From the NCBI GenBank assembly GCA_902561585.1, contig CACEQK010000005.1, forward strand, positions 1-56,270: DNA of 56,270 nt, written 5' to 3'. The notes under the pieces are model-generated. The model did not search any database, was not told the origin of the DNA, and saw nothing but the letters and a program-made list of their open reading frames with translations. The translations under genes were made by a program, and so were the position numbers. The stretch's first letter is position 1. Each line of letters starts with the position of its first letter. Positions 1 through 56,270 of this stretch are shown here, piece after piece. This stretch comes from an uncultured Pelagibacteraceae bacterium (GTDB lineage: Bacteria; Pseudomonadota; Alphaproteobacteria; Pelagibacterales; Pelagibacteraceae).

Positions 1-489
1 TATATTTTCTAATAGCTTTTTGTTATTAATTTTTTTTTTACTTATATCTTTTAATGAAATTGAATTAAATTGTTTAGTTGTCGGATTAAAATTTGTATTA
101 ATGCCTATTCCAATTATAAGGAAGTTTTTTTTTCTATTTTTGAGCACTTCTTGTAAGATTCCACAAATTTTTTTTTTTTTTATCAATAAATCATTAGGCC
201 ATTTAATTTGAACCTGATCTGAGTAGTTTTTCCTAATAATATATTTTAATAAATATGCATTAAGAACTGCGTAATGTTTAAAGTTAATTTTTTTTGGATT
301 AATTTCGAAATAAATCGTCAGATACAAATTTCCTTTTTTGGAAACCCATTTTTTTCCCATTGTTCCCCTACCTTTAATTTGTTGTTCTGCAGAAATTAGA
401 GTAGGTTTAAATTTATTTCTTTTAATTAGGTCTAATGCAATATCATTTGTGCTATTAACACTTTTAAATTTTAATGACTTAATTTTCAT
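1..489 (-). CDS. birA: Biotin--[acetyl-CoA-carboxylase] ligase (partial, C-terminus beyond window)
   Basis: Biotin protein ligase: makes biotinyl-AMP and transfers biotin to the acceptor lysine of AccB, which is also encoded in this window (46522-46947). 163 codons are visible, reading off the left edge without a stop. Seen: the biotin/ATP loop GRGTMGKKW at residues 40-48, KWPND at 96-100 and the following KICGIL-QE stretch, all typical of the BPL/LplA catalytic fold. The protein begins directly with the catalytic domain, so it lacks the N-terminal DNA-binding domain of E. coli BirA and is probably not a repressor. The ATG overlaps the nuoN stop as TGATG, so it is the distal gene of the nuo operon, a common alphaproteobacterial arrangement. 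A 14-base A tract on the coding strand (168-181) lies inside the gene. Confidence 0.93.
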   Translation of the reverse strand, partial: MKIKSLKFKSVNSTNDIALDLIKRNKFKPTLISAEQQIKGRGTMGKKWVSKKGNLYLTIYFEINPKKINFKHYAVLNAYLLKYIIRKNYSDQVQIKWPNDLLIKKKKICGILQEVLKNRKKNFLIIGIGINTNFNPTTKQFNSISLKDISKKKINNKKLLENI

Positions 490-1904
490 CAATTAATAAA
501 TAGTGCATCTACTACATTGTTTAAAATAGCTGGGTACAAAAAGAATGTAATCAAAATTGCACAACTTATTAAAACTGATAATTTTGCAACATTATTTTTT
601 ACTGGATCAAAAGAGATTGCACTGTCATCAAAATAAATTATTTTAATAATTCTTAAATAATAAAAAGCTGAGATTACTGTTGTTAATAATCCAATGATTG
701 CTAAGGCATACATCTTTTGCTCTATGACAGCAGTGAAGACATAAAACTTTGCAAAAAATCCTGCAAGAGGTGGTATACCTGCCAAAGAAAATAATATTAC
801 TAAAAACGAAATTGCTAAAAGAGGTTGTTTTTTTGATAATCCTGATAAATCCGATATGTTTTCTCGGTACTCTCCATCTTTTTTTAACAAATAAAGACAA
901 GAAAATGCTCCAATATTCATAACTACATAAATCGATATATAAATAATAGAACTTTCATATCCAGAAGTAACTCCGGTGGCCACACCAGCCAAAGCATAGC
1001 CCACATGTCCAATTGAACTATAGGCCAATAATCTTTTAATATTTTTTTGAACTATCGCTGCCACTGCGCCTAAGATCATTGATGCAATTGAAATAAAAAT
1101 AATTATTAATTGCCACTCTGATAAAATATTTGAAAATGGTATAAACATAAACTTGATCAATACTGCTAAACCAGCAACCTTTGGAACTACTGCAAAGTAA
1201 CTAGTAATAGATGTGGGCGCTCCTTCATATACATCAGGAGTCCACATATGAAATGGAACTGCCGAAACTTTAAATGCAAGGCCGACTAAAACAAATACCA
1301 TAGCAAAAACAGCACCTGTATTATCTTTAATTAACTGATCTGCTATTAAGTCAAAATTTGTGGATCCGGTAAAACCATACAATAAAGAACAACCATACAA
1401 TAATAGACCTGAAGATAAGGCGCTTAGTACAAAATATTTTATACCTGACTCTGATGATCTTAAATTATCTCTATCAATAGAAGCTAGAATATAAAGAGAT
1501 AAAGATTGTAACTCTAAACCAAGATAAAATAAAATTATATCATTAGAACTTACCATAAAAAACATTCCTAAGATTGATAGAAGAATTATTATCGGGTACT
1601 CAAACTTCCCTATTTTATTATCAATTATAAAAACTTTAGATGCATTAAGAACAAACAAACTTGCTATTAAAATCAAAATTTTAAAAAAATTTGAAAAAGA
1701 ATCTCTTGTGAAGCTGTCTAAAAATATTTTTTCTGTTTCATTTGAACTATTGAAAATTATAGCAATTGTAAAAAGAATAATCGCTGAGCTTAAATTAAAA
1801 ATTAAATTAAAACTCTCTTTTATAAAAACTCCAATCATCAAGGTCGAAAAGATTGATAAAGTTAAGAATATTTCAGGTAGTAAAATATTTAAATTATTTA
1901 ACAT
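489..1904 (-). CDS. nuoN: NADH-quinone oxidoreductase subunit N
   Basis: Membrane subunit of respiratory complex I and one of its three antiporter-like proton channels (NuoL, M, N). 471 residues of almost continuous hydrophobic helices. The Mrp-type core is visible: a lysine-containing helix with AFKVSAVPFHMWTPDVYEGAP, and KRLLAYSSIGHVGYALAG in the following helix region. The ATG at 1904 follows the nuoM stop by one base, and its stop overlaps the birA start. Length and motif order are normal for NuoN. Last nuo gene of the operon. Confidence 0.96.
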   Translation of the reverse strand: MLNNLNILLPEIFLTLSIFSTLMIGVFIKESFNLIFNLSSAIILFTIAIIFNSSNETEKIFLDSFTRDSFSNFFKILILIASLFVLNASKVFIIDNKIGKFEYPIIILLSILGMFFMVSSNDIILFYLGLELQSLSLYILASIDRDNLRSSESGIKYFVLSALSSGLLLYGCSLLYGFTGSTNFDLIADQLIKDNTGAVFAMVFVLVGLAFKVSAVPFHMWTPDVYEGAPTSITSYFAVVPKVAGLAVLIKFMFIPFSNILSEWQLIIIFISIASMILGAVAAIVQKNIKRLLAYSSIGHVGYALAGVATGVTSGYESSIIYISIYVVMNIGAFSCLYLLKKDGEYRENISDLSGLSKKQPLLAISFLVILFSLAGIPPLAGFFAKFYVFTAVIEQKMYALAIIGLLTTVISAFYYLRIIKIIYFDDSAISFDPVKNNVAKLSVLISCAILITFFLYPAILNNVVDALFIN

Positions 1905-1905
1905 T

Positions 1906-3393
1906 TTATTCTATTGCTCCAGAACTAATTGCCATTTCATAGTTGTTTATTAAATTATTTACAGAAATATCAAAAGTTTCTAGTAAAGGTGCTGGATAAA
2001 ATCCAAAAACTACAACTAAAAAAGTTAAAATACCTAGCATGCAAATTTCAGTTTTATTAACGTCATGCATTTTTTTAACTTCTTCATTATTAGTAACTCC
2101 AAAAATAACTCTCTTTGTAAGCCAAAGCATGTAAGCTGCTCCAAGAACTACTCCAAAAGTAGCTAACATCGCCACCAAATAACTTTTTTGAAACGCGCCG
2201 GTTAGAACTAAAAACTCTCCTAAAAAACCAGTAGTTCCAGGCAAACCTAATCCAGCTAAAGCAAAAACGATGAATAAAAAAGAATATTTTGGTAAATAAT
2301 TAACTATTCCCCCATAAGTGCTTATCATTCTTGAATGCAATCTGTCGTAAACAACTCCAACACATAAAAATAAAGCCGCTGAAATTAATCCATGACTTAT
2401 CATTTGATAAATACTGCCTTCTATGCCTTGTTTTGTAAAAGTGAATATTCCTAACGTTACATATCCCATATGAGCTACAGATGAGTATGCAATTAATTTT
2501 TTCATATCTTCTTGCATCAAAGCAACTAATGAGGTGTAGATAATTGCAATTATACTTAGAGTGTAAATCAATGGAGTAAAATACTCGGAAGCTAAAGGGA
2601 ACATTGGCACAGAAAATCTTAAAAAACCATAACCCGCCATTTTTAAAAGTATAGCGGCTAAAATTACTGATCCAGCCGTTGGTGCTTCTACGTGTGCATC
2701 TGGCAACCAAGTGTGTACTGGCCACATAGGCATTTTTACTGCAAAAGAACTAAAAAAAGCTAACCACAGTAAATTTTGATATTCTTTAGGTATTTTGATC
2801 TCGTAAATCTGAGTTATATCAGTTGTTCCAGTTATCCAGTAAATAGCTATGATAGCGGCAAGCATTAAAACTGAGCCTAATAGCGTAAATAAGAAAAATT
2901 TAAAGGCTGAATAGACTCTCCTAGGCCCGCCCCAAACACCTATAATTAAAAACATTGGTATTAACCCTGCTTCGAAAAATAAATAAAAAACAACAAGATC
3001 TAATGAACAAAAAACACCAATCATGAAAGTTTCTAAAACTAAAATTGCAATCAGAAACTCTTTTATTCTGTCTTTAACACTATTTATGCAAGAGACTATA
3101 CAAATAGGTGTTATTAATGTTGTTAAAATAATAAAGAGTATTGAAATACCGTCTACTCCTAATTTAAATTTTATAAAATTATTTATCCAAGACTGCTCTT
3201 CCAAAAATTGAAATTCCGAAGATGAAAAGTCCATTGAATACCAAACAAATATAGATAAAATGAAAGTGGCTAAACTGCTAAATAAAGAAATATAAATTGC
3301 ACTGTAATTATTTTTCTGTCCTTTTGATAAGAATATAAAGAAAGAACTTATTAAAGGTAAAAATATTAAAGTTGATAAAATTGGGAAGTTCAT
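1906..3393 (-). CDS. nuoM: NADH-quinone oxidoreductase subunit M
   Basis: Antiporter-like proton-translocating membrane subunit of complex I, 495 residues and about 14 predicted helices. Family motifs seen: FFEAGLIPMFLIIGVWGG with the conserved membrane glutamate, FAVKMPMWPVHTWLPDAHVEAP, and KKLIAYSSVAHMGYV. The start ATG at 3393 lies one base after the nuoL stop; the gene ends one base before nuoN. An open frame on the same strand at 2300-2725 is only a shifted-frame shadow inside this gene. Confidence 0.97.
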   Translation of the reverse strand: MNFPILSTLIFLPLISSFFIFLSKGQKNNYSAIYISLFSSLATFILSIFVWYSMDFSSSEFQFLEEQSWINNFIKFKLGVDGISILFIILTTLITPICIVSCINSVKDRIKEFLIAILVLETFMIGVFCSLDLVVFYLFFEAGLIPMFLIIGVWGGPRRVYSAFKFFLFTLLGSVLMLAAIIAIYWITGTTDITQIYEIKIPKEYQNLLWLAFFSSFAVKMPMWPVHTWLPDAHVEAPTAGSVILAAILLKMAGYGFLRFSVPMFPLASEYFTPLIYTLSIIAIIYTSLVALMQEDMKKLIAYSSVAHMGYVTLGIFTFTKQGIEGSIYQMISHGLISAALFLCVGVVYDRLHSRMISTYGGIVNYLPKYSFLFIVFALAGLGLPGTTGFLGEFLVLTGAFQKSYLVAMLATFGVVLGAAYMLWLTKRVIFGVTNNEEVKKMHDVNKTEICMLGILTFLVVVFGFYPAPLLETFDISVNNLINNYEMAISSGAIE

Positions 3394-3394
3394 T

Positions 3395-5302
3395 TTAATT
3401 TAGAATTAAATAAGTAAGAAGAAGTGAAAGTCCCAGTAACATTACAAAAGCATAATCATAAATGAATCCAGTTTGAAAAAGTCCTGCTTTATCTGAGAGT
3501 TTTTTTATAACTTTTGATATTCCATCAGGTCCAAACCTATCAATAAACCCTTGATCTCCTTTTTTCCAAAAAAAAGATCCGATCTTTTTAGAGGGATTAA
3601 CAAAAATTAAATCGTATAATTCATCGATGTACCATTTGTTAATTAAAAATTTATACAATGGTAAATTAGTATTTTTGAATTCTTCCAAAATTCCAGTGTT
3701 TTGAATAAAATAGTAAAATGAAATAGGAATGGAAATTACAACTAAAGTTGGTGTGAGTATTAAAAACCAAAGTGGAATAGACTCATGTTTAATTTCGCTT
3801 AAGAAGAATATTGATGATTGCCAAAAATCGTTACTATGATGACCAATGAAAGTATCTTTAAATAAGTATCCAGAAAATACAGCACCTATTCCAAGAAGCA
3901 ACAGAGGAAACAGCATAACTAATGGTGACTCGTGGGTATCTTCTATCGGAATATTTTTATTATTATAACTACCATGAAATGTTTTGAAAAATAATCTCCA
4001 AGAATATATTGATGTTAAAAAGGCTGTAAAAATTCCAACGGTTGCAGCATAATTTCCTAAAGATGAATTTCTTAAATATGCAAATTCAATTATTGCATCT
4101 TTAGAATAAAAACCAGATAAAAAAGGAAAGCCTGTTAATGCTAGCGTACCTATTAACATTAGCACATAAGTGTAAGGAAGTTTTTTTCTTACTCCACCCA
4201 TATTTCGAATATCTTGTTCATCTTTAAATGCATGTATTACAGAGCCAGATCCTAAAAATAACAAAGCTTTAAAGAAAGCATGCGTGAAAAGATGAAACAT
4301 CGCTACATGATACGCTCCCACTCCAGCTGCAAAAAACATATATCCAAGTTGACTACAAGTAGAGTAAGCTACAATTTTTTTAATATCATTTTGGACAAGA
4401 GCCACTGAGGCAGCAAAAACTGCAGTGATCATACCAACTACGGTTACTAAGTTTAAAGCAGTTTGAGAATATTCAAACAAAGGTGAACATCGGACGACTA
4501 AAAAAACTCCTGCTGTTACCATTGTTGCAGCATGGATTAGAGCTGAAACAGGTGTTGGTCCTTCCATCGCATCTGGTAACCAAGTGTGTAATAAAAATTG
4601 AGCTGATTTTCCCATTGCTCCAATAAATAAGAATAAACAAATTAAAGTTATTAAACTTGCCTCAAACCCTAAAAAAACTAATTTATTTTCTATAAATTGA
4701 GGAACTAGATCAAAAACTTCTTTAAAATTAATTGTCCCGAAATAAAAGAATATGAGAAAAATTCCTATTGCTAGACCAAAATCTCCCACTCTATTTACAA
4801 TGAATGCTTTGATTGCCGCATTATTCGCACTTTCCTTTTTAAACCAAAAACCAATTAAAAGATAAGAACATAAACCAACACCTTCCCATCCAAAAAATAA
4901 TTGTAAAAAATTATCAGATACTACAAGCACTAGCATCGAAAATGTAAACAATGATAAATATGACATAAATCTAGGTTTGTGAGGATCGTGGCTCATATAT
5001 CCAATTGAATAGATATGTACAAGAGCTGAAACAAAAGTAACAACTACCAACATCACAGAGCTTAATGGATCCAAATTAATTGACCAATTTGCTACAAAAT
5101 TACCCGAACTTACCCACTCAAATACTTTATAATTTCCATAGACATTATTTTGCAAGCCGTTCCAAAAAATAAAAATAGATAAGACTGCTGAAATGCTTAC
5201 CAATAAGCTAGTAATAATTTCTGAAAAATATTTAATTACTGAATTCCCTAGAAAACCTATTATAGCTCCAATTAATGGTAGAAAAATTACAGCGTATTCC
5301 AT
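3395..5302 (-). CDS. nuoL: NADH-quinone oxidoreductase subunit L
   Basis: Largest antiporter-like subunit of complex I, 635 residues, at the distal end of the membrane arm, with the long lateral C-terminal helix expected in this family. Seen: the FFGWEGVGLCSYLLIGFW helix, SAQFLLHTWLPDAMEGPTP, ALIHAATMVTAGVFLV, and KKIVAYSTCSQLGYM. The ATG at 5302 immediately precedes the nuoK stop region (zero spacing), so translation is probably coupled to nuoK. Length is close to the family average; no anomalies seen. Confidence 0.97.
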   Translation of the reverse strand: MEYAVIFLPLIGAIIGFLGNSVIKYFSEIITSLLVSISAVLSIFIFWNGLQNNVYGNYKVFEWVSSGNFVANWSINLDPLSSVMLVVVTFVSALVHIYSIGYMSHDPHKPRFMSYLSLFTFSMLVLVVSDNFLQLFFGWEGVGLCSYLLIGFWFKKESANNAAIKAFIVNRVGDFGLAIGIFLIFFYFGTINFKEVFDLVPQFIENKLVFLGFEASLITLICLFLFIGAMGKSAQFLLHTWLPDAMEGPTPVSALIHAATMVTAGVFLVVRCSPLFEYSQTALNLVTVVGMITAVFAASVALVQNDIKKIVAYSTCSQLGYMFFAAGVGAYHVAMFHLFTHAFFKALLFLGSGSVIHAFKDEQDIRNMGGVRKKLPYTYVLMLIGTLALTGFPFLSGFYSKDAIIEFAYLRNSSLGNYAATVGIFTAFLTSIYSWRLFFKTFHGSYNNKNIPIEDTHESPLVMLFPLLLLGIGAVFSGYLFKDTFIGHHSNDFWQSSIFFLSEIKHESIPLWFLILTPTLVVISIPISFYYFIQNTGILEEFKNTNLPLYKFLINKWYIDELYDLIFVNPSKKIGSFFWKKGDQGFIDRFGPDGISKVIKKLSDKAGLFQTGFIYDYAFVMLLGLSLLLTYLILN

Positions 5303-5614
5303 TTATCCTTTCATTCCATAAATGTCTTCAACTCTAATTGAGCCTTTATTTCTATAGTAGATTACAATAATAGCTAATCCTATGGCTGCTTCAGCTGCAG
5401 CCACTGTCAAAATTAACATAGTAAATATTTGACCAACTATATCTTCTGAAAAAATTGAAAATGAAATTAAATTAATATTAACGGCAAGTAATATTAGTTC
5501 GATAGACATTAAAATTACAATTATATTTTTCCTATTCAAAAAAATTCCAATTACACCTAAAAAAAATATTATCGCCCCCAAGGAAAGATAGTGACCTAAC
5601 CCAATTTCAAGCAT
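5303..5614 (-). CDS. nuoK: NADH-quinone oxidoreductase subunit K
   Basis: Small three-helix membrane subunit of complex I (about 103 residues), homologous to MrpC and mitochondrial ND4L. Seen: the start [15 protein letters not shown], the conserved glutamate in [16 protein letters not shown] and the second one in [13 protein letters not shown], both implicated in proton transfer in the family. I start it at the ATG 5614 rather than the TTG at 5617 because an AAAGGAG Shine-Dalgarno match sits 9 nt upstream of the ATG. The start lies inside the last codons of nuoJ (8-bp overlap), suggesting translational coupling. Confidence 0.94.
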
Positions 5615-6233
5615 CAATTTTTACTCCTTTATTTGTCTCTACCTCTTTAAGTTCAATTGATGAGGATGGATTTCTGGAAATTTGGTTAAAGTAACTTTGT
5701 TTCTTTACTCCTTTTCTTTGTCTAAAAGTTAATAAAATTGCTCCAATCATTGAGAGTAGTAGGATTATGCCTGCAATTTGAAAATATAAAATATAGTCTG
5801 TGTACATAACTAAACCTAATTGATGAGTATTAGAAATATTTGATAATTTCAAAGTACTGCTAGACATTACGTTGTCTTTATATTTCCAACCACCTACTAC
5901 AACTAACAACTCAAGTAAAATTAATACACTTACAATTAATCCTGTAGGAATATGCGTAGATTTTTTACCAATAAACCAAGATTGTTTCTGCTCAGCTACA
6001 TTTAGCATCATTACAACAAATAAGAATAATACCGCTACTGCTCCAACATAAACAATTAATATGATCATGCCTAAAAATTCAGCACCAACCATTATAAAAA
6101 GACAACCGACAGAGATAAAATCTAAAATTAAAAAAAAAACAGAGTTAACTGTATTTCTTGAAGTTATAACCATTAGTGACGAAAAAATTGCTATAACAGA
6201 AAAAAAATAAAAAAAAATTGAGTGAACTAGCAT
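5607..6233 (-). CDS. nuoJ: NADH-quinone oxidoreductase subunit J
   Basis: Membrane subunit of complex I (ND6 homologue), 208 residues with five hydrophobic helices in the first about 165 residues. The pi-bulge helix region [22 protein letters not shown] is clearly conserved. The C-terminal roughly 40 residues are polar ([20 protein letters not shown]) and probably extend into the cytoplasm. The ATG at 6233 follows the nuoI stop by 7 bp; its 3' end overlaps nuoK. Confidence 0.95.
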
Positions 6234-6240
6234 TTATCTT

Positions 6241-6726
6241 TCATCTATAAGGTTTATCTAATTTTATATTCTTAGCTAAAACAGACTCCCATCTATCTCC
6301 ATTGTCCAATAATTTTTGTTTATTGTAATAAAGTTCTTCTCTAGTCTCTGTTGCAAACTCAAAATTTGGACCTTGAACTATTGCTTCAACAGGGCATGAC
6401 TCCTGACACAATCCGCAGTATATGCATTTAAGCATATCAATATCATACCTTGTGGTTTTTCTACTACCATCGCCTCTCTCTGCTGACTCAATAGTTATAG
6501 CTTGGGCTGGGCAAACAGCTTCACATAATTTACATGCGATACATCTTTCTTCACCGTTAGGATATCTTCTTAAAGCGTGTTCTCCTCTCATTCTTGGACT
6601 GATTGGTCCCTTCTCAAATGGGTAATTTACGGTTTTGGATTTTTTAAACATTTCTTTTATTGCCATCAATAATCCTTTTACAAACTCTACTAAAAAAATG
6701 GTTTTAAAAATTCTTCCTAAAGTCAT
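6241..6726 (-). CDS. nuoI: NADH-quinone oxidoreductase subunit I
   Basis: Peripheral Fe-S subunit of complex I that carries clusters N6a and N6b in the electron path from NuoG to NuoB. 161 residues. Two ferredoxin-type 4Fe-4S motifs are seen: [12 protein letters not shown] and [12 protein letters not shown], each with four cysteines. The N-terminus is an amphipathic/hydrophobic segment expected to lie on the membrane arm. Starts at ATG 6726, overlapping the nuoH stop by one base (TAATG). Confidence 0.97.
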
Positions 6727-7733
6727 TAAAAATTTCCTTTCGGTAGTTTGTCGAAATAAAATAAAAAACTAGCTGTTAAAACTAAGTAAAATAATGAAAA
6801 TGGTAAAAATATTTTCCACCCTAGTCTCATAAGTTGGTCGTATCTGTATCTTGGAACAATAGCTTTTATTAAGGCGAACAAGAAAAATAAGAATAAAATC
6901 TTTAAAATCATCCAGATCGGAGCTGGAATTAAGTTTATTGGATAAATATCAATGATTGGTAACCATCCACCTAAAAATAAAATTGATCCCATTGCACACA
7001 TCAATAGTATATTTGCATACTCTCCAAGCCAAAACATTGCGTACATCATTCCTGAATATTCAGTTTGATAACCTGCTACTAATTCCGCCTCTGCTTCTGG
7101 AAGATCGAATGGAGGCCTGTTTGTTTCTGCAAGAGCAGAAATAAAAAAAATTACAAACATCGGAAAAAGTGGAATTACATACCAAAGATCTTTTTGTGCA
7201 AAAACAATTTCTTTTAAATTTAATGATCCAACACATAACAAAACATTTATAATAATTATCCCGATTGAAACTTCATATGAAACCATTTGAGCTGCTGACC
7301 TTATTGCTCCTAGAAAAGGATATTTAGAATTCGATGCCCAGCCGCCCATAATTATTCCATAAACCCCAAGCGATGAAACAGCAAATAAATATAAAACACC
7401 TACATTAATATCTGCGAGAACAAATTCCTCACTCATTGGAATAACTGCCCAAGCTACTAGTGCTAATGTCATTGTAACAATCGGCGCTAATACAAAAACT
7501 GCTTTATTTGCGCTTGCTGGAATAATTATTTCCTTAAAAATATATTTTAAAGCATCAGCAAGTGTTTGTAGTAATCCAAAAGGGCCGACAACATTTGGGC
7601 CTTTTCTTTTTTGCACCAAGCCCCAAACTCTTCTATCTAACCAAACGATCATAGCAACTGAGACTAATATTGGTACAAGTACAAATAAAATTTTGTAAAC
7701 TTCCTGACCTAAAATTTGGATATACTCAAACAT
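6726..7733 (-). CDS. nuoH: NADH-quinone oxidoreductase subunit H
   Basis: Membrane subunit of complex I (ND1 homologue) forming most of the quinone tunnel with NuoB and NuoD. 335 residues, about eight helices. Seen: [18 protein letters not shown] near residue 40, [20 protein letters not shown], and the charged quinone-proximal loop [20 protein letters not shown]. The ATG overlaps the nuoG stop by one base and the stop overlaps the nuoI start, so G-H-I are tightly coupled. Confidence 0.97.
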
Positions 7734-9784
7734 TAATTATTAGTTCCATCCTTTTTAATTTTTTGACGTATTTGTCGACATTCACTCATTGTTTTAGATG
7801 AGCGAGAAATAGAGTTAGTATAATAATAGTCAAGTTCTCTTATTTCGATTTTTTCACTTACAAAATTTGATTGGATTTTTGAATTTTTTGAATCTACATT
7901 TTTAGGTAGGTCATTTAATTCTGAAAAATTAGGAATAGAATTTAAAACTTCTTTTCTTAACTGATCGAAATTAGTTGTATCATTTAATCCCATCTTTTTT
8001 ATTATTCGATTAAAAATTTTCCAATCTTCCAAAGCTTCTCCTATAGGATACGAAGCTTTTTTGCATTCTTGAACTCTCCCCTCTAAATTTTCATATAAAC
8101 CTTCTTGTTCTGTATATGTTGCACTTGGTAAAATAATGTCAGCTACTTCAGCCCCTCTATCACCATGACTTCCTTGATAAACTACAAATTCATTATCTTT
8201 TTTAAATTCAAGATTATCTGAGCCTAATAAATATAATAATTTAAATTTTTTGTTTTCTAAATTATTAAAGAAGGTAAAATTATTTTCTTTTTGATCAGGT
8301 ATAATTTTTAAATCTAACAAACCAACCGTTGATGCATTCTGAATTAAAATATTAAGAGGATTCCATTCTTGTGATATCTTATTATTTTGTACAAGAAAGT
8401 TTTTTATTTCTTCAAAAATATATTTCCCACTTTTTAGCTCTAAAACTGACTCTCCTATAATAATTATTGGATTTTTAGCTGAAAGAATTTTATTTGATAA
8501 TTCGCTTTCATTATTTATAATTTTTTTTATTTCATCAGTCTTATCACTTAAAATTTTATAATTATAAGTAAGATCTCCTGGATCACCAATAGAAAAAATA
8601 GGAACTTTTTTTTGTACAAATGCTTTTCTAATTCTGGCATTTAACATTGAAGCTTCATGTCTTGGATTTGTTCCGATTAATAATATTAAATCTGACTGCT
8701 CAATTCCGTTAATAGATGAATTGAAAATGTAGTTTATTTTTTCAGAAGAATTTATATAGAATTTTTTCTCTCTAAATTCTAAATTATTACTCTTAATCAA
8801 ATTAAATAATTTTTTAAAACCTAAAGCATTTTCCATATTGGTCATATCTCCTATATGGCCAGCTATTTCATTTGGTTGAAATTCTTTTATTTTTTTTATT
8901 AGTAAATCTAAAGCCTCGTCCCAATTTGATTTTTGAAGTTTATTTTCTTTTTTAATATAAGGAACATCTAATCTTTGTTTAAGTAATCCATCACAAGAAT
9001 ATCTTGTTTTATCTGAGATCCATTCTTCATTAATATCATTGTTTAGTCTTGGTAAGATTCTTTTAACTTCCCAGTTATACGTGTCTACTCTAATATTAGA
9101 ACCAACAGCATCCATAACATCAACGCTCTCGGTTTTTTTTAACTCCCAAGGTCTAGCTTCGAAAGCATAAGGTTTTGAAGTTAATGCTCCTACTGGACAC
9201 AAATCAATAACATTCGCTGAGAGTTCAGATTCCATAGATTTTTCTAGGTATGTTGTTATTTGCATGTTTTCACCTCGACCAATTGCGCCAATTTCAGGCA
9301 CACCAGCTACCTCTGTTGCAAACCTCACACATCTAGTACAATGAATACATCTAGTCATTTGTGTTTTAATTAAAGGCCCCATGTATTTTTCTTTTACGTC
9401 TCTTTTATTTTCTACAAATCTAGATTTATCTACTCCATAATATAAAGATTGATCTTGTAGATCACATTCTCCACCCTGATCACAAACAGGACAGTCTAAA
9501 GGATGGTTTGCAAGTAAAAACTCCATCACACCTTTTCTAGCCTTTTCAACTAAAGAAGTATTAGTTTTGATATTCATTCCCTCCGCTGCTGGCATCGCGC
9601 AAGATGCTATAGGCTTAGAAGATTTTTCCATCTCAACCAAGCACATCCTGCAATTTCCAGCTATAGATAGTTTTTCATGATAACAAAATCTTGGTATTTC
9701 AACATTAGCAAGCTCACAAGCCTGTAATACCGTCATTCCTTTCTCAAATTCTATTTCTTTTCCATTTATTGTTATTTTAGGCAT
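7733..9784 (-). CDS. nuoG: NADH-quinone oxidoreductase subunit G
   Basis: Large Fe-S subunit of the NADH-oxidising arm, about 683 residues. N-terminal 2Fe-2S ferredoxin domain with [19 protein letters not shown] and CAMPA; His-ligated 4Fe-4S motif [17 protein letters not shown]; another 4Fe-4S motif CIHCTRC with a later CPVGAL; then a degenerate molybdopterin-oxidoreductase-like domain (from about residue 215) with no sign of a Mo cofactor role. The reading frame extends upstream to 9811, but I choose the ATG at 9784 (MPKITING) because GGAG lies 7 nt upstream and the ferredoxin fold begins there. Overlaps the nuoF stop by 8 bp. Confidence 0.96.
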
Positions 9785-11108
9785 TTTTATTCTCCAATAA
9801 ATGTTGATCAACTAAATATGGATTGTTTAATTTTTTCTTTATTAAGGGTTCTTCTCTACATCTGCTTTCGACTTCTTTTCTGAAGTGTCTTAATAAACCT
9901 TGCACTGGCCAAGCTGAACCTTCTCCAAAAGCACAAATCGTATGACCTTCAATTTGTTTTGTAACGTCTGATAATAATTTTACATCACCATAAGTTGCTT
10001 TTCTTTTAACAACTCTATCCAAAATTCTCCACATCCAACCAGAACCCTCACGACAAGGTGTACACTGACCACAACTTTCATGTTTATAAAATCTGGCTAT
10101 TCTTGCCATGCATTCAACTATGTCTTGATCTTTATTAATAACTACAATTCCAGCTGTTCCTAATCCACTTTTATTCTCTATTAATGCATCAAAGTCCATC
10201 GTTATTGTATCGCAAATTTTCTTTGGTAACAGAGGCATCGATGAGCCACCTGGAATAACAGCTTGAAGATTTTCCCATCCTCCCACTACACCTCCAGCAT
10301 GTTTTTCAATTAGTTCTTTTAAAGGAATTCCCATCTCTTCTTCTACGTTACAAGGTGAATTTACATTTCCTGATATGCAAAATATTTTCGTTCCTGTATT
10401 TTTTGGCTTACCGATAGAAGAAAACCATTTTCCACCTTTCCTTAATATTGTAGGAACAACTGCAATAGTTTCTACATTATTAACTATGGTTGGGCATCCA
10501 TACAAACCTACTAACGCAGGAAATGGTGGTTTAAGTCTAGGTTGACCTTTGTTTCCCTCAATACTTTCTAATAAAGCAGTCTCCTCACCGCAAATATAAG
10601 CTCCAGCACCAAAATGAATATGAATATCGAAATCCCATCCAGAGCCGCAAGCATTTTTTCCTAAATATCTTTTTTCATAGGCTTGGTCTATAGCTTCTTG
10701 TAATCTTTTTCCTTCATTTAAATATTCACCTCTAATGTAAATATAACAAACATGTGCGTTAACAGCGAAACCAGCGATTAAACATCCTTCAATTAATTTT
10801 TGAGGCTCAAATCTAAGAATATCTCTATCTTTACAAGTGCCCGGTTCGGATTCGTCAGCGTTTATAATTAAATAATGGGGTCTTGATCCAACTTCTTTTG
10901 GAGCAAATGACCACTTTAATCCTGTAGAAAACCCTGCTCCTCCTCTCCCTCTAAGTTCTGAAGTTTTAACTTCGTTTATAATCCAATCTCGCCCTTTTGA
11001 AATTAGATCTTTTGTATTTTTCCAATCATCTCTTTTAAGTGAGCTTTCAATATCCCAACCAAGTTCGTTATAGAGATTTTTAAATATCTTGTCTTCTTTC
11101 TTAAGCAT
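9777..11108 (-). CDS. nuoF: NADH-quinone oxidoreductase subunit F
   Basis: NADH-binding flavoprotein subunit of complex I, 443 residues. FMN/NADH fold marked by [16 protein letters not shown] near residue 50, [19 protein letters not shown] and [10 protein letters not shown]-type glycine-rich stretches; N3 4Fe-4S cluster ligands in [12 protein letters not shown] with the fourth cysteine in [13 protein letters not shown] is oxidised here and electrons pass via FMN to the Fe-S chain. Starts inside the end of nuoE (8-bp overlap) and ends inside nuoG. Confidence 0.97.
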
Positions 11109-11706
11109 GATTTTCCCCGTTTGTATTTAATTTTTTTTCTGGTGCTGTATTTTTTCTTCCTCTATATGACCCAGGTTTGAGGGGTTTGCCTTTAATTAAA
11201 GACTCTAAAATTTCTTTTGTACTTTTCTCATCTAGATCTTCATAATAATCATCATTGATTTGAACCATTGGCGCACTGACACAAGCTCCCAGACACTCTA
11301 CTTCCATCCAAGAACAATTTCCTTGTTTAGAAATTTCATTTTCATGTGGTGAAATTTTCTCTTTACATAATTTTACTATTTTATCTGCCCCTCTGATCAA
11401 ACAAGGTGTTGTAGTGCAAACTTGAATAAAATGTTTTCCTACTGGTGCTAGATTGTACATAGTGTAGAAAGTGGCAACTTCATAAACTGATATATACGGA
11501 ATGGATAAATAGTTAGCTATATATTTCATTGCAGCTAATGGTATCCAATTATCATTTTGTCTTTGAGCTAAATAAAGCAATGGCATCACTGCACTTTTTT
11601 TATTTTTTTTAGGATACTTTTTTAAAATCTCATCAATTTTTTTTAAATTTTCACTATTAAATTTAAATTCTTTTGGTTGATCTTCGTGAATTTTTTTTAA
11701 ACTCAT
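11101..11706 (-). CDS. nuoE: NADH-quinone oxidoreductase subunit E
   Basis: 24-kDa thioredoxin-like 2Fe-2S subunit (cluster N1a) of complex I, 201 residues. Cluster ligands are seen in [11 protein letters not shown] and, about 40 residues later, [10 protein letters not shown]. The upstream helical part ([17 protein letters not shown]) is typical. The C-terminal about 25 residues ([18 protein letters not shown]) are basic and poorly conserved. ATG overlaps the nuoD stop by 4 bp (ATGA). Confidence 0.96.
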
Positions 11707-12878
11707 CGGTCTACCTCTCCAAAAACTATATCTAATGAACCAAGAACTGCTGGTACATCTGCCAACATATGTCCTCTAATTAAGTAATCCATTGCTTGAA
11801 GATGTGAAAAGCCAGGAGCTCTTATTTTACATCTATAAGGTCTATTGCTTCCATCCGATATTAAATACACTCCGAACTCTCCCTTGGGAGCCTCAACAGC
11901 AGTGTATACATCGCCTTTAGGAACTCGATAACCTTCTGTAAACAATTTAAAATGATGAATTAAAGCTTCCATAGACTGTTTGATATCATCTCTATTTGGT
12001 GGAGATATTTTATTATCTATAGATTTTACAGGGCCCTTAGGAAGTTTTTCAATGCACTGCAGTATAATTTTTACACTTTCTCTCATTTCTTCCATTCTAC
12101 AAAGATATCTATCGTAACAATCTCCATTTTTACCCACTGGGATTTTAAAATCTAAATCTTTATAAATTTCGTATGGTTGAGATTTTCTGAGGTCCCAAGG
12201 AACTCCTGACCCTCTTAACATTACTCCAGAAAAGCTATGATCTAGTGCTTCTTTTTTTGATACAATACCAATCTCAACATTTCTCTGTTTAAAAATTCTA
12301 TTATCGGTTAATAAACCTTCTAAATCGTCAATTATTTTTGGAAATGATTTACAAAATTTTTCGATATCCTCAACTAATTTCAAAGGAATATCTTTATGAA
12401 CTCCACCAGTTCTAAAATAGTTGGCGTGTAACCTTGATCCAGAGGCTCTCTCATAAAAAGTCATTAATGTCTCTCTCTCTTCAAAACCCCACAAGGACGG
12501 TGTTAAAGCTCCCACATCCAAAGCTTGTGTTGTCACATTAAGAATATGGCTTAAAATCCTTCCAATTTCACAAAAAATTACTCGTATGTATTTCGCTCTT
12601 ATAGGCACTTCTACATTTAATAGTTTTTCAGCTGCCAAAGCAAAGGCGTGCTCTTGGTTCATTGGAGCTACATAATCCAGCCTATCAAAATAAGGTAATG
12701 CTTGGGTATAAGTTTTTTGCTCTATTAATTTTTCAGTTCCTCTGTGAAGCAAACCTATATGTGGATCTGCTTTTTCTACTACCTCTCCATCTAATTCAAG
12801 AATTAATCTCAATACTCCATGTGCAGCAGGATGTTGTGGACCAAAATTTAAGCTTAATGATTTAGTTTTTTTTGTCAT
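11703..12878 (-). CDS. nuoD: NADH-quinone oxidoreductase subunit D
   Basis: 49-kDa subunit of complex I, related to NiFe-hydrogenase large subunits; with NuoB and NuoH it forms the quinone site. 391 residues. Seen: [16 protein letters not shown] at the N-terminus (quinone-site histidine region), [13 protein letters not shown], the [12 protein letters not shown] segment with the conserved tyrosine, and the C-terminal [12 protein letters not shown]. nuoC and nuoD are separate genes here, not fused as in E. coli; the nuoD start overlaps the nuoC end by 17 bp. Confidence 0.97.
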
Positions 12879-13482
12879 CTTTATTAATATTGTTATTTTT
12901 TATTTCTTTAATATAACTTGTTCCTTCCCAAGGACTTTCAAAATCAAAATTTCTATAATTTTGCTCAAGTTTTACAGGCTCATAAATAACTTTTTTTTCC
13001 TTCTCGCTATATCGCACTTCATTAAAACCAGTTAATGGGAAATCTTTTCTTAATGGATGTCCTTTAAAACCGTAGTCTGTTAATATCCTTCTTAAATCAG
13101 GATGATTTTTAAATTTAACTCCATACATATCAAACACTTCTCTTTCCATCCAATTAGCAGATGGAAAAATTTTTGTTAAAGAAACAATTGTTTGATTGAT
13201 TTGAAATTTAATTAAAACTTTTATTCTTAGGTTGTATTCATGGGACAAAAATAAATAAATAATTTCAAATCTCTTTTCATTTTCTGGATAATCTACTCCT
13301 ACAATATCTATAAGTTGTCTAAATTTACAATTTTCATTTGATTTTAAAAACTGAACCACATCTAATAATTCGGCTTCATCAGTTTCGATTAAAAGTTCAT
13401 TATTTTTTATAATTGATGATTTTACTTTACTAGATAATTCAGAGTTAATTAATTTTTCAAGATTCTTTAAATAAGATGACAT
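12862..13482 (-). CDS. nuoC: NADH-quinone oxidoreductase subunit C
   Basis: 30-kDa scaffold subunit of the hydrophilic arm of complex I, 206 residues. No cofactor. Recognised by the family signature near the C-terminal half: [24 protein letters not shown] followed by [10 protein letters not shown] (split here as two blocks). The about 20 C-terminal residues are Asn/Lys/Asp-rich. ATG at 13482 follows the nuoB stop by 4 bp. Confidence 0.95.
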
Positions 13483-13486
13483 TTTA

Positions 13487-14023
13487 TTATCTTTCTATTG
13501 AACCTTCTCGCCTAATTTTTTTTTGCAGTTGTAAAATTCCATATAAAAGAGCTTCGGCAGATGGAGGACAGCCAGGAATATATATGTCAACTGGCACAAT
13601 TTTATCACAGCCTCTAACTACAGAATAGGAATAGTGATAATAGCCTCCACCATTTGCACAGCTTCCCATCGATACTACGTATCTTGGCTCTGGCATCTGG
13701 TCGTAAACTTTTCGTAACGCTGGTGCCATTTTATTTGTTAAGGTGCCAGCTACTATCATCACATCTGATTGCCTTGGTGAAGCTCTCGGTGCCGCACCAA
13801 ATCTCTCAAGATCGTATCTTGGCATAGAAGTTTGCATCATTTCTACCGCGCAACAGGCAAGACCAAACGTCATCCAATGTAATGATCCTGTTCTTGCCCA
13901 ATTAATTAAGTTATCACTTGAAGTGGTAATAAAACCTTTTTCAGCAAAGTCTTTAGCTAAGTCTTTAAACTCATCTGGAATTTTATTTTGACTATCTAAA
14001 GTGGAATTTATTTTTACTCCCAT
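13487..14023 (-). CDS. nuoB: NADH-quinone oxidoreductase subunit B
   Basis: PSST-type subunit carrying cluster N2, the last Fe-S centre before quinone. 178 residues from the chosen start. Seen: tandem cysteines in [11 protein letters not shown], the third in [12 protein letters not shown] and the fourth in [11 protein letters not shown]. An in-frame ATG at 14044 would add seven residues (MEKRSSR), but the ATG at 14023 has a strong AAGGAG at 14031-14036 with 7-nt spacing and gives the usual MGVK-type start, so I prefer it. Either way the start lies inside the end of nuoA (10-bp overlap for the chosen start). Confidence 0.96.
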
Positions 14024-14382
14024 TCTAGAGCTCCTTTTTTCCACTCATAAATAAATCCGATAGTTAAAATTCCTAAAAAAAACATCATCGACCAGAATCC
14101 CAATACGCCTATGCCGCCTAAAGATATTGCCCAAGGAAACAAAAAAGCAATTTCTAAATCAAAAATGATAAAAAGAATTGCTACAAGATAAAACCTCACA
14201 TCAAACTCCATTCTAGAGTCGTCAAAGGCTTCGAACCCACACTCATAAGCAGATAATTTTTCTGGATCAGGGTTAGAGGGTGATGCTATATAATTAGCTA
14301 TAATAAAACCAATGCTTAAAAATAAAGCTATGAATAAAAATATTATTATTGATAAATATTCAGATAGAAAATTATAAATCAT
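14014..14382 (-). CDS. nuoA: NADH-quinone oxidoreductase subunit A
   Basis: Small membrane subunit of complex I (ND3 homologue), 122 residues with three hydrophobic helices. Seen: the loop between helices 1 and 2 with [17 protein letters not shown] containing the conserved cysteine near the quinone site, and the [21 protein letters not shown] helix pair. First structural gene of the nuo operon; start ATG 14382 lacks an obvious SD and is preceded by a 166-bp spacer from tRNA-Asp. Confidence 0.96.
14031..14036 (-). promoter_or_regulatory. Shine-Dalgarno deciding the nuoB start
   Basis: AAGGAG on the minus strand, inside the 3' end of nuoA, 7 nt before ATG 14023. It supports the shorter nuoB start and reinitiation or direct loading within the nuoA coding region. 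Many other genes in this window have no comparable SD. Confidence 0.7.
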
Positions 14383-14402
14383 GTTTTGTTTATTAACACC
14401 TA

Positions 14403-14423
14403 CCTCAATACCGTAGTTTGAGG
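14403..14423 (-). promoter_or_regulatory. Inverted repeat in the nuoA leader
   Basis: Perfect 6-bp arms CCTCAA and TTGAGG around a 9-nt loop, 21-41 bp upstream of the nuoA ATG. In nuo mRNA this could form a small hairpin just before the start codon. The rest of the 14383-14548 spacer holds no reading frame; it also contains loose inverted repeats (TTTTCA/TGAAAA at about 14517-14538 and GTTGAT/ATCAAC outside it) and must contain the nuo promoter unless transcription reads through from the tRNAs. Function is a guess. Confidence 0.35.
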
Positions 14424-14548
14424 ATTCTTATATTAATATTGATTATTTATAACATTTATCTCTAAAAGGTACAGGACAGAAGGAAGCATTTTTGTTGATC
14501 AATTAATGTTAGTTTTCAATTATCTAGGTGAAAATCATTATCAACTAG

Positions 14549-14626
14549 TGGCGGGAGTGACGGGACTCGAACCCGCGACCTCCTGCGTGACAGGCAGGCG
14601 CTCTAACCAAGCTGAGCTACACCCCC
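14549..14626 (-). tRNA. tRNA-Asp (GTC)
   Basis: 78 nt with encoded CCA. Acceptor GGGGGTG pairs with CACTCCC (one G-U); anticodon stem CCTGC/GCAGG encloses CTGTCAC, giving anticodon GTC; T arm GCGGG-TTCGAGT-CCCGT is intact. Lies 17 nt downstream of tRNA-Val on the same strand and 166 bp upstream of nuoA. Confidence 0.97.
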
Positions 14627-14643
14627 ACAAGTTTAGAATTTAA

Positions 14644-14719
14644 TGGTGGGCGGTAAAGGACTCGAACCTATGACCCTCTCGGTGTAAACGAGATGCTCTA
14701 CCAACTGAGCTAACCGCCC
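14644..14719 (-). tRNA. tRNA-Val (TAC)
   Basis: 76 nt with encoded CCA. Acceptor GGGCGGT pairs fully with ACCGCCC; anticodon stem TCTCG/CGAGA encloses TTTACAC, giving anticodon TAC. The T stem ATAGG/CCTTT contains one T-T mismatch at its second pair, unusual but not disabling by itself. Likely co-transcribed with tRNA-Asp. Confidence 0.96.
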
Positions 14720-14774
14720 TATTAAATAAAATCGAGATATACATTAAAAAATTTGTAAAGTAAAAAAGTATTTA

Positions 14775-14807
14775 AATACTGATGTAATTTCGTTAAATAT
14801 CAGTATT
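14775..14807. repeat. 9-bp inverted repeat upstream of the zinc-ribbon gene
   Basis: Perfect arms AATACTGAT (14775-14783) and ATCAGTATT (14799-14807) separated by 15 bp. It ends 11 bp before the ATG at 14819 and lies 56 bp upstream of the tRNA-Val 5' end on the other strand, so it sits in a divergent promoter region. No U tract follows on either strand, so an operator or leader hairpin is more likely than a terminator. Confidence 0.4.
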
Positions 14808-14818
14808 ATCATAAACTT

Positions 14819-15340
14819 ATGATTATAACTTGTAATTGTGGTCTAAAGAAATTTTCTCTACCGGATAATTCTATACCAACAACTGGACGAATGGTTCAGT
14901 GTGGTTCTTGTGGACTGAAATGGAAACAATTTCCTGTAAATGAAATTAATAATACTGGGCCAATTGATAACATCAAAAAGATAGCTTCAAATCCTAATCA
15001 AATTAAGTCAAAAAGGCAAAAGGCACAAAAAGTAAAAAAAACTTCTGTTAGAAAACCTAGAGAGATAAATTTATATTCTCCAGAATATCTAGCCAAAAAA
15101 CATGGTATCAAACTAAGTGAGGATGTTAAGCCAGTTTCATCTAAAACCAAAGTCTCCTTTGGATTCTATAATTCTTTATTGTTGTTATTAATTATAATTA
15201 TAATTTTATCTAGAGGATTATATTTTTTTCAAGACTTTGTAGTGCAAAAATTTCCTTTTACAGAATTTTATATAGACTATTTTTTTGAAAGTATAAGAAA
15301 TATGTTTGAAATTTGGAAAAACCTAATTTCTAGTTATTAA
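14819..15340 (+). CDS. Zinc-ribbon (MJ0042-type) single-pass membrane protein, function unknown
   Basis: 173 residues. N-terminal zinc-ribbon resembling the MJ0042 family: cysteines C5, C7 and C28, C31 with GRMVQCGSCGLKW. The first pair is C-X-C rather than the canonical C-X2-C, as if one residue were lost. A basic, low-complexity middle (KSKRQKAQKVKKTSVRKPRE) leads to one hydrophobic segment at about residues 117-137, after which a short tail ends at the stop. Such proteins occur across alphaproteobacteria with no settled role. Its 3' end overlaps the convergent epimerase/methyltransferase gene by 11 bp. Confidence 0.75.
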   Translation: MIITCNCGLKKFSLPDNSIPTTGRMVQCGSCGLKWKQFPVNEINNTGPIDNIKKIASNPNQIKSKRQKAQKVKKTSVRKPREINLYSPEYLAKKHGIKLSEDVKPVSSKTKVSFGFYNSLLLLLIIIIILSRGLYFFQDFVVQKFPFTEFYIDYFFESIRNMFEIWKNLISSY

Positions 15341-17882
15341 TCTCTAATTCTTTAATACTCACAAAATTGTCAGATAAATTTTCATTATTTTTCTTAATGT
15401 CATCATAAAAGTTCCACGCCAAGACTAAAAGAATATTTTTTTTATCTTTAATAAATGATTTATTTTTAATTGGAATTTTTACTCCTGGTATAAATTTATT
15501 ATGTTTCAGTTTATTATCTTCAACAATAAAATCTATTTCATTAGATATTCCAAAAAAATTTAATGCAGTAGTAGCCTTTGCTGGAGCTCCATAACCTATT
15601 ATGATTTTATCTTTACCTTTAAGACTTTTAAGGTTCTTCAAAACATTCTCTTTAATTTTATATATTTTTTCAGCAAATGTTTGATAAGTCTTAAAATTTT
15701 TGATACCAAAAACTTCTTCCTCTTTAAGCATTTTTTTAACACTTTGTTCAATTTTCACTTTTTTATCTTTTTTTATATAAATTCTTATTGAGCCACCATG
15801 AGTATTAATCTTTTCTGACCTAAAAATTTTAGCGTCAAATTGATTAAAAAAATAAACCAAAGATGTTAATGACCAGTAATTATAATGTTCATGATAAATG
15901 TTATCAAAAGTTAAATCCTTAAGTGTATTCATTAAGTATTGAACTTCAATAATTATGGTTCCTTTTTTACTTAATAGACTTAACATGCATTCTGACATTT
16001 CTTTCAGTTTATCTGAATGAGCAAAAACATTTGAAGCTAATATTAAGTCTGCGTTTTTTTTTAACTTTTTAATATTTTTTTTTTCTAAAAAACCATTAAA
16101 AGTTTTAATTTTATTTCTATTAGCAAGTTTTGCTAAATTTTTAGCCGGTTCAATTCCAAGAATATTCTTAAAACCCAAATCTAAAAATGGTTTTAAAGCA
16201 ACACCATCATTACTTCCAATATCTATAATGAGCGATTTTTTTTTATTTAATCTGAATTCCTTAGAATATTTTTTTGCTGCCTCAATAAAATGGTCTCTGA
16301 ACACTCTAGAAGTTGATGATGTGTACAGATAATTAGAAAACATTTTTTTTGGATCGACCGCAACTGATAATTGACAGTTATGACATTTTTCACAATAGTT
16401 AACTTCTAATGGGTAAAGATCACATTTTTCATCTTTCTTGTTAATTAAATTATTTGCTAATGGTTGATACCCTAAAGATATAACTCTTTTAAGATTTGTG
16501 TTTCCACATGATCTACATTCAAATTTATAACACTTTAATAATAAATTTTTCTCTTTTTCATCCACAAATACATGCTTAATAGTATGTGTTATTCCATAAT
16601 TTTCTTGATCTCTTTCCCCTCTTACAAGATTTAAAAAAGTAGTATCTTTTGTGAAAACCATAGTATGAGCAACATTAGGTTTTATAATTGATAATTGTCC
16701 TGCATTAACAACTTGAGTTATTTTTGGAGAGTTTTGATTTAAAATATCTTGATATACCTCAATTATCTGACCTTTGGTAAATAAACATTTTTGTTCTTGT
16801 TGAGGATGATAATGATTGGCTCTGATAGTACCTTTTTTAGAGTTTATCATTCCTATTAAATTAACTGGTTCTGTTAATTCATGGTTACTTATTACTCCTC
16901 GATCATCTTTATATAAGTTTTCTCCATTTTTTACGTATTCTAAATCTTTTATAAATTTTTGCTTTGACCATTTTTGTATCATTTCTTTTATATTTTGATC
17001 TAAATTATAAAGAAACTCAAAACCAGTCTTCAGTAATTTTTTGTTTGATAGTGAAAAACCTAAGTTTGGAACTTCGTCGTTTGTTTCTTTTAAAACTACT
17101 CTTGAATTATGTTTTTTACAAATTTCAGCAACATCTTTTACTGAAAGCGTATCTTTTGTTAAATTAAATGTTTCAAAACTTATATTTTTTTTTTCTTCCA
17201 TGAATTTAAAACATCTTGCCACATCAATTAATGGAACAAGACTTTTAATTTGGCGGCCTCCAGTAAACAGTTTTATAGTACCGTTTTGAGATGCTATTTT
17301 TGAAAATAAATTCGGCATTATATCCATTCTCGTAGAGTCTGTTGAATAACCATAGACTGAACCTAATCTTAAAATTATATAATTTTTTCCAGATTTTTTT
17401 AGTTGATCTTCATTAATTGCTTTTGAACTAGAGTAAGATAAAATTGGTTTATAAGGTTCATTTTCTTTTATATCTTTTTTAACTTGATCAATTCCTTCAT
17501 AAATAACATGTGTAGATGGAAAAATTATTTTACACTTATCATTTATTACATCTAAAATATTTTGTGTACCTTTTTCTCCCACTTCCTTGATTTTTTCATC
17601 TTGTGAGTTATTAGACTCACTCCTAGTCCTAGGAACATCAGTTATTCCTGCTAAATGGTGAACCACATCTGCATCGCTGCAGTGCTTTTTTATTAGGTTT
17701 TTTTCTAAAATGTCTCCTTGAATAAATTGCATATTCCAATTTCTAATTTGGTTTACACGTTCTGATATAAATCTATTGTCAATTATAACAATATTATGAT
17801 GCCAGCTTACTCCAGAATACAATTTACAAAGCTCTGTTCCTATGTAACCAAGCCCCCCAGTGATGACGATTTTTTTTTTCAT
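15330..17882 (-). CDS. SDR sugar epimerase/dehydratase - cupin - C-methyltransferase fusion
   Basis: One uninterrupted 850-residue frame with three modules. (1) Residues 1-about 310: extended SDR fold, NAD(P) motif GGLGYIG at 9-15 and catalytic Tyr150/Lys154 in YSSSK. (2) About 315-440: cupin-like domain with HYHPQQEQ at 357-364, resembling the C-terminal cupin of CapF/WbjC-type reductases or WxcM-like enzymes. (3) About 453-850: NDP-sugar C-methyltransferase with zinc-binding cysteines C456, C459, C497, C500, SAM motif IDIGSNDG (553-560), the His pair in IYHEHYNYWSLTSL (about 664-666), and the C-terminal GYGAPAKATT block. Known families: each module acts on nucleotide sugars; module 3 resembles TcaB9-type C-3 methyltransferases. 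Inferred product: a branched deoxy-sugar nucleotide for a surface glycan. Substrate unknown. Neighbour on the other side is a GT17-type transferase. Confidence 0.85.
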   Translation of the reverse strand: MKKKIVITGGLGYIGTELCKLYSGVSWHHNIVIIDNRFISERVNQIRNWNMQFIQGDILEKNLIKKHCSDADVVHHLAGITDVPRTRSESNNSQDEKIKEVGEKGTQNILDVINDKCKIIFPSTHVIYEGIDQVKKDIKENEPYKPILSYSSSKAINEDQLKKSGKNYIILRLGSVYGYSTDSTRMDIMPNLFSKIASQNGTIKLFTGGRQIKSLVPLIDVARCFKFMEEKKNISFETFNLTKDTLSVKDVAEICKKHNSRVVLKETNDEVPNLGFSLSNKKLLKTGFEFLYNLDQNIKEMIQKWSKQKFIKDLEYVKNGENLYKDDRGVISNHELTEPVNLIGMINSKKGTIRANHYHPQQEQKCLFTKGQIIEVYQDILNQNSPKITQVVNAGQLSIIKPNVAHTMVFTKDTTFLNLVRGERDQENYGITHTIKHVFVDEKEKNLLLKCYKFECRSCGNTNLKRVISLGYQPLANNLINKKDEKCDLYPLEVNYCEKCHNCQLSVAVDPKKMFSNYLYTSSTSRVFRDHFIEAAKKYSKEFRLNKKKSLIIDIGSNDGVALKPFLDLGFKNILGIEPAKNLAKLANRNKIKTFNGFLEKKNIKKLKKNADLILASNVFAHSDKLKEMSECMLSLLSKKGTIIIEVQYLMNTLKDLTFDNIYHEHYNYWSLTSLVYFFNQFDAKIFRSEKINTHGGSIRIYIKKDKKVKIEQSVKKMLKEEEVFGIKNFKTYQTFAEKIYKIKENVLKNLKSLKGKDKIIIGYGAPAKATTALNFFGISNEIDFIVEDNKLKHNKFIPGVKIPIKNKSFIKDKKNILLVLAWNFYDDIKKNNENLSDNFVSIKELEINN

Positions 17883-17934
17883 GTAATCTTAATTAATATT
17901 TACTTATATTATTTTTTATTATAACTCAATTATC

Positions 17935-18816
17935 ATGAATATTTATGATTGCTTCATGTACTTTGATGAAGATTTATTGCTAGATCTAAGGCTTAATATA
18001 ATGAAAGATTATGTAAAAAAGTTTGTAATAACGGAGTCTACGTTCTTACATAGTGGAAGAAAGAAAAAACTTAATTTTGATTATAAGAATTTTAAAAAAT
18101 TTAAAGATAAGATTATTTATATTGTAGTAGATAAACCTCCTAATGGTATTGAGAATATTAATTTGCAAGATAGTATATTGATTAAAAACAAAAAGATTTT
18201 GGATAATTCTCTTAAGAGAGAAAACAATCAAAGAAATAGATTAATTGATGGTTTAAGATATGCAGAAGATGACGATATAATTTTATCGAGTGACTTGGAT
18301 GAAATTCCCAATTTAAGTGAGTTTAAGTTTAAAAATAAGATTACATTATTTCAGCAAAAAGTTTTTTATTATAAATTTAATCTTATGCAGCCAAATTTTA
18401 AATGGATGGGCACTAGAGCTTGTAAAAAGAAACAATTAAAAGAATTCCAATGGCTAAGAAATATAAAATCAAAATCTTATCCTTTTTGGAGAATTGATAC
18501 TTTATTTTCAAAAAAAAGATATATGAATATAGACATAGTTAAAAATGGTGGCTGGCACTTTACTTCAATTAAAAATCCTAAAGAAATTTATTATAAACTA
18601 TCTAATTTTATGCATCACCTAGAGTTTGAATACAGCGGTCTTTCCGTTCATGATATGGAAAAAATGGTTAAAGAAAAGAAAATTTTATATGATCATGATG
18701 CTAAACAAGAAGATAAAAAATATACCGGTCGACAAAATTTAGTTCAAATAGACAACTCTATTTTGCCAAATTATATTAAAGAAAACCCTGAAAAATATAA
18801 AAAGTGGTTAGACTAG
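17935..18816 (+). CDS. Glycosyltransferase family 17-like protein
   Basis: 293 residues. The start IYDCFMYFDEDLLLDLRLN, followed by VKKFVITESTFLHSGRKK, is the hallmark of GT17 (MGAT3-like beta-1,4-N-acetylglucosaminyltransferase family, which has many bacterial members). A DxD-type metal/nucleotide-sugar motif is seen at SSDLDEIPN (D120, D122), and GGWHFTSI with a downstream FMHHLEFE fits the conserved C-terminal part. No signal peptide or membrane helix, so probably cytoplasmic. Divergent from the sugar-modifying fusion gene (52 bp apart), suggesting both belong to one glycan pathway. Acceptor and donor unknown. Confidence 0.8.
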   Translation: MNIYDCFMYFDEDLLLDLRLNIMKDYVKKFVITESTFLHSGRKKKLNFDYKNFKKFKDKIIYIVVDKPPNGIENINLQDSILIKNKKILDNSLKRENNQRNRLIDGLRYAEDDDIILSSDLDEIPNLSEFKFKNKITLFQQKVFYYKFNLMQPNFKWMGTRACKKKQLKEFQWLRNIKSKSYPFWRIDTLFSKKRYMNIDIVKNGGWHFTSIKNPKEIYYKLSNFMHHLEFEYSGLSVHDMEKMVKEKKILYDHDAKQEDKKYTGRQNLVQIDNSILPNYIKENPEKYKKWLD

Positions 18817-18822
18817 TTTATT

Positions 18823-21207
18823 TTAATGAGTGCTTAATTCTTTTTTTATCTTTTCTTTATTAGATAATTGATCAACTTCAACCCACTCAACTCTTTTTAA
18901 AGGTTTTGTCAAAGCAACTTTTAAAACCTCTTCTATGTTTTTTACAGGAATAATTTCCGTAGACTCTAGGACAGTTTTCGGCACTTCAACTAAATCCTTT
19001 TTATTTTCTAAAGGTATAATAACTTTTTTAATTCCAGCTCTATGTGCAGCAAGTAACTTTTCCTTCAAACCTCCGATTGGAAGAACTAGCCCCCTTAAAG
19101 TAATTTCACCAGTCATTGCAACATTTTTATCTACTGGGATTTCAGTTATTGCAGATATTATGGAAGTTACCATCCCAACACCTGCTGACGGTCCATCTTT
19201 AGGTGTTGCTCCCTCAGGAACATGGATATGAAAATCTTTTTTATCAAAGATTGGTGGTATGATACCAAAATCTAAACTTTTTGATCTAATGTAAGATTTA
19301 GCAGCTTTAATCGACTCCTGCATAACATCTCCAAGCTTACCAGTAATTTGCATTTTCCCTTTTCCGGGCATGACTGCTGACTCGATCTTTAAAATTTCTC
19401 CACCCACTTCAGTCCAAGCTAATCCAGTTACAACGCCAACTCTATTTTCTTCCTCGATTTCTCCATAATTAAATTTTTGAACTCCTAATAAATTTTTCAA
19501 ATCTTTTTCATTTATTGGATTATTTACTTTTTCTTTATTATCTATTTTTTTTACAAGCTTTCTAGCAATTTTTGAAATTTCTCTTTCAAGGTTTCTTACA
19601 CCTGACTCTCTTGTATAATGTCTTATTATTTGTCTATTTATCTTTTCGTCGATGGTCCATTCTTCTTTTTTAAGTCCGTTATTTTTGCTCTGATTAGGTA
19701 TTAAATACTTTTGAGAAATATTTACTTTTTCGTCCTCTGTGTAACCTGAAAGTCTTATAACTTCCATTCTATCAAGTAGTGGTGGCAAAATATTCAAAGT
19801 GTTGGCGGTGGTTACGAACATTACATCTGACAAATCATAATCAACTTCTAAATAATGGTCGTTAAATTCCTTGTTTTGTTCAGGATCCAAAGCTTCTAAA
19901 AGAGCTGAAGATGGATCACCTCGATAATCATTACCAACCTTGTCTATCTCATCTAGAAGAAATAAAGGATTTTTGGTTCCAGCCTTCTTCATCATTTGAA
20001 TAATTTTTCCTGGCAATGAACCAATATAAGTTCTTCTGTGACCTCTGATTTCAGCTTCATCTCTAATTCCCCCCAAAGAAATTCTTATAAACTTTCTGTT
20101 TGTAGCTTTTGCAATTGATTTTCCTAATGAAGTTTTGCCAACTCCAGGTGGTCCAACTAAACACAAAATAGGTCCTTTCATTTTTTGTATTCTTTTTTGA
20201 ACTGCAAGAAATTCAATAATACGTTCCTTGACTTTATCTAAACCATAGTGATCTTCGTCAAGAATTTTCTGTGCATTATTAAGGTCGGTACTAATTTTTG
20301 ATTTTTTTGACCAAGGTAATTCTATCATCCAGTCAAGATAATTTCTAACGACAGTTGCTTCAGCAGACATTGGACTCATTGATTTAAGTTTTTTTAACTC
20401 AGACAAACATTTTTCTTTTGCTAATTTTGGCATTTTTGCATCAGCAATAGATTTCGATAATGATGTTAGTTCGTCCTTACCTTCATCAATTTCACCAAGT
20501 TCTTTTTGTATAGCTTTCAATTGTTCATTCAAATAATATTCTCGTTGGGTCTTTTCCATTTGATTTTTTACTCTTCCACGAATTTTTTTTTCTACAGATA
20601 ACACACTAGTTTCTTTTTCAATAAGTTGATGAATTTTTTCAAGTCTAGCTTTTAAATCAATAATTTCTAATAATTTTTGTTTTTCAAATATTTGTATATT
20701 TAGATTTGCAGAAATATTATTGGCTATTTGAGATGGTTCTTTTAAATTTTTTAAATTTATTGAAGCATCGGCTAACTCTCTCTTATTTAATATTTGTAAT
20801 CTCTCAAATTTTTGCACTAAACCATAAGATAATTTATCTAAATCTTTACCATCTTTTATGTCTTCAACAATTTCAACTTCACAAGTTAAAAAACTTTTGG
20901 GCTCTTCAATATGCTTATTAATTTTTATTCTTTTTTCACCTTCAACTAATACTTTAACTGTTCCATCGGGAAGTTTTAACAACTGTAGCACTTTACTCAA
21001 ACATCCATATTGATATAAATCTTTGCTAGTTGGGTCATCAATTTCAGAATTTTTTTGAGTTACTAAAACAATTGATTTGTCAGATTTCATAACTTCTTGT
21101 AGAGCCTTGATTGATTTTTCTCTACCAACAAAAAGTGGAACAACCATAGAAGGAAAAACTACTATGTCTCTTAGCGGTAATAGAGGTTTTAAGTATGAAA
21201 GCTTCAT
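18823..21207 (-). CDS. lon: ATP-dependent protease La (Lon)
   Basis: 794-residue cytosolic AAA+ serine protease. N-terminal LON substrate-binding domain (LPLRDIVVFPSMVVPLFVGR) followed by a coiled helical region; Walker A GPPGVGKTS and Walker B LFLLDEIDKVG; C-terminal protease domain with the catalytic serine in PKDGPSAGVGM and the lysine in the LKEKLLAAHRAGIKKVI region. Last gene of the tig-clpP-clpX-lon series, 49 bp after clpX. Ends 6 bp from the convergent GT17 gene. Confidence 0.98.
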   Translation of the reverse strand: MKLSYLKPLLPLRDIVVFPSMVVPLFVGREKSIKALQEVMKSDKSIVLVTQKNSEIDDPTSKDLYQYGCLSKVLQLLKLPDGTVKVLVEGEKRIKINKHIEEPKSFLTCEVEIVEDIKDGKDLDKLSYGLVQKFERLQILNKRELADASINLKNLKEPSQIANNISANLNIQIFEKQKLLEIIDLKARLEKIHQLIEKETSVLSVEKKIRGRVKNQMEKTQREYYLNEQLKAIQKELGEIDEGKDELTSLSKSIADAKMPKLAKEKCLSELKKLKSMSPMSAEATVVRNYLDWMIELPWSKKSKISTDLNNAQKILDEDHYGLDKVKERIIEFLAVQKRIQKMKGPILCLVGPPGVGKTSLGKSIAKATNRKFIRISLGGIRDEAEIRGHRRTYIGSLPGKIIQMMKKAGTKNPLFLLDEIDKVGNDYRGDPSSALLEALDPEQNKEFNDHYLEVDYDLSDVMFVTTANTLNILPPLLDRMEVIRLSGYTEDEKVNISQKYLIPNQSKNNGLKKEEWTIDEKINRQIIRHYTRESGVRNLEREISKIARKLVKKIDNKEKVNNPINEKDLKNLLGVQKFNYGEIEEENRVGVVTGLAWTEVGGEILKIESAVMPGKGKMQITGKLGDVMQESIKAAKSYIRSKSLDFGIIPPIFDKKDFHIHVPEGATPKDGPSAGVGMVTSIISAITEIPVDKNVAMTGEITLRGLVLPIGGLKEKLLAAHRAGIKKVIIPLENKKDLVEVPKTVLESTEIIPVKNIEEVLKVALTKPLKRVEWVEVDQLSNKEKIKKELSTH

Positions 21208-21256
21208 ACAGGATTATATGGCTATTAATACACTTTTTTCAAGAAACAAATTTATT

Positions 21257-22510
21257 TTAGGCCACAGATGTTGATGATTTATTACCATATGTGATGATTG
21301 GTTCTGACGCACCTTTTACAGTAGCAGCATCGACAGTAACTTTAAGCACATTTTCCATATCTGGCAACTCAAACATTGTTTTTAATAGGATATTTTCAAG
21401 GATTGATCTTAATCCTCTTGCACCAGTTTTTTTTGAAATAGCTTTTTTAGCTATTTCAGAAATTGCTTCATCTTTAAATTCTAGTTCAACTTCTTCAAAC
21501 TCAAATAACCTTTGATATTGTTTTATTAAAGAGTTTTTTGGCTCTTGCAGTATTTTAATAAGAGATTTTTTATCGAGATCATCTAACGTTGCGATAATTG
21601 GCATTCTTCCTATGAACTCTGGGATTAAACCATACTTAATCAAATCTTCTGGCTCTAACATTTTCATTATTTCAGATAGTGGTTGTTCATTATAGTTTTT
21701 AACCTTTGCTCCAAATCCAATAGAGCTTCCTTTTCCTCTACTATCAATTAATTTATCTAAACCAGCAAATGCACCACCACAAATAAACAATATATTTGTC
21801 GTATCAACCTGAAGAAACTCTTGTTGAGGGTGTTTTCTACCTCCTTGAGGTGGAACGCTAGCAACTGTACCTTCCATAATTTTTAATAATGCTTGTTGAA
21901 CACCTTCTCCTGAAACGTCTCTAGTAATAGATGGATTCTCAGATTTTCTACTTATTTTGTCTACTTCATCAATGTAAACAATTCCTCTTTGAGCTTTTTC
22001 CACGTTGTAATCTGCTGCTTGTAATAATTTTAATATAATATTCTCAACATCTTCTCCCACGTATCCTGCTTCAGTTAAAGTGGTAGCATCGGCCATTGTA
22101 AATGGAACATCTAATATTCTAGCTAAAGTTTGGGCTAATAAAGTTTTTCCACAACCAGTAGGACCTACCAATAAAATATTTGATTTTGATAATTCTATAT
22201 CTTTATTATTTTTTGTTTCATGGCTCAATCTTTTGTAATGATTATGAACTGCTACAGATAAAATTTCTTTTGCTAACTTTTGTCCTATCACATAATCATC
22301 TAATACTTTGCATATTTCTTTTGGTGAAGGCACACCATCTTGATGTTTAACAATAGAGCTTTTGTTTTCCTCTTTAATAATGTCCATACAAAGTTCTACA
22401 CATTCATCACATATGAACACTGTGGGACCAGCTATTAATTTTCTAACTTCATGTTGGCTTTTTCCGCAAAACGAACAATATAAAATATTTTTATTATTTT
22501 TTTCTGACAT
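21257..22510 (-). CDS. clpX: ATP-dependent Clp protease ATP-binding subunit ClpX
   Basis: 417-residue AAA+ unfoldase partner of ClpP. N-terminal zinc-binding domain with CSFCGKSQ and CDECVELC; Walker A GPTGCGKT, Walker [11 protein letters not shown], and the sensor region [12 protein letters not shown]. An IGFGAKV stretch near residue 265 corresponds to the IGF loop that docks on ClpP. Located 79 bp downstream of clpP, same strand. Confidence 0.98.
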
Positions 22511-22589
22511 ATCGAATCAATAATTTTAATATAAAACTCTACCTAATGCTTAGCAAGCTGAAGTTGTAGTGAATTCTAGATGTTGTGCT

Positions 22590-23201
22590 TTACTTTCTTT
22601 TTTCCACAACAGAATCTATTAAACCAAATTTTTTAGCATCCTCTGCTGTCATAAAGTTATCACGCTCTAAAGCATTAGCTATTTCGTCTAATGATTTACC
22701 GGTATGCTTTGAGTAAATTTTATTTAATCTTTCTTTTAAAGATAAAATTTCCTTAGCATGAATTTGTATATCGGTAGCTTGCCCTTGAAAACCAGCTGAG
22801 GGTTGATGAACCATTATTCTTGAATTAGGTAAAGAATATCTTTTACCTTTTTCTCCTGCTGCTAAGAGAAAAGATCCCATTGAGGAGGCTTGACCAATAC
22901 AAAGCGTTGAAACAGGAGAGTTTATATATTGCATTGTGTCATAAATTCCTAAACCTGCTGTGACTAATCCACCTGGGCTATTGATATAAAAGTTTATTTC
23001 TTTGTTAGGATTTTCTGACTCTAAAAATAATAACTGAGCAGTAACTAAAGATGCAACTGCATCATTTACAGGTCCAACTAAAAAAACTATTCTCTCCTTA
23101 AGTAGTCTAGAATAAATGTCATAAGCTCTTTCTCCTTTACTTGTTTGTTCAACAACCATAGGAATAAGGCTATTCATTTTTTCTTCAAGGTCGCGACTCA
23201 T
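22590..23201 (-). CDS. clpP: ATP-dependent Clp protease proteolytic subunit
   Basis: About 203-residue serine peptidase that forms the tetradecameric ClpP chamber. Catalytic Ser107 in GQASSMGS and His132 in IMVHQPSAG, 25 residues apart as in the family. The frame is open from a TTG at 23216; I prefer the ATG at 23201, but the internal ATG at 23177 ([11 protein letters not shown]) would also give a normal ClpP N-terminus, so the exact start is uncertain. Lies 22 bp downstream of tig. Confidence 0.95.
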
Positions 23202-23223
23202 AACTGATTTATACAACTATTGA

Positions 23224-24603
23224 TTACTTTTTACTAATTTTTTTTGATTTTGACTTATTTTTTAAAGATGATTTTGTGATTTCATCAGCAGTCTCTTTTT
23301 TTTTTACTGCTGGTTTATTAAATTCAGATATAATTTTTTCAGCATCTTTAGAGTTTATTTCTTTAGAAATAAGTTTAATTTTTGATTTTATAAGGTCAAT
23401 AATTTTTTCTTCATACAGTGAACCTTTCAAACTTTGTAAAGCACTTGGATTTTTTTGATAATAGTCTGTAACCATTTTTTCTTGACCCGGCATGCCTCTT
23501 ACTTGTTTTTGAATTTCTGCTCTTACTTCATCATCTGTTACTTTAAGATTATTTTTTTCTCCGTACTCATTTAAAAGTAATCCTAATTTAATTCTTGATT
23601 TTGCTAATTTTTCGTTATTTGTTTTATGCTTTTCTTTTTCCTCTGGTTTTAGATTTTGTGTCATAATAGAAATTTCTTGATCAATGAGGTTTTGTGGTAA
23701 ATCAATTTGATGATTTTTATCTATTTGATCTAAAATTTCTTTTTTAGTTATAGAATTTAATGATTGTGAATATTGATTTGAAATTTGTTTTTCAATTAAT
23801 AAATTTAAATCTTTTAAATCTTTTGCCCCCATCATTTTTGCAAAATTATCATCGATTTTATTTTCTTTAGATTTTTTTACATTTAAAATTTTACACACAA
23901 ATTTTGTTTTTTTATTTGCTAACTCTTTTTTTGGATGGTTTGCTGGTAATGTTGCATCTAATATCCTTTCATCTCCTTTTTTTGCACCAACTAATTGATC
24001 GTCAAAACCTTTTAAGAAAAGATCCTTACCTAATTCAATTTGAACACCCTTTCCTTCACTGCCATCAAATTTGTTTCCATCAACTGTTGCAGAGTAATCA
24101 AAAATAACTTGATCTCCGGTTAATGCTTTTTCATTATCTTTTTTATCTTCAAACTGTTTATTCTGTGAAGCAATTTCTTTTAATTTTTCTTCAATAATTG
24201 TTTTTTCTATTTTAATTTTATATTCTGTTGCTTTAAATTTTTCAAAACTCTTCAGTTCAACTTTTGGTAAACAATCTATTTGAAGCTCATAATTTAAATC
24301 TTTACCCTCTCCAAATTGTTTGAGATCAATTTTAGGTTGACCTGCGACTTTTAATTTTTTTTCATCAATCGCTTTGGTTGATGTCTCTCTTAAAATTTTA
24401 TCAACCACTTCTCCGTAAATTGATTTTCCGAATTGGCTTCTTATAACTTCTGGGGGAACTTTTCCCGGTCTGAAGCCTTTTAACGCAACTTCTTTTTGTA
24501 GCTCATTAAGTCTATCATTCATCTTTGTCTGAATACTTTTTTTATCAACTATTACAGATAAAACTGTTCTAAGACCTTTTTTTGATTTTACTTCTACTTT
24601 CAT
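23224..24603 (-). CDS. tig: Trigger factor
   Basis: Ribosome-associated chaperone/peptidyl-prolyl isomerase, 459 residues. N-terminal ribosome-binding domain with the loop GFRPGKVPPEVIRSQFG near residue 45; FKBP-type PPIase domain (about 150-245) with DQVIFDYSATVDG; C-terminal helical chaperone domain; then a Lys/Ser-rich tail (KSSLKNKSKSKKISKK) that exceeds the usual end. ATG 24603 lies only 7 nt after the 3' end of tRNA-Leu, with no SD. Confidence 0.97.
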   Translation of the reverse strand: MKVEVKSKKGLRTVLSVIVDKKSIQTKMNDRLNELQKEVALKGFRPGKVPPEVIRSQFGKSIYGEVVDKILRETSTKAIDEKKLKVAGQPKIDLKQFGEGKDLNYELQIDCLPKVELKSFEKFKATEYKIKIEKTIIEEKLKEIASQNKQFEDKKDNEKALTGDQVIFDYSATVDGNKFDGSEGKGVQIELGKDLFLKGFDDQLVGAKKGDERILDATLPANHPKKELANKKTKFVCKILNVKKSKENKIDDNFAKMMGAKDLKDLNLLIEKQISNQYSQSLNSITKKEILDQIDKNHQIDLPQNLIDQEISIMTQNLKPEEKEKHKTNNEKLAKSRIKLGLLLNEYGEKNNLKVTDDEVRAEIQKQVRGMPGQEKMVTDYYQKNPSALQSLKGSLYEEKIIDLIKSKIKLISKEINSKDAEKIISEFNKPAVKKKETADEITKSSLKNKSKSKKISKK

Positions 24604-24610
24604 AATTTTA

Positions 24611-24695
24611 TGGTGGGCAAGAAGAGACTCGAACTCTTAAGCCTTGCGGCACTGGTTTCTAAGACCAGCGCGTATACCAATTCCGCCACTTGCCC
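24611..24695 (-). tRNA. tRNA-Leu (TAG)
   Basis: 85 nt, class II tRNA with encoded CCA. Acceptor GGGCAAG/CTTGCCC; anticodon stem CTGGT/ACCAG around CTTAGAA gives anticodon TAG; long variable arm with GCC-GCAA-GGC; T arm AAGAG-TTCGAGT-CTCTT. Its 3' end is 7 nt from the tig start codon and its 5' end 29 bp from the stop of the upstream transferase gene, so it is embedded in a co-directional series. Confidence 0.97.
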
Positions 24696-24724
24696 AATTA
24701 ATAACCGACACTTTATATATTAAT

Positions 24725-25786
24725 TTAATTTTTTGTTAAACGATAAAGTCTAGAATAAATTATTAAGTAAATTAATAACAAGATAAAAAACCAATATTTG
24801 CTTAATTGAGGGTCTTGAGAAAAATACAACCCAGGTGTTATTAGAATTAAGTAAAAAAAATTAATTATAATTGAATTTAAATAATTACCCTTAATTTTTC
24901 CAAAACTGCTGGAAATTTTATAAAAACTAAGCATATGTAAATGTTTATTATCAGGATAAATCGGAGATTTTTTTTGTAATAGTTTTCTAAAAAAAGAAAA
25001 AAACACTTCAAAGAAAAGATAAAATAAAAGTGTACAAAAAAAGAAAGAAGAAATAGTAGGATTTAAATTATTAGTGATTATTGCATTTAGACCAGCTAGT
25101 GCTCCCATAGTGTAAGCTCCACTATCACCAAAAAAAATTTTTGCACTTGGAAAATTAAATAATAAAAATGATAACAAGATTATAATTTGAGAGATAATTA
25201 AAATTGAAAATTCTAAGTTGCCGTTATTAATATTAATGTAAGCTAATATAATATTTATTATTATTAAATTAATTGTTAATAAACCATTAAAACCATCTAT
25301 TAAATTAGCACCATTAATTACAAACAGAAAACAAAGAAGCACAAATATTGAAGAAAACATATGGCTCGACATTAAGGAAGTCAAGAATGGAATATCTACG
25401 TTGAGAATCTTTATGGGTAACGTGAATATGCAAGTAAAAAGAAGAAGTATCATGATTATTAATCTGCTTAATGGTTTTATATTAATTCTTAGGTCATCTA
25501 AAAAACCAATTGTAAACACTGAGAAACTTATAAAAATATAATTATATAAAACCTCTGCATACAATAAGTGGTAGATATAGAAAAAAATACTTAATGAAAT
25601 AATTGCAGCTACACCCCCACTTCTAGTTATAGGTGTTTCATGAAAAGCTTGGGGTTTTAAAAAATCTTTATCTAGTAAAGCACCACTTTTTATTTTATGC
25701 GAGTATTTACTTGCAATTAAAAAAATGAAAAAATTTATCAAAGCAAATATTGATAAAAAACTAGCTTCGATTGATTCAGTGCCCAT
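24725..25786 (-). CDS. MraY/WecA-family undecaprenyl-phosphate phosphosugar transferase
   Basis: 353-residue polytopic membrane protein of the PNPT family (glycosyltransferase 4 in older naming). Motifs seen in family order: the early Mg/phosphate-binding part FHETPITRSGG, the aspartates in TIGFLDDLRI, NGANLIDGFNGLLT, FNFPSAKIFFGDSGAY and the C-terminal DNKHLHML histidine motif. It transfers a sugar-1-phosphate from a UDP-sugar to undecaprenyl phosphate, starting a lipid-linked glycan. The lack of MraY-specific context (mur genes) and the HLH motif favour a WecA/TagO-like role over MraY. Ends 29 bp before tRNA-Leu; 11 bp downstream of the EamA gene. Confidence 0.83.
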   Translation of the reverse strand: MGTESIEASFLSIFALINFFIFLIASKYSHKIKSGALLDKDFLKPQAFHETPITRSGGVAAIISLSIFFYIYHLLYAEVLYNYIFISFSVFTIGFLDDLRINIKPLSRLIIMILLLFTCIFTLPIKILNVDIPFLTSLMSSHMFSSIFVLLCFLFVINGANLIDGFNGLLTINLIIINIILAYININNGNLEFSILIISQIIILLSFLLFNFPSAKIFFGDSGAYTMGALAGLNAIITNNLNPTISSFFFCTLLFYLFFEVFFSFFRKLLQKKSPIYPDNKHLHMLSFYKISSSFGKIKGNYLNSIIINFFYLILITPGLYFSQDPQLSKYWFFILLLIYLIIYSRLYRLTKN

Positions 25787-25797
25787 TTATTACTTGT

Positions 25798-26676
25798 TTA
25801 TCCTTTATTATTTTTTTTAAATATATAAATTCCAATAAGTATTACAACTAATGATGCTATTACTTTCCAAGTAATTACTTCATCCATTAAAAAATAACCA
25901 AAAAAAATTCCAAAAATAGGTATCAAATATGCTACCTGAGTTTGAAAAACTAAACCGTTTACTGTTAATATTCTAAATCTTATTAACCATGCTAAACCTG
26001 TTGCGATTACCCCTAAATATAATAATGAAAGTGTTGAGGCAAAAGTTGGTGAAGAATTCCAGGGTGTTTCAATGATTAATGAAAAAGGTAATAGAAAAAT
26101 CACTGACCATATAGTTGTAGACGTAGTAACATTTTCATTTTTCTTATTTTTTAATTTCAAAGTTAATAAACCTCCAATACAATAAAATGTTGACCCTAAA
26201 ATAGTTATAAGAGCGTAAATATAATTTTGACTATTAATAATTACTTTATCAAAAAACAATAATACAATTCCACTGAAACCAATTAAAACACCTAAAGATT
26301 TTAAATAAGATAATTTTTCATCTTTAGTAAAGAAATGTGCAAGTATTGATCCGCTTAAAGGTGTTGTGCTCATTAGTATCGCTGCAAGATAGCTATTTAT
26401 TTTGGCAGTGCCAATCGCAATTAAAACAAAAGGTATTGCAATATTGCATAGACCGATCAAAGCATACCAATTCCAATTTTTGCTAAAAGCTTCAATCTTG
26501 ATCCCACTTATTTTACAAAGAATTAGTAATGGTATACTTGCAAAGATTACTCTTACTAAGGCAAGTGTGATTGGGTCATAAGAGTATGTAGCTATTTTTA
26601 TATTAAAGAAAGAAGATCCCCAAATTATGGCAAGTAATATTAATAAAGATAAATCTAAAGTATTTGCTTCTCTCAT
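25798..26676 (-). CDS. EamA/DMT-family transporter
   Basis: 292 residues, ten predicted helices in two homologous halves, typical of the drug/metabolite transporter superfamily (LLILLAIIWGSSFFNIKIA at the start; second half with YLGVIATGLAWLIRF). The frame is open up to a GTG at 26763, but the ATG at 26676 gives the normal DMT start and leaves a 116-bp promoter region shared with divergent glnA, so the shorter form is chosen. Substrate cannot be told from sequence; amino acids or other metabolites are typical for the family. Confidence 0.85.
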   Translation of the reverse strand: MREANTLDLSLLILLAIIWGSSFFNIKIATYSYDPITLALVRVIFASIPLLILCKISGIKIEAFSKNWNWYALIGLCNIAIPFVLIAIGTAKINSYLAAILMSTTPLSGSILAHFFTKDEKLSYLKSLGVLIGFSGIVLLFFDKVIINSQNYIYALITILGSTFYCIGGLLTLKLKNKKNENVTTSTTIWSVIFLLPFSLIIETPWNSSPTFASTLSLLYLGVIATGLAWLIRFRILTVNGLVFQTQVAYLIPIFGIFFGYFLMDEVITWKVIASLVVILIGIYIFKKNNKG

Positions 26677-26782
26677 TTTATAAGACTTTGTGGATATGTG
26701 ATAAATGCATAGCTGATATATATATTTAATTATACTATAAAAAACACCCTTATATATGTTCACGACGATTAGACAAAATTAA

Positions 26783-26788
26783 AAGGAG
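26783..26788 (+). promoter_or_regulatory. Shine-Dalgarno of glnA
   Basis: AAGGAG four bases before the glnA ATG at 26793. One of the few near-consensus ribosome binding sites in the window, consistent with high expression. The 116-bp spacer upstream (26677-26792) is AT-rich, with a TATACT at 26731-26736 as a possible -10 element; no convincing -35 or NtrC-like site was seen. Confidence 0.65.
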
Positions 26789-26792
26789 CAAA

Positions 26793-28199
26793 ATGAGTTC
26801 AAAAGAAATTTTAAAGCTGATAAAAGATAAACAAGCAGAATTTGTGGATTTGAGATTCACCGATCCTAAGGGTAAACTTCAACATTTGACTTTGGACTCG
26901 ACTGTTGTTGACGAAGATATGTTAAACAATGGGGTTTTCTTTGATGGATCTTCAATAGCTGGTTGGAAAGCTATAAACGAGTCAGACATGATTTTGAAAC
27001 CTGACTTAGAAAGACCAATAATTGATCCTTTTAACTCTCACACTACGATAAATATATTTTGCGATATTTTAGATGCAGTAAAAAAAGATCCTTATGGAAG
27101 AGATCCAAGAGGAACTGCAAAAAAAGCTGAGGCGTATTTAAAAAAATCAGGGATCGGAGATAAGTCATATTTTGGACCAGAACCAGAGTTTTTTGTTTTT
27201 GATGATGTAAGATTTAAAAATGACATGAACGAAACAAGTTTTAGTATTGATAGCTCTGAGGGCCCTTACAATACTGGAAAAAAATATGAAAATGGTAATA
27301 TGGGACATAGACCAGGAATTAAAGGTGGTTATTTTCCTGTACCTCCAGTTGATAGCGCTCAAGACATGCGAGGCGAATATTTAAAAGCTCTTAAAGATAT
27401 GGGTGTAAAAGTTGAGAAACATCACCATGAGGTAGCACCAAGTCAGCATGAGTTAGGTATGTACTTTGGTACTTTAACAAACATGGCGGACAATGTTCAG
27501 CTTTATAAATATGCTGTTCAAATGGTAACTCATTCTTTTGGAAAAACAGCTACGTTTATGCCTAAGCCAGTAAAGGGAGATAATGGTTCAGGGATGCATT
27601 GCCACCAGTCTATCTGGAAAGGTAACACACCACTATTTATGGGTAAAGAGTATGCAGGTTTATCTAAAGAAGCTTTGTATTATATAGGTGGAATTTTAAA
27701 ACACGCAAAAGCTATTAACGCTTTTTCAAATGCAACAACTAATAGCTACAAGCGTTTAATTCCTGGTTTTGAAGCCCCGGTAATTTTAGCTTATTCTGCA
27801 AGAAACAGATCAGCGTCATGTAGGATACCAGTAATTATGAATCCAAAGGCTGCAAGAATGGAAATTAGATTTCCAGATGCTGCTGGTAATCCTTACTTAA
27901 CTTTTGCATCAATGCTGATGGCTGGAATTGATGGAATTAAAAATAAAATAGATCCAGGTAAGGCTTTTGATCAAGATTTATATTCTCTATCTGAAGATGA
28001 AGTGAAAAAACTCCCTACAGTGTGTGGTTCTTTAAGAGAGGCTATGCAAAGTCTTGATAAAGATAGAAAGTTTTTAACTGAAGGTGGGGTATTTACTGAC
28101 GATCAGATCGATGCTTACATTGAGTTAAAGTTCCAAGAGATCTATAAATTTGAGCATACACCACATCCAATTGAATTTGAGATGTATTATAGCGGTTAA
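26793..28199 (+). CDS. glnA: Type I glutamine synthetase
   Basis: Makes glutamine from glutamate, ammonia and ATP; dodecameric cytosolic enzyme. 468 residues, usual GSI length. Seen: FFDGSSIAGWKAI near residue 50, the metal/ATP region GPEPEFFVFDD, HHHEVAPSQHELG, and NGSGMHCHQSIW. Tyr397 in FDQDLYSLS matches in position and context the tyrosine that GlnE adenylylates in enterobacterial GSI-beta enzymes, so activity is probably controlled by adenylylation if glnE is present elsewhere. The stop shares a TTAA with sufA from the opposite strand. Confidence 0.98.
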   Translation: MSSKEILKLIKDKQAEFVDLRFTDPKGKLQHLTLDSTVVDEDMLNNGVFFDGSSIAGWKAINESDMILKPDLERPIIDPFNSHTTINIFCDILDAVKKDPYGRDPRGTAKKAEAYLKKSGIGDKSYFGPEPEFFVFDDVRFKNDMNETSFSIDSSEGPYNTGKKYENGNMGHRPGIKGGYFPVPPVDSAQDMRGEYLKALKDMGVKVEKHHHEVAPSQHELGMYFGTLTNMADNVQLYKYAVQMVTHSFGKTATFMPKPVKGDNGSGMHCHQSIWKGNTPLFMGKEYAGLSKEALYYIGGILKHAKAINAFSNATTNSYKRLIPGFEAPVILAYSARNRSASCRIPVIMNPKAARMEIRFPDAAGNPYLTFASMLMAGIDGIKNKIDPGKAFDQDLYSLSEDEVKKLPTVCGSLREAMQSLDKDRKFLTEGGVFTDDQIDAYIELKFQEIYKFEHTPHPIEFEMYYSG

Positions 28200-28531
28200 A
28201 CTTTAAAAGACTCGCCGCAACCGCAACGCTCAGTTTCGTTAGGATTTTTAAATATGAATTGAGAGGAAAATTTTTCTTTCTTGTAATCCATTTCTGTACC
28301 TAAAAGATACATAATTGCTTTTGGATCAATCAGAACCTTGACACCCTTTTCCTCTATAACTTCTTCATTAGGTTTAATATCTTCTGCATATTCCATCACA
28401 TAAGACATTCCTGCACATCCTCCTGACTGAACACCAATTCTCACACCAATAGCTTTTTCTTCCGCTTTAGACATAATTTCTTTAATTCTTTCAGCTGCAT
28501 TTGTGCTTAATTTTATTATTTGTTCGCTCAT
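28196..28531 (-). CDS. sufA: Fe-S cluster assembly A-type carrier (SufA/IscA family)
   Basis: 111 residues. HesB/IscA fold with the three cluster cysteines: one in GVQSGGCAGMSYVMEYA and two in RCGCGESF at the C-terminus. It would receive or deliver Fe-S clusters made on SufBCD to apoproteins such as the Nuo subunits. Last gene of the suf operon; ATG overlaps the sufT stop by 4 bp. Confidence 0.93.
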   Translation of the reverse strand: MSEQIIKLSTNAAERIKEIMSKAEEKAIGVRIGVQSGGCAGMSYVMEYAEDIKPNEEVIEEKGVKVLIDPKAIMYLLGTEMDYKKEKFSSQFIFKNPNETERCGCGESFKV

Positions 28532-28830
28532 AAATTTAATTCTAATTTGGCTGCCTCTGACATCATATCTTTAGTCCAAGGAGGACTCCATACTAATTTT
28601 AAGTCAACATCAGAAATTTCTTTAATTTTTAACACATTATCTTTTACCATTTTAGGCAAACTTTCAGCAACAGGACAGTTAGGTGATGTTAAGGTCATTT
28701 CTATATTCACTTTTTTTTCATCACTGATTTCTATTTTATAAATTAGGCCAAGTTCATAAATATTAACCGGTATTTCAGGGTCATAAATCTTTTTTATTTC
28801 TTCAACTACTTTTTTTTTTAATTCACTCAT
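28528..28830 (-). CDS. sufT: SUF-associated MIP18/DUF59-family protein (SufT-like)
   Basis: 100 residues from ATG 28830; the longer frame to 28878 lies inside sufU and lacks support. MIP18-family signature: YDPEIPVNIYELGLIYKI and the cysteine motif LTSPNCPVAESLP. Known relatives (SufT, PaaD, CIAO2) help deliver Fe-S clusters to targets. Starts with an ATGA overlap on sufU. Confidence 0.9.
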   Translation of the reverse strand: MSELKKKVVEEIKKIYDPEIPVNIYELGLIYKIEISDEKKVNIEMTLTSPNCPVAESLPKMVKDNVLKIKEISDVDLKLVWSPPWTKDMMSEAAKLELNL

Positions 28831-29267
28831 TTTTTTTCTACTGCTGACAAACAAGTATGCCAAGCCATTGTTGCGCATTTAACCCTCATTGGAAACTCTT
28901 GCACTCCAGATAAGGATGAAATTGTTGTTATCTGATCCTCTGAAAGGCTATTAATTGTGATTTTTGCCTTATTCTTAATCATATTTAGAAAATCTTCATT
29001 AATTTTCTTTAAAAAAGATAAATCTTTTCCTTTTAATATTTCAGTCAAAATAGATGCTGATGCCAATGAAATTGCGCACCCTTCTCCCTCAAAACTTAAA
29101 TCTTCAATTTCTTTATTTTTATTTAGTTTTAGAAAAATATGAACTTTATCCCCACATAAAGGATTGTGAGCTTTTGCATCATTAGTATAACCATCACACT
29201 TTCCTTTATTTCTTGGGTTTTTACCATGATCTAAAATTATTTCTTGATATAGTTCTTTTAAATCCAT
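28827..29267 (-). CDS. sufU: Fe-S assembly sulfur acceptor SufU (NifU/IscU-like)
   Basis: 146 residues. Closer to the SufU branch than to IscU: NPLCGDKVHIFL, FEGEGCAISLASAS, an insertion, then FPMRVKCATMAW. The C/D, C and C residues are the zinc ligands that SufU uses when it takes persulfide sulfur from SufS. No sufE was seen in the operon, so this protein is the likely sulfur shuttle to SufB. Zero spacing to sufS upstream (starts one base after its stop). Confidence 0.88.
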   Translation of the reverse strand: MDLKELYQEIILDHGKNPRNKGKCDGYTNDAKAHNPLCGDKVHIFLKLNKNKEIEDLSFEGEGCAISLASASILTEILKGKDLSFLKKINEDFLNMIKNKAKITINSLSEDQITTISSLSGVQEFPMRVKCATMAWHTCLSAVEKK

Positions 29268-30485
29268 TTAATTTTGAAACACTTTCTGACAATTTTTAAT
29301 TGCGTCTGATAATTTGTCTATATCTTCTTTATCATTATAAACTCCAATAGAAGCTCTAGCTGTTGCGGATATACCAAGTTTATCGTGTAGTATTTGACAA
29401 CAATGATGTCCTGCTCTTATTGCTATACCATCATCATCTAATATAGTTGCAATGTCATGCGGATGAATATCTTTTAAAGTAAAGCACAAAACCGACCCTC
29501 TTTCTTGAGGATCTCCAATAATATTTACAGAATTATTTTTTCTTAATTTTTCTAATCCATATTGCAAAATTTCGTTTTCATGAGACGCAATTTTTTTGAT
29601 ACCTATTTCTTCAATAAAATTTAATGCTTCTGCAAATGCAACTACTTCTGCTGTTTGCATTGTTCCAGCTTCAAATTTTGTATAGGCTTCAGCAAAAGTA
29701 ATATTGTCTTTTTTTACCTCATTAATCATTCCTCCTCCACCTTGATATGGAGGTAAGTCATCAACCCATTTTTTTTTCATATACAATACACCTAGACCAT
29801 TTGGGCCATACATTTTATGGCAAGATATTGCATAAAAATCACAACCCATTTTCTGCATATCGATTTCAGAGTGAGGTGCGCCTTGTGTCCCGTCAACTAG
29901 CACTGGAATATTTTTCTCATTTGCAATATCTACAATTTTGGTAATTGGCAAAATTGCTCCAGTAACATTTGATATGTGGGTAATTGCAATAATTTTAGTT
30001 TTATTTGTAATAAGCTTTTTAATTTCCTCTAATTCAACATCACCGTTTTCATTGACTTGAGCAAATTTTATAACTGCGCCTTTATCAGTTCTTAAATAGT
30101 TCCAAGGCACATAGTTTGAGTGATGTTCTAGCTCTGTAATTAATATTTCGTCTCCCCTTTTAATATATTTTTTTCCAAAAGACGATGCTACTAGGTTTAT
30201 TGCTTCTGTTGCGCCTTTAGTAAATATTATTTCTTCTCTGTGTTTAGCATTTAAATATTTTTGGATTTTATCTCTTGTAGCCTCAAATCTATTAGTCGCT
30301 TTTACAGCAAGAGTATGGACGCTTCTTCCAACATTAGAATATTCTGTTTCATAAAAGCTTGAGATTTTATCTATTACAATTTTTGGTTTTTGAGAAGAAT
30401 TCGCACTATCCAAATAAACTAAGGGCTTGCCATTAATTTTTTGTTTAAATATAGGAAATTCTTTTTTTATATTTTTAATATCCAT
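29268..30485 (-). CDS. sufS: Cysteine desulfurase SufS
   Basis: 405-residue PLP enzyme that releases sulfur from cysteine as an enzyme-bound persulfide. PLP lysine in the ISCHKMYGPNGLGVLY block; catalytic cysteine in RAGHHCCQ near residue 360. Start set at ATG 30485 (MDIKNIKKEFP) rather than the in-frame TTG at 30500; the start lies inside the sufD 3' end (11-bp overlap). Typical group II desulfurase length. Confidence 0.95.
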   Translation of the reverse strand: MDIKNIKKEFPIFKQKINGKPLVYLDSANSSQKPKIVIDKISSFYETEYSNVGRSVHTLAVKATNRFEATRDKIQKYLNAKHREEIIFTKGATEAINLVASSFGKKYIKRGDEILITELEHHSNYVPWNYLRTDKGAVIKFAQVNENGDVELEEIKKLITNKTKIIAITHISNVTGAILPITKIVDIANEKNIPVLVDGTQGAPHSEIDMQKMGCDFYAISCHKMYGPNGLGVLYMKKKWVDDLPPYQGGGGMINEVKKDNITFAEAYTKFEAGTMQTAEVVAFAEALNFIEEIGIKKIASHENEILQYGLEKLRKNNSVNIIGDPQERGSVLCFTLKDIHPHDIATILDDDGIAIRAGHHCCQILHDKLGISATARASIGVYNDKEDIDKLSDAIKNCQKVFQN

Positions 30486-31719
30486 TAATTTGTCTTCCAA
30501 TCTTTGCTATTAAAAATTTCTTTAAATTATCATCAGGTAATTTCTCTAAAATCTCAGATAAAAAACCATTAATTAACATTTTATAAGCTTCTTTTTCAGG
30601 TATACCTCTTGATTTTAAATAATGAATTGAATTTAAATCTATACTTCCTGATGTAGAACCATGGGAACATTTTACATCATCTGCATAAATTTCTAATTCT
30701 GGTTTAGCATTAAATTCTGCATTGTCATTTATTAATAAAGCTTTACTTAATTGATATGCATCAGTTTTTTGAGCTTCTTGCTTAACAAAAATTTTTCCTT
30801 GGTAAACACCTCTACTTTGATCATTTAATACATTCTTGATTTTTTGATAGCTTTGACAGTTTTTAAAATTATGATTTATGCTACTTTTAATTTCTTGATG
30901 TTCTTTGCTGCCAAGGCTAAGTGCTGAAAAAATTGAACTTTTAGCATGTTCTTTATTCAAATTAATTTCTATATCAATCTTATTAAATTTAAAACCAGTA
31001 GAAAGAATATAATTATCTAAATTAGTATTCTGCTCTAAATCACTTTTCAAGTAATTATGAAAATAACAATTACATCTATCGTTGTTTATTAAAATATTTT
31101 CTAAATTAGAATCTTTTTTCAACTTTAAGTAATCAAAGGAGTTTACAAAAAAATTATTTTTAGAGTTAGTATTAGTATAGTTGAGAATTGTTAATTTTGA
31201 ATTTTCGTTAAGAATTAATGAGTTTTTGTAACTTATAATTTGCTCCTTAATGCTTTCAGAAAAATGATTGTAAACAACTAAAGGCTTTGTAAATTTATAA
31301 TTTTTAGATATTTCAAGATAATAGCCACCTGTAGCTAGTGCATTGTTAAGTAAATTTAAGGAGTTTTGATTATTAACTGGTATTTGTTTTTTATAGTCGT
31401 ACTCTTTAATCAAAACCTTGTCTTTATCCTCAAACTTAAATTCATTTGAAATAAGTTTTCCGTCTAATATAAATAAATAATTATGATCAAACTCTTTAAT
31501 TAATTCAAATTTTTTTTCTTTTAATGAGATATAATCATTTGTAATATTGGCAAAATTTTTACTTAATATTGTATTTAGATCAGTAAATTTCCACGCCTCT
31601 TCTCTTTTATTTGGAAAACCTTTTTTGCTAAATAGATCTAATTCTTTGCTTCTAAATTTTTTTTCCTGTGCAGAAAGATCTTTAATATTGTCAACTTTGA
31701 AATTGTAAAAATTTTTCAT
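30475..31719 (-). CDS. sufD: Fe-S cluster assembly protein SufD
   Basis: 414 residues. Scaffold partner of SufB and SufC. N-terminal helical part with GFPNKREEAWKFTDLN; beta-helix core; C-terminal signature QKTDAYQLSKALL, ADDVKCSHGSTSGSID and SRGIPEKEAYKMLINGF. Much of the middle is Asn/Lys-rich. Directly follows sufC without a gap. Confidence 0.94.
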   Translation of the reverse strand: MKNFYNFKVDNIKDLSAQEKKFRSKELDLFSKKGFPNKREEAWKFTDLNTILSKNFANITNDYISLKEKKFELIKEFDHNYLFILDGKLISNEFKFEDKDKVLIKEYDYKKQIPVNNQNSLNLLNNALATGGYYLEISKNYKFTKPLVVYNHFSESIKEQIISYKNSLILNENSKLTILNYTNTNSKNNFFVNSFDYLKLKKDSNLENILINNDRCNCYFHNYLKSDLEQNTNLDNYILSTGFKFNKIDIEINLNKEHAKSSIFSALSLGSKEHQEIKSSINHNFKNCQSYQKIKNVLNDQSRGVYQGKIFVKQEAQKTDAYQLSKALLINDNAEFNAKPELEIYADDVKCSHGSTSGSIDLNSIHYLKSRGIPEKEAYKMLINGFLSEILEKLPDDNLKKFLIAKIGRQINGY

Positions 31720-32454
31720 TTAAATAAAATTTGCGTAGCCAGTTTTCTCTAATTCAACTCCTAGCTCTGCGTCTCCAGTCTTAACAATTTTTCCTTTAGA
31801 TAAAACATGTATGAAATCTGGCTTTATATAATCTAAAAGTCTCTGATAATGGGTTATGATTAAGAAAGCGTTATCTTTATTTTTATAAGAGTTAACACCG
31901 TCAGCAACAATTCTTAATGCATCTATATCTAAACCTGAGTCAGTCTCATCTAAAATTGCAAGCTTGGGCTGAAGTATTTTCATTTGCAAAATTTCATTTT
32001 TTTTCTTTTCACCGCCTGAAAACCCAACGTTCAATTGACGCGATAAAAATTTCTCATCAATTCCAAGCTCGGATGATTTTTCTTTAACTATCTTCAAAAA
32101 ACTTAAAGTATCTAATTCTTTTTCACCTCTTGCTTTTCTTACTGAATTAAGGGACGTCTTTAAAAAAATATTAGTATTTACTCCTGGTATTTCTAATGGA
32201 TATTGAAATGCTAAAAATATCCCTTTTTGAGCTCTTTCTTCAGTAGATAGTTCACTAAGATTTTGACCATCAAATTTAATTTCTCCTTTAGTCTCGTAAC
32301 CATTCTTACCGGATAATACATTTGCTAGTGTGCTTTTTCCGGAACCGTTTGGTCCCATTATTGCATGAACTTCACCAGGTTTGATATCAAGATTTAAGCC
32401 ATTTAGAATATGTTTATTATCGACTTTCGCTTCTAGGTTTTTGATATTTAACAT
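31720..32454 (-). CDS. sufC: Fe-S cluster assembly ATPase SufC
   Basis: 244-residue ABC-type ATPase that drives the SufBCD scaffold. Walker A GPNGSGKSTLANVL, signature NVGFSGGEKKKNEILQM, Walker B LAILDETDSGLDIDAL and the H-loop IITHYQRLL; the glutamate/aspartate pattern is SufC-like, not that of a transporter. ATG overlaps the sufB stop by one base. Confidence 0.97.
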   Translation of the reverse strand: MLNIKNLEAKVDNKHILNGLNLDIKPGEVHAIMGPNGSGKSTLANVLSGKNGYETKGEIKFDGQNLSELSTEERAQKGIFLAFQYPLEIPGVNTNIFLKTSLNSVRKARGEKELDTLSFLKIVKEKSSELGIDEKFLSRQLNVGFSGGEKKKNEILQMKILQPKLAILDETDSGLDIDALRIVADGVNSYKNKDNAFLIITHYQRLLDYIKPDFIHVLSKGKIVKTGDAELGVELEKTGYANFI

Positions 32455-33890
32455 TATCCCACACTTCCCTCTAAGCTAATTGCTACAAGTTTTTGTGCTT
32501 CAACCGCAAATTCCATAGGTAGTTGTTGTAAAACTTCTTTGCAAAAACCATTAACAATTAAACTAACTGCTTCTTCTTGATCTAGTCCTCTTTGATTGCA
32601 ATAATAAAGTTGTTCTTCGTTTATTTTTGTAGTTGTAGCTTCGTGCTCTATTGTTGAAGTAGAATTATTATTTTTAATATAAGGAATAGTGTGTGCTCCA
32701 CATTTATTACCCATCAATAAAGAATCACATTGAGTATAATTTCTTGAATTACTAGCTTTATTTTTTATTTCTACAAGGCCTCTGTACATATTATCTGCTT
32801 TACCAGCGGAAATACCTTTTGAAATTATTTTACTTTTTGTATTTTTTCCTAAATGGATCATCTTCGTTCCAGTGTCAGCTTTTTGATGATTGTTGGTAAT
32901 TGCAATTGAATAAAACTCTCCTACGGAGTTATCTCCTTGTAAAATACAACTAGGATATTTCCAAGTTATCGCTGAGCCAGTTTCAACTTGTGTCCAAGAA
33001 ATTTTTGAATTTTTTCCTCTGCAAGCTCCTCTCTTTGTTACGAAGTTATAAATTCCACCCACGCCATTTTCGTCTCCAGGATACCAATTTTGTACTGTTG
33101 AATATTTTATTTCTGCATCATCTAAGGCCACTAGTTCCACATTGGCTGCATGAAGTTGGTTTTCATCTCTCATAGGAGCTGTGCAACCTTCTAAATAACT
33201 AACATAGCTTCCTTTGTCTGCGATTATTAATGTTCTCTCAAACTGACCAGTTTCTGATGCATTAATTCTAAAATATGTTGAAAGTTCCATTGGGCACCTT
33301 GTGTGCGGTGGAATATAAACAAATGAGCCATCTGTAAATACAGCTGAATTCAAAGTTGCAAAGTAATGATCGCTTAATGGGATTACAGAACCGAGATACT
33401 TCTTAACTAAATCTGGATGTTTTTTGATAGCTTCAGAAATTGAACAAAAAATTATTCCTTTTTTTGTCAACTCATCCTTAAAAGTTGTTGCAACTGAAAC
33501 TGAGTCGAAAACAGCATCTACGGCTATTCCATTTAATCTTTTTTGTTCATCTAAAGGAATTCCAAGTTTCTTATAAGTTTCTAAAATCTTTGGGTCAATT
33601 TCATCTAAACTTTTAGGCTTATCTGACACACTCTTAGGTGCAGAGTAATAATATAAATCTTGATAATCAATTTTCGGATATTTCGGTTTCTGCCAGTCAG
33701 GTTCTTTTAATACTTTTAATCTATTGAAAGCTTTAAGTCTCCATTCTAACATCCATTTTGGCTCTTTTTTAATATTTGAAATAAATTTAATCGTCTTTTC
33801 ATTTAAACCTTTCGGAGCTCTTATATTTTCTACATCGGTAGAAAAACCGTATTTATATTCTTGTGAATTTTTTAAATCTTCTGTTTTCAT
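32454..33890 (-). CDS. sufB: Fe-S cluster assembly protein SufB
   Basis: 478-residue core scaffold on which the nascent cluster is built. Seen: [20 protein letters not shown], the cysteine-containing [18 protein letters not shown] and [18 protein letters not shown], and the C-terminal [20 protein letters not shown]. Starts with an ATGA overlap on iscR, so the regulator and the scaffold are translationally linked. Confidence 0.97.
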
Positions 33891-34312
33891 TTGTTAAATA
33901 TTTGATTTTTTTTAACTAAATCTTGCAATTTTACTTTTTCAAAAAAACTATTTATATGCTGGTCGAGCTGATCCCATAAATTATGAGTAATACATTTCGA
34001 AGATTTATTATTACAACCTTTTTTTGACTCTTTTTTACAGTTCAAAGTTTTTATTTCTTCATCAACTGCTGAAATTATATTGGAGATTTTTATTTCTTCA
34101 GGGGAGGCGTCTAGTACATACCCTCCCTTTGCGCCTCTAACACTTTTTACTAAATTCTCTTGTTTAAGTTTAATAAATATTTGTTCTAAATAAGCTAAAG
34201 AAATATTTTGCCTTATAGAAATATCAGTCAAACTTATAGGACCTTTGCCTTTAAATAAGGCTAGATCTGCCATAGCCATAACAGCATACCTGCCTTTAGT
34301 TGTTAGTTTCAT
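33887..34312 (-). CDS. iscR: Rrf2-family Fe-S-responsive regulator (IscR-like)
   Basis: 141-residue winged-helix regulator. N-terminal [18 protein letters not shown] and the recognition helix region [14 protein letters not shown], wing [11 protein letters not shown]; cysteines C92, C100 and C107 followed by H110 in CITHNLW match the cluster ligands of IscR although spacing is looser (X7, X6) than in E. coli. Expected to sense Fe-S status and repress the suf operon of which it is the first gene. A palindromic site lies just upstream (34344-34371). RirA is a less likely alternative given the CITHNLW block. Confidence 0.88.
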
Positions 34313-34343
34313 AATTATTGCATTTATTACAGTATTTAATGAA

Positions 34344-34371
34344 TTAATCCTACCTTTTTAGTATGGATTAA
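34344..34371. promoter_or_regulatory. Candidate operator of the iscR-suf operon
   Basis: 28-bp imperfect palindrome with perfect 7-bp outer arms TTAATCC and GGATTAA and partly matching inner bases (CCT/AGT..), 31 bp upstream of the iscR ATG. Position and dyad size fit a site for a dimeric Rrf2 repressor. The 132-bp spacer (34313-34444) also serves the divergent hydrolase gene, which may share control. Confidence 0.5.
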
Positions 34372-34444
34372 AAAAAATTATTTGCCGCAGAAAAACATGT
34401 TATAAACGATTACTTTTTTTTAAAAATAATAATCATTATCAAGT

Positions 34445-35101
34445 ATGAAACCAAAAAGTTTAGAGATTTTTATACCAGGGCCTGCTGGAAGACTCGAAGC
34501 AAAATATTATAAACATCCTAAGTTTGGTTCCCCAGTTGCAATTGTATTACACCCACATCCTCAATACGGAGGGACAATGAACAATAGAATAGTGCAATTA
34601 ATGTATAATATTTTTTTAAAAAATGGTTTTTCTGTAATTAAAGTAAATTTTAGAGGTGTAGGAAAAAGTGATGGAGTTTTTGATAATGGTCAAGGTGAAT
34701 TGTCTGATGCCGCAGCTGCTTTAGATTGGATTGAAAGACAAAACTTGGATTATAGTCAGTGTTGGGTTTCTGGATTTTCATTTGGGTCACTCATTTGTAT
34801 GCAGCTAATAATGAGAAGACCCGAAGTTAATAATTTTATTGCTGTTTCTCCGCAGCCCAATGTTTATGATTTTTCTTTTCTTGCCCCTTGCCCAACATCA
34901 GGTCAAGTAATTTACAGTGATAACGATGAATTAGTGACTAAGGAAAGTATTAATGAATTAGACAATAGAATTAAAAGTCAAAAAGGTGTAGAAGTAATTT
35001 TTTCAAAGATTAAGAATTCAAATCATTTTTTTAAGAATAAAGAAAAAGAATTAGCAATAGAAATAGAAAAATATTTAAAAGAAAAAACTGCTTTAATTTA
35101 A
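34445..35101 (+). CDS. Alpha/beta hydrolase (COG2945-like)
   Basis: 218 residues. Compact alpha/beta hydrolase with HPHPQYGGTMNN near residue 36 (oxyanion region), nucleophile elbow GFSFG with Ser112, a candidate acid in IYSDNDELVT and His in NSNHFF near the C-terminus. Cytosolic; no signal peptide. Natural substrate unknown. Divergent from iscR, convergent with anmK through a shared TTAA stop. Confidence 0.8.
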   Translation: MKPKSLEIFIPGPAGRLEAKYYKHPKFGSPVAIVLHPHPQYGGTMNNRIVQLMYNIFLKNGFSVIKVNFRGVGKSDGVFDNGQGELSDAAAALDWIERQNLDYSQCWVSGFSFGSLICMQLIMRRPEVNNFIAVSPQPNVYDFSFLAPCPTSGQVIYSDNDELVTKESINELDNRIKSQKGVEVIFSKIKNSNHFFKNKEKELAIEIEKYLKEKTALI

Positions 35102-36216
35102 TATTTAATATATTTACCACCTAATGAAGGACTCTTGCACCCAGTAGTATTCGGAAAAGATATAGGAAGATCCATTACAGATCTTACCGCTAGAAAAGCA
35201 AAAGCTTGTGACTCTACAAAATCACCGTTCACTTTATAATCATCAATTAATTTAAAGTTAATATTATTATGTAAATTTTCCTCAATTTTTTTCAATAAAA
35301 CTTTATTTTTTCTTCCTCCGCCACAAATAAGAACTTCTTTTATTTTACTGTTTGATTTTATTATTGTTGAGGTCAATTCTTGTCCTATGATACATGCTGT
35401 AAATTCTGTGAGAGTCGTTGCTCCATCCTCAAGTGATAATCCTCTCGCAAATGAAATATCAAAATCATTAGTGTCATAAGAAAGTTTTTTTTTATTTTCT
35501 CTATTTGCATACAATTCTTGTGCTTGCTCAAAAATAATCTCATTTTTGTTTCCGCTTAAAGCTAAATTTCCATCTTCATCAAATTTTTTATTTGAATTAT
35601 TTCTGACCCATGAATCGATTAGACAATTTCCCGGTCCAAGATCTCTGCTAAAAAGTTCGTTTAGATTATTTTTTTCTTTTACAATCGTTATGTTGGAAAT
35701 TCCTCCAATATTTAGAAAGCAAACTGGGAGTTCAATATTGTGTTGTAAAGCTATCAAATGGTGAAACACGGGAGTTAACGGTGCACCTTGTCCTCCATTA
35801 AAAATATCATTGCTCCTAAAGTCATATACAATATTTTTTTTGGTTAATTGACGAAGAAGTTTTCCGTTACCTAATTGTTTTGAAATTTTTTCTTTGAAAT
35901 TATGATAAATGGTTTGACCATGAAATCCAATAATAGTTTCGTCGTCAATTTTCAATTGTTTGATTATCTCAGCATGAAAAATTGTAATTTTTCTCTCTAA
36001 GTCTTTTAATTCGCTGTCAAACTCTTCTAAATGAGAAATATTGTTAATTTTTTCTTTTAGGCTGTGAATATCTCTATAAATATTAGAATCATATTCAAAA
36101 TATTTATCTGTGAGAACCTCATATTCATCAAGTCCGTTAGTTTTAATTATAGATGCATCAACTCCATCTCCTGAAGTTCCACTCATTAAACCTAAAGACA
36201 TCCAATTTTTCTTCAT
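35098..36216 (-). CDS. anmK: Anhydro-N-acetylmuramic acid kinase
   Basis: 372 residues. Cell-wall recycling kinase that cleaves and phosphorylates 1,6-anhydroMurNAc to MurNAc-6-phosphate. Sugar kinase/actin fold: SLGLMSGTSGDGVDASI at the N-terminus, GFHGQTIYH, NGGQGAPLTPVFH, FLNIGGISNIT, DLGPGNCLIDSWV and LICGGGRKN. Divergent from tyrS (56 bp), an arrangement common in alphaproteobacteria. Confidence 0.96.
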   Translation of the reverse strand: MKKNWMSLGLMSGTSGDGVDASIIKTNGLDEYEVLTDKYFEYDSNIYRDIHSLKEKINNISHLEEFDSELKDLERKITIFHAEIIKQLKIDDETIIGFHGQTIYHNFKEKISKQLGNGKLLRQLTKKNIVYDFRSNDIFNGGQGAPLTPVFHHLIALQHNIELPVCFLNIGGISNITIVKEKNNLNELFSRDLGPGNCLIDSWVRNNSNKKFDEDGNLALSGNKNEIIFEQAQELYANRENKKKLSYDTNDFDISFARGLSLEDGATTLTEFTACIIGQELTSTIIKSNSKIKEVLICGGGRKNKVLLKKIEENLHNNINFKLIDDYKVNGDFVESQAFAFLAVRSVMDLPISFPNTTGCKSPSLGGKYIKY

Positions 36217-36243
36217 ATTTTTATTTATTTATAACAATATTTG

Positions 36244-36249
36244 TATAAT
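36244..36249 (+). promoter_or_regulatory. Candidate -10 box of tyrS
   Basis: TATAAT, 23 bp before the tyrS ATG, which would give a leader of roughly 15-17 nt. No good -35 hexamer is visible at the right distance in this AT-rich spacer, so the call rests on the -10 and position only. Confidence 0.4.
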
Positions 36250-36272
36250 AGTTACCAAAGTAAAATATCACT

Positions 36273-37511
36273 ATGAAAAATAACTTTTTACAAGAAATGC
36301 AAAAAAGAGGTTATCTCAATCAATGCACAAATTTTGATGAATTGAGTGATATTTGCAACAAAAATCCTATATCTGGATATATAGGTTTTGATTGTACTGC
36401 TAGCAGCCTTCATGTTGGAAGTTTATTGCAAATAATGATTTTAAAATTAATGCAGAAACATGGCCATAGACCAATCGTTTTGTTAGGAGGCGGAACAACA
36501 TTAATCGGAGATCCTTCAGGAAAAGACACGACTAGAAAAATGTTGAGCAATAAGGAGATTAAAAAAAATATTGACGGTATCAAAAAGGTATTCAATAAGA
36601 TTTTAGATACATCAAATAAAAATACTTCACCAATTTTTGTAAATAATGCTGAGTGGTTAACAAAATTAAAATATATTGATTTTCTAAGAGATGTTGGAAG
36701 CCATTTTACAATCAATAAGATGTTAACATTCGATAGCGTTAAGTTGAGATTAGATAGAGAACAATCACTAAGTTATATGGAATTTAATTATATGATTTTA
36801 CAAGCCTATGATTTTTATGAATTATTTAAAAATAATGAATGCATCTTACAAATTGGAGGTTCAGATCAATGGGGTAATATTGTGAATGGAGTGGACCTAA
36901 TAAGAAGAAAGTTAAAAAAGGAAGCGTTTGGGATTACTTCTCCACTTATTACATTAGCTTCAGGTGCAAAAATGGGAAAAACGGAGAGAGGTGCTATTTG
37001 GTTAAATAAGGAAGAATTGTCTCCATATGATTATTGGCAATTTTGGAGAAACACTGATGATCGTGATGTTAAAAGATTTATTTATTTCTTTACAGATATC
37101 GAAGTTAGTGAGGCTGAAAATATTTTTAAAAAAGAAAAAAATATAAATAATCTTAAAATTTTATTAGCCAACGAGGCAACAAAAATTCTTCATGGCGAAG
37201 AATCGGCAAAAAAAGCTGCACAAACAGCTAAGGATACTTTTGAAGGGGGAGCACTAGCAATAGGTTTACCTGAAATAAATATTAAAAAAGAGGAAATTAA
37301 AAAGGGAATAAAAATCTTAGATTTAATCGCAAATAATAAAATTTTATCATCAAAGAGTGAAGCTAGAAGAGTGATTGCAAATAAAGGTTTTAAGATGAAT
37401 GATAAAGTGATTGACGATGAAAAAAAAATATTACAATTAAAAGATTTTGAAAAAAATATTTTAAAACTTTCTTACGGAAAAAAGAAGCACTACTTGATTA
37501 AAATTAATTAG
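36273..37511 (+). CDS. tyrS: Tyrosyl-tRNA synthetase
   Basis: 412-residue class I synthetase of the bacterial TyrRS type. HIGH-like motif in SSLHVGSLLQ, GDPSGKDTTR, tyrosine/tRNA site GGSDQWGNIVNGVDLIRR, and KMSKS-like GAKMGKTERG. C-terminal S4-like RNA-binding domain (KSEARRVIANKGFKMND). The stop overlaps the AsmA-like gene on the other strand by 8 bp. Confidence 0.97.
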   Translation: MKNNFLQEMQKRGYLNQCTNFDELSDICNKNPISGYIGFDCTASSLHVGSLLQIMILKLMQKHGHRPIVLLGGGTTLIGDPSGKDTTRKMLSNKEIKKNIDGIKKVFNKILDTSNKNTSPIFVNNAEWLTKLKYIDFLRDVGSHFTINKMLTFDSVKLRLDREQSLSYMEFNYMILQAYDFYELFKNNECILQIGGSDQWGNIVNGVDLIRRKLKKEAFGITSPLITLASGAKMGKTERGAIWLNKEELSPYDYWQFWRNTDDRDVKRFIYFFTDIEVSEAENIFKKEKNINNLKILLANEATKILHGEESAKKAAQTAKDTFEGGALAIGLPEINIKKEEIKKGIKILDLIANNKILSSKSEARRVIANKGFKMNDKVIDDEKKILQLKDFEKNILKLSYGKKKHYLIKIN

Positions 37512-39678
37512 AAGTATTATTTCTTTCAACAATTTTTTGTATAAATCTTGGTGTCAATGTTCTTATTGGATTAATAGTTGTTTTTATATTCCCTTTTGGT
37601 CCTTTCATTTTAAAACTAATTCCAAACAATCCCTCTCCTACTTCTTTAGGAATTACAATATTTCCAATCACTGGAATCTTTGAAATCATTTTGTTCAAAG
37701 TTTTAGCAGGAACTAAAGTTCCTTTTAAACTCGTCAATCCTGTATTGTCTTGATAACCTTCAATTAAAACTGACATACTTGGACCTAAAGCAAGAATTTC
37801 ATTTAATTTTAAAATACTTTTATTTTTTTCCATATCTATTTCTAGTGTGTCAAAAGAAAGACCTTCTCCCTCAGCTAAATCAACAAGGCCGCCCAAATCT
37901 GCGAGTGATAATAATTTAATTACACCAGGGGCATTAACAATTTTAAAATTTTCAATTTTAAGTTTAGAATTTGATTTTGTACCATCAATCAAGGATGTAA
38001 AAAGTAGTTTACCTCCAGTAAGGCCTTTAAAAAAACTATATTCGGTCAATAATGGTCTGGTAAGATCAGAATAAATCTCTAAAAATCTTTTTTCTGAGTC
38101 ACTATCTTTTTTTAGAGAAATATCTAGAAAATTATTACCACCAAAATCTCCTTTAGATGAAATTTTAATAAATTTACCTTTTTTTATTTCTCCAATTAAT
38201 CTAAAATTTTCGAGTTTTTCGGAAAGAGGGGCTTTGATATTCTCAAATTCAATTTCAATTTGTTTGTTTATCCCGTTAAATTTATTTTTTGTGCCTTGTT
38301 GATTTAAAATTTTAGGTAAATTAGTTGCATCAAATTTGCTGCCTTTTATAATAATCTTTTTATCCCACTGAATAGAAAAATTATTATTTCTAGTGTTGAT
38401 ATTTAATGTTTTAAAAGACACAAAATTATTATTTTTAAATTTCAAATTATTGATATTTAAAAAATTATTTTTTTCCTTAAAACCAAGCTTTTTTAGATTA
38501 AAAACATTTTTATTCTTTTCGAACTCTATTGATACTTTTGCAATTTCACTTTTGGGTTTTTTATAATTTATTAAATCTAAATCAAAATTATCTTTATAGT
38601 CAAAACTTGCAATTATTTTTAATAAATCTCCTTTTAAGTTACCATCTATTTCCAATTGCAAAAAATCTAAATTATTAAACGAATATTTTCCATCTACACC
38701 TAGCTTATAATTTGTTTTACTTATATCTAATTCAACTTGAGTATCTGAGAGAAAAATTTGTTTAATTTCCCCAATATTAAAATTATTTTTAATAGTTTTA
38801 AATAATTCAATTTTACTTTTTTTGACTTTACCAGAAAACTTATAATTATAATCTGTTACCTTGTAAGTTTTATCAAGATTTATAAAAATACTGTTATTAA
38901 AATCTCCATTTAATTCTTTTATATTTCCTGCTAAATTTAAATTTTTCAATAAATTGTTAAATTTATTAATTTTTTTACTATTAAGATTCATGCTTGAGAT
39001 AAAATTTGAGTTTAATTTAATACCATTCTCTAAATTTAATTTTATATCACCGTTATTTATCTCAATTTCATTTACTTCACCGAATATATTTTTAATCAAA
39101 ATATCTTCTTTATCGGCAAAAAAACTTAAATTTGTATTTGACAATATTAAATCTTTAAAAAGATTAGCTTTTAAATCTTCAACTTTTCCTTTTATTATAT
39201 AATTTTTAAGATCTCCATTTTTATCTAGAAAAAATTCAATTTCTGAAATTAATTTTAATTTTTTTATTTTATTACTAAAGAAATTTTTGAAATTTGAGGG
39301 CTTCATGAAATTAGAAAGTTCATTTAATTCTGCATAGTTTAATTCTTCTAAAGAAATGTTTATTTTTTTTATTTTTAAATCTGTCTTTAAAAGGGGTAAA
39401 AAGTCTATATATACTTTTATATTTTTAGCGGGTATCAGTTGATTAATATAATTAATTTTTGGATTTTGAGTTTCAATAAATAAACTAAATTCCTTTAAAT
39501 CTAATTTAAAATTTATAGTCTGTAGTTTAAGCTTTATATTTTTTGACTTAGCAATATTTTTCGTAATTAATTTGTTAAATCGATCCGTCTCGACTCCAGT
39601 AGTAGATAAAATTAAGATAAAAAAAACTATGGATAAAAGCAAAAATAAAAATGAATAATAAGTAATTTTTTTTATCAT
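37504..39678 (-). CDS. AsmA-like / DUF3971-type envelope protein
   Basis: 724 residues: one N-terminal membrane anchor (about residues 5-27) and a long beta-rich periplasmic region full of Asn, Lys, Phe and Ile. The C-terminal part, NAPGVIKLLSLADLGGLVDL then LALGPSMSVLIEGY and IPKEVGEGLFGISFKMKGP, is typical of the AsmA-like C-terminal family seen in alphaproteobacteria. Relatives (AsmA, YhdP, TamB) are linked to outer-membrane lipid transport or assembly; that role here is inferred. Starts with an ATGA overlap on prfB. Confidence 0.8.
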   Translation of the reverse strand: MIKKITYYSFLFLLLSIVFFILILSTTGVETDRFNKLITKNIAKSKNIKLKLQTINFKLDLKEFSLFIETQNPKINYINQLIPAKNIKVYIDFLPLLKTDLKIKKINISLEELNYAELNELSNFMKPSNFKNFFSNKIKKLKLISEIEFFLDKNGDLKNYIIKGKVEDLKANLFKDLILSNTNLSFFADKEDILIKNIFGEVNEIEINNGDIKLNLENGIKLNSNFISSMNLNSKKINKFNNLLKNLNLAGNIKELNGDFNNSIFINLDKTYKVTDYNYKFSGKVKKSKIELFKTIKNNFNIGEIKQIFLSDTQVELDISKTNYKLGVDGKYSFNNLDFLQLEIDGNLKGDLLKIIASFDYKDNFDLDLINYKKPKSEIAKVSIEFEKNKNVFNLKKLGFKEKNNFLNINNLKFKNNNFVSFKTLNINTRNNNFSIQWDKKIIIKGSKFDATNLPKILNQQGTKNKFNGINKQIEIEFENIKAPLSEKLENFRLIGEIKKGKFIKISSKGDFGGNNFLDISLKKDSDSEKRFLEIYSDLTRPLLTEYSFFKGLTGGKLLFTSLIDGTKSNSKLKIENFKIVNAPGVIKLLSLADLGGLVDLAEGEGLSFDTLEIDMEKNKSILKLNEILALGPSMSVLIEGYQDNTGLTSLKGTLVPAKTLNKMISKIPVIGNIVIPKEVGEGLFGISFKMKGPKGNIKTTINPIRTLTPRFIQKIVERNNTSN

Positions 39679-40764
39679 CTATTCTTTAAACCCTCTTCTA
39701 TAAACTGATCAATATTGCCGTCTAATACACCTAATGGGTTTGTGTTTTCTATTTTGCTTCTTAAATCTTTTACTAATTGATAAGGTTGTAAAACGTACGA
39801 TCTAATTTGATGTCCCCATCCTATATCTGTTTTTGTGCTTAATTCTTTTAGATTTGCTTCCTCTTTTTTTTGTAACTCATATTCATACAGTCTTGCTTTT
39901 AACATTTTGTAACATGTTTCTTTGTTTTTATGCTGTGACCTCTGGTTTTGACATTGGACTACTATTTTAGTTGGTAAGTGCGTAATTCTCACTGCGCTAT
40001 CGGTAGTATTAACATGCTGACCGCCTGCTCCACTTGATCTGTAAGTGTCAATTCGCAAATCTTTTTCCTCTATCTTAATGCTTATATCGTCATCTACTGC
40101 TGGATAAACCCAAACACTTGCAAAGCTTGTGTGTCGTCTAGCTCCACTATCAAAAGGAGAAATTCTGACAAGTCTATGGACACCTGACTCTGATCTCATA
40201 AGGCCGTAAAGGTAGCTTCCTTCAACTTTTATTATAGAAGATTTAATGCCTGCTTCTTCACCCTTGTGTTCACTTATTATTTCATATTTAAATTTCTTTT
40301 TATCAAACCATTTAATATACATCCGTCGAAGCATGTCTGCCCAATCTTGACTTTCTGTTCCACCTGCGCCTGCGTGAATTTCAAGATAGATATCATAGTC
40401 ATCATTTTCACCAGACAAAAAACACTTTGTCTCATTTTTTTTAATATCAAATAAAATCTTAGAAATTTTTTTGTTACAATCGTCTATTGTTTCAATATCT
40501 TCCTCTTGAGTTGCAAGTTCAAATAAATCTTTAATACTAGTCAAATCTTGAAATAATTTTTTATAAGAACTTAAAATATCCTCAAAAAACTTTTTTTGTT
40601 TTACAGTTTTTTTTACTAAGTTCTGATCTTTCCAAAAATTTTCTTTGGAAGAAATTTTATCTAACTCTACTAACTTAAGCTCTATATTTTCCTTATCAAA
40701 GATACCCCCTAATATTATTTAGAGATTTCTTAGCCAGATTGAAATTTGTTTCAAAATTTTCCAT
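39675..40764 (-). CDS. prfB: Peptide chain release factor 2, with programmed +1 frameshift
   Basis: Class I release factor for UGA and UAA. Frame 1 runs 22 codons from ATG 40764 (MENFETNFNLAKKS...) to an in-frame TGA at 40696-40698; after a +1 shift the frame starting GAT at 40697 continues 340 codons to the stop at 39675. Total about 362 residues, the normal RF2 length. Seen: specificity motif SPF in RISPFDSGARR and the catalytic GGQ in SSGAGGQHVNTTDSAV. The first ATG overlaps the mrcA stop (TAATG), so translation is likely coupled to the PBP1A gene. A gene call starting at an internal ATG (40544) would miss about 70 residues. Confidence 0.96.
40696..40710 (-). promoter_or_regulatory. RF2 programmed frameshift site
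   Basis: AGG GGG TAT CTT TGA on the minus strand: an internal SD-like AGGGGG, 3 nt, then the slippery CTT and the in-frame TGA. This equals the E. coli prfB signal up to the stop codon. Low RF2 lets the ribosome slip +1 on CTT; high RF2 terminates at TGA, giving autoregulation. Confidence 0.95.
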
Positions 40765-43124
40765 TAGTAAAATTGCCTAAATATAATAGTTTTATCATTG
40801 CCGCTGACTGATATTAAGTTTTTATTATCGATATTGTTAATATCTTTTAATTTTAAAGCTTCAATAATTGAATTTTTATCTTTCAGGGCTGCTTTAACTC
40901 CTGTGTCATAATTAAGCGATGTTAAATATATATTTTCAGGAATATCAAAATCCTTGAAATCTTCTTTGTAAAGTGCATTTTCTATAAAATTTTTAAAAAT
41001 TGGTAGTGCTACTTTTGAACCTGTCTCATTTTTACCTAAGCTTCTAGGATTATCGTAACCAACATATACTCCTATTACAAGATTAGATGAAAATCCAATA
41101 AACCAAGCATCATAATTATCATTTGTTGTGCCAGTCTTTCCAGCCAAAGGCACTTTCAAGGATCTTAATTTCTTTGCTGTTCCTCTTTGCACCGCACCCT
41201 GTAAAATTGATGTCATTTGATAAGCTGTTTCCTTGCTTAAAATTTTTTTACTAGTACTTTCAATTTTTGGAAATTGAACTTCATCGCTTACGAACTTATC
41301 ACATCCTACACATCTTCTTAATTTTTCTTGAAAAATAGTTTTTCCTCTTCTATCTTGTATCCTGGAAATTAATCTTGGATTAATTTTATTTCCTCCATTA
41401 ACAAAAGGAGCATAAGCAGAAGTTAAATTGATAAGAGTAGTTTCTGCTGCGCCAAGTGATACCGAGAGTAATTCTGGTATTTCATCATAAATATTTAATT
41501 CTTTTGATAAATTTAAAATCTCTTGTAAACCCAGAATTTTTGCAATCCTTACTGTCATCAAATTTCTTGAATACTCGATCCCTTTTCTTAAAGTAGAAGG
41601 TCCATAAAATTTCTTTCCATAATTTTCTGGTTTCCAATTTTTAAGCCCCATACCTTGGCTTTCTACAAACGGAGCATCAAGGATTACTGAGTTAGGTGCA
41701 AATCCGTTCTCTAACGCAGCAGCATAAACAATTGGTTTAAAGGCAGATCCGGGTTGTCTTTTTGCTTGAGTAACTCTATTAAATTCACTTTTTTTGAAAT
41801 TAAAACCTCCTACCAAGGCCAAAATATCTCCGCTAAAAGGATCCATAACTACTATACCACCGTTAACTTTAGGATACTGTTTAATTTTCCAAATATTATT
41901 TTCTTTTTTTACAAAAAATATGTCTCCTATTTTATGAATTTGTTGAATTGTTTTTTTTTGCCGCAAAGTCCATTTAAGATGGTCCAGGCTTAGAGTTCCT
42001 TGTTCACTTATGTTATTTTTATCAATTAATTTAAATTTAATTTCATCGTTATCAACATAAGTTATTTCTGCAAGTCTCCATTCTAAGGTCGGATCTAATT
42101 GATATTGCTCGATTTTATTTTTCCAATTTTTTGTCTTAAATTTATTTGTAATTGCTCCCCTCCAACCTCTTCTACGATCATAGTCTTCAATACCTTTTCT
42201 AAGCGATTTTAATGCTTGTATTTGATAATCAATATTTAGTGGAGTTTTAATACTTAAGCCTTGCGAGTACAATTTTTCAAAACCATAAATATCTTTTACT
42301 GTTTTTCTTACTTCCTCTGTATAAGAATTGGCTTCATTCAATATTTCTATTTTTCTTTTTTTTAACTTTAATTTTGACTCATTTAAAAGATTAAGTTTTT
42401 TTTTTGAAATAAAATTATTATCAAATAAATTTTTTAAAACTAAATTTCTTCTAAATTTTGCAACTTCAGGATACCTGTATGGATTATATTTACTTGGGGC
42501 TTTCGGAAGAGCTGCAAGCAAAGCAGACTCTGCGTAATCCAAATTTTTTATTGATTTATCAAAATATTCTAGACTAGCGGCGGCCACTCCATAAGTACCT
42601 TGGCCTAAATAAATTTGATTCAAATATAATTCTAAAATCCTCTCCTTAGAGTATGCTCTCTCGATTCTAAATGCCAAAATTGCCTCTTTGATTTTCCTTT
42701 TCATTGAGACTTCATTTGTAAGCAAAAAATTTTTTGCCACCTGTTGGGTTATGGTAGACGCACCTTCCAATCTTTTATTTTGAGCAATATTTTTAATGTT
42801 ATTAATCACTGCTCTTAGTATGCCTTTAGCGTCTATACCTGGATGACTAAAAAAATTTTTATCTTCTGCAGAAAGAAAAGAGTTAATTACTTTTTCAGGA
42901 ATTGATTCGTAAGGTATAAAAAGTCTTTTTTCTAAAGCGTATTCAGCAATTAACTTATTATTCTCAGAATATACTCTACTTGATATCGGAGGTTGATAAT
43001 TTGATAATTTTTTATAATCTGGCAGCCCTATTGAAAAATACCATAAAGTAGAAAAAGCAAAAAAAGCTAATATTGCTATAAAAATTATAATAAATTTTAT
43101 TGAAAAATTTAAGAAATTTAACAT
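40764..43124 (-). CDS. mrcA: Penicillin-binding protein 1A (bifunctional)
   Basis: 786 residues: N-terminal membrane anchor (about 8-32), GT51 transglycosylase domain with the catalytic glutamate in AEDKNFFSHPGID and GASTITQQVAKNF, an inserted OB-like region, and a transpeptidase domain with the nucleophile in QPGSAFKPIVY, SRN in IEYSRNLM and KTG in LAGKTGTTNDNYDAWF. Polymerises and cross-links peptidoglycan in the periplasm. Followed directly by prfB. Symbol mrcA/ponA by homology. Confidence 0.96.
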   Translation of the reverse strand: MLNFLNFSIKFIIIFIAILAFFAFSTLWYFSIGLPDYKKLSNYQPPISSRVYSENNKLIAEYALEKRLFIPYESIPEKVINSFLSAEDKNFFSHPGIDAKGILRAVINNIKNIAQNKRLEGASTITQQVAKNFLLTNEVSMKRKIKEAILAFRIERAYSKERILELYLNQIYLGQGTYGVAAASLEYFDKSIKNLDYAESALLAALPKAPSKYNPYRYPEVAKFRRNLVLKNLFDNNFISKKKLNLLNESKLKLKKRKIEILNEANSYTEEVRKTVKDIYGFEKLYSQGLSIKTPLNIDYQIQALKSLRKGIEDYDRRRGWRGAITNKFKTKNWKNKIEQYQLDPTLEWRLAEITYVDNDEIKFKLIDKNNISEQGTLSLDHLKWTLRQKKTIQQIHKIGDIFFVKKENNIWKIKQYPKVNGGIVVMDPFSGDILALVGGFNFKKSEFNRVTQAKRQPGSAFKPIVYAAALENGFAPNSVILDAPFVESQGMGLKNWKPENYGKKFYGPSTLRKGIEYSRNLMTVRIAKILGLQEILNLSKELNIYDEIPELLSVSLGAAETTLINLTSAYAPFVNGGNKINPRLISRIQDRRGKTIFQEKLRRCVGCDKFVSDEVQFPKIESTSKKILSKETAYQMTSILQGAVQRGTAKKLRSLKVPLAGKTGTTNDNYDAWFIGFSSNLVIGVYVGYDNPRSLGKNETGSKVALPIFKNFIENALYKEDFKDFDIPENIYLTSLNYDTGVKAALKDKNSIIEALKLKDINNIDNKNLISVSGNDKTIIFRQFY

Positions 43125-43271
43125 CTTTGAATATTTATATTAATAATTCTGACTATCTTTAGGCATTTATAAATTATAATCGTTTATTTAATCATAAAAT
43201 TGTATAAAATGCTTAATAATGACAGTCTTTAAAATGCAAAATTGCAAAAAAACAACAGGAATTCTAATAAA

Positions 43272-45083
43272 ATGGAAAAAAATTTATTTATTGATGCTTC
43301 GCATCCAAATGAAACTCGTATTGTTCTTAAGTCAAATAATTCTATTGAAGAGTACGAATATGAAGATAAAAATAATTTAAACTTTAAAAATAATATTTAT
43401 CTTGCAACAATTAGTAGAGTTGAGCCTTCGCTACAAGCCGCATTTGTTAACTTCGGAAGAGACCGACATGGTTTTTTAGCTTTCAATGACATTCAATCTG
43501 ATTATTATCAATTACCTTCTGAGGATAAGGATAAAATCAGAATTGCTGAAGAAAAGATAAGAGAAGAACTTAAAGATAAAACATTAGACATTAACCAAGA
43601 AAACCTACAGACAGAAAATATTTCTGAAAATAAAGATCAAAAAAATATTAATAGCGAAGATCAGTCAATAGTTGCAGAAAAAAAGCAAGATTATCATGAA
43701 AAGATAAAGACTTCATTAGGTATAAAAAGATACAAAATACAAGAAGTAATTAAACCAGGCCAGGTAATTTTAATACAAGTAATTAAAGAAGAACGAGGTC
43801 AAAAAGGAGCTGCACTCACAACCTTTATATCTCTAGCTGGCAAATATTTAGTTCTCATGCCTAATACTCCTAAAGGTGGAGGCATATCAAGAAAAATTTT
43901 CAATTCCTCCGACCGTCAAAAAATAAGGAAAATTCTAAACGATATTGAAATCCCTAAAAGCATGGGGGTAATTGTAAGAACTGCAGGGGCAAATAAAACA
44001 AAAAATGAAATACAAAAAGATTTTCAAAATACTTTAAAAACCTGGGAGGCAGTGAAAGATAAAGCACTTGAATCAAATGCGCCATCATTAGTTTATGAGG
44101 AAGGAGATATAATAAAAAGAACTTTAAGAGATACCTACGATAATGAAACTAAAAATATTTACATCGAAGGAGCTGAGGCCTACCAAAAAGCAAAAAAGTT
44201 TATGAAAGAACTAATGCCAAAAAATATAAAATATATCAAAAAATATAGAGGTAAAATACCATTGTTTCATGATGCAAATATAGAAAAAGAATTGATAAAT
44301 ATTTATGAACCTACTGTAAAGTTAAAATCAGGCGGATATCTTGTTATAAACCCAACTGAAGCATTAGTATCAATAGATATAAACTCTGGCCAATCAACAA
44401 AAGAAATTAATATTGAAAAAACTGCGTTAAATACAAACTTAGAGGCAGCAGAGGAAATTGCTCGTCAAATAAAATTGAGAGACTTATCTGGTTTAATAGT
44501 CATTGATTTTATAGATATGGTAAATTTTTACAACAGAAGAATAGTTGAAAAAAAAATGAGAGAAAGTATCAGGAAAGATAGAGCTAGAATACAAATTGGA
44601 AAAATAAGCAATTTTGGATTACTTGAAATGACGAGACAAAGATTACGTGAGGGTTCAATAAAATGGGAAACACAACTATCTCTTTCCTCATTTTCACAGA
44701 AGATATTAAAGAAAATTCAACATTTGGCATTTACTGAAAAAGCCAAAGTTATTAATTCCTATATTCCAGAAAAAGCAAAACTATTTATAGAAAATAATTT
44801 ATTAGATGAATTAAAATATTTTCAAAAAAGATATTCTTATGAAGTCAAAATATTTTCGGACCAAAAATTTATTATTCCAGAGTATAAGATTGAATTATTT
44901 AATAAATCAAAGAAATTAATCAACTCCATTGAAAATATAACTTTAAAAATGGAAAGTAAAAAAGAATTCAGTAAATTGTCAAAAGGGAAAAAAGAGAAAA
45001 CTAGATCTAAGGATAAAATTAAAAGAACAAAATTAAAAAAAAAAGTAAGAACTTTATGGGTAAGAAAAAAAAAGAAAATTTAA
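43272..45083 (+). CDS. rne: Ribonuclease E/G family endoribonuclease lacking the Zn-link
   Basis: 603 residues from ATG 43272; an in-frame TTG at 43242 would add 10 residues. S1 RNA-binding domain ([14 protein letters not shown]... ) is split by an acidic Glu/Asn/Lys insertion of about 70 residues, as in other alphaproteobacterial RNase E. 5'-sensor/RNase H-like core is present. Catalytic aspartates: D369 in VSIDINSG and D412 in VIDFIDM, 43 residues apart exactly as D303/D346 of E. coli. After [10 protein letters not shown] (449-458) the zinc-link CPxC is absent and the whole protein has no cysteine. The usual long scaffold tail is reduced to a Lys/Arg-rich end. Divergent from mrcA by 147 bp. 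Confidence 0.93.
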
Positions 45084-45865
45084 ATTATTCCTTTGTTAGT
45101 GGAGCTAGGTATTGCTAAATTGTTTTTGTTCATTCTTCCGGCAAGATAAGAGTTTCTGCCGGAAATTACTGCATCTTTAAAAGCTTTTGCCATTAATATT
45201 GGTTTTTTTGAATTAGATATTGCGCTATTTATCAAAACTCCATCACAACCAAGTTCCATCGCAATTGTTGCATCAGAAGCAGTCCCTATACCAGCATCGA
45301 CGATAACAGGAACTTTGGATTGTTTAATAATGAGAGAAATGTTTAATTTGTTTTGAATTCCTAAGCCTGAGCCTATTGGTGAAGCGAGAGGCATTATTGC
45401 AGATGCACCATTATCTTCTAATTTTTTTGCCAATAAAGGATCATCAGTACAATAAACCATTACATTAAAGCCTTCTTTAACAAGAGTCTTTGTAGATTTT
45501 ATTGTTTCTATCATGTTTGGATATAAAGTTTTTTTATCTCCAAGCACTTCAAGTTTTACTAATTTCCATCCTCCCATTTCTCTTGCTAATCTTAATGTCC
45601 TTAAAGCTTCATCGGAATTAAAACAGCCAGCAGTGTTTGGTAAGTAAATTATCTTTTTAGGGTTGAGATAATCAGTAAGTAAAGGTTTTTTTTTATCAAA
45701 TATATTGACTCTTCGAACTGCAACAGTAACCATATCAGCTCCTGATGCCTTTACTGCTTTTGCAGTCTCAGAAAAATTTTTATATTTTCCAGTACCTACT
45801 ATTAATCTTGAATTAAGTTTTTTACCTGCAACTCTAAAAATATCTTTTTTCAATTTAACCACCAC
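45080..45865 (-). CDS. thiG: Thiazole synthase ThiG
   Basis: 261 residues, TIM-barrel enzyme that builds the thiazole phosphate of thiamin from DXP, ThiS-thiocarboxylate and a glycine imine. Seen: [38 protein letters not shown] and, in the second half, [30 protein letters not shown] (family signature, shown here in part), with the catalytic lysine in [14 protein letters not shown]. The likely start is GTG 45865 inside the end of thiS; a TTG nine bases on is possible. Confidence 0.95.
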
Positions 45866-46058
45866 CTATAAAATGGACAATTTCAATTTTATCATTATCT
45901 TTTAAATAATTTTTTTTATAATTTTCCTTTGAAATAATTGTCCCGTTGTATTCTATAGCAATTTTTTTACCAGATAATTTATATTTTTTTAAAAGATCAA
46001 ATATTGAAAAGCTAGTTTTGATAACCACTTTTTTTCCATTTAATTGTATTTTTGCCAT
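45855..46058 (-). CDS. thiS: Sulfur carrier protein ThiS
   Basis: 67-residue ubiquitin-like protein ending in FIGGG, so the C-terminal Gly-Gly for adenylation and thiocarboxylation is intact. Donates sulfur to ThiG, the next gene, with which it overlaps by 11 bp. Start ATG 46058. No ThiF, ThiO/ThiH, ThiE or ThiC gene is nearby. Confidence 0.93.
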
Positions 46059-46090
46059 AATTGAGTTATTTAATAATAAGAAAAAATTTT

Positions 46091-46525
46091 ATGTCCAAAA
46101 TTATAATTCTTAATGGTCCAAACCTCAACCTTTTAGGTGAAAGAGAAAAAAATCAGTATGGAGATGTAACTTTGAAAGATATTGAAAAAAATTGCAATGA
46201 ATATGCAAATAAAAATAAAATTAAACTCTCTTTTTACCAGTCAAATATTGAGGGAGAATTGGTGAATAAAATTCAACAAGCAAGAAATAATCATGATGGG
46301 TTAATTATAAATGCAGGAGGTTATACTCATACTTCTGTAGCAATACACGATGCTTTGAAAATATTAAAAATTCCAATTATTGAATTGCATATAAGCAATG
46401 TTTATAATAGAGAAGAGTTCAGACATAAATCTTTAATCAGCAAAGTTGCTAAAGGAGTAATTTGTGGGTTTGGGGCTGATGGATATTTAATGTCTTTGCA
46501 AGCTATTAAAAGATTATTAAAATGA
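46091..46525 (+). CDS. aroQ: Type II 3-dehydroquinate dehydratase
   Basis: 144 residues from ATG 46091 (an upstream TTG at 46061 is in frame but would put extra residues before the fold). Third step of the shikimate pathway. Seen: ILNGPNLNLLGERE at the N-terminus, the tyrosine in NQYGD, QSNIEGELVNKI, INAGGYTHTSVAI and ELHISNVYNREEFRHKS with the catalytic histidine. First gene of an aroQ-accB-accC run, as in many proteobacteria. Confidence 0.97.
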   Translation: MSKIIILNGPNLNLLGEREKNQYGDVTLKDIEKNCNEYANKNKIKLSFYQSNIEGELVNKIQQARNNHDGLIINAGGYTHTSVAIHDALKILKIPIIELHISNVYNREEFRHKSLISKVAKGVICGFGADGYLMSLQAIKRLLK

Positions 46526-46947
46526 AAATAGATAAAAAATTAATTAAAGAGCTAGTAGATCATTTAAAAGAATTCGAACTTTCTGAACTAGAATATCAAG
46601 AAGGTCAAACAAAAATTAAAGTCTCAAAAGTTTCAAAAGGAATTGAGCAGGTAAAAACAAGTGCTATTGTTTCTCCAAATAAATCAGTTTTAAAATCTTC
46701 TGATGATATTGAAGGGATAAGAGTAAAGTCTCCGATAATTGGAACTGCTTACCTGGCTCCAGAGCCAGGCGCAAAAAAGTTTGTTGAAGTTGGAGATAAA
46801 GTCAAAAAAGGTCAAACAGTTATGATTGTTGAGGCTATGAAAACTATGAATCATGTCCCATCTACAGCCGACGGTGTGGTAAAAAAAGTTTTAATCGAAG
46901 ATGGTCAACCTGTTGAGTTTGGTCAAACATTAGTTCTTCTTAAATAA
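46522..46947 (+). CDS. accB: Biotin carboxyl carrier protein of acetyl-CoA carboxylase
   Basis: 141 residues. C-terminal biotinyl domain with the acceptor Lys107 in VEAMKTMNHV (EAMKTMN in place of the enterobacterial EAMKMMN); the upstream thumb region PIIGTAYLAPEPGAKKFVEVGD is typical of AccB. N-terminal 60 residues mediate complex contacts with AccC. ATGA overlap with aroQ. Substrate of BirA at the left edge of the window. Confidence 0.97.
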   Translation: MKIDKKLIKELVDHLKEFELSELEYQEGQTKIKVSKVSKGIEQVKTSAIVSPNKSVLKSSDDIEGIRVKSPIIGTAYLAPEPGAKKFVEVGDKVKKGQTVMIVEAMKTMNHVPSTADGVVKKVLIEDGQPVEFGQTLVLLK

Positions 46948-46954
46948 AAATTTA

Positions 46955-48292
46955 ATGTTTAAAAAAGTTTTAATAGCTAATAGAGGTGAAATAGCTGTAA
47001 GAATAATCAGGGCTTGTAAAGAATGGGGGATAAAAACAGTTGCAGTGCACTCTAATGTGGACTCGGATGCCATGCATGTAAGACTTGCCGATGAGAGTGT
47101 TTGCATAGGTTCTCACCAGCCACAAAATAGTTATCTAAACATTTCCTCTATTATGTCAGCAGTAGATTTGACAGGAGCTGAAGCTATTCATCCTGGATAT
47201 GGTTTTTTGTCTGAGAATGCAAAATTTTCTGAAATAGTAAATAAACATGGCATAAAATTTATAGGGCCTAGTGCAGAAATAATTTCAAAAATGGGTGACA
47301 AAATCGAAGCAAAGAAAATTGCAAAAAAATTTGGCTTACCCGTGATTGAAGGATCTGAAGGTGCAGTTAAATCTTTAACTGAAGCAAAATCAATTTGTAA
47401 AGAAATTGGATATCCTGTTTTAATAAAAGCAGCTGGTGGTGGTGGTGGAAAAGGAATGAAAATAGTAGAAAAAGAAAATAATTTAGAGGAATTATTTTTG
47501 ACAGCAAAGTCAGAAGCAAAAAAATTTTTTAATAATGATGAATTGTATATAGAGAAATATTTTAAAAATCCAAGACACATTGAAGTTCAAGTTATGTCAG
47601 GAAAAAATAAAACAGTGCACTTGGCTGAGAGAGATTGCTCAGTTCAAAGAAGACATCAAAAACTTATTGAAGAAACCCCAAGTCCTGTTTTAACTGAAGA
47701 AGTTAGAAAAGACCTTTTTGATAAAACTGTTAAAATGGTTGAAAAAATAAATTATGAAGGAGCAGGAACAGTAGAATTTATATATGAAAATGGAAAATTT
47801 TACTTTCTTGAAATGAATACAAGAGTACAAGTTGAACACCCAGTAACAGAAATGCAAACAGGAATTGACATAGTCAAAGAACAACTATGGATCGCTTTTA
47901 CTGGTAACACAGCTCTAAAACAGAGTGATATTAATCCAAGAGGCCATACGATTGAATGTAGAATTAATGCTGAAAATCCCGCACTAGATTTTCAACCAAG
48001 TCCAGGAACTATCAGTGTTTGTCATCAACCGTCTGGATTTAGAACAAGAGTCGATGGATCTATATTTCAAGGATGTAAAATAACACCCTACTACGACAGT
48101 TTAGTAGCGAAAGTAATTTGTAAAGGAAGAAATAGAACCGAAGCTATTCAAAGGACCCTAAGGTCTCTTGATGAGTTTGTATTAGAGGGAATAACAACAA
48201 CAATTGATTTACACAAAAAAATTTTAAATCATAAAAATTTTATTAACTCAGATTTTGATACAAACTGGCTTAGTAAAGAAAAATTTTATTAA
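46955..48292 (+). CDS. accC: Biotin carboxylase subunit of acetyl-CoA carboxylase
   Basis: 445-residue ATP-grasp enzyme that carboxylates biotin on AccB, the first half of malonyl-CoA synthesis. Seen: KVLIANRGEIAVRIIRAC, HPGYGFLSENAKF, glycine-rich KAAGGGGGKGMKIV, ERDCSVQRRHQKLIEE and EMNTRVQVEHPVTE. Starts 7 bp after accB. Its stop shares TTAA with the convergent DUF2155 gene. accA and accD are not in the window. Confidence 0.98.
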   Translation: MFKKVLIANRGEIAVRIIRACKEWGIKTVAVHSNVDSDAMHVRLADESVCIGSHQPQNSYLNISSIMSAVDLTGAEAIHPGYGFLSENAKFSEIVNKHGIKFIGPSAEIISKMGDKIEAKKIAKKFGLPVIEGSEGAVKSLTEAKSICKEIGYPVLIKAAGGGGGKGMKIVEKENNLEELFLTAKSEAKKFFNNDELYIEKYFKNPRHIEVQVMSGKNKTVHLAERDCSVQRRHQKLIEETPSPVLTEEVRKDLFDKTVKMVEKINYEGAGTVEFIYENGKFYFLEMNTRVQVEHPVTEMQTGIDIVKEQLWIAFTGNTALKQSDINPRGHTIECRINAENPALDFQPSPGTISVCHQPSGFRTRVDGSIFQGCKITPYYDSLVAKVICKGRNRTEAIQRTLRSLDEFVLEGITTTIDLHKKILNHKNFINSDFDTNWLSKEKFY

Positions 48293-48792
48293 GCAGTATT
48301 ACAATTGAGCAGTTGAAGATCGTAAATTGCATGATCGAATGGGGTTAAACTAGGATCTGATGCAAATGTCCAGCCATTAAATATAAATACTTGTTCATTT
48401 TCATTTTTAGTTAAATCCTTAACTTGCATATACGCAACACTATCAACTTTATTGTCAACTTTTACTTTACCGCATTTTAATATTTTTATCTCTAATGGAC
48501 CAAATTTTTTTGTTTCATTTAAATTTACCACTAGCTCTGAAGATTTTGCAGTTATTTTGTCAAGTCCTATTAAAATTGCTTGAGAGGATTTTAAAATTTT
48601 AGTTTTTTTTTTCTTTTTTATGATTTGTTTAGAAGAAATATTTTCATTTTTTTCATCAATTTCTTCAAAACTTGGCTTTATCTGATCAATATTAATAAGT
48701 GGTGTTGATGTTATTTTTTGTTCAGATATTAAATGATTGGAAAATATCAAAGATAGAAATATAATTAATAAAATTCTACTTCCAAGTTTCAT
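48289..48792 (-). CDS. DUF2155 family secreted protein
   Basis: 167 residues from ATG 48792. N-terminal signal peptide-like helix (LLIIFLSLIFSNHLIS), a Lys-rich linker, then the DUF2155 domain with FGPLEIKILKCGKV and the ending WTFASDPSLTPFDHAIYDLQ. Function unknown; in alphaproteobacteria it regularly sits next to the complex I subunit NDUFA12, as here, with a 17-bp overlap. Confidence 0.85.
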   Translation of the reverse strand: MKLGSRILLIIFLSLIFSNHLISEQKITSTPLINIDQIKPSFEEIDEKNENISSKQIIKKKKKTKILKSSQAILIGLDKITAKSSELVVNLNETKKFGPLEIKILKCGKVKVDNKVDSVAYMQVKDLTKNENEQVFIFNGWTFASDPSLTPFDHAIYDLQLLNCNTA

Positions 48793-49126
48793 ATTTTTTA
48801 TCAAGATTATTTTTTTTGATTTTAGTTGGCCTAAAACTGTTATTTGTTCCTGTTTGATTTTCTAAATGTTTTTTTTGCCAAGAGAATTTAAGATCACTAC
48901 TATCTGGAGTTTTATCAATTGTATGGTGCATCCATAAGTACCAATCAGAAGTTATCTTTGTAGCTTCAATATTTTTTGAGTAAATTACCCAACGTTCATT
49001 TTTCTTGCTTTTAAAGTATTTATTTCCATATTCATCTGATCCAACATATTTACCAAAAAATAAAGTTTTTAAAAAAGTTCCAAAGGTTTGTTTATTCCAC
49101 CAAGTAAAAAATATTTTTAAGATCAT
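48776..49126 (-). CDS. NADH:ubiquinone oxidoreductase accessory subunit NDUFA12 (B17.2) homologue
   Basis: 116 residues from ATG 49126 (a GTG at 49147 is in frame but less likely). Seen: FFTWWNKQTFGTF, the FGKYVGSDEYGNKYFKSK block and RWVIYSKNIEATKI.DWYLWMHHTID, all typical of NDUFA12. The family is a supernumerary complex I subunit shared by alphaproteobacteria and mitochondria, on the peripheral arm. It is encoded about 35 kb from the 14-gene nuo operon. Confidence 0.92.
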   Translation of the reverse strand: MILKIFFTWWNKQTFGTFLKTLFFGKYVGSDEYGNKYFKSKKNERWVIYSKNIEATKITSDWYLWMHHTIDKTPDSSDLKFSWQKKHLENQTGTNNSFRPTKIKKNNLDKKYETWK

Positions 49127-49224
49127 AATAATATTTAAAATCCACACAATTTTAAATTGAATAATAATATAATAGACACGTTATACAATTAATATATATC
49201 TAAATAAAGAGATTCCATTATTTT

Positions 49225-50049
49225 ATGAAAAAATATCTTGTTGAAACATACTATACTTGTACTTTTAAGACAGTCCATGACTTAGATAACCTTGATGATG
49301 TTGAATTATCAAGAATTGACCAAAGAACTGATGGAAAAGTTGAAGTTATTGACGTTAAATTAAATAATCGAAAGACTAAAAAAATAGGGGATGATAAGAA
49401 AAAAATTTCCAATCCAAACAATAAAGAAATTAAAAATACTCTTTCTTCAGATTTTCCTGATCAATTAAATATCCAACAAAACAAAATAAAAGACAATCCT
49501 ATAAGTTTGAAGGTTAAGAATAATTCTAGGTTTAAAATGCCTGATAGAAGAAAAGGATATATCCAAAAAGCGCAAATTGGAGATCATAAAGTTTACTTAC
49601 ATACTGGAGAATATGATGATGGAAAAATAGGAGAAATTTTTATCGATACAAATAAAGAAGGTGAGCTAGTTAAAGCTATGATGAATAATTTCGCCATCGC
49701 GATTTCTTTAGGACTACAATACGGAGTGCCATTAGAAGAATATGTGGATGCGTTTATAGATACTAAATTTGAACCTTCAGGTAATGTTATAGGAAATGAT
49801 AGAATACTTAGCGCCTCTTCCATTCTTGACTATGTTTTCAGAGAACTCGCAATTTCTTACCTAGGTAAGGAAGATTTAGCTCATACACCATCGATTGCGA
49901 CTTCAAAAAGTTTAGAAGTCGGAAATGATGACGATAAATTTTTAAAAATTGTAAAAAATATTACTTCGAAAGGTTTTGTTAGAAGCAATTATGAGGAAAA
50001 ACTAGTAGATCTTTCTGACGTTAGAATTAATCTAAAAACAAAAAATTAA
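49225..50049 (+). CDS. Stand-alone TSCPD-domain protein (NrdJ C-terminal-like)
   Basis: 274 residues. Residues about 105-222 (MPDRRKGYIQKAQIGDHKVY, LHTGEYDDGKIGEIFIDTN, ISLGLQYGVPLEEYVDAF, FEPSGNVIGNDRI, LDYVFRELAISYLG) strongly resemble the C-terminal TSCPD region of adenosylcobalamin-dependent class II ribonucleotide reductase. The catalytic barrel, its cysteines and the B12 site are absent. The N-terminal about 55 residues (KKYLVETYYTCTFKTVHDLD) form a separate small domain I cannot assign, joined by an Asn/Lys linker. Possible roles: nucleic acid or nucleotide binding, or regulation; unproven. Convergent with aspS through a shared TTAA. Confidence 0.75.
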   Translation: MKKYLVETYYTCTFKTVHDLDNLDDVELSRIDQRTDGKVEVIDVKLNNRKTKKIGDDKKKISNPNNKEIKNTLSSDFPDQLNIQQNKIKDNPISLKVKNNSRFKMPDRRKGYIQKAQIGDHKVYLHTGEYDDGKIGEIFIDTNKEGELVKAMMNNFAIAISLGLQYGVPLEEYVDAFIDTKFEPSGNVIGNDRILSASSILDYVFRELAISYLGKEDLAHTPSIATSKSLEVGNDDDKFLKIVKNITSKGFVRSNYEEKLVDLSDVRINLKTKN

Positions 50050-51833
50050 TTTTTTTTTATATCTCTCTTGATACCTAACTCTTTTAATTGTTTTTCATCT
50101 ACATCAGATGGGGCCTTCATCATCAAATCTTGTGCATTTTGATTCATTGGAAAAAGGGTAACCTCTCTAATGTTTTCTTTTTCAGCTAATAACATTACAA
50201 TCCGATCAATTCCAGGGGCTATACCTCCATGTGGTGGCGCTCCGTAACTAAGTGCATTTATCATCCCACTAAATTTTTCATTTACATCTTTTTCATTATA
50301 TCCGACAATTTTAAAAAGTTTGTACATGAGCTCTGGAATATGATTCCTTATTGCTCCAGAGGAAAGTTCAACACCATTGCAAACAATATCGTATTGATAA
50401 GCTTTAATGTCTAATGGATTTTTAAAGTTTAATTCATTAATATTGCCCTGTGGCATTGAAAAAGGATTATGACTAAATTTAATTTTTTTATTATCTTCAT
50501 CGTATTCATACATTGGATAATCAACTATCCAACAAAAAGAAAACTGATCCTTTGCAATTATATTTAAATCTTTGGCAATCTTATCTCTTGCTGAGGATAA
50601 AATTTTTTCTATATCCTTTTTTTTACCACACGCTAAAAATACACTATCACCTACTTCTGCATTGCAATTTTTCATCAGTTCATTTAGGGAGTCGCTACCA
50701 AAAAATTTTCCAATTGGTCCTTTGCCTTTTATTTCTCTATCCTTCTCAAAAGTAAAGTAAGCTAAACCTGACGCTCCTTGATCTTTTGCCCATTTGTCAA
50801 TATTATCAAAAAAACTGCGTGGTCTATCTTTTGTATTTTTAGTTATTATTGCCCTTACTATTGAGCCTGATTTTACTAATTTTTTAAATAAATCAAATTT
50901 TATATCATCTCTAGTGAATAAATTAGTTACATCGTATATTATTAATGGATTTCTTAAATCAGGCTTATCAGTTCCATATTTTATCATTGCTTCTTCATAT
51001 GGTATTCTAGGAAACTTCTCATTTTTAATTTTTTTTGATGAAAATTTTTTAAATAAATTCATCATTAATTTCTCTACTACATTAAATACGTCTTCTTGTT
51101 CTACAAAAGACATCTCTAAGTCCAATTGATAAAATTCGCCAGGACTTCTATCAGCTCTAGCATCTTCATCTCTAAAACAAGGGGCTATTTGAAAATATTT
51201 ATCAAATCCTGAAACCATTATTAATTGTTTAAATTGTTGAGGGGCTTGTGGCAGTGCATAAAATTTTCCTGGATTTAATCTACTTGGAACTAAAAAATCT
51301 CTTGCGCCTTCAGGACTTGATGAAGTTAATATAGGTGTTTGATACTCTAAAAAACCTAACTTGAGCATTTCAGTTCTTATGAAGGAAATAACTTTTGATC
51401 TTAAAATTATATTTTTATGCATTTCGTCTCTTCTTAAATCAAGAAATCTATACTTTAGTCTTATATCTTCTGGATAATCTTGCTCGCCAAAAATTGGCAT
51501 AGGCAATTCTTTAGCTTCTGATAAAACTTCTAAAGACTGGATTGAAATTTCAATTTTTCCAGTTTTTAGTTCTAAATTTTCTGTGCCTGTTGATCTTTTA
51601 ACTACTTTTCCACTGATCTTTATAACTGTTTCTGGTTTTAATCTTTCTATTATTGAAAAGAGTTTATTTTTATTCTCAATAACACATTGAGTTATCCCAT
51701 AATGATCTCTCAAATCTATGAACAATAAGTTTCCGTGATCTCTTTTTCGGTGTAACCATCCAGAGAGATTTACAACTTTATCAATGTCTTTTTCACCTAA
51801 TTCTGAGCAGTTATGAGTTCTGTATTTGTTCAT
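50046..51833 (-). CDS. aspS: Aspartyl-tRNA synthetase
   Basis: 595-residue class II synthetase of the bacterial type with an inserted GAD domain. N-terminal OB fold with VNLSGWLHRKRDHGNLLFID; motif 2 region FQIAPCFRDEDARADRSPGE; motif 3 GAPPHGGIAPGIDRIVMLL near the C-terminus. Whether it also charges tRNA-Asn cannot be told from what I can check here. ATG overlaps the hda stop by 4 bp. Confidence 0.97.
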   Translation of the reverse strand: MNKYRTHNCSELGEKDIDKVVNLSGWLHRKRDHGNLLFIDLRDHYGITQCVIENKNKLFSIIERLKPETVIKISGKVVKRSTGTENLELKTGKIEISIQSLEVLSEAKELPMPIFGEQDYPEDIRLKYRFLDLRRDEMHKNIILRSKVISFIRTEMLKLGFLEYQTPILTSSSPEGARDFLVPSRLNPGKFYALPQAPQQFKQLIMVSGFDKYFQIAPCFRDEDARADRSPGEFYQLDLEMSFVEQEDVFNVVEKLMMNLFKKFSSKKIKNEKFPRIPYEEAMIKYGTDKPDLRNPLIIYDVTNLFTRDDIKFDLFKKLVKSGSIVRAIITKNTKDRPRSFFDNIDKWAKDQGASGLAYFTFEKDREIKGKGPIGKFFGSDSLNELMKNCNAEVGDSVFLACGKKKDIEKILSSARDKIAKDLNIIAKDQFSFCWIVDYPMYEYDEDNKKIKFSHNPFSMPQGNINELNFKNPLDIKAYQYDIVCNGVELSSGAIRNHIPELMYKLFKIVGYNEKDVNEKFSGMINALSYGAPPHGGIAPGIDRIVMLLAEKENIREVTLFPMNQNAQDLMMKAPSDVDEKQLKELGIKRDIKKN

Positions 51834-52486
51834 TGGTTTAATACTTTTTTTATTAGATTAATATTAATTGATTTTCCAGTAGATAAAGATAATTCATCTA
51901 CTTCTCTTAGAAACTTAAACATTTTTTCATAAGATCTTTCAACATTATTTATTATATAATCTGTTAGTTTTGGATTAATACTAATTTGTTTATCTGATAA
52001 ATTTTTAGCTATTATAACCCTCAAAATATCATCAGTAGGTAATTCTATTCCTATAAATAAAAAGCTTTCAATCCTTGATTTAAGATCATCTAATTTAAAA
52101 TTAATGTTACTAATTGGATCAATAGAATTTATTAATAAATAATTATCAAGTTGTTTGGAGTGGTTCAAAATTGAGTAAAAAAGATTTTCTTCAATATTGT
52201 TTTCAAAATTATCAATAATTAAACATTGTAGCTTATGAAGTTCTTCAATTGTTTTGTTATCAATTTTATTTGCTTCGACTAATTTACTTTTTTTTATTTT
52301 TTTTTCTAATATGTTTGCAAGATGGGTTTTTCCAGATCCTTTTTCACCAAAAATATTTAACCATTTCCCAGGCCAATTCGGCCAATCTTCAATAAGTTTG
52401 AAAGCTGGAAAATTATTACTAGAAACAAAATAGTCTTGCTCATAAAATTTTTTTGAAAACGGAAATTTAAATGTAAGTTGGTCCAT
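51830..52486 (-). CDS. hda: DnaA-homologous regulator Hda/HdaA
   Basis: 218 residues from ATG 52486 (GTG 52510 also in frame). Single AAA+ domain without the DnaA DNA-binding domain. N-terminal QLTFKF resembles the beta-clamp-binding motif; Walker A GEKGSGKTHLA and Walker B-like CLIIDNFEN follow. In the family it stimulates ATP hydrolysis by DnaA once the clamp is loaded, limiting re-initiation. Two bases after DUF2066, and overlapping aspS. Confidence 0.88.
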   Translation of the reverse strand: MDQLTFKFPFSKKFYEQDYFVSSNNFPAFKLIEDWPNWPGKWLNIFGEKGSGKTHLANILEKKIKKSKLVEANKIDNKTIEELHKLQCLIIDNFENNIEENLFYSILNHSKQLDNYLLINSIDPISNINFKLDDLKSRIESFLFIGIELPTDDILRVIIAKNLSDKQISINPKLTDYIINNVERSYEKMFKFLREVDELSLSTGKSININLIKKVLNQ

Positions 52487-52488
52487 GA

Positions 52489-53538
52489 CTACATTACTTT
52501 GATTAACCACTGGTCATTAACAAATTGTAAACTAATATTTTCATTTTTTAGCTGCTCCATTATTTTGTCCAATTTTCCTAAGTACTTTATTTTTAATTCA
52601 ACATAATTTTTATTAAATTGTTGAACATAAAGATTTTCTACAGATTCTATATTTTCAATTTTTGAATTGAGCAAAACTAAATTACTTTTTTTGTTGCTAT
52701 CTAAATACAGTCTAACATTTAAAAATGAAGGTGTTCTTATATCTATTAAATTTTGAGATTTAATTAAATTAGTTATTTCCTCTTTAATCGCAAAAATTAT
52801 TTCCTCTTTAAATTGTATCTTCTCTAAATTATCTTTTTTAAATTTAAGATTTTTAGATAAAATTTTATTTTGGATTCTTGCTCTCAAGTAGACCTTGTTT
52901 TCATTTGACTCTATATTTTCTATAAAAACTAAAGCAACATTTTTACTTGAATATTCTTTAAAAAGATTTTCCAATTTCAAATTTAAAAGATTATTTTTAG
53001 ATTGATTTACCTTTTGAATAATTTCGATATTTTCTAAAGGTAGAACAAACTCAATTAGTTCATCTTTTTTTTCAAATGTGTTCCAATTCTCATAAAAATA
53101 ATTATTTGCAAAAATGAAAATTTCATTTTTTTCTAATAGTATTGGTAAAAGATATAATTCTTTTTCGGAGATATCAGAATATAAAATACCTTTTTTAAAA
53201 AATAGATCATGAACTTTATCCTTGTCAAAAGTAACGCTCAAGCTAATCTTATTATTTTCTTCTTGTAGATTTTTTGAAATATTATAATACACAACTAAAT
53301 CTTTCATATCTTCTAATTCAAGATCTGAAAACCTATCCATATCCTCTTTTAATAAAACTTTTTTTATTAACTGTTTAAAGGCAACTTTAATTGCAGCATT
53401 AGCTATTTCGGCGTTTGAGGTATTATCCTTTTTTTCTAACAAAATATTATTAACATTAAATAAATTATTTTTGGATAAAAGATTTCCAGTTTGAAAAAAA
53501 ACAATTAAAATAAGTATAATTTTTTTAAATAATTTCAT
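52489..53538 (-). CDS. DUF2066 family exported protein
   Basis: 349 residues, N-terminal signal-like helix (KIILILIVFFQTGNLLS), then a region with NAAIKVAFKQLIKKVLLKED and LVVYYNISKN typical of DUF2066. The remainder is Asn/Lys/Glu-rich. Function unknown; the pairing of DUF2066 with hda and purMN is common in proteobacteria. Divergent from purM with only 30 bp between start codons. Confidence 0.8.
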   Translation of the reverse strand: MKLFKKIILILIVFFQTGNLLSKNNLFNVNNILLEKKDNTSNAEIANAAIKVAFKQLIKKVLLKEDMDRFSDLELEDMKDLVVYYNISKNLQEENNKISLSVTFDKDKVHDLFFKKGILYSDISEKELYLLPILLEKNEIFIFANNYFYENWNTFEKKDELIEFVLPLENIEIIQKVNQSKNNLLNLKLENLFKEYSSKNVALVFIENIESNENKVYLRARIQNKILSKNLKFKKDNLEKIQFKEEIIFAIKEEITNLIKSQNLIDIRTPSFLNVRLYLDSNKKSNLVLLNSKIENIESVENLYVQQFNKNYVELKIKYLGKLDKIMEQLKNENISLQFVNDQWLIKVM

Positions 53539-53568
53539 AAGTAATTAATTATCAATTTATAAATTAAA

Positions 53569-54585
53569 ATGGATATAAATAGTTATAAAAAAAGTGGTGT
53601 TAACATATCTTTAGCAAATAAATTGGTTCAACATATATCTCGAGTATCAAAAAAAAATGTCAAAAAAACGAATTCTCATAAAAATGAAATTGGAGGATTT
53701 GGATCATTATTTGACATTAGCAATTTAAAAATTAAAGATCCAGTAATAGTATCTTGTACAGATGGCGTAGGAACTAAAATTGATTTAGCAAGAAAATTTA
53801 ATAAATTTGATACTATAGGAATCGACTTAGTTGCAATGTGTGTGAATGATCTGATTGTTCAAGGTGCAAAGCCGCTTTTTTTTTTAGACTATATTGCTGT
53901 TGGAAAATTAGACCTTGTTAAAACAAAAAAAATTTTAGATGGAATTTTTAAAGGTTGTTTACTATCAGATTGTAAATTAATCGGGGGAGAAACAGCTGAA
54001 ATGCCAGGAATTTATTCTAAGAATAAATTCGATTTGGCAGGTTTTAGTGTAGGTATAGTATCCAAAAAAAAAATTTTAAGTAAAAACAAAGTAAAAGAAA
54101 AAGATGTTATTTTAGCAATTCCGTCTAATGGGATACACTCTAATGGTTTTTCTTTGATAAGATCAATTTTAAAAAGAAATAAAATACCTTCTAATTTAAA
54201 AAAAGAATTACTAAAACCAACTAAAATATATTCTAAGGAAATTTTAAAGTTAGCAAAAAAAAATTTAATTAATTCAGCTGCACATATAACTGGCGGAGGG
54301 CTAGTTGAAAATCTATTGAGATCGGTGCCTGAAAAATTAACTTTGAACTTAAGTCTCGATAAAATTAAAATACCAAAAATTTTTAAATGGTTGAAGAGCA
54401 AAAATATATCTGATGAAGAAATGATGCGTACTTTTAATTGTGGTATTGGATTTTGTATAATTACTCAAAGAAAAAATATTTCACAAATAAAAAAAATTTT
54501 TTCTAAAAGCTTTAAACCTTATGTTATTGGCTATATTTCAAGAGAAAAAAATAAGATTAATATAAGTAATTCTTTAATATGGTAA
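53569..54585 (+). CDS. purM: Phosphoribosylformylglycinamidine cyclo-ligase
   Basis: 338 residues. AIR synthetase, fifth step of purine synthesis. Seen: YKKSGVNISLANKL, SCTDGVGTKIDLA, MCVNDLIVQGAKPLFFLDY, LIGGETAEMPGIY, IPSNGIHSNGFSLIR and the C-terminal FNCGIGFCII. Length normal. The stop overlaps the purN start by 7 bp. Confidence 0.97.
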   Translation: MDINSYKKSGVNISLANKLVQHISRVSKKNVKKTNSHKNEIGGFGSLFDISNLKIKDPVIVSCTDGVGTKIDLARKFNKFDTIGIDLVAMCVNDLIVQGAKPLFFLDYIAVGKLDLVKTKKILDGIFKGCLLSDCKLIGGETAEMPGIYSKNKFDLAGFSVGIVSKKKILSKNKVKEKDVILAIPSNGIHSNGFSLIRSILKRNKIPSNLKKELLKPTKIYSKEILKLAKKNLINSAAHITGGGLVENLLRSVPEKLTLNLSLDKIKIPKIFKWLKSKNISDEEMMRTFNCGIGFCIITQRKNISQIKKIFSKSFKPYVIGYISREKNKINISNSLIW

Positions 54586-55142
54586 AAAGAAAAACTTGTA
54601 TATTTATTTCAGGACATGGCTCTAACTTAAAAAATTTAATTCATCATTCAAGAGATAAAAATTTTCCGATAGAAATAAGTCTGGTAATAAGCAATAACAA
54701 AAATGCTAATGGTATCAATCATGCCAAAAAATATAAAATACCTTATGCATTTATTAATACAAAAAGAAATGATTATGAGAGGAAAATTTTTTTATATTTT
54801 AAAAAATATCGAATATCCTTTATTTGTTTGGCTGGCTATATGAAGATAATTTCTAAAAATATAATCAGCAAGTTTAAAGAAAAAATTATCAATATTCATC
54901 CCTCATTACTTCCTAAATTTAAAGGTTTGAATACTTTTTCAAGAATTTTGAAAAATAAAGAAAAAAAAACTGGTTGTTCTGTTCATTTTGTAAATGATAA
55001 ACTGGATAATGGAAGAATAATTGTTAAAAAGAATTTTTTTTTAAATTCTAAAGATAATGAAAAATCGTTAAAAAGAAAAACTCAAGCACTAGAATATAAG
55101 GCCTATCCAGAAGCTATTATCAAAATATTTAGAAAATATTAA
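54579..55142 (+). CDS. purN: Phosphoribosylglycinamide formyltransferase
   Basis: 187 residues. GAR transformylase, third step of purine synthesis, uses 10-formyl-THF. Seen: ISGHGSNLKNLI (phosphate site), LAGYMKIIS, and the catalytic block INIHPSLLPKFKGLNTFSRI with Asn and His; the Asp partner lies in VNDKLDNGRIIV. The segment after PKFKGL reads NTF where HTH is usual, outside the core catalytic residues. Ends in TTAA shared with ndk. Confidence 0.95.
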   Translation: MVKRKTCIFISGHGSNLKNLIHHSRDKNFPIEISLVISNNKNANGINHAKKYKIPYAFINTKRNDYERKIFLYFKKYRISFICLAGYMKIISKNIISKFKEKIINIHPSLLPKFKGLNTFSRILKNKEKKTGCSVHFVNDKLDNGRIIVKKNFFLNSKDNEKSLKRKTQALEYKAYPEAIIKIFRKY

Positions 55143-55549
55143 ATTTTAAAAAAAAACTCTATTTCTTGTTTTGCGTTATTTTTTGAGTCAGAACCATGAA
55201 CAGAGTTTTTATCTATCGATATACCAAATAAATTTCTTATTGTGTCAGCTTCAGCATCTTTTGGATTTGTGGCTCCCATAAGTTTTCTATTTGCTAAGAC
55301 CGCGTTCTCACCTTCTAAAATCATCACAACGATAGGACCAGATGAAAGATAGGAACATAAATCATTATAAAAGGGCTTGGATTGATGAACTTTGTAAAAC
55401 TCTGATGCTTCATCTTTTGTAATATGAATCTTTTTACTTTCTTTAATCTTTAATCCGTTTTTAATAAAGATATTCTTAATCTCTTCAACTAAGTTTCTTT
55501 CAACGGCATCAGGTTTAATTATTGATAAAGTTTGCTCAGTATTACTCAT
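55139..55549 (-). CDS. ndk: Nucleoside diphosphate kinase
   Basis: 136 residues from ATG 55549 (the in-frame TTG at 55561 is less likely). Equilibrates NTP/NDP pools through a phosphohistidine. Seen: [15 protein letters not shown], the [14 protein letters not shown] core, [19 protein letters not shown] and the active-site histidine in NSVHGSDS. Starts inside the end of pepA (8-bp overlap). Confidence 0.97.
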
Positions 55550-56270
55550 AATTTTCTTCAATTAATTCATTTAATAACCTCACTCCGAAACCGGTTGCAC
55601 CACCCGAATTTAATGAGCCTCCATATTTTGAAAAAGCCATGCCAGCTATATCGAGGTGAGCCCAAGGTGTTTTATTTAAAATAAATCTTTGCAGGAATTG
55701 TGCTGCTGTTGTTGAACCAGCTCCTCCAACATAATTAATATTTTGTACGTCGGCATTTTTAGAATTAATTAGTTTATCATAATTTTTGTGAAGTGGCATT
55801 CTCCATAATTTTTCCTCTACTTTTTTACCTGCATTTATAATTTGTTTTGATAGTTTATCATCATTAGAAAAAAGCCCTGCATATTCTGAACCTAATGAAA
55901 CAATAATTGCTCCTGTTAATGTGGCTAAATCTATAATAAACTTTGGTTTATATTTTCTTTCAGTGTATGTTAATGCATCAGCTAAAACTAATCGACCTTC
56001 TGCATCAGTATTTAACACCTCTATTGTTTTTCCGCTGTAAGATTTAACAATATCACCGGGTCTTTGCGCAATTCCACTAACCATATTTTCCACTAATCCA
56101 ACTACACCCACAGCATTTATTTTTGCTTTTCTTAATGCTAAAGTTTTCATTAAACCAACAACAGCAGCAGAACCTGCCATATCGTAAGTCATATCTTCCA
56201 TAAATCTTGCAGGTTTCAAAGAATACCCTCCAGTATCAAACGTAACCCCTTTTCCAACAAATGCTAAAGG
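55542..56270 (-). CDS. pepA: Leucyl aminopeptidase (M17 family), partial, N-terminus beyond window
   Basis: C-terminal catalytic domain only; the frame is open to the right edge (56270) with no start in view, about 242 residues visible. Seen: [17 protein letters not shown] with a metal-ligand Lys and Asp, the [16 protein letters not shown] block, and [16 protein letters not shown], the M17 signature with metal ligands and the catalytic arginine. Zn/Mn-dependent cytosolic aminopeptidase; possibly DNA-binding in some species. Confidence 0.95.

Follow-up and report, generated by a model that had tools for sequence, protein, structure and literature searches.

An RNase E gene of the order Pelagibacterales

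The window analyzed here is a stretch of 56,270 nucleotides from an uncultured Pelagibacteraceae bacterium (GenBank assembly GCA_902561585.1, contig CACEQK010000005.1), and it carries on its forward strand a gene of the RNase E/G family. The open reading frame begins with an ATG at position 43272, has a stop codon that ends at position 45083, and encodes 603 amino acids. When the frame is delimited mechanically it opens at a TTG at position 43242, ten codons 5′ of this ATG; the start point is common to all five relatives aligned, and three of the five begin with MEKNL or MEKNLY. The features discussed below are as follows.

43272..45083, + strand: RNase E gene (rne), 603 amino acids plus stop, no cysteine (open reading frame and profile matches)
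43977..43982, + strand: 5′-monophosphate sensor R236-T237, corresponding to E. coli R169-T170 (alignment columns)
44376..44378, + strand: catalytic D369, corresponding to E. coli D303 (D in 60/60 Pelagibacterales and 212/212 other alphaproteobacteria)
44382..44384, + strand: N371, corresponding to E. coli N305 (N in 60/60 Pelagibacterales and 211/212 other alphaproteobacteria)
44505..44507, + strand: catalytic D412, corresponding to E. coli D346 (D in 60/60 Pelagibacterales and 212/212 other alphaproteobacteria)
44640..44681, + strand: shortened metal-free linker, 14 amino acids, residues 457-470 (alignment; relatives have the linker plus a zinc knuckle)
44664..44666, + strand: W465 (W in 60/60 distinct Pelagibacterales and 0/212 other alphaproteobacteria)
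44679..44894, + strand: small domain, residues 470-541 (PF20833, profile positions 13-84 of 86)
44910..45080, + strand: basic tail, residues 547-603 (sequence; a GWW end is present in another family of the order)

The protein matches the family profiles PF10150 (327.9 bits, cut-off 25.5) and TIGR00757 (467.7 bits, cut-off 325.95), and among solved structures its best match is the catalytic domain of E. coli RNase E (2bx2). A preliminary description of this DNA had recognized an RNase E/G with catalytic aspartates; D369 and D412 are present as it stated, together with N371. Of the two equivalog models, the one for RNase E scores higher than the one for RNase G (403 versus 287 bits), and the protein falls below both cut-offs; for the E. 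coli ribonuclease E equivalog (NF008074) the score of 403.2 bits does not reach the threshold of 908. The S1 domain (PF00575) scores 21.3 bits, slightly below its cut-off of 22, and is found in all 27 members scanned at E values up to 0.01. The S1 fold in the structural model of the window protein resembles 1sn8, an S1 domain from E. coli (Z 12.5). Between the S1 and 5′-sensor regions lies a charged, low-complexity insert (43524-43730, + strand, approximately residues 85-153), which differs in length among relatives and in which residues 114-137 are modeled with pLDDT values below 50.

The gene at 43272-45083 is the sole RNase E/G match in the window’s own assembly, which comprises 0.82 Mb in 27 contigs and is 71.6% complete. 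Its closest named relatives belong to the uncultured Pelagibacteraceae AG-349-M05 (87%), AG-337-E15 (78%), and AG-920-L18 (75%), and on this basis we assign the window to Pelagibacterales (SAR11). Among 41 genomes, this one included, 37 contain at least one RNase E/G match and each of these has exactly one over the family cut-off, the match being absent in the other four relatives. Thus, no paralog of the RNase E/G family covers for the type of enzyme found in the window.

The alignment columns of E. coli D303, N305, D346, R169, T170, F57, F67, and K112 are invariant in all 60 distinct Pelagibacterales proteins that we compared. We take D303, N305, and D346 to be the catalytic residues, and R169 and T170 to be the 5′ sensor, of the E. 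coli enzyme. Because these residues are invariant, SAR11 RNase E is predicted to be active and to cut single-stranded RNA with sensing of the 5′ end.

Loss of the Zn-link by deletion

The ten-residue segment that the preliminary description cited as preceding the missing Zn-link starts at residue 449. The same description held that the CPxC segment had been replaced by other residues, and this is where our alignment departs from it. Eleven columns, including the CPxCxGxG knuckle, are deleted between approximately residues 467 and 470 (the exact spot depends on the alignment), and it is the stretch upstream that has changed. Here the residues REGSIKWET align to the pre-knuckle stretch, which reads RPSLLEAST in other alphaproteobacteria and SPSLGESSH in E. 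coli, and the flanks on both sides are in register.

To define how widely this arrangement occurs, we read 68 Pelagibacterales loci, made up of 61 loci, 28 of them named, that yield 60 distinct proteins (L197 encodes the same protein as L021 and was dropped) and seven further genomes that were counted apart. The comparison set of 212 other alphaproteobacterial RNase E proteins derives from 161 of the 282 other genomes of the class with a match, plus 52 named loci, minus one identical protein. Of the remainder of the 282, four gave only a protein that was dropped, G198 keeps CxxC and stands outside the count, and 116 were left unread. Proteins dropped as RNase G-like paralogs or as low-scoring before the 212 were counted are those of L085, which keeps CxxC, L119, which is without it, L120, whose frame ends at the link, and L118 and L276, which were left unjudged at this site. 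Groups were assigned from kinship labels or record titles, independently of the motif.

The Zn-link motif is missing in all 68 of the Pelagibacterales loci. Specifically, CxxC occurs in none of the 60 distinct proteins and none of the seven further genomes, compared with 211 of the 212 other alphaproteobacterial proteins. Likewise, the span from R391 to R425 (E. coli numbering) is 22 residues long in 60/60 Pelagibacterales proteins and 33 residues long in 212/212 others. The preliminary description was therefore right that the Zn-link is gone and the catalytic aspartates are kept, and the same holds across the order, where the two aspartate columns are occupied in 60/60. It had also raised the prospect that most alphaproteobacterial RNase E proteins are without the link; the near-universal CxxC in the comparison set speaks against this, and agrees with the statement, in the accessible part of PMC12510024, that the Zn-link is well conserved across alphaproteobacteria. 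The lone exception among the 212 is L284 (genome G226), which reads CIYS, with the second cysteine changed to serine by a single codon. Either a sequencing error or an independent, incomplete loss of the Zn-link might account for this codon.

Retention of the motif extends to alphaproteobacteria with genomes of approximately 0.8-1.4 Mb (for example G097, G153, G183, and G047). Outside the class it is kept in 25/25 short RNase E/G proteins, which are probably RNase G, with E. coli serving as the single representative of full-length RNase E there. Judged by these alignments, loss of the Zn-link is wider than one protein and belongs to the whole order Pelagibacterales.

A phylogeny was computed with FastTree from E. 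coli columns 1-390, which exclude the linker, using the 60 Pelagibacterales proteins and 153 of the 212 others, with E. coli as the root. All 60 fall into a single clade (SH-like support 0.983). Adjoining it, with support of 0.954, are L069, L102, and L105, all three of which keep the Zn-link, although their placement beside the clade may be influenced by base composition, for which the tree is uncorrected. Since the 60 proteins constitute a single clade on a tree that excludes the linker, the loss is consistent with one ancestral in-frame deletion, which is its simplest account.

A tryptophan motif in the shortened linker

The linker that remains carries a sequence signature of its own. The motif R-L-[RK]-[EQ]-x-x-[IV]-x-W-x-x-x-L-[ST] is present in 60/60 distinct Pelagibacterales proteins and 7/7 further genomes, and in 0/212 of the other alphaproteobacterial proteins. 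Its tryptophan, W465 in the window protein, falls at the column of E. coli S399; tryptophan occurs elsewhere in the linker in ten of the 212. The motif presents an alternating hydrophobic face consisting of I/V463, W465, and L469, and position 467 is occupied by Thr, Ile, Val, Met, Leu, or Ser.

Structure prediction for the window protein gave five models, whose mean pLDDT values range from 80.6 (best) to 65.5 (worst). In the best model, values are approximately 78-80 in the linker and 87-91 in the small domain, and W465 and L469 are each predicted to form single beta-bridges in the monomer. Superposition of the SAR11 monomer model on 2bx2 covers 385 residues at 4.2 Å (Z 32.5), but only up to chain residue 402. 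The model of a control protein that keeps the Zn-link aligns over 445 residues, through the small domain, but only at 14.2 Å. We considered the placement of the small domain in these monomer models as a source of evidence and rejected it, because this placement differs from 2bx2 in the SAR11 protein and in the Zn-link control alike.

Small domain and RNA-binding surfaces

The small domain (PF20833) scores 26.9 bits in the window protein against a cut-off of 26.8, and it is detected in 27/27 proteins scanned at E values up to 0.01 (the window’s and those of 26 of the 28 named loci). Its predicted secondary structure is helix-strand-helix-helix-strand, an order of elements that it shares with the model of the Zn-link control. 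The motif N-x-K-R within this domain is present in 0/60 Pelagibacterales proteins versus 191/212 other alphaproteobacterial proteins. We rejected its loss as a strict partner of Zn-link loss: 21 of the 212 are Zn-link keepers that are also without N-x-K-R, and the motif is likewise missing in two of the three Zn-link keepers closest to Pelagibacterales, so the two losses are not strictly coupled.

Residues of the duplex groove have also eroded. The column of E. coli R3 is basic in 10/60 Pelagibacterales proteins versus 129/153 others, and that of K433 in 7/60 versus 95/153. The R490 column is mostly lysine in SAR11 (49/60), and thus the groove is not wholly lost. Judging from these residues, SAR11 RNase E may be less capable of entering directly at structured RNA.

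Assembly of an RNase E without the Zn-link

In the E. coli enzyme, most of the dimer interface is formed by the DNase I subdomains, dimers are joined by hydrophobic contacts of the small domains, and mutation or deletion of the zinc motif prevents tetramers and substantially lowers activity, as reported in the accessible part of PMC2631609. The reading that we favor, and to which we give nearly an even chance of being correct, is that SAR11 bacteria have a metal-free RNase E in which a linker strand and its tryptophan take over the contact otherwise made through zinc. The in-frame loss of 11 residues removed the CPxCxGxG knuckle, and the residues preceding it carry the fixed motif. With less assurance than for the activity of the enzyme, we suggest that W465 would meet its partner over the two-fold axis, such that the I/V463-W465-L469 face packs at the site where zinc is shared in E. 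coli, although W465 could instead pack within one chain. The protomers of the principal dimer would still be joined by contacts between their DNase I subdomains, and the small domains would maintain the contact between dimers. An assembly of this kind would be independent of zinc. It is somewhat more tentatively that we propose the corresponding evolutionary step, in which a single ancestral deletion of 33 bases converted a metal-bridged RNase E interface to a metal-free tryptophan-strand interface that became fixed order-wide.

The main rival, which has a real if lesser claim to be the true state of affairs, is that a lower oligomer is enough. In that case the tetramer would have been given up, the enzyme would be a dimer mediated by the DNase I subdomains (or a monomer), and W465 would pack the small domain on the large domain of its own chain. 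From E. coli, a minimal peptide of RNase E without the tetramer domain is reported to retain the core catalytic functions (Caruthers 2006), which favors such an arrangement, as does the erosion in Pelagibacterales of N-x-K-R and of the basic residues of the duplex groove, which is shared between partner protomers. The shortness of the tail that carries partner proteins points in the same direction (PMC5436854, accessible part). However, the small domain, which serves in assembly in E. coli, is kept in all 27 proteins scanned and is modeled with the pLDDT values given above. Moreover, an order-wide invariant tryptophan beside the lost interface suggests a selected contact, even if that contact is perhaps intramolecular.

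We also examined rescue by an RNase J-type enzyme (TIGR00649) and set it aside. A match is present in 14 of the 15 genomes tried, exceeding the curated cut-off in nine, and none is found in the window’s incomplete assembly. The four Zn-link keepers among the genomes tried all carry such matches too (one over the cut-off), and therefore the RNase J-type match explains nothing about loss of the Zn-link.

Zinc economy and alternative metal sites

Thrift with zinc in the open ocean might have driven the loss of the Zn-link within a general removal of zinc sites, but we regard this cause as unlikely. It would fit the absence of cysteine from ribosomal proteins L31 (6/6 SAR11 sequences) and L36 (9/9), and a reduced diversity of zinc transport in SAR11 (PMC4771312, accessible part). 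However, three alphaproteobacteria that have the Zn-link possess similarly cysteine-poor forms (L31 with no cysteine in 3/3, L36 with one cysteine in 3/3), and ClpX in the window keeps its four-cysteine finger. Metal uptake is reduced in SAR11, but the accessible part of PMC4771312 names high-affinity zinc uptake as the exception and records znuA in half of 22 genomes. Given the cysteine-poor L31 and L36 of Zn-link keepers and the retained ClpX finger, these changes have no special link to the loss in RNase E. This small set of sequences gives no support to zinc sites having been lost in general; it consists of L31 and L36 in a few genomes, with 9 of 13 L31 loci scored, and of the zinc fingers in the window.

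Several observations on zinc sites were made along the way. L31 and L36 proteins without zinc-binding sets of cysteines (loci L222-L246) occur in SAR11 and in three other small alphaproteobacterial genomes. The ClpX gene (21257-22510, - strand; identity read from the sequence) encodes an intact finger of the form CSFC...CDEC, which shows that this bacterium has not discarded its zinc fingers wholesale. A small protein encoded at 14819-15340 (+ strand) has a zinc-ribbon-like N-terminal start, CxC...CxxC, followed later by a hydrophobic stretch. An open reading frame of 850 amino acids at 15330-17882 (- strand) appears, by eye, to be a fusion of a sugar-nucleotide epimerase and a methyltransferase with a cysteine-rich segment between them.

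The window protein contains no cysteine, where approximately 6.9 would be expected from the cysteine frequency of the window. This had been singled out in the preliminary description, and it is true of the window protein. When residues are counted from the start column, 26 of the 60 distinct proteins of Pelagibacterales have no cysteine and the others have one to four. Yet four of the window’s other 43 open reading frames of at least 150 amino acids likewise encode no cysteine, one of them 724 amino acids long. The absence of cysteine is by itself unremarkable, and it is the fixed deletion of the link that chance does not give.

Protomers might also be bridged by a displaced metal site elsewhere in RNase E, a prospect raised in the preliminary description, but we consider this very improbable. 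No cysteine column reaches 80% among the 60 Pelagibacterales proteins, the window protein has no cysteine to offer, and no histidine column is specific to the order. The columns of E. coli residues 10 and 65 are histidine in 50/60 proteins each, but they are about as commonly histidine in Zn-link keepers (161/212 and 170/212, respectively). Finally, hardly any credence is due to the view that the gene is broken, the alignment faulty, or the region dispensable and drifting under relaxed selection. Although the genome is AT-rich (the G+C fraction of the window is 0.29) and the small domain is divergent, the linker is identical in length in 60/60 proteins, other alphaproteobacteria with genomes of approximately 0.8-1.4 Mb keep CxxC, and the tryptophan motif is fixed in all 67 cases checked, which is not what drift produces.

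Comparison with known enzymes and significance

The SAR11 enzyme has the same domains, catalytic residues, and sensor residues as E. coli RNase E (2bx2). It differs in the absence of CPxCxGxG, in a linker shorter by 11 residues, in a tryptophan in place of S399, in the absence of the long scaffold half, and in the charged insert between S1 and the 5′ sensor. Closest outside the order are other alphaproteobacterial RNase E proteins of the Caulobacter type, with 39-50% identity in the best segment, and the Caulobacter structure 4oxp matches the SAR11 model in the S1 and 5′-sensor fold. Enzymes of this type keep CxxC (with the single exception described above), whereas those of SAR11 are without it, and their GWW end is retained in one Pelagibacterales family. 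Proteobacterial RNase G resembles SAR11 RNase E in being short and without the long scaffold half, but the 25 RNase G-like proteins all keep CxxC. Cyanobacterial RNase E, like that of SAR11, is without one of the two assembly parts. However, the situation is reversed, since according to the accessible part of PMC10989914 the cyanobacterial enzyme has the Zn-link and is without the small domain. Together, the two cases suggest that the Zn-link and the small domain are separately losable.

Short RNase E proteins in Rickettsiales and Pelagibacterales have already been published (PMC5436854, accessible part), and the word zinc is absent from the main text of that paper. Our searches of the open-licence literature, much of it accessible only in part, found no description of Zn-link loss in SAR11 RNase E. 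A clean, order-wide loss of the Zn-link with the catalytic parts intact amounts to a natural experiment on the role of zinc and of the tetramer, and the SAR11 enzyme offers a ready zinc-free RNase E for comparison. If our preferred reading is true, one of the most abundant bacterial orders of the ocean harbors a natural lineage of RNase E whose assembly and function do not need the Zn-link. The loss also bears on the organization of mRNA decay in SAR11, whose degradosome tail is short too.

The C-terminal tail

Approximately 60 residues are left after the small domain in the window protein. The scaffold tail had been described as reduced to a basic end, and basic residues are indeed found at 547-603. 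GWW is the dock for PNPase in alphaproteobacterial RNase E (PMC3376730, accessible part); it is absent from the end of the window protein. Within the last 40 residues of the 60 distinct Pelagibacterales proteins, 24 (the window’s included) have a TLW-type end, ten have GWW, and 26 have neither, one of these 26 (L161) being cut by a contig end. The TLW-type end, at 45051-45080 (+ strand) in the window and shared with 23 other distinct relatives, is possibly a changed PNPase dock.
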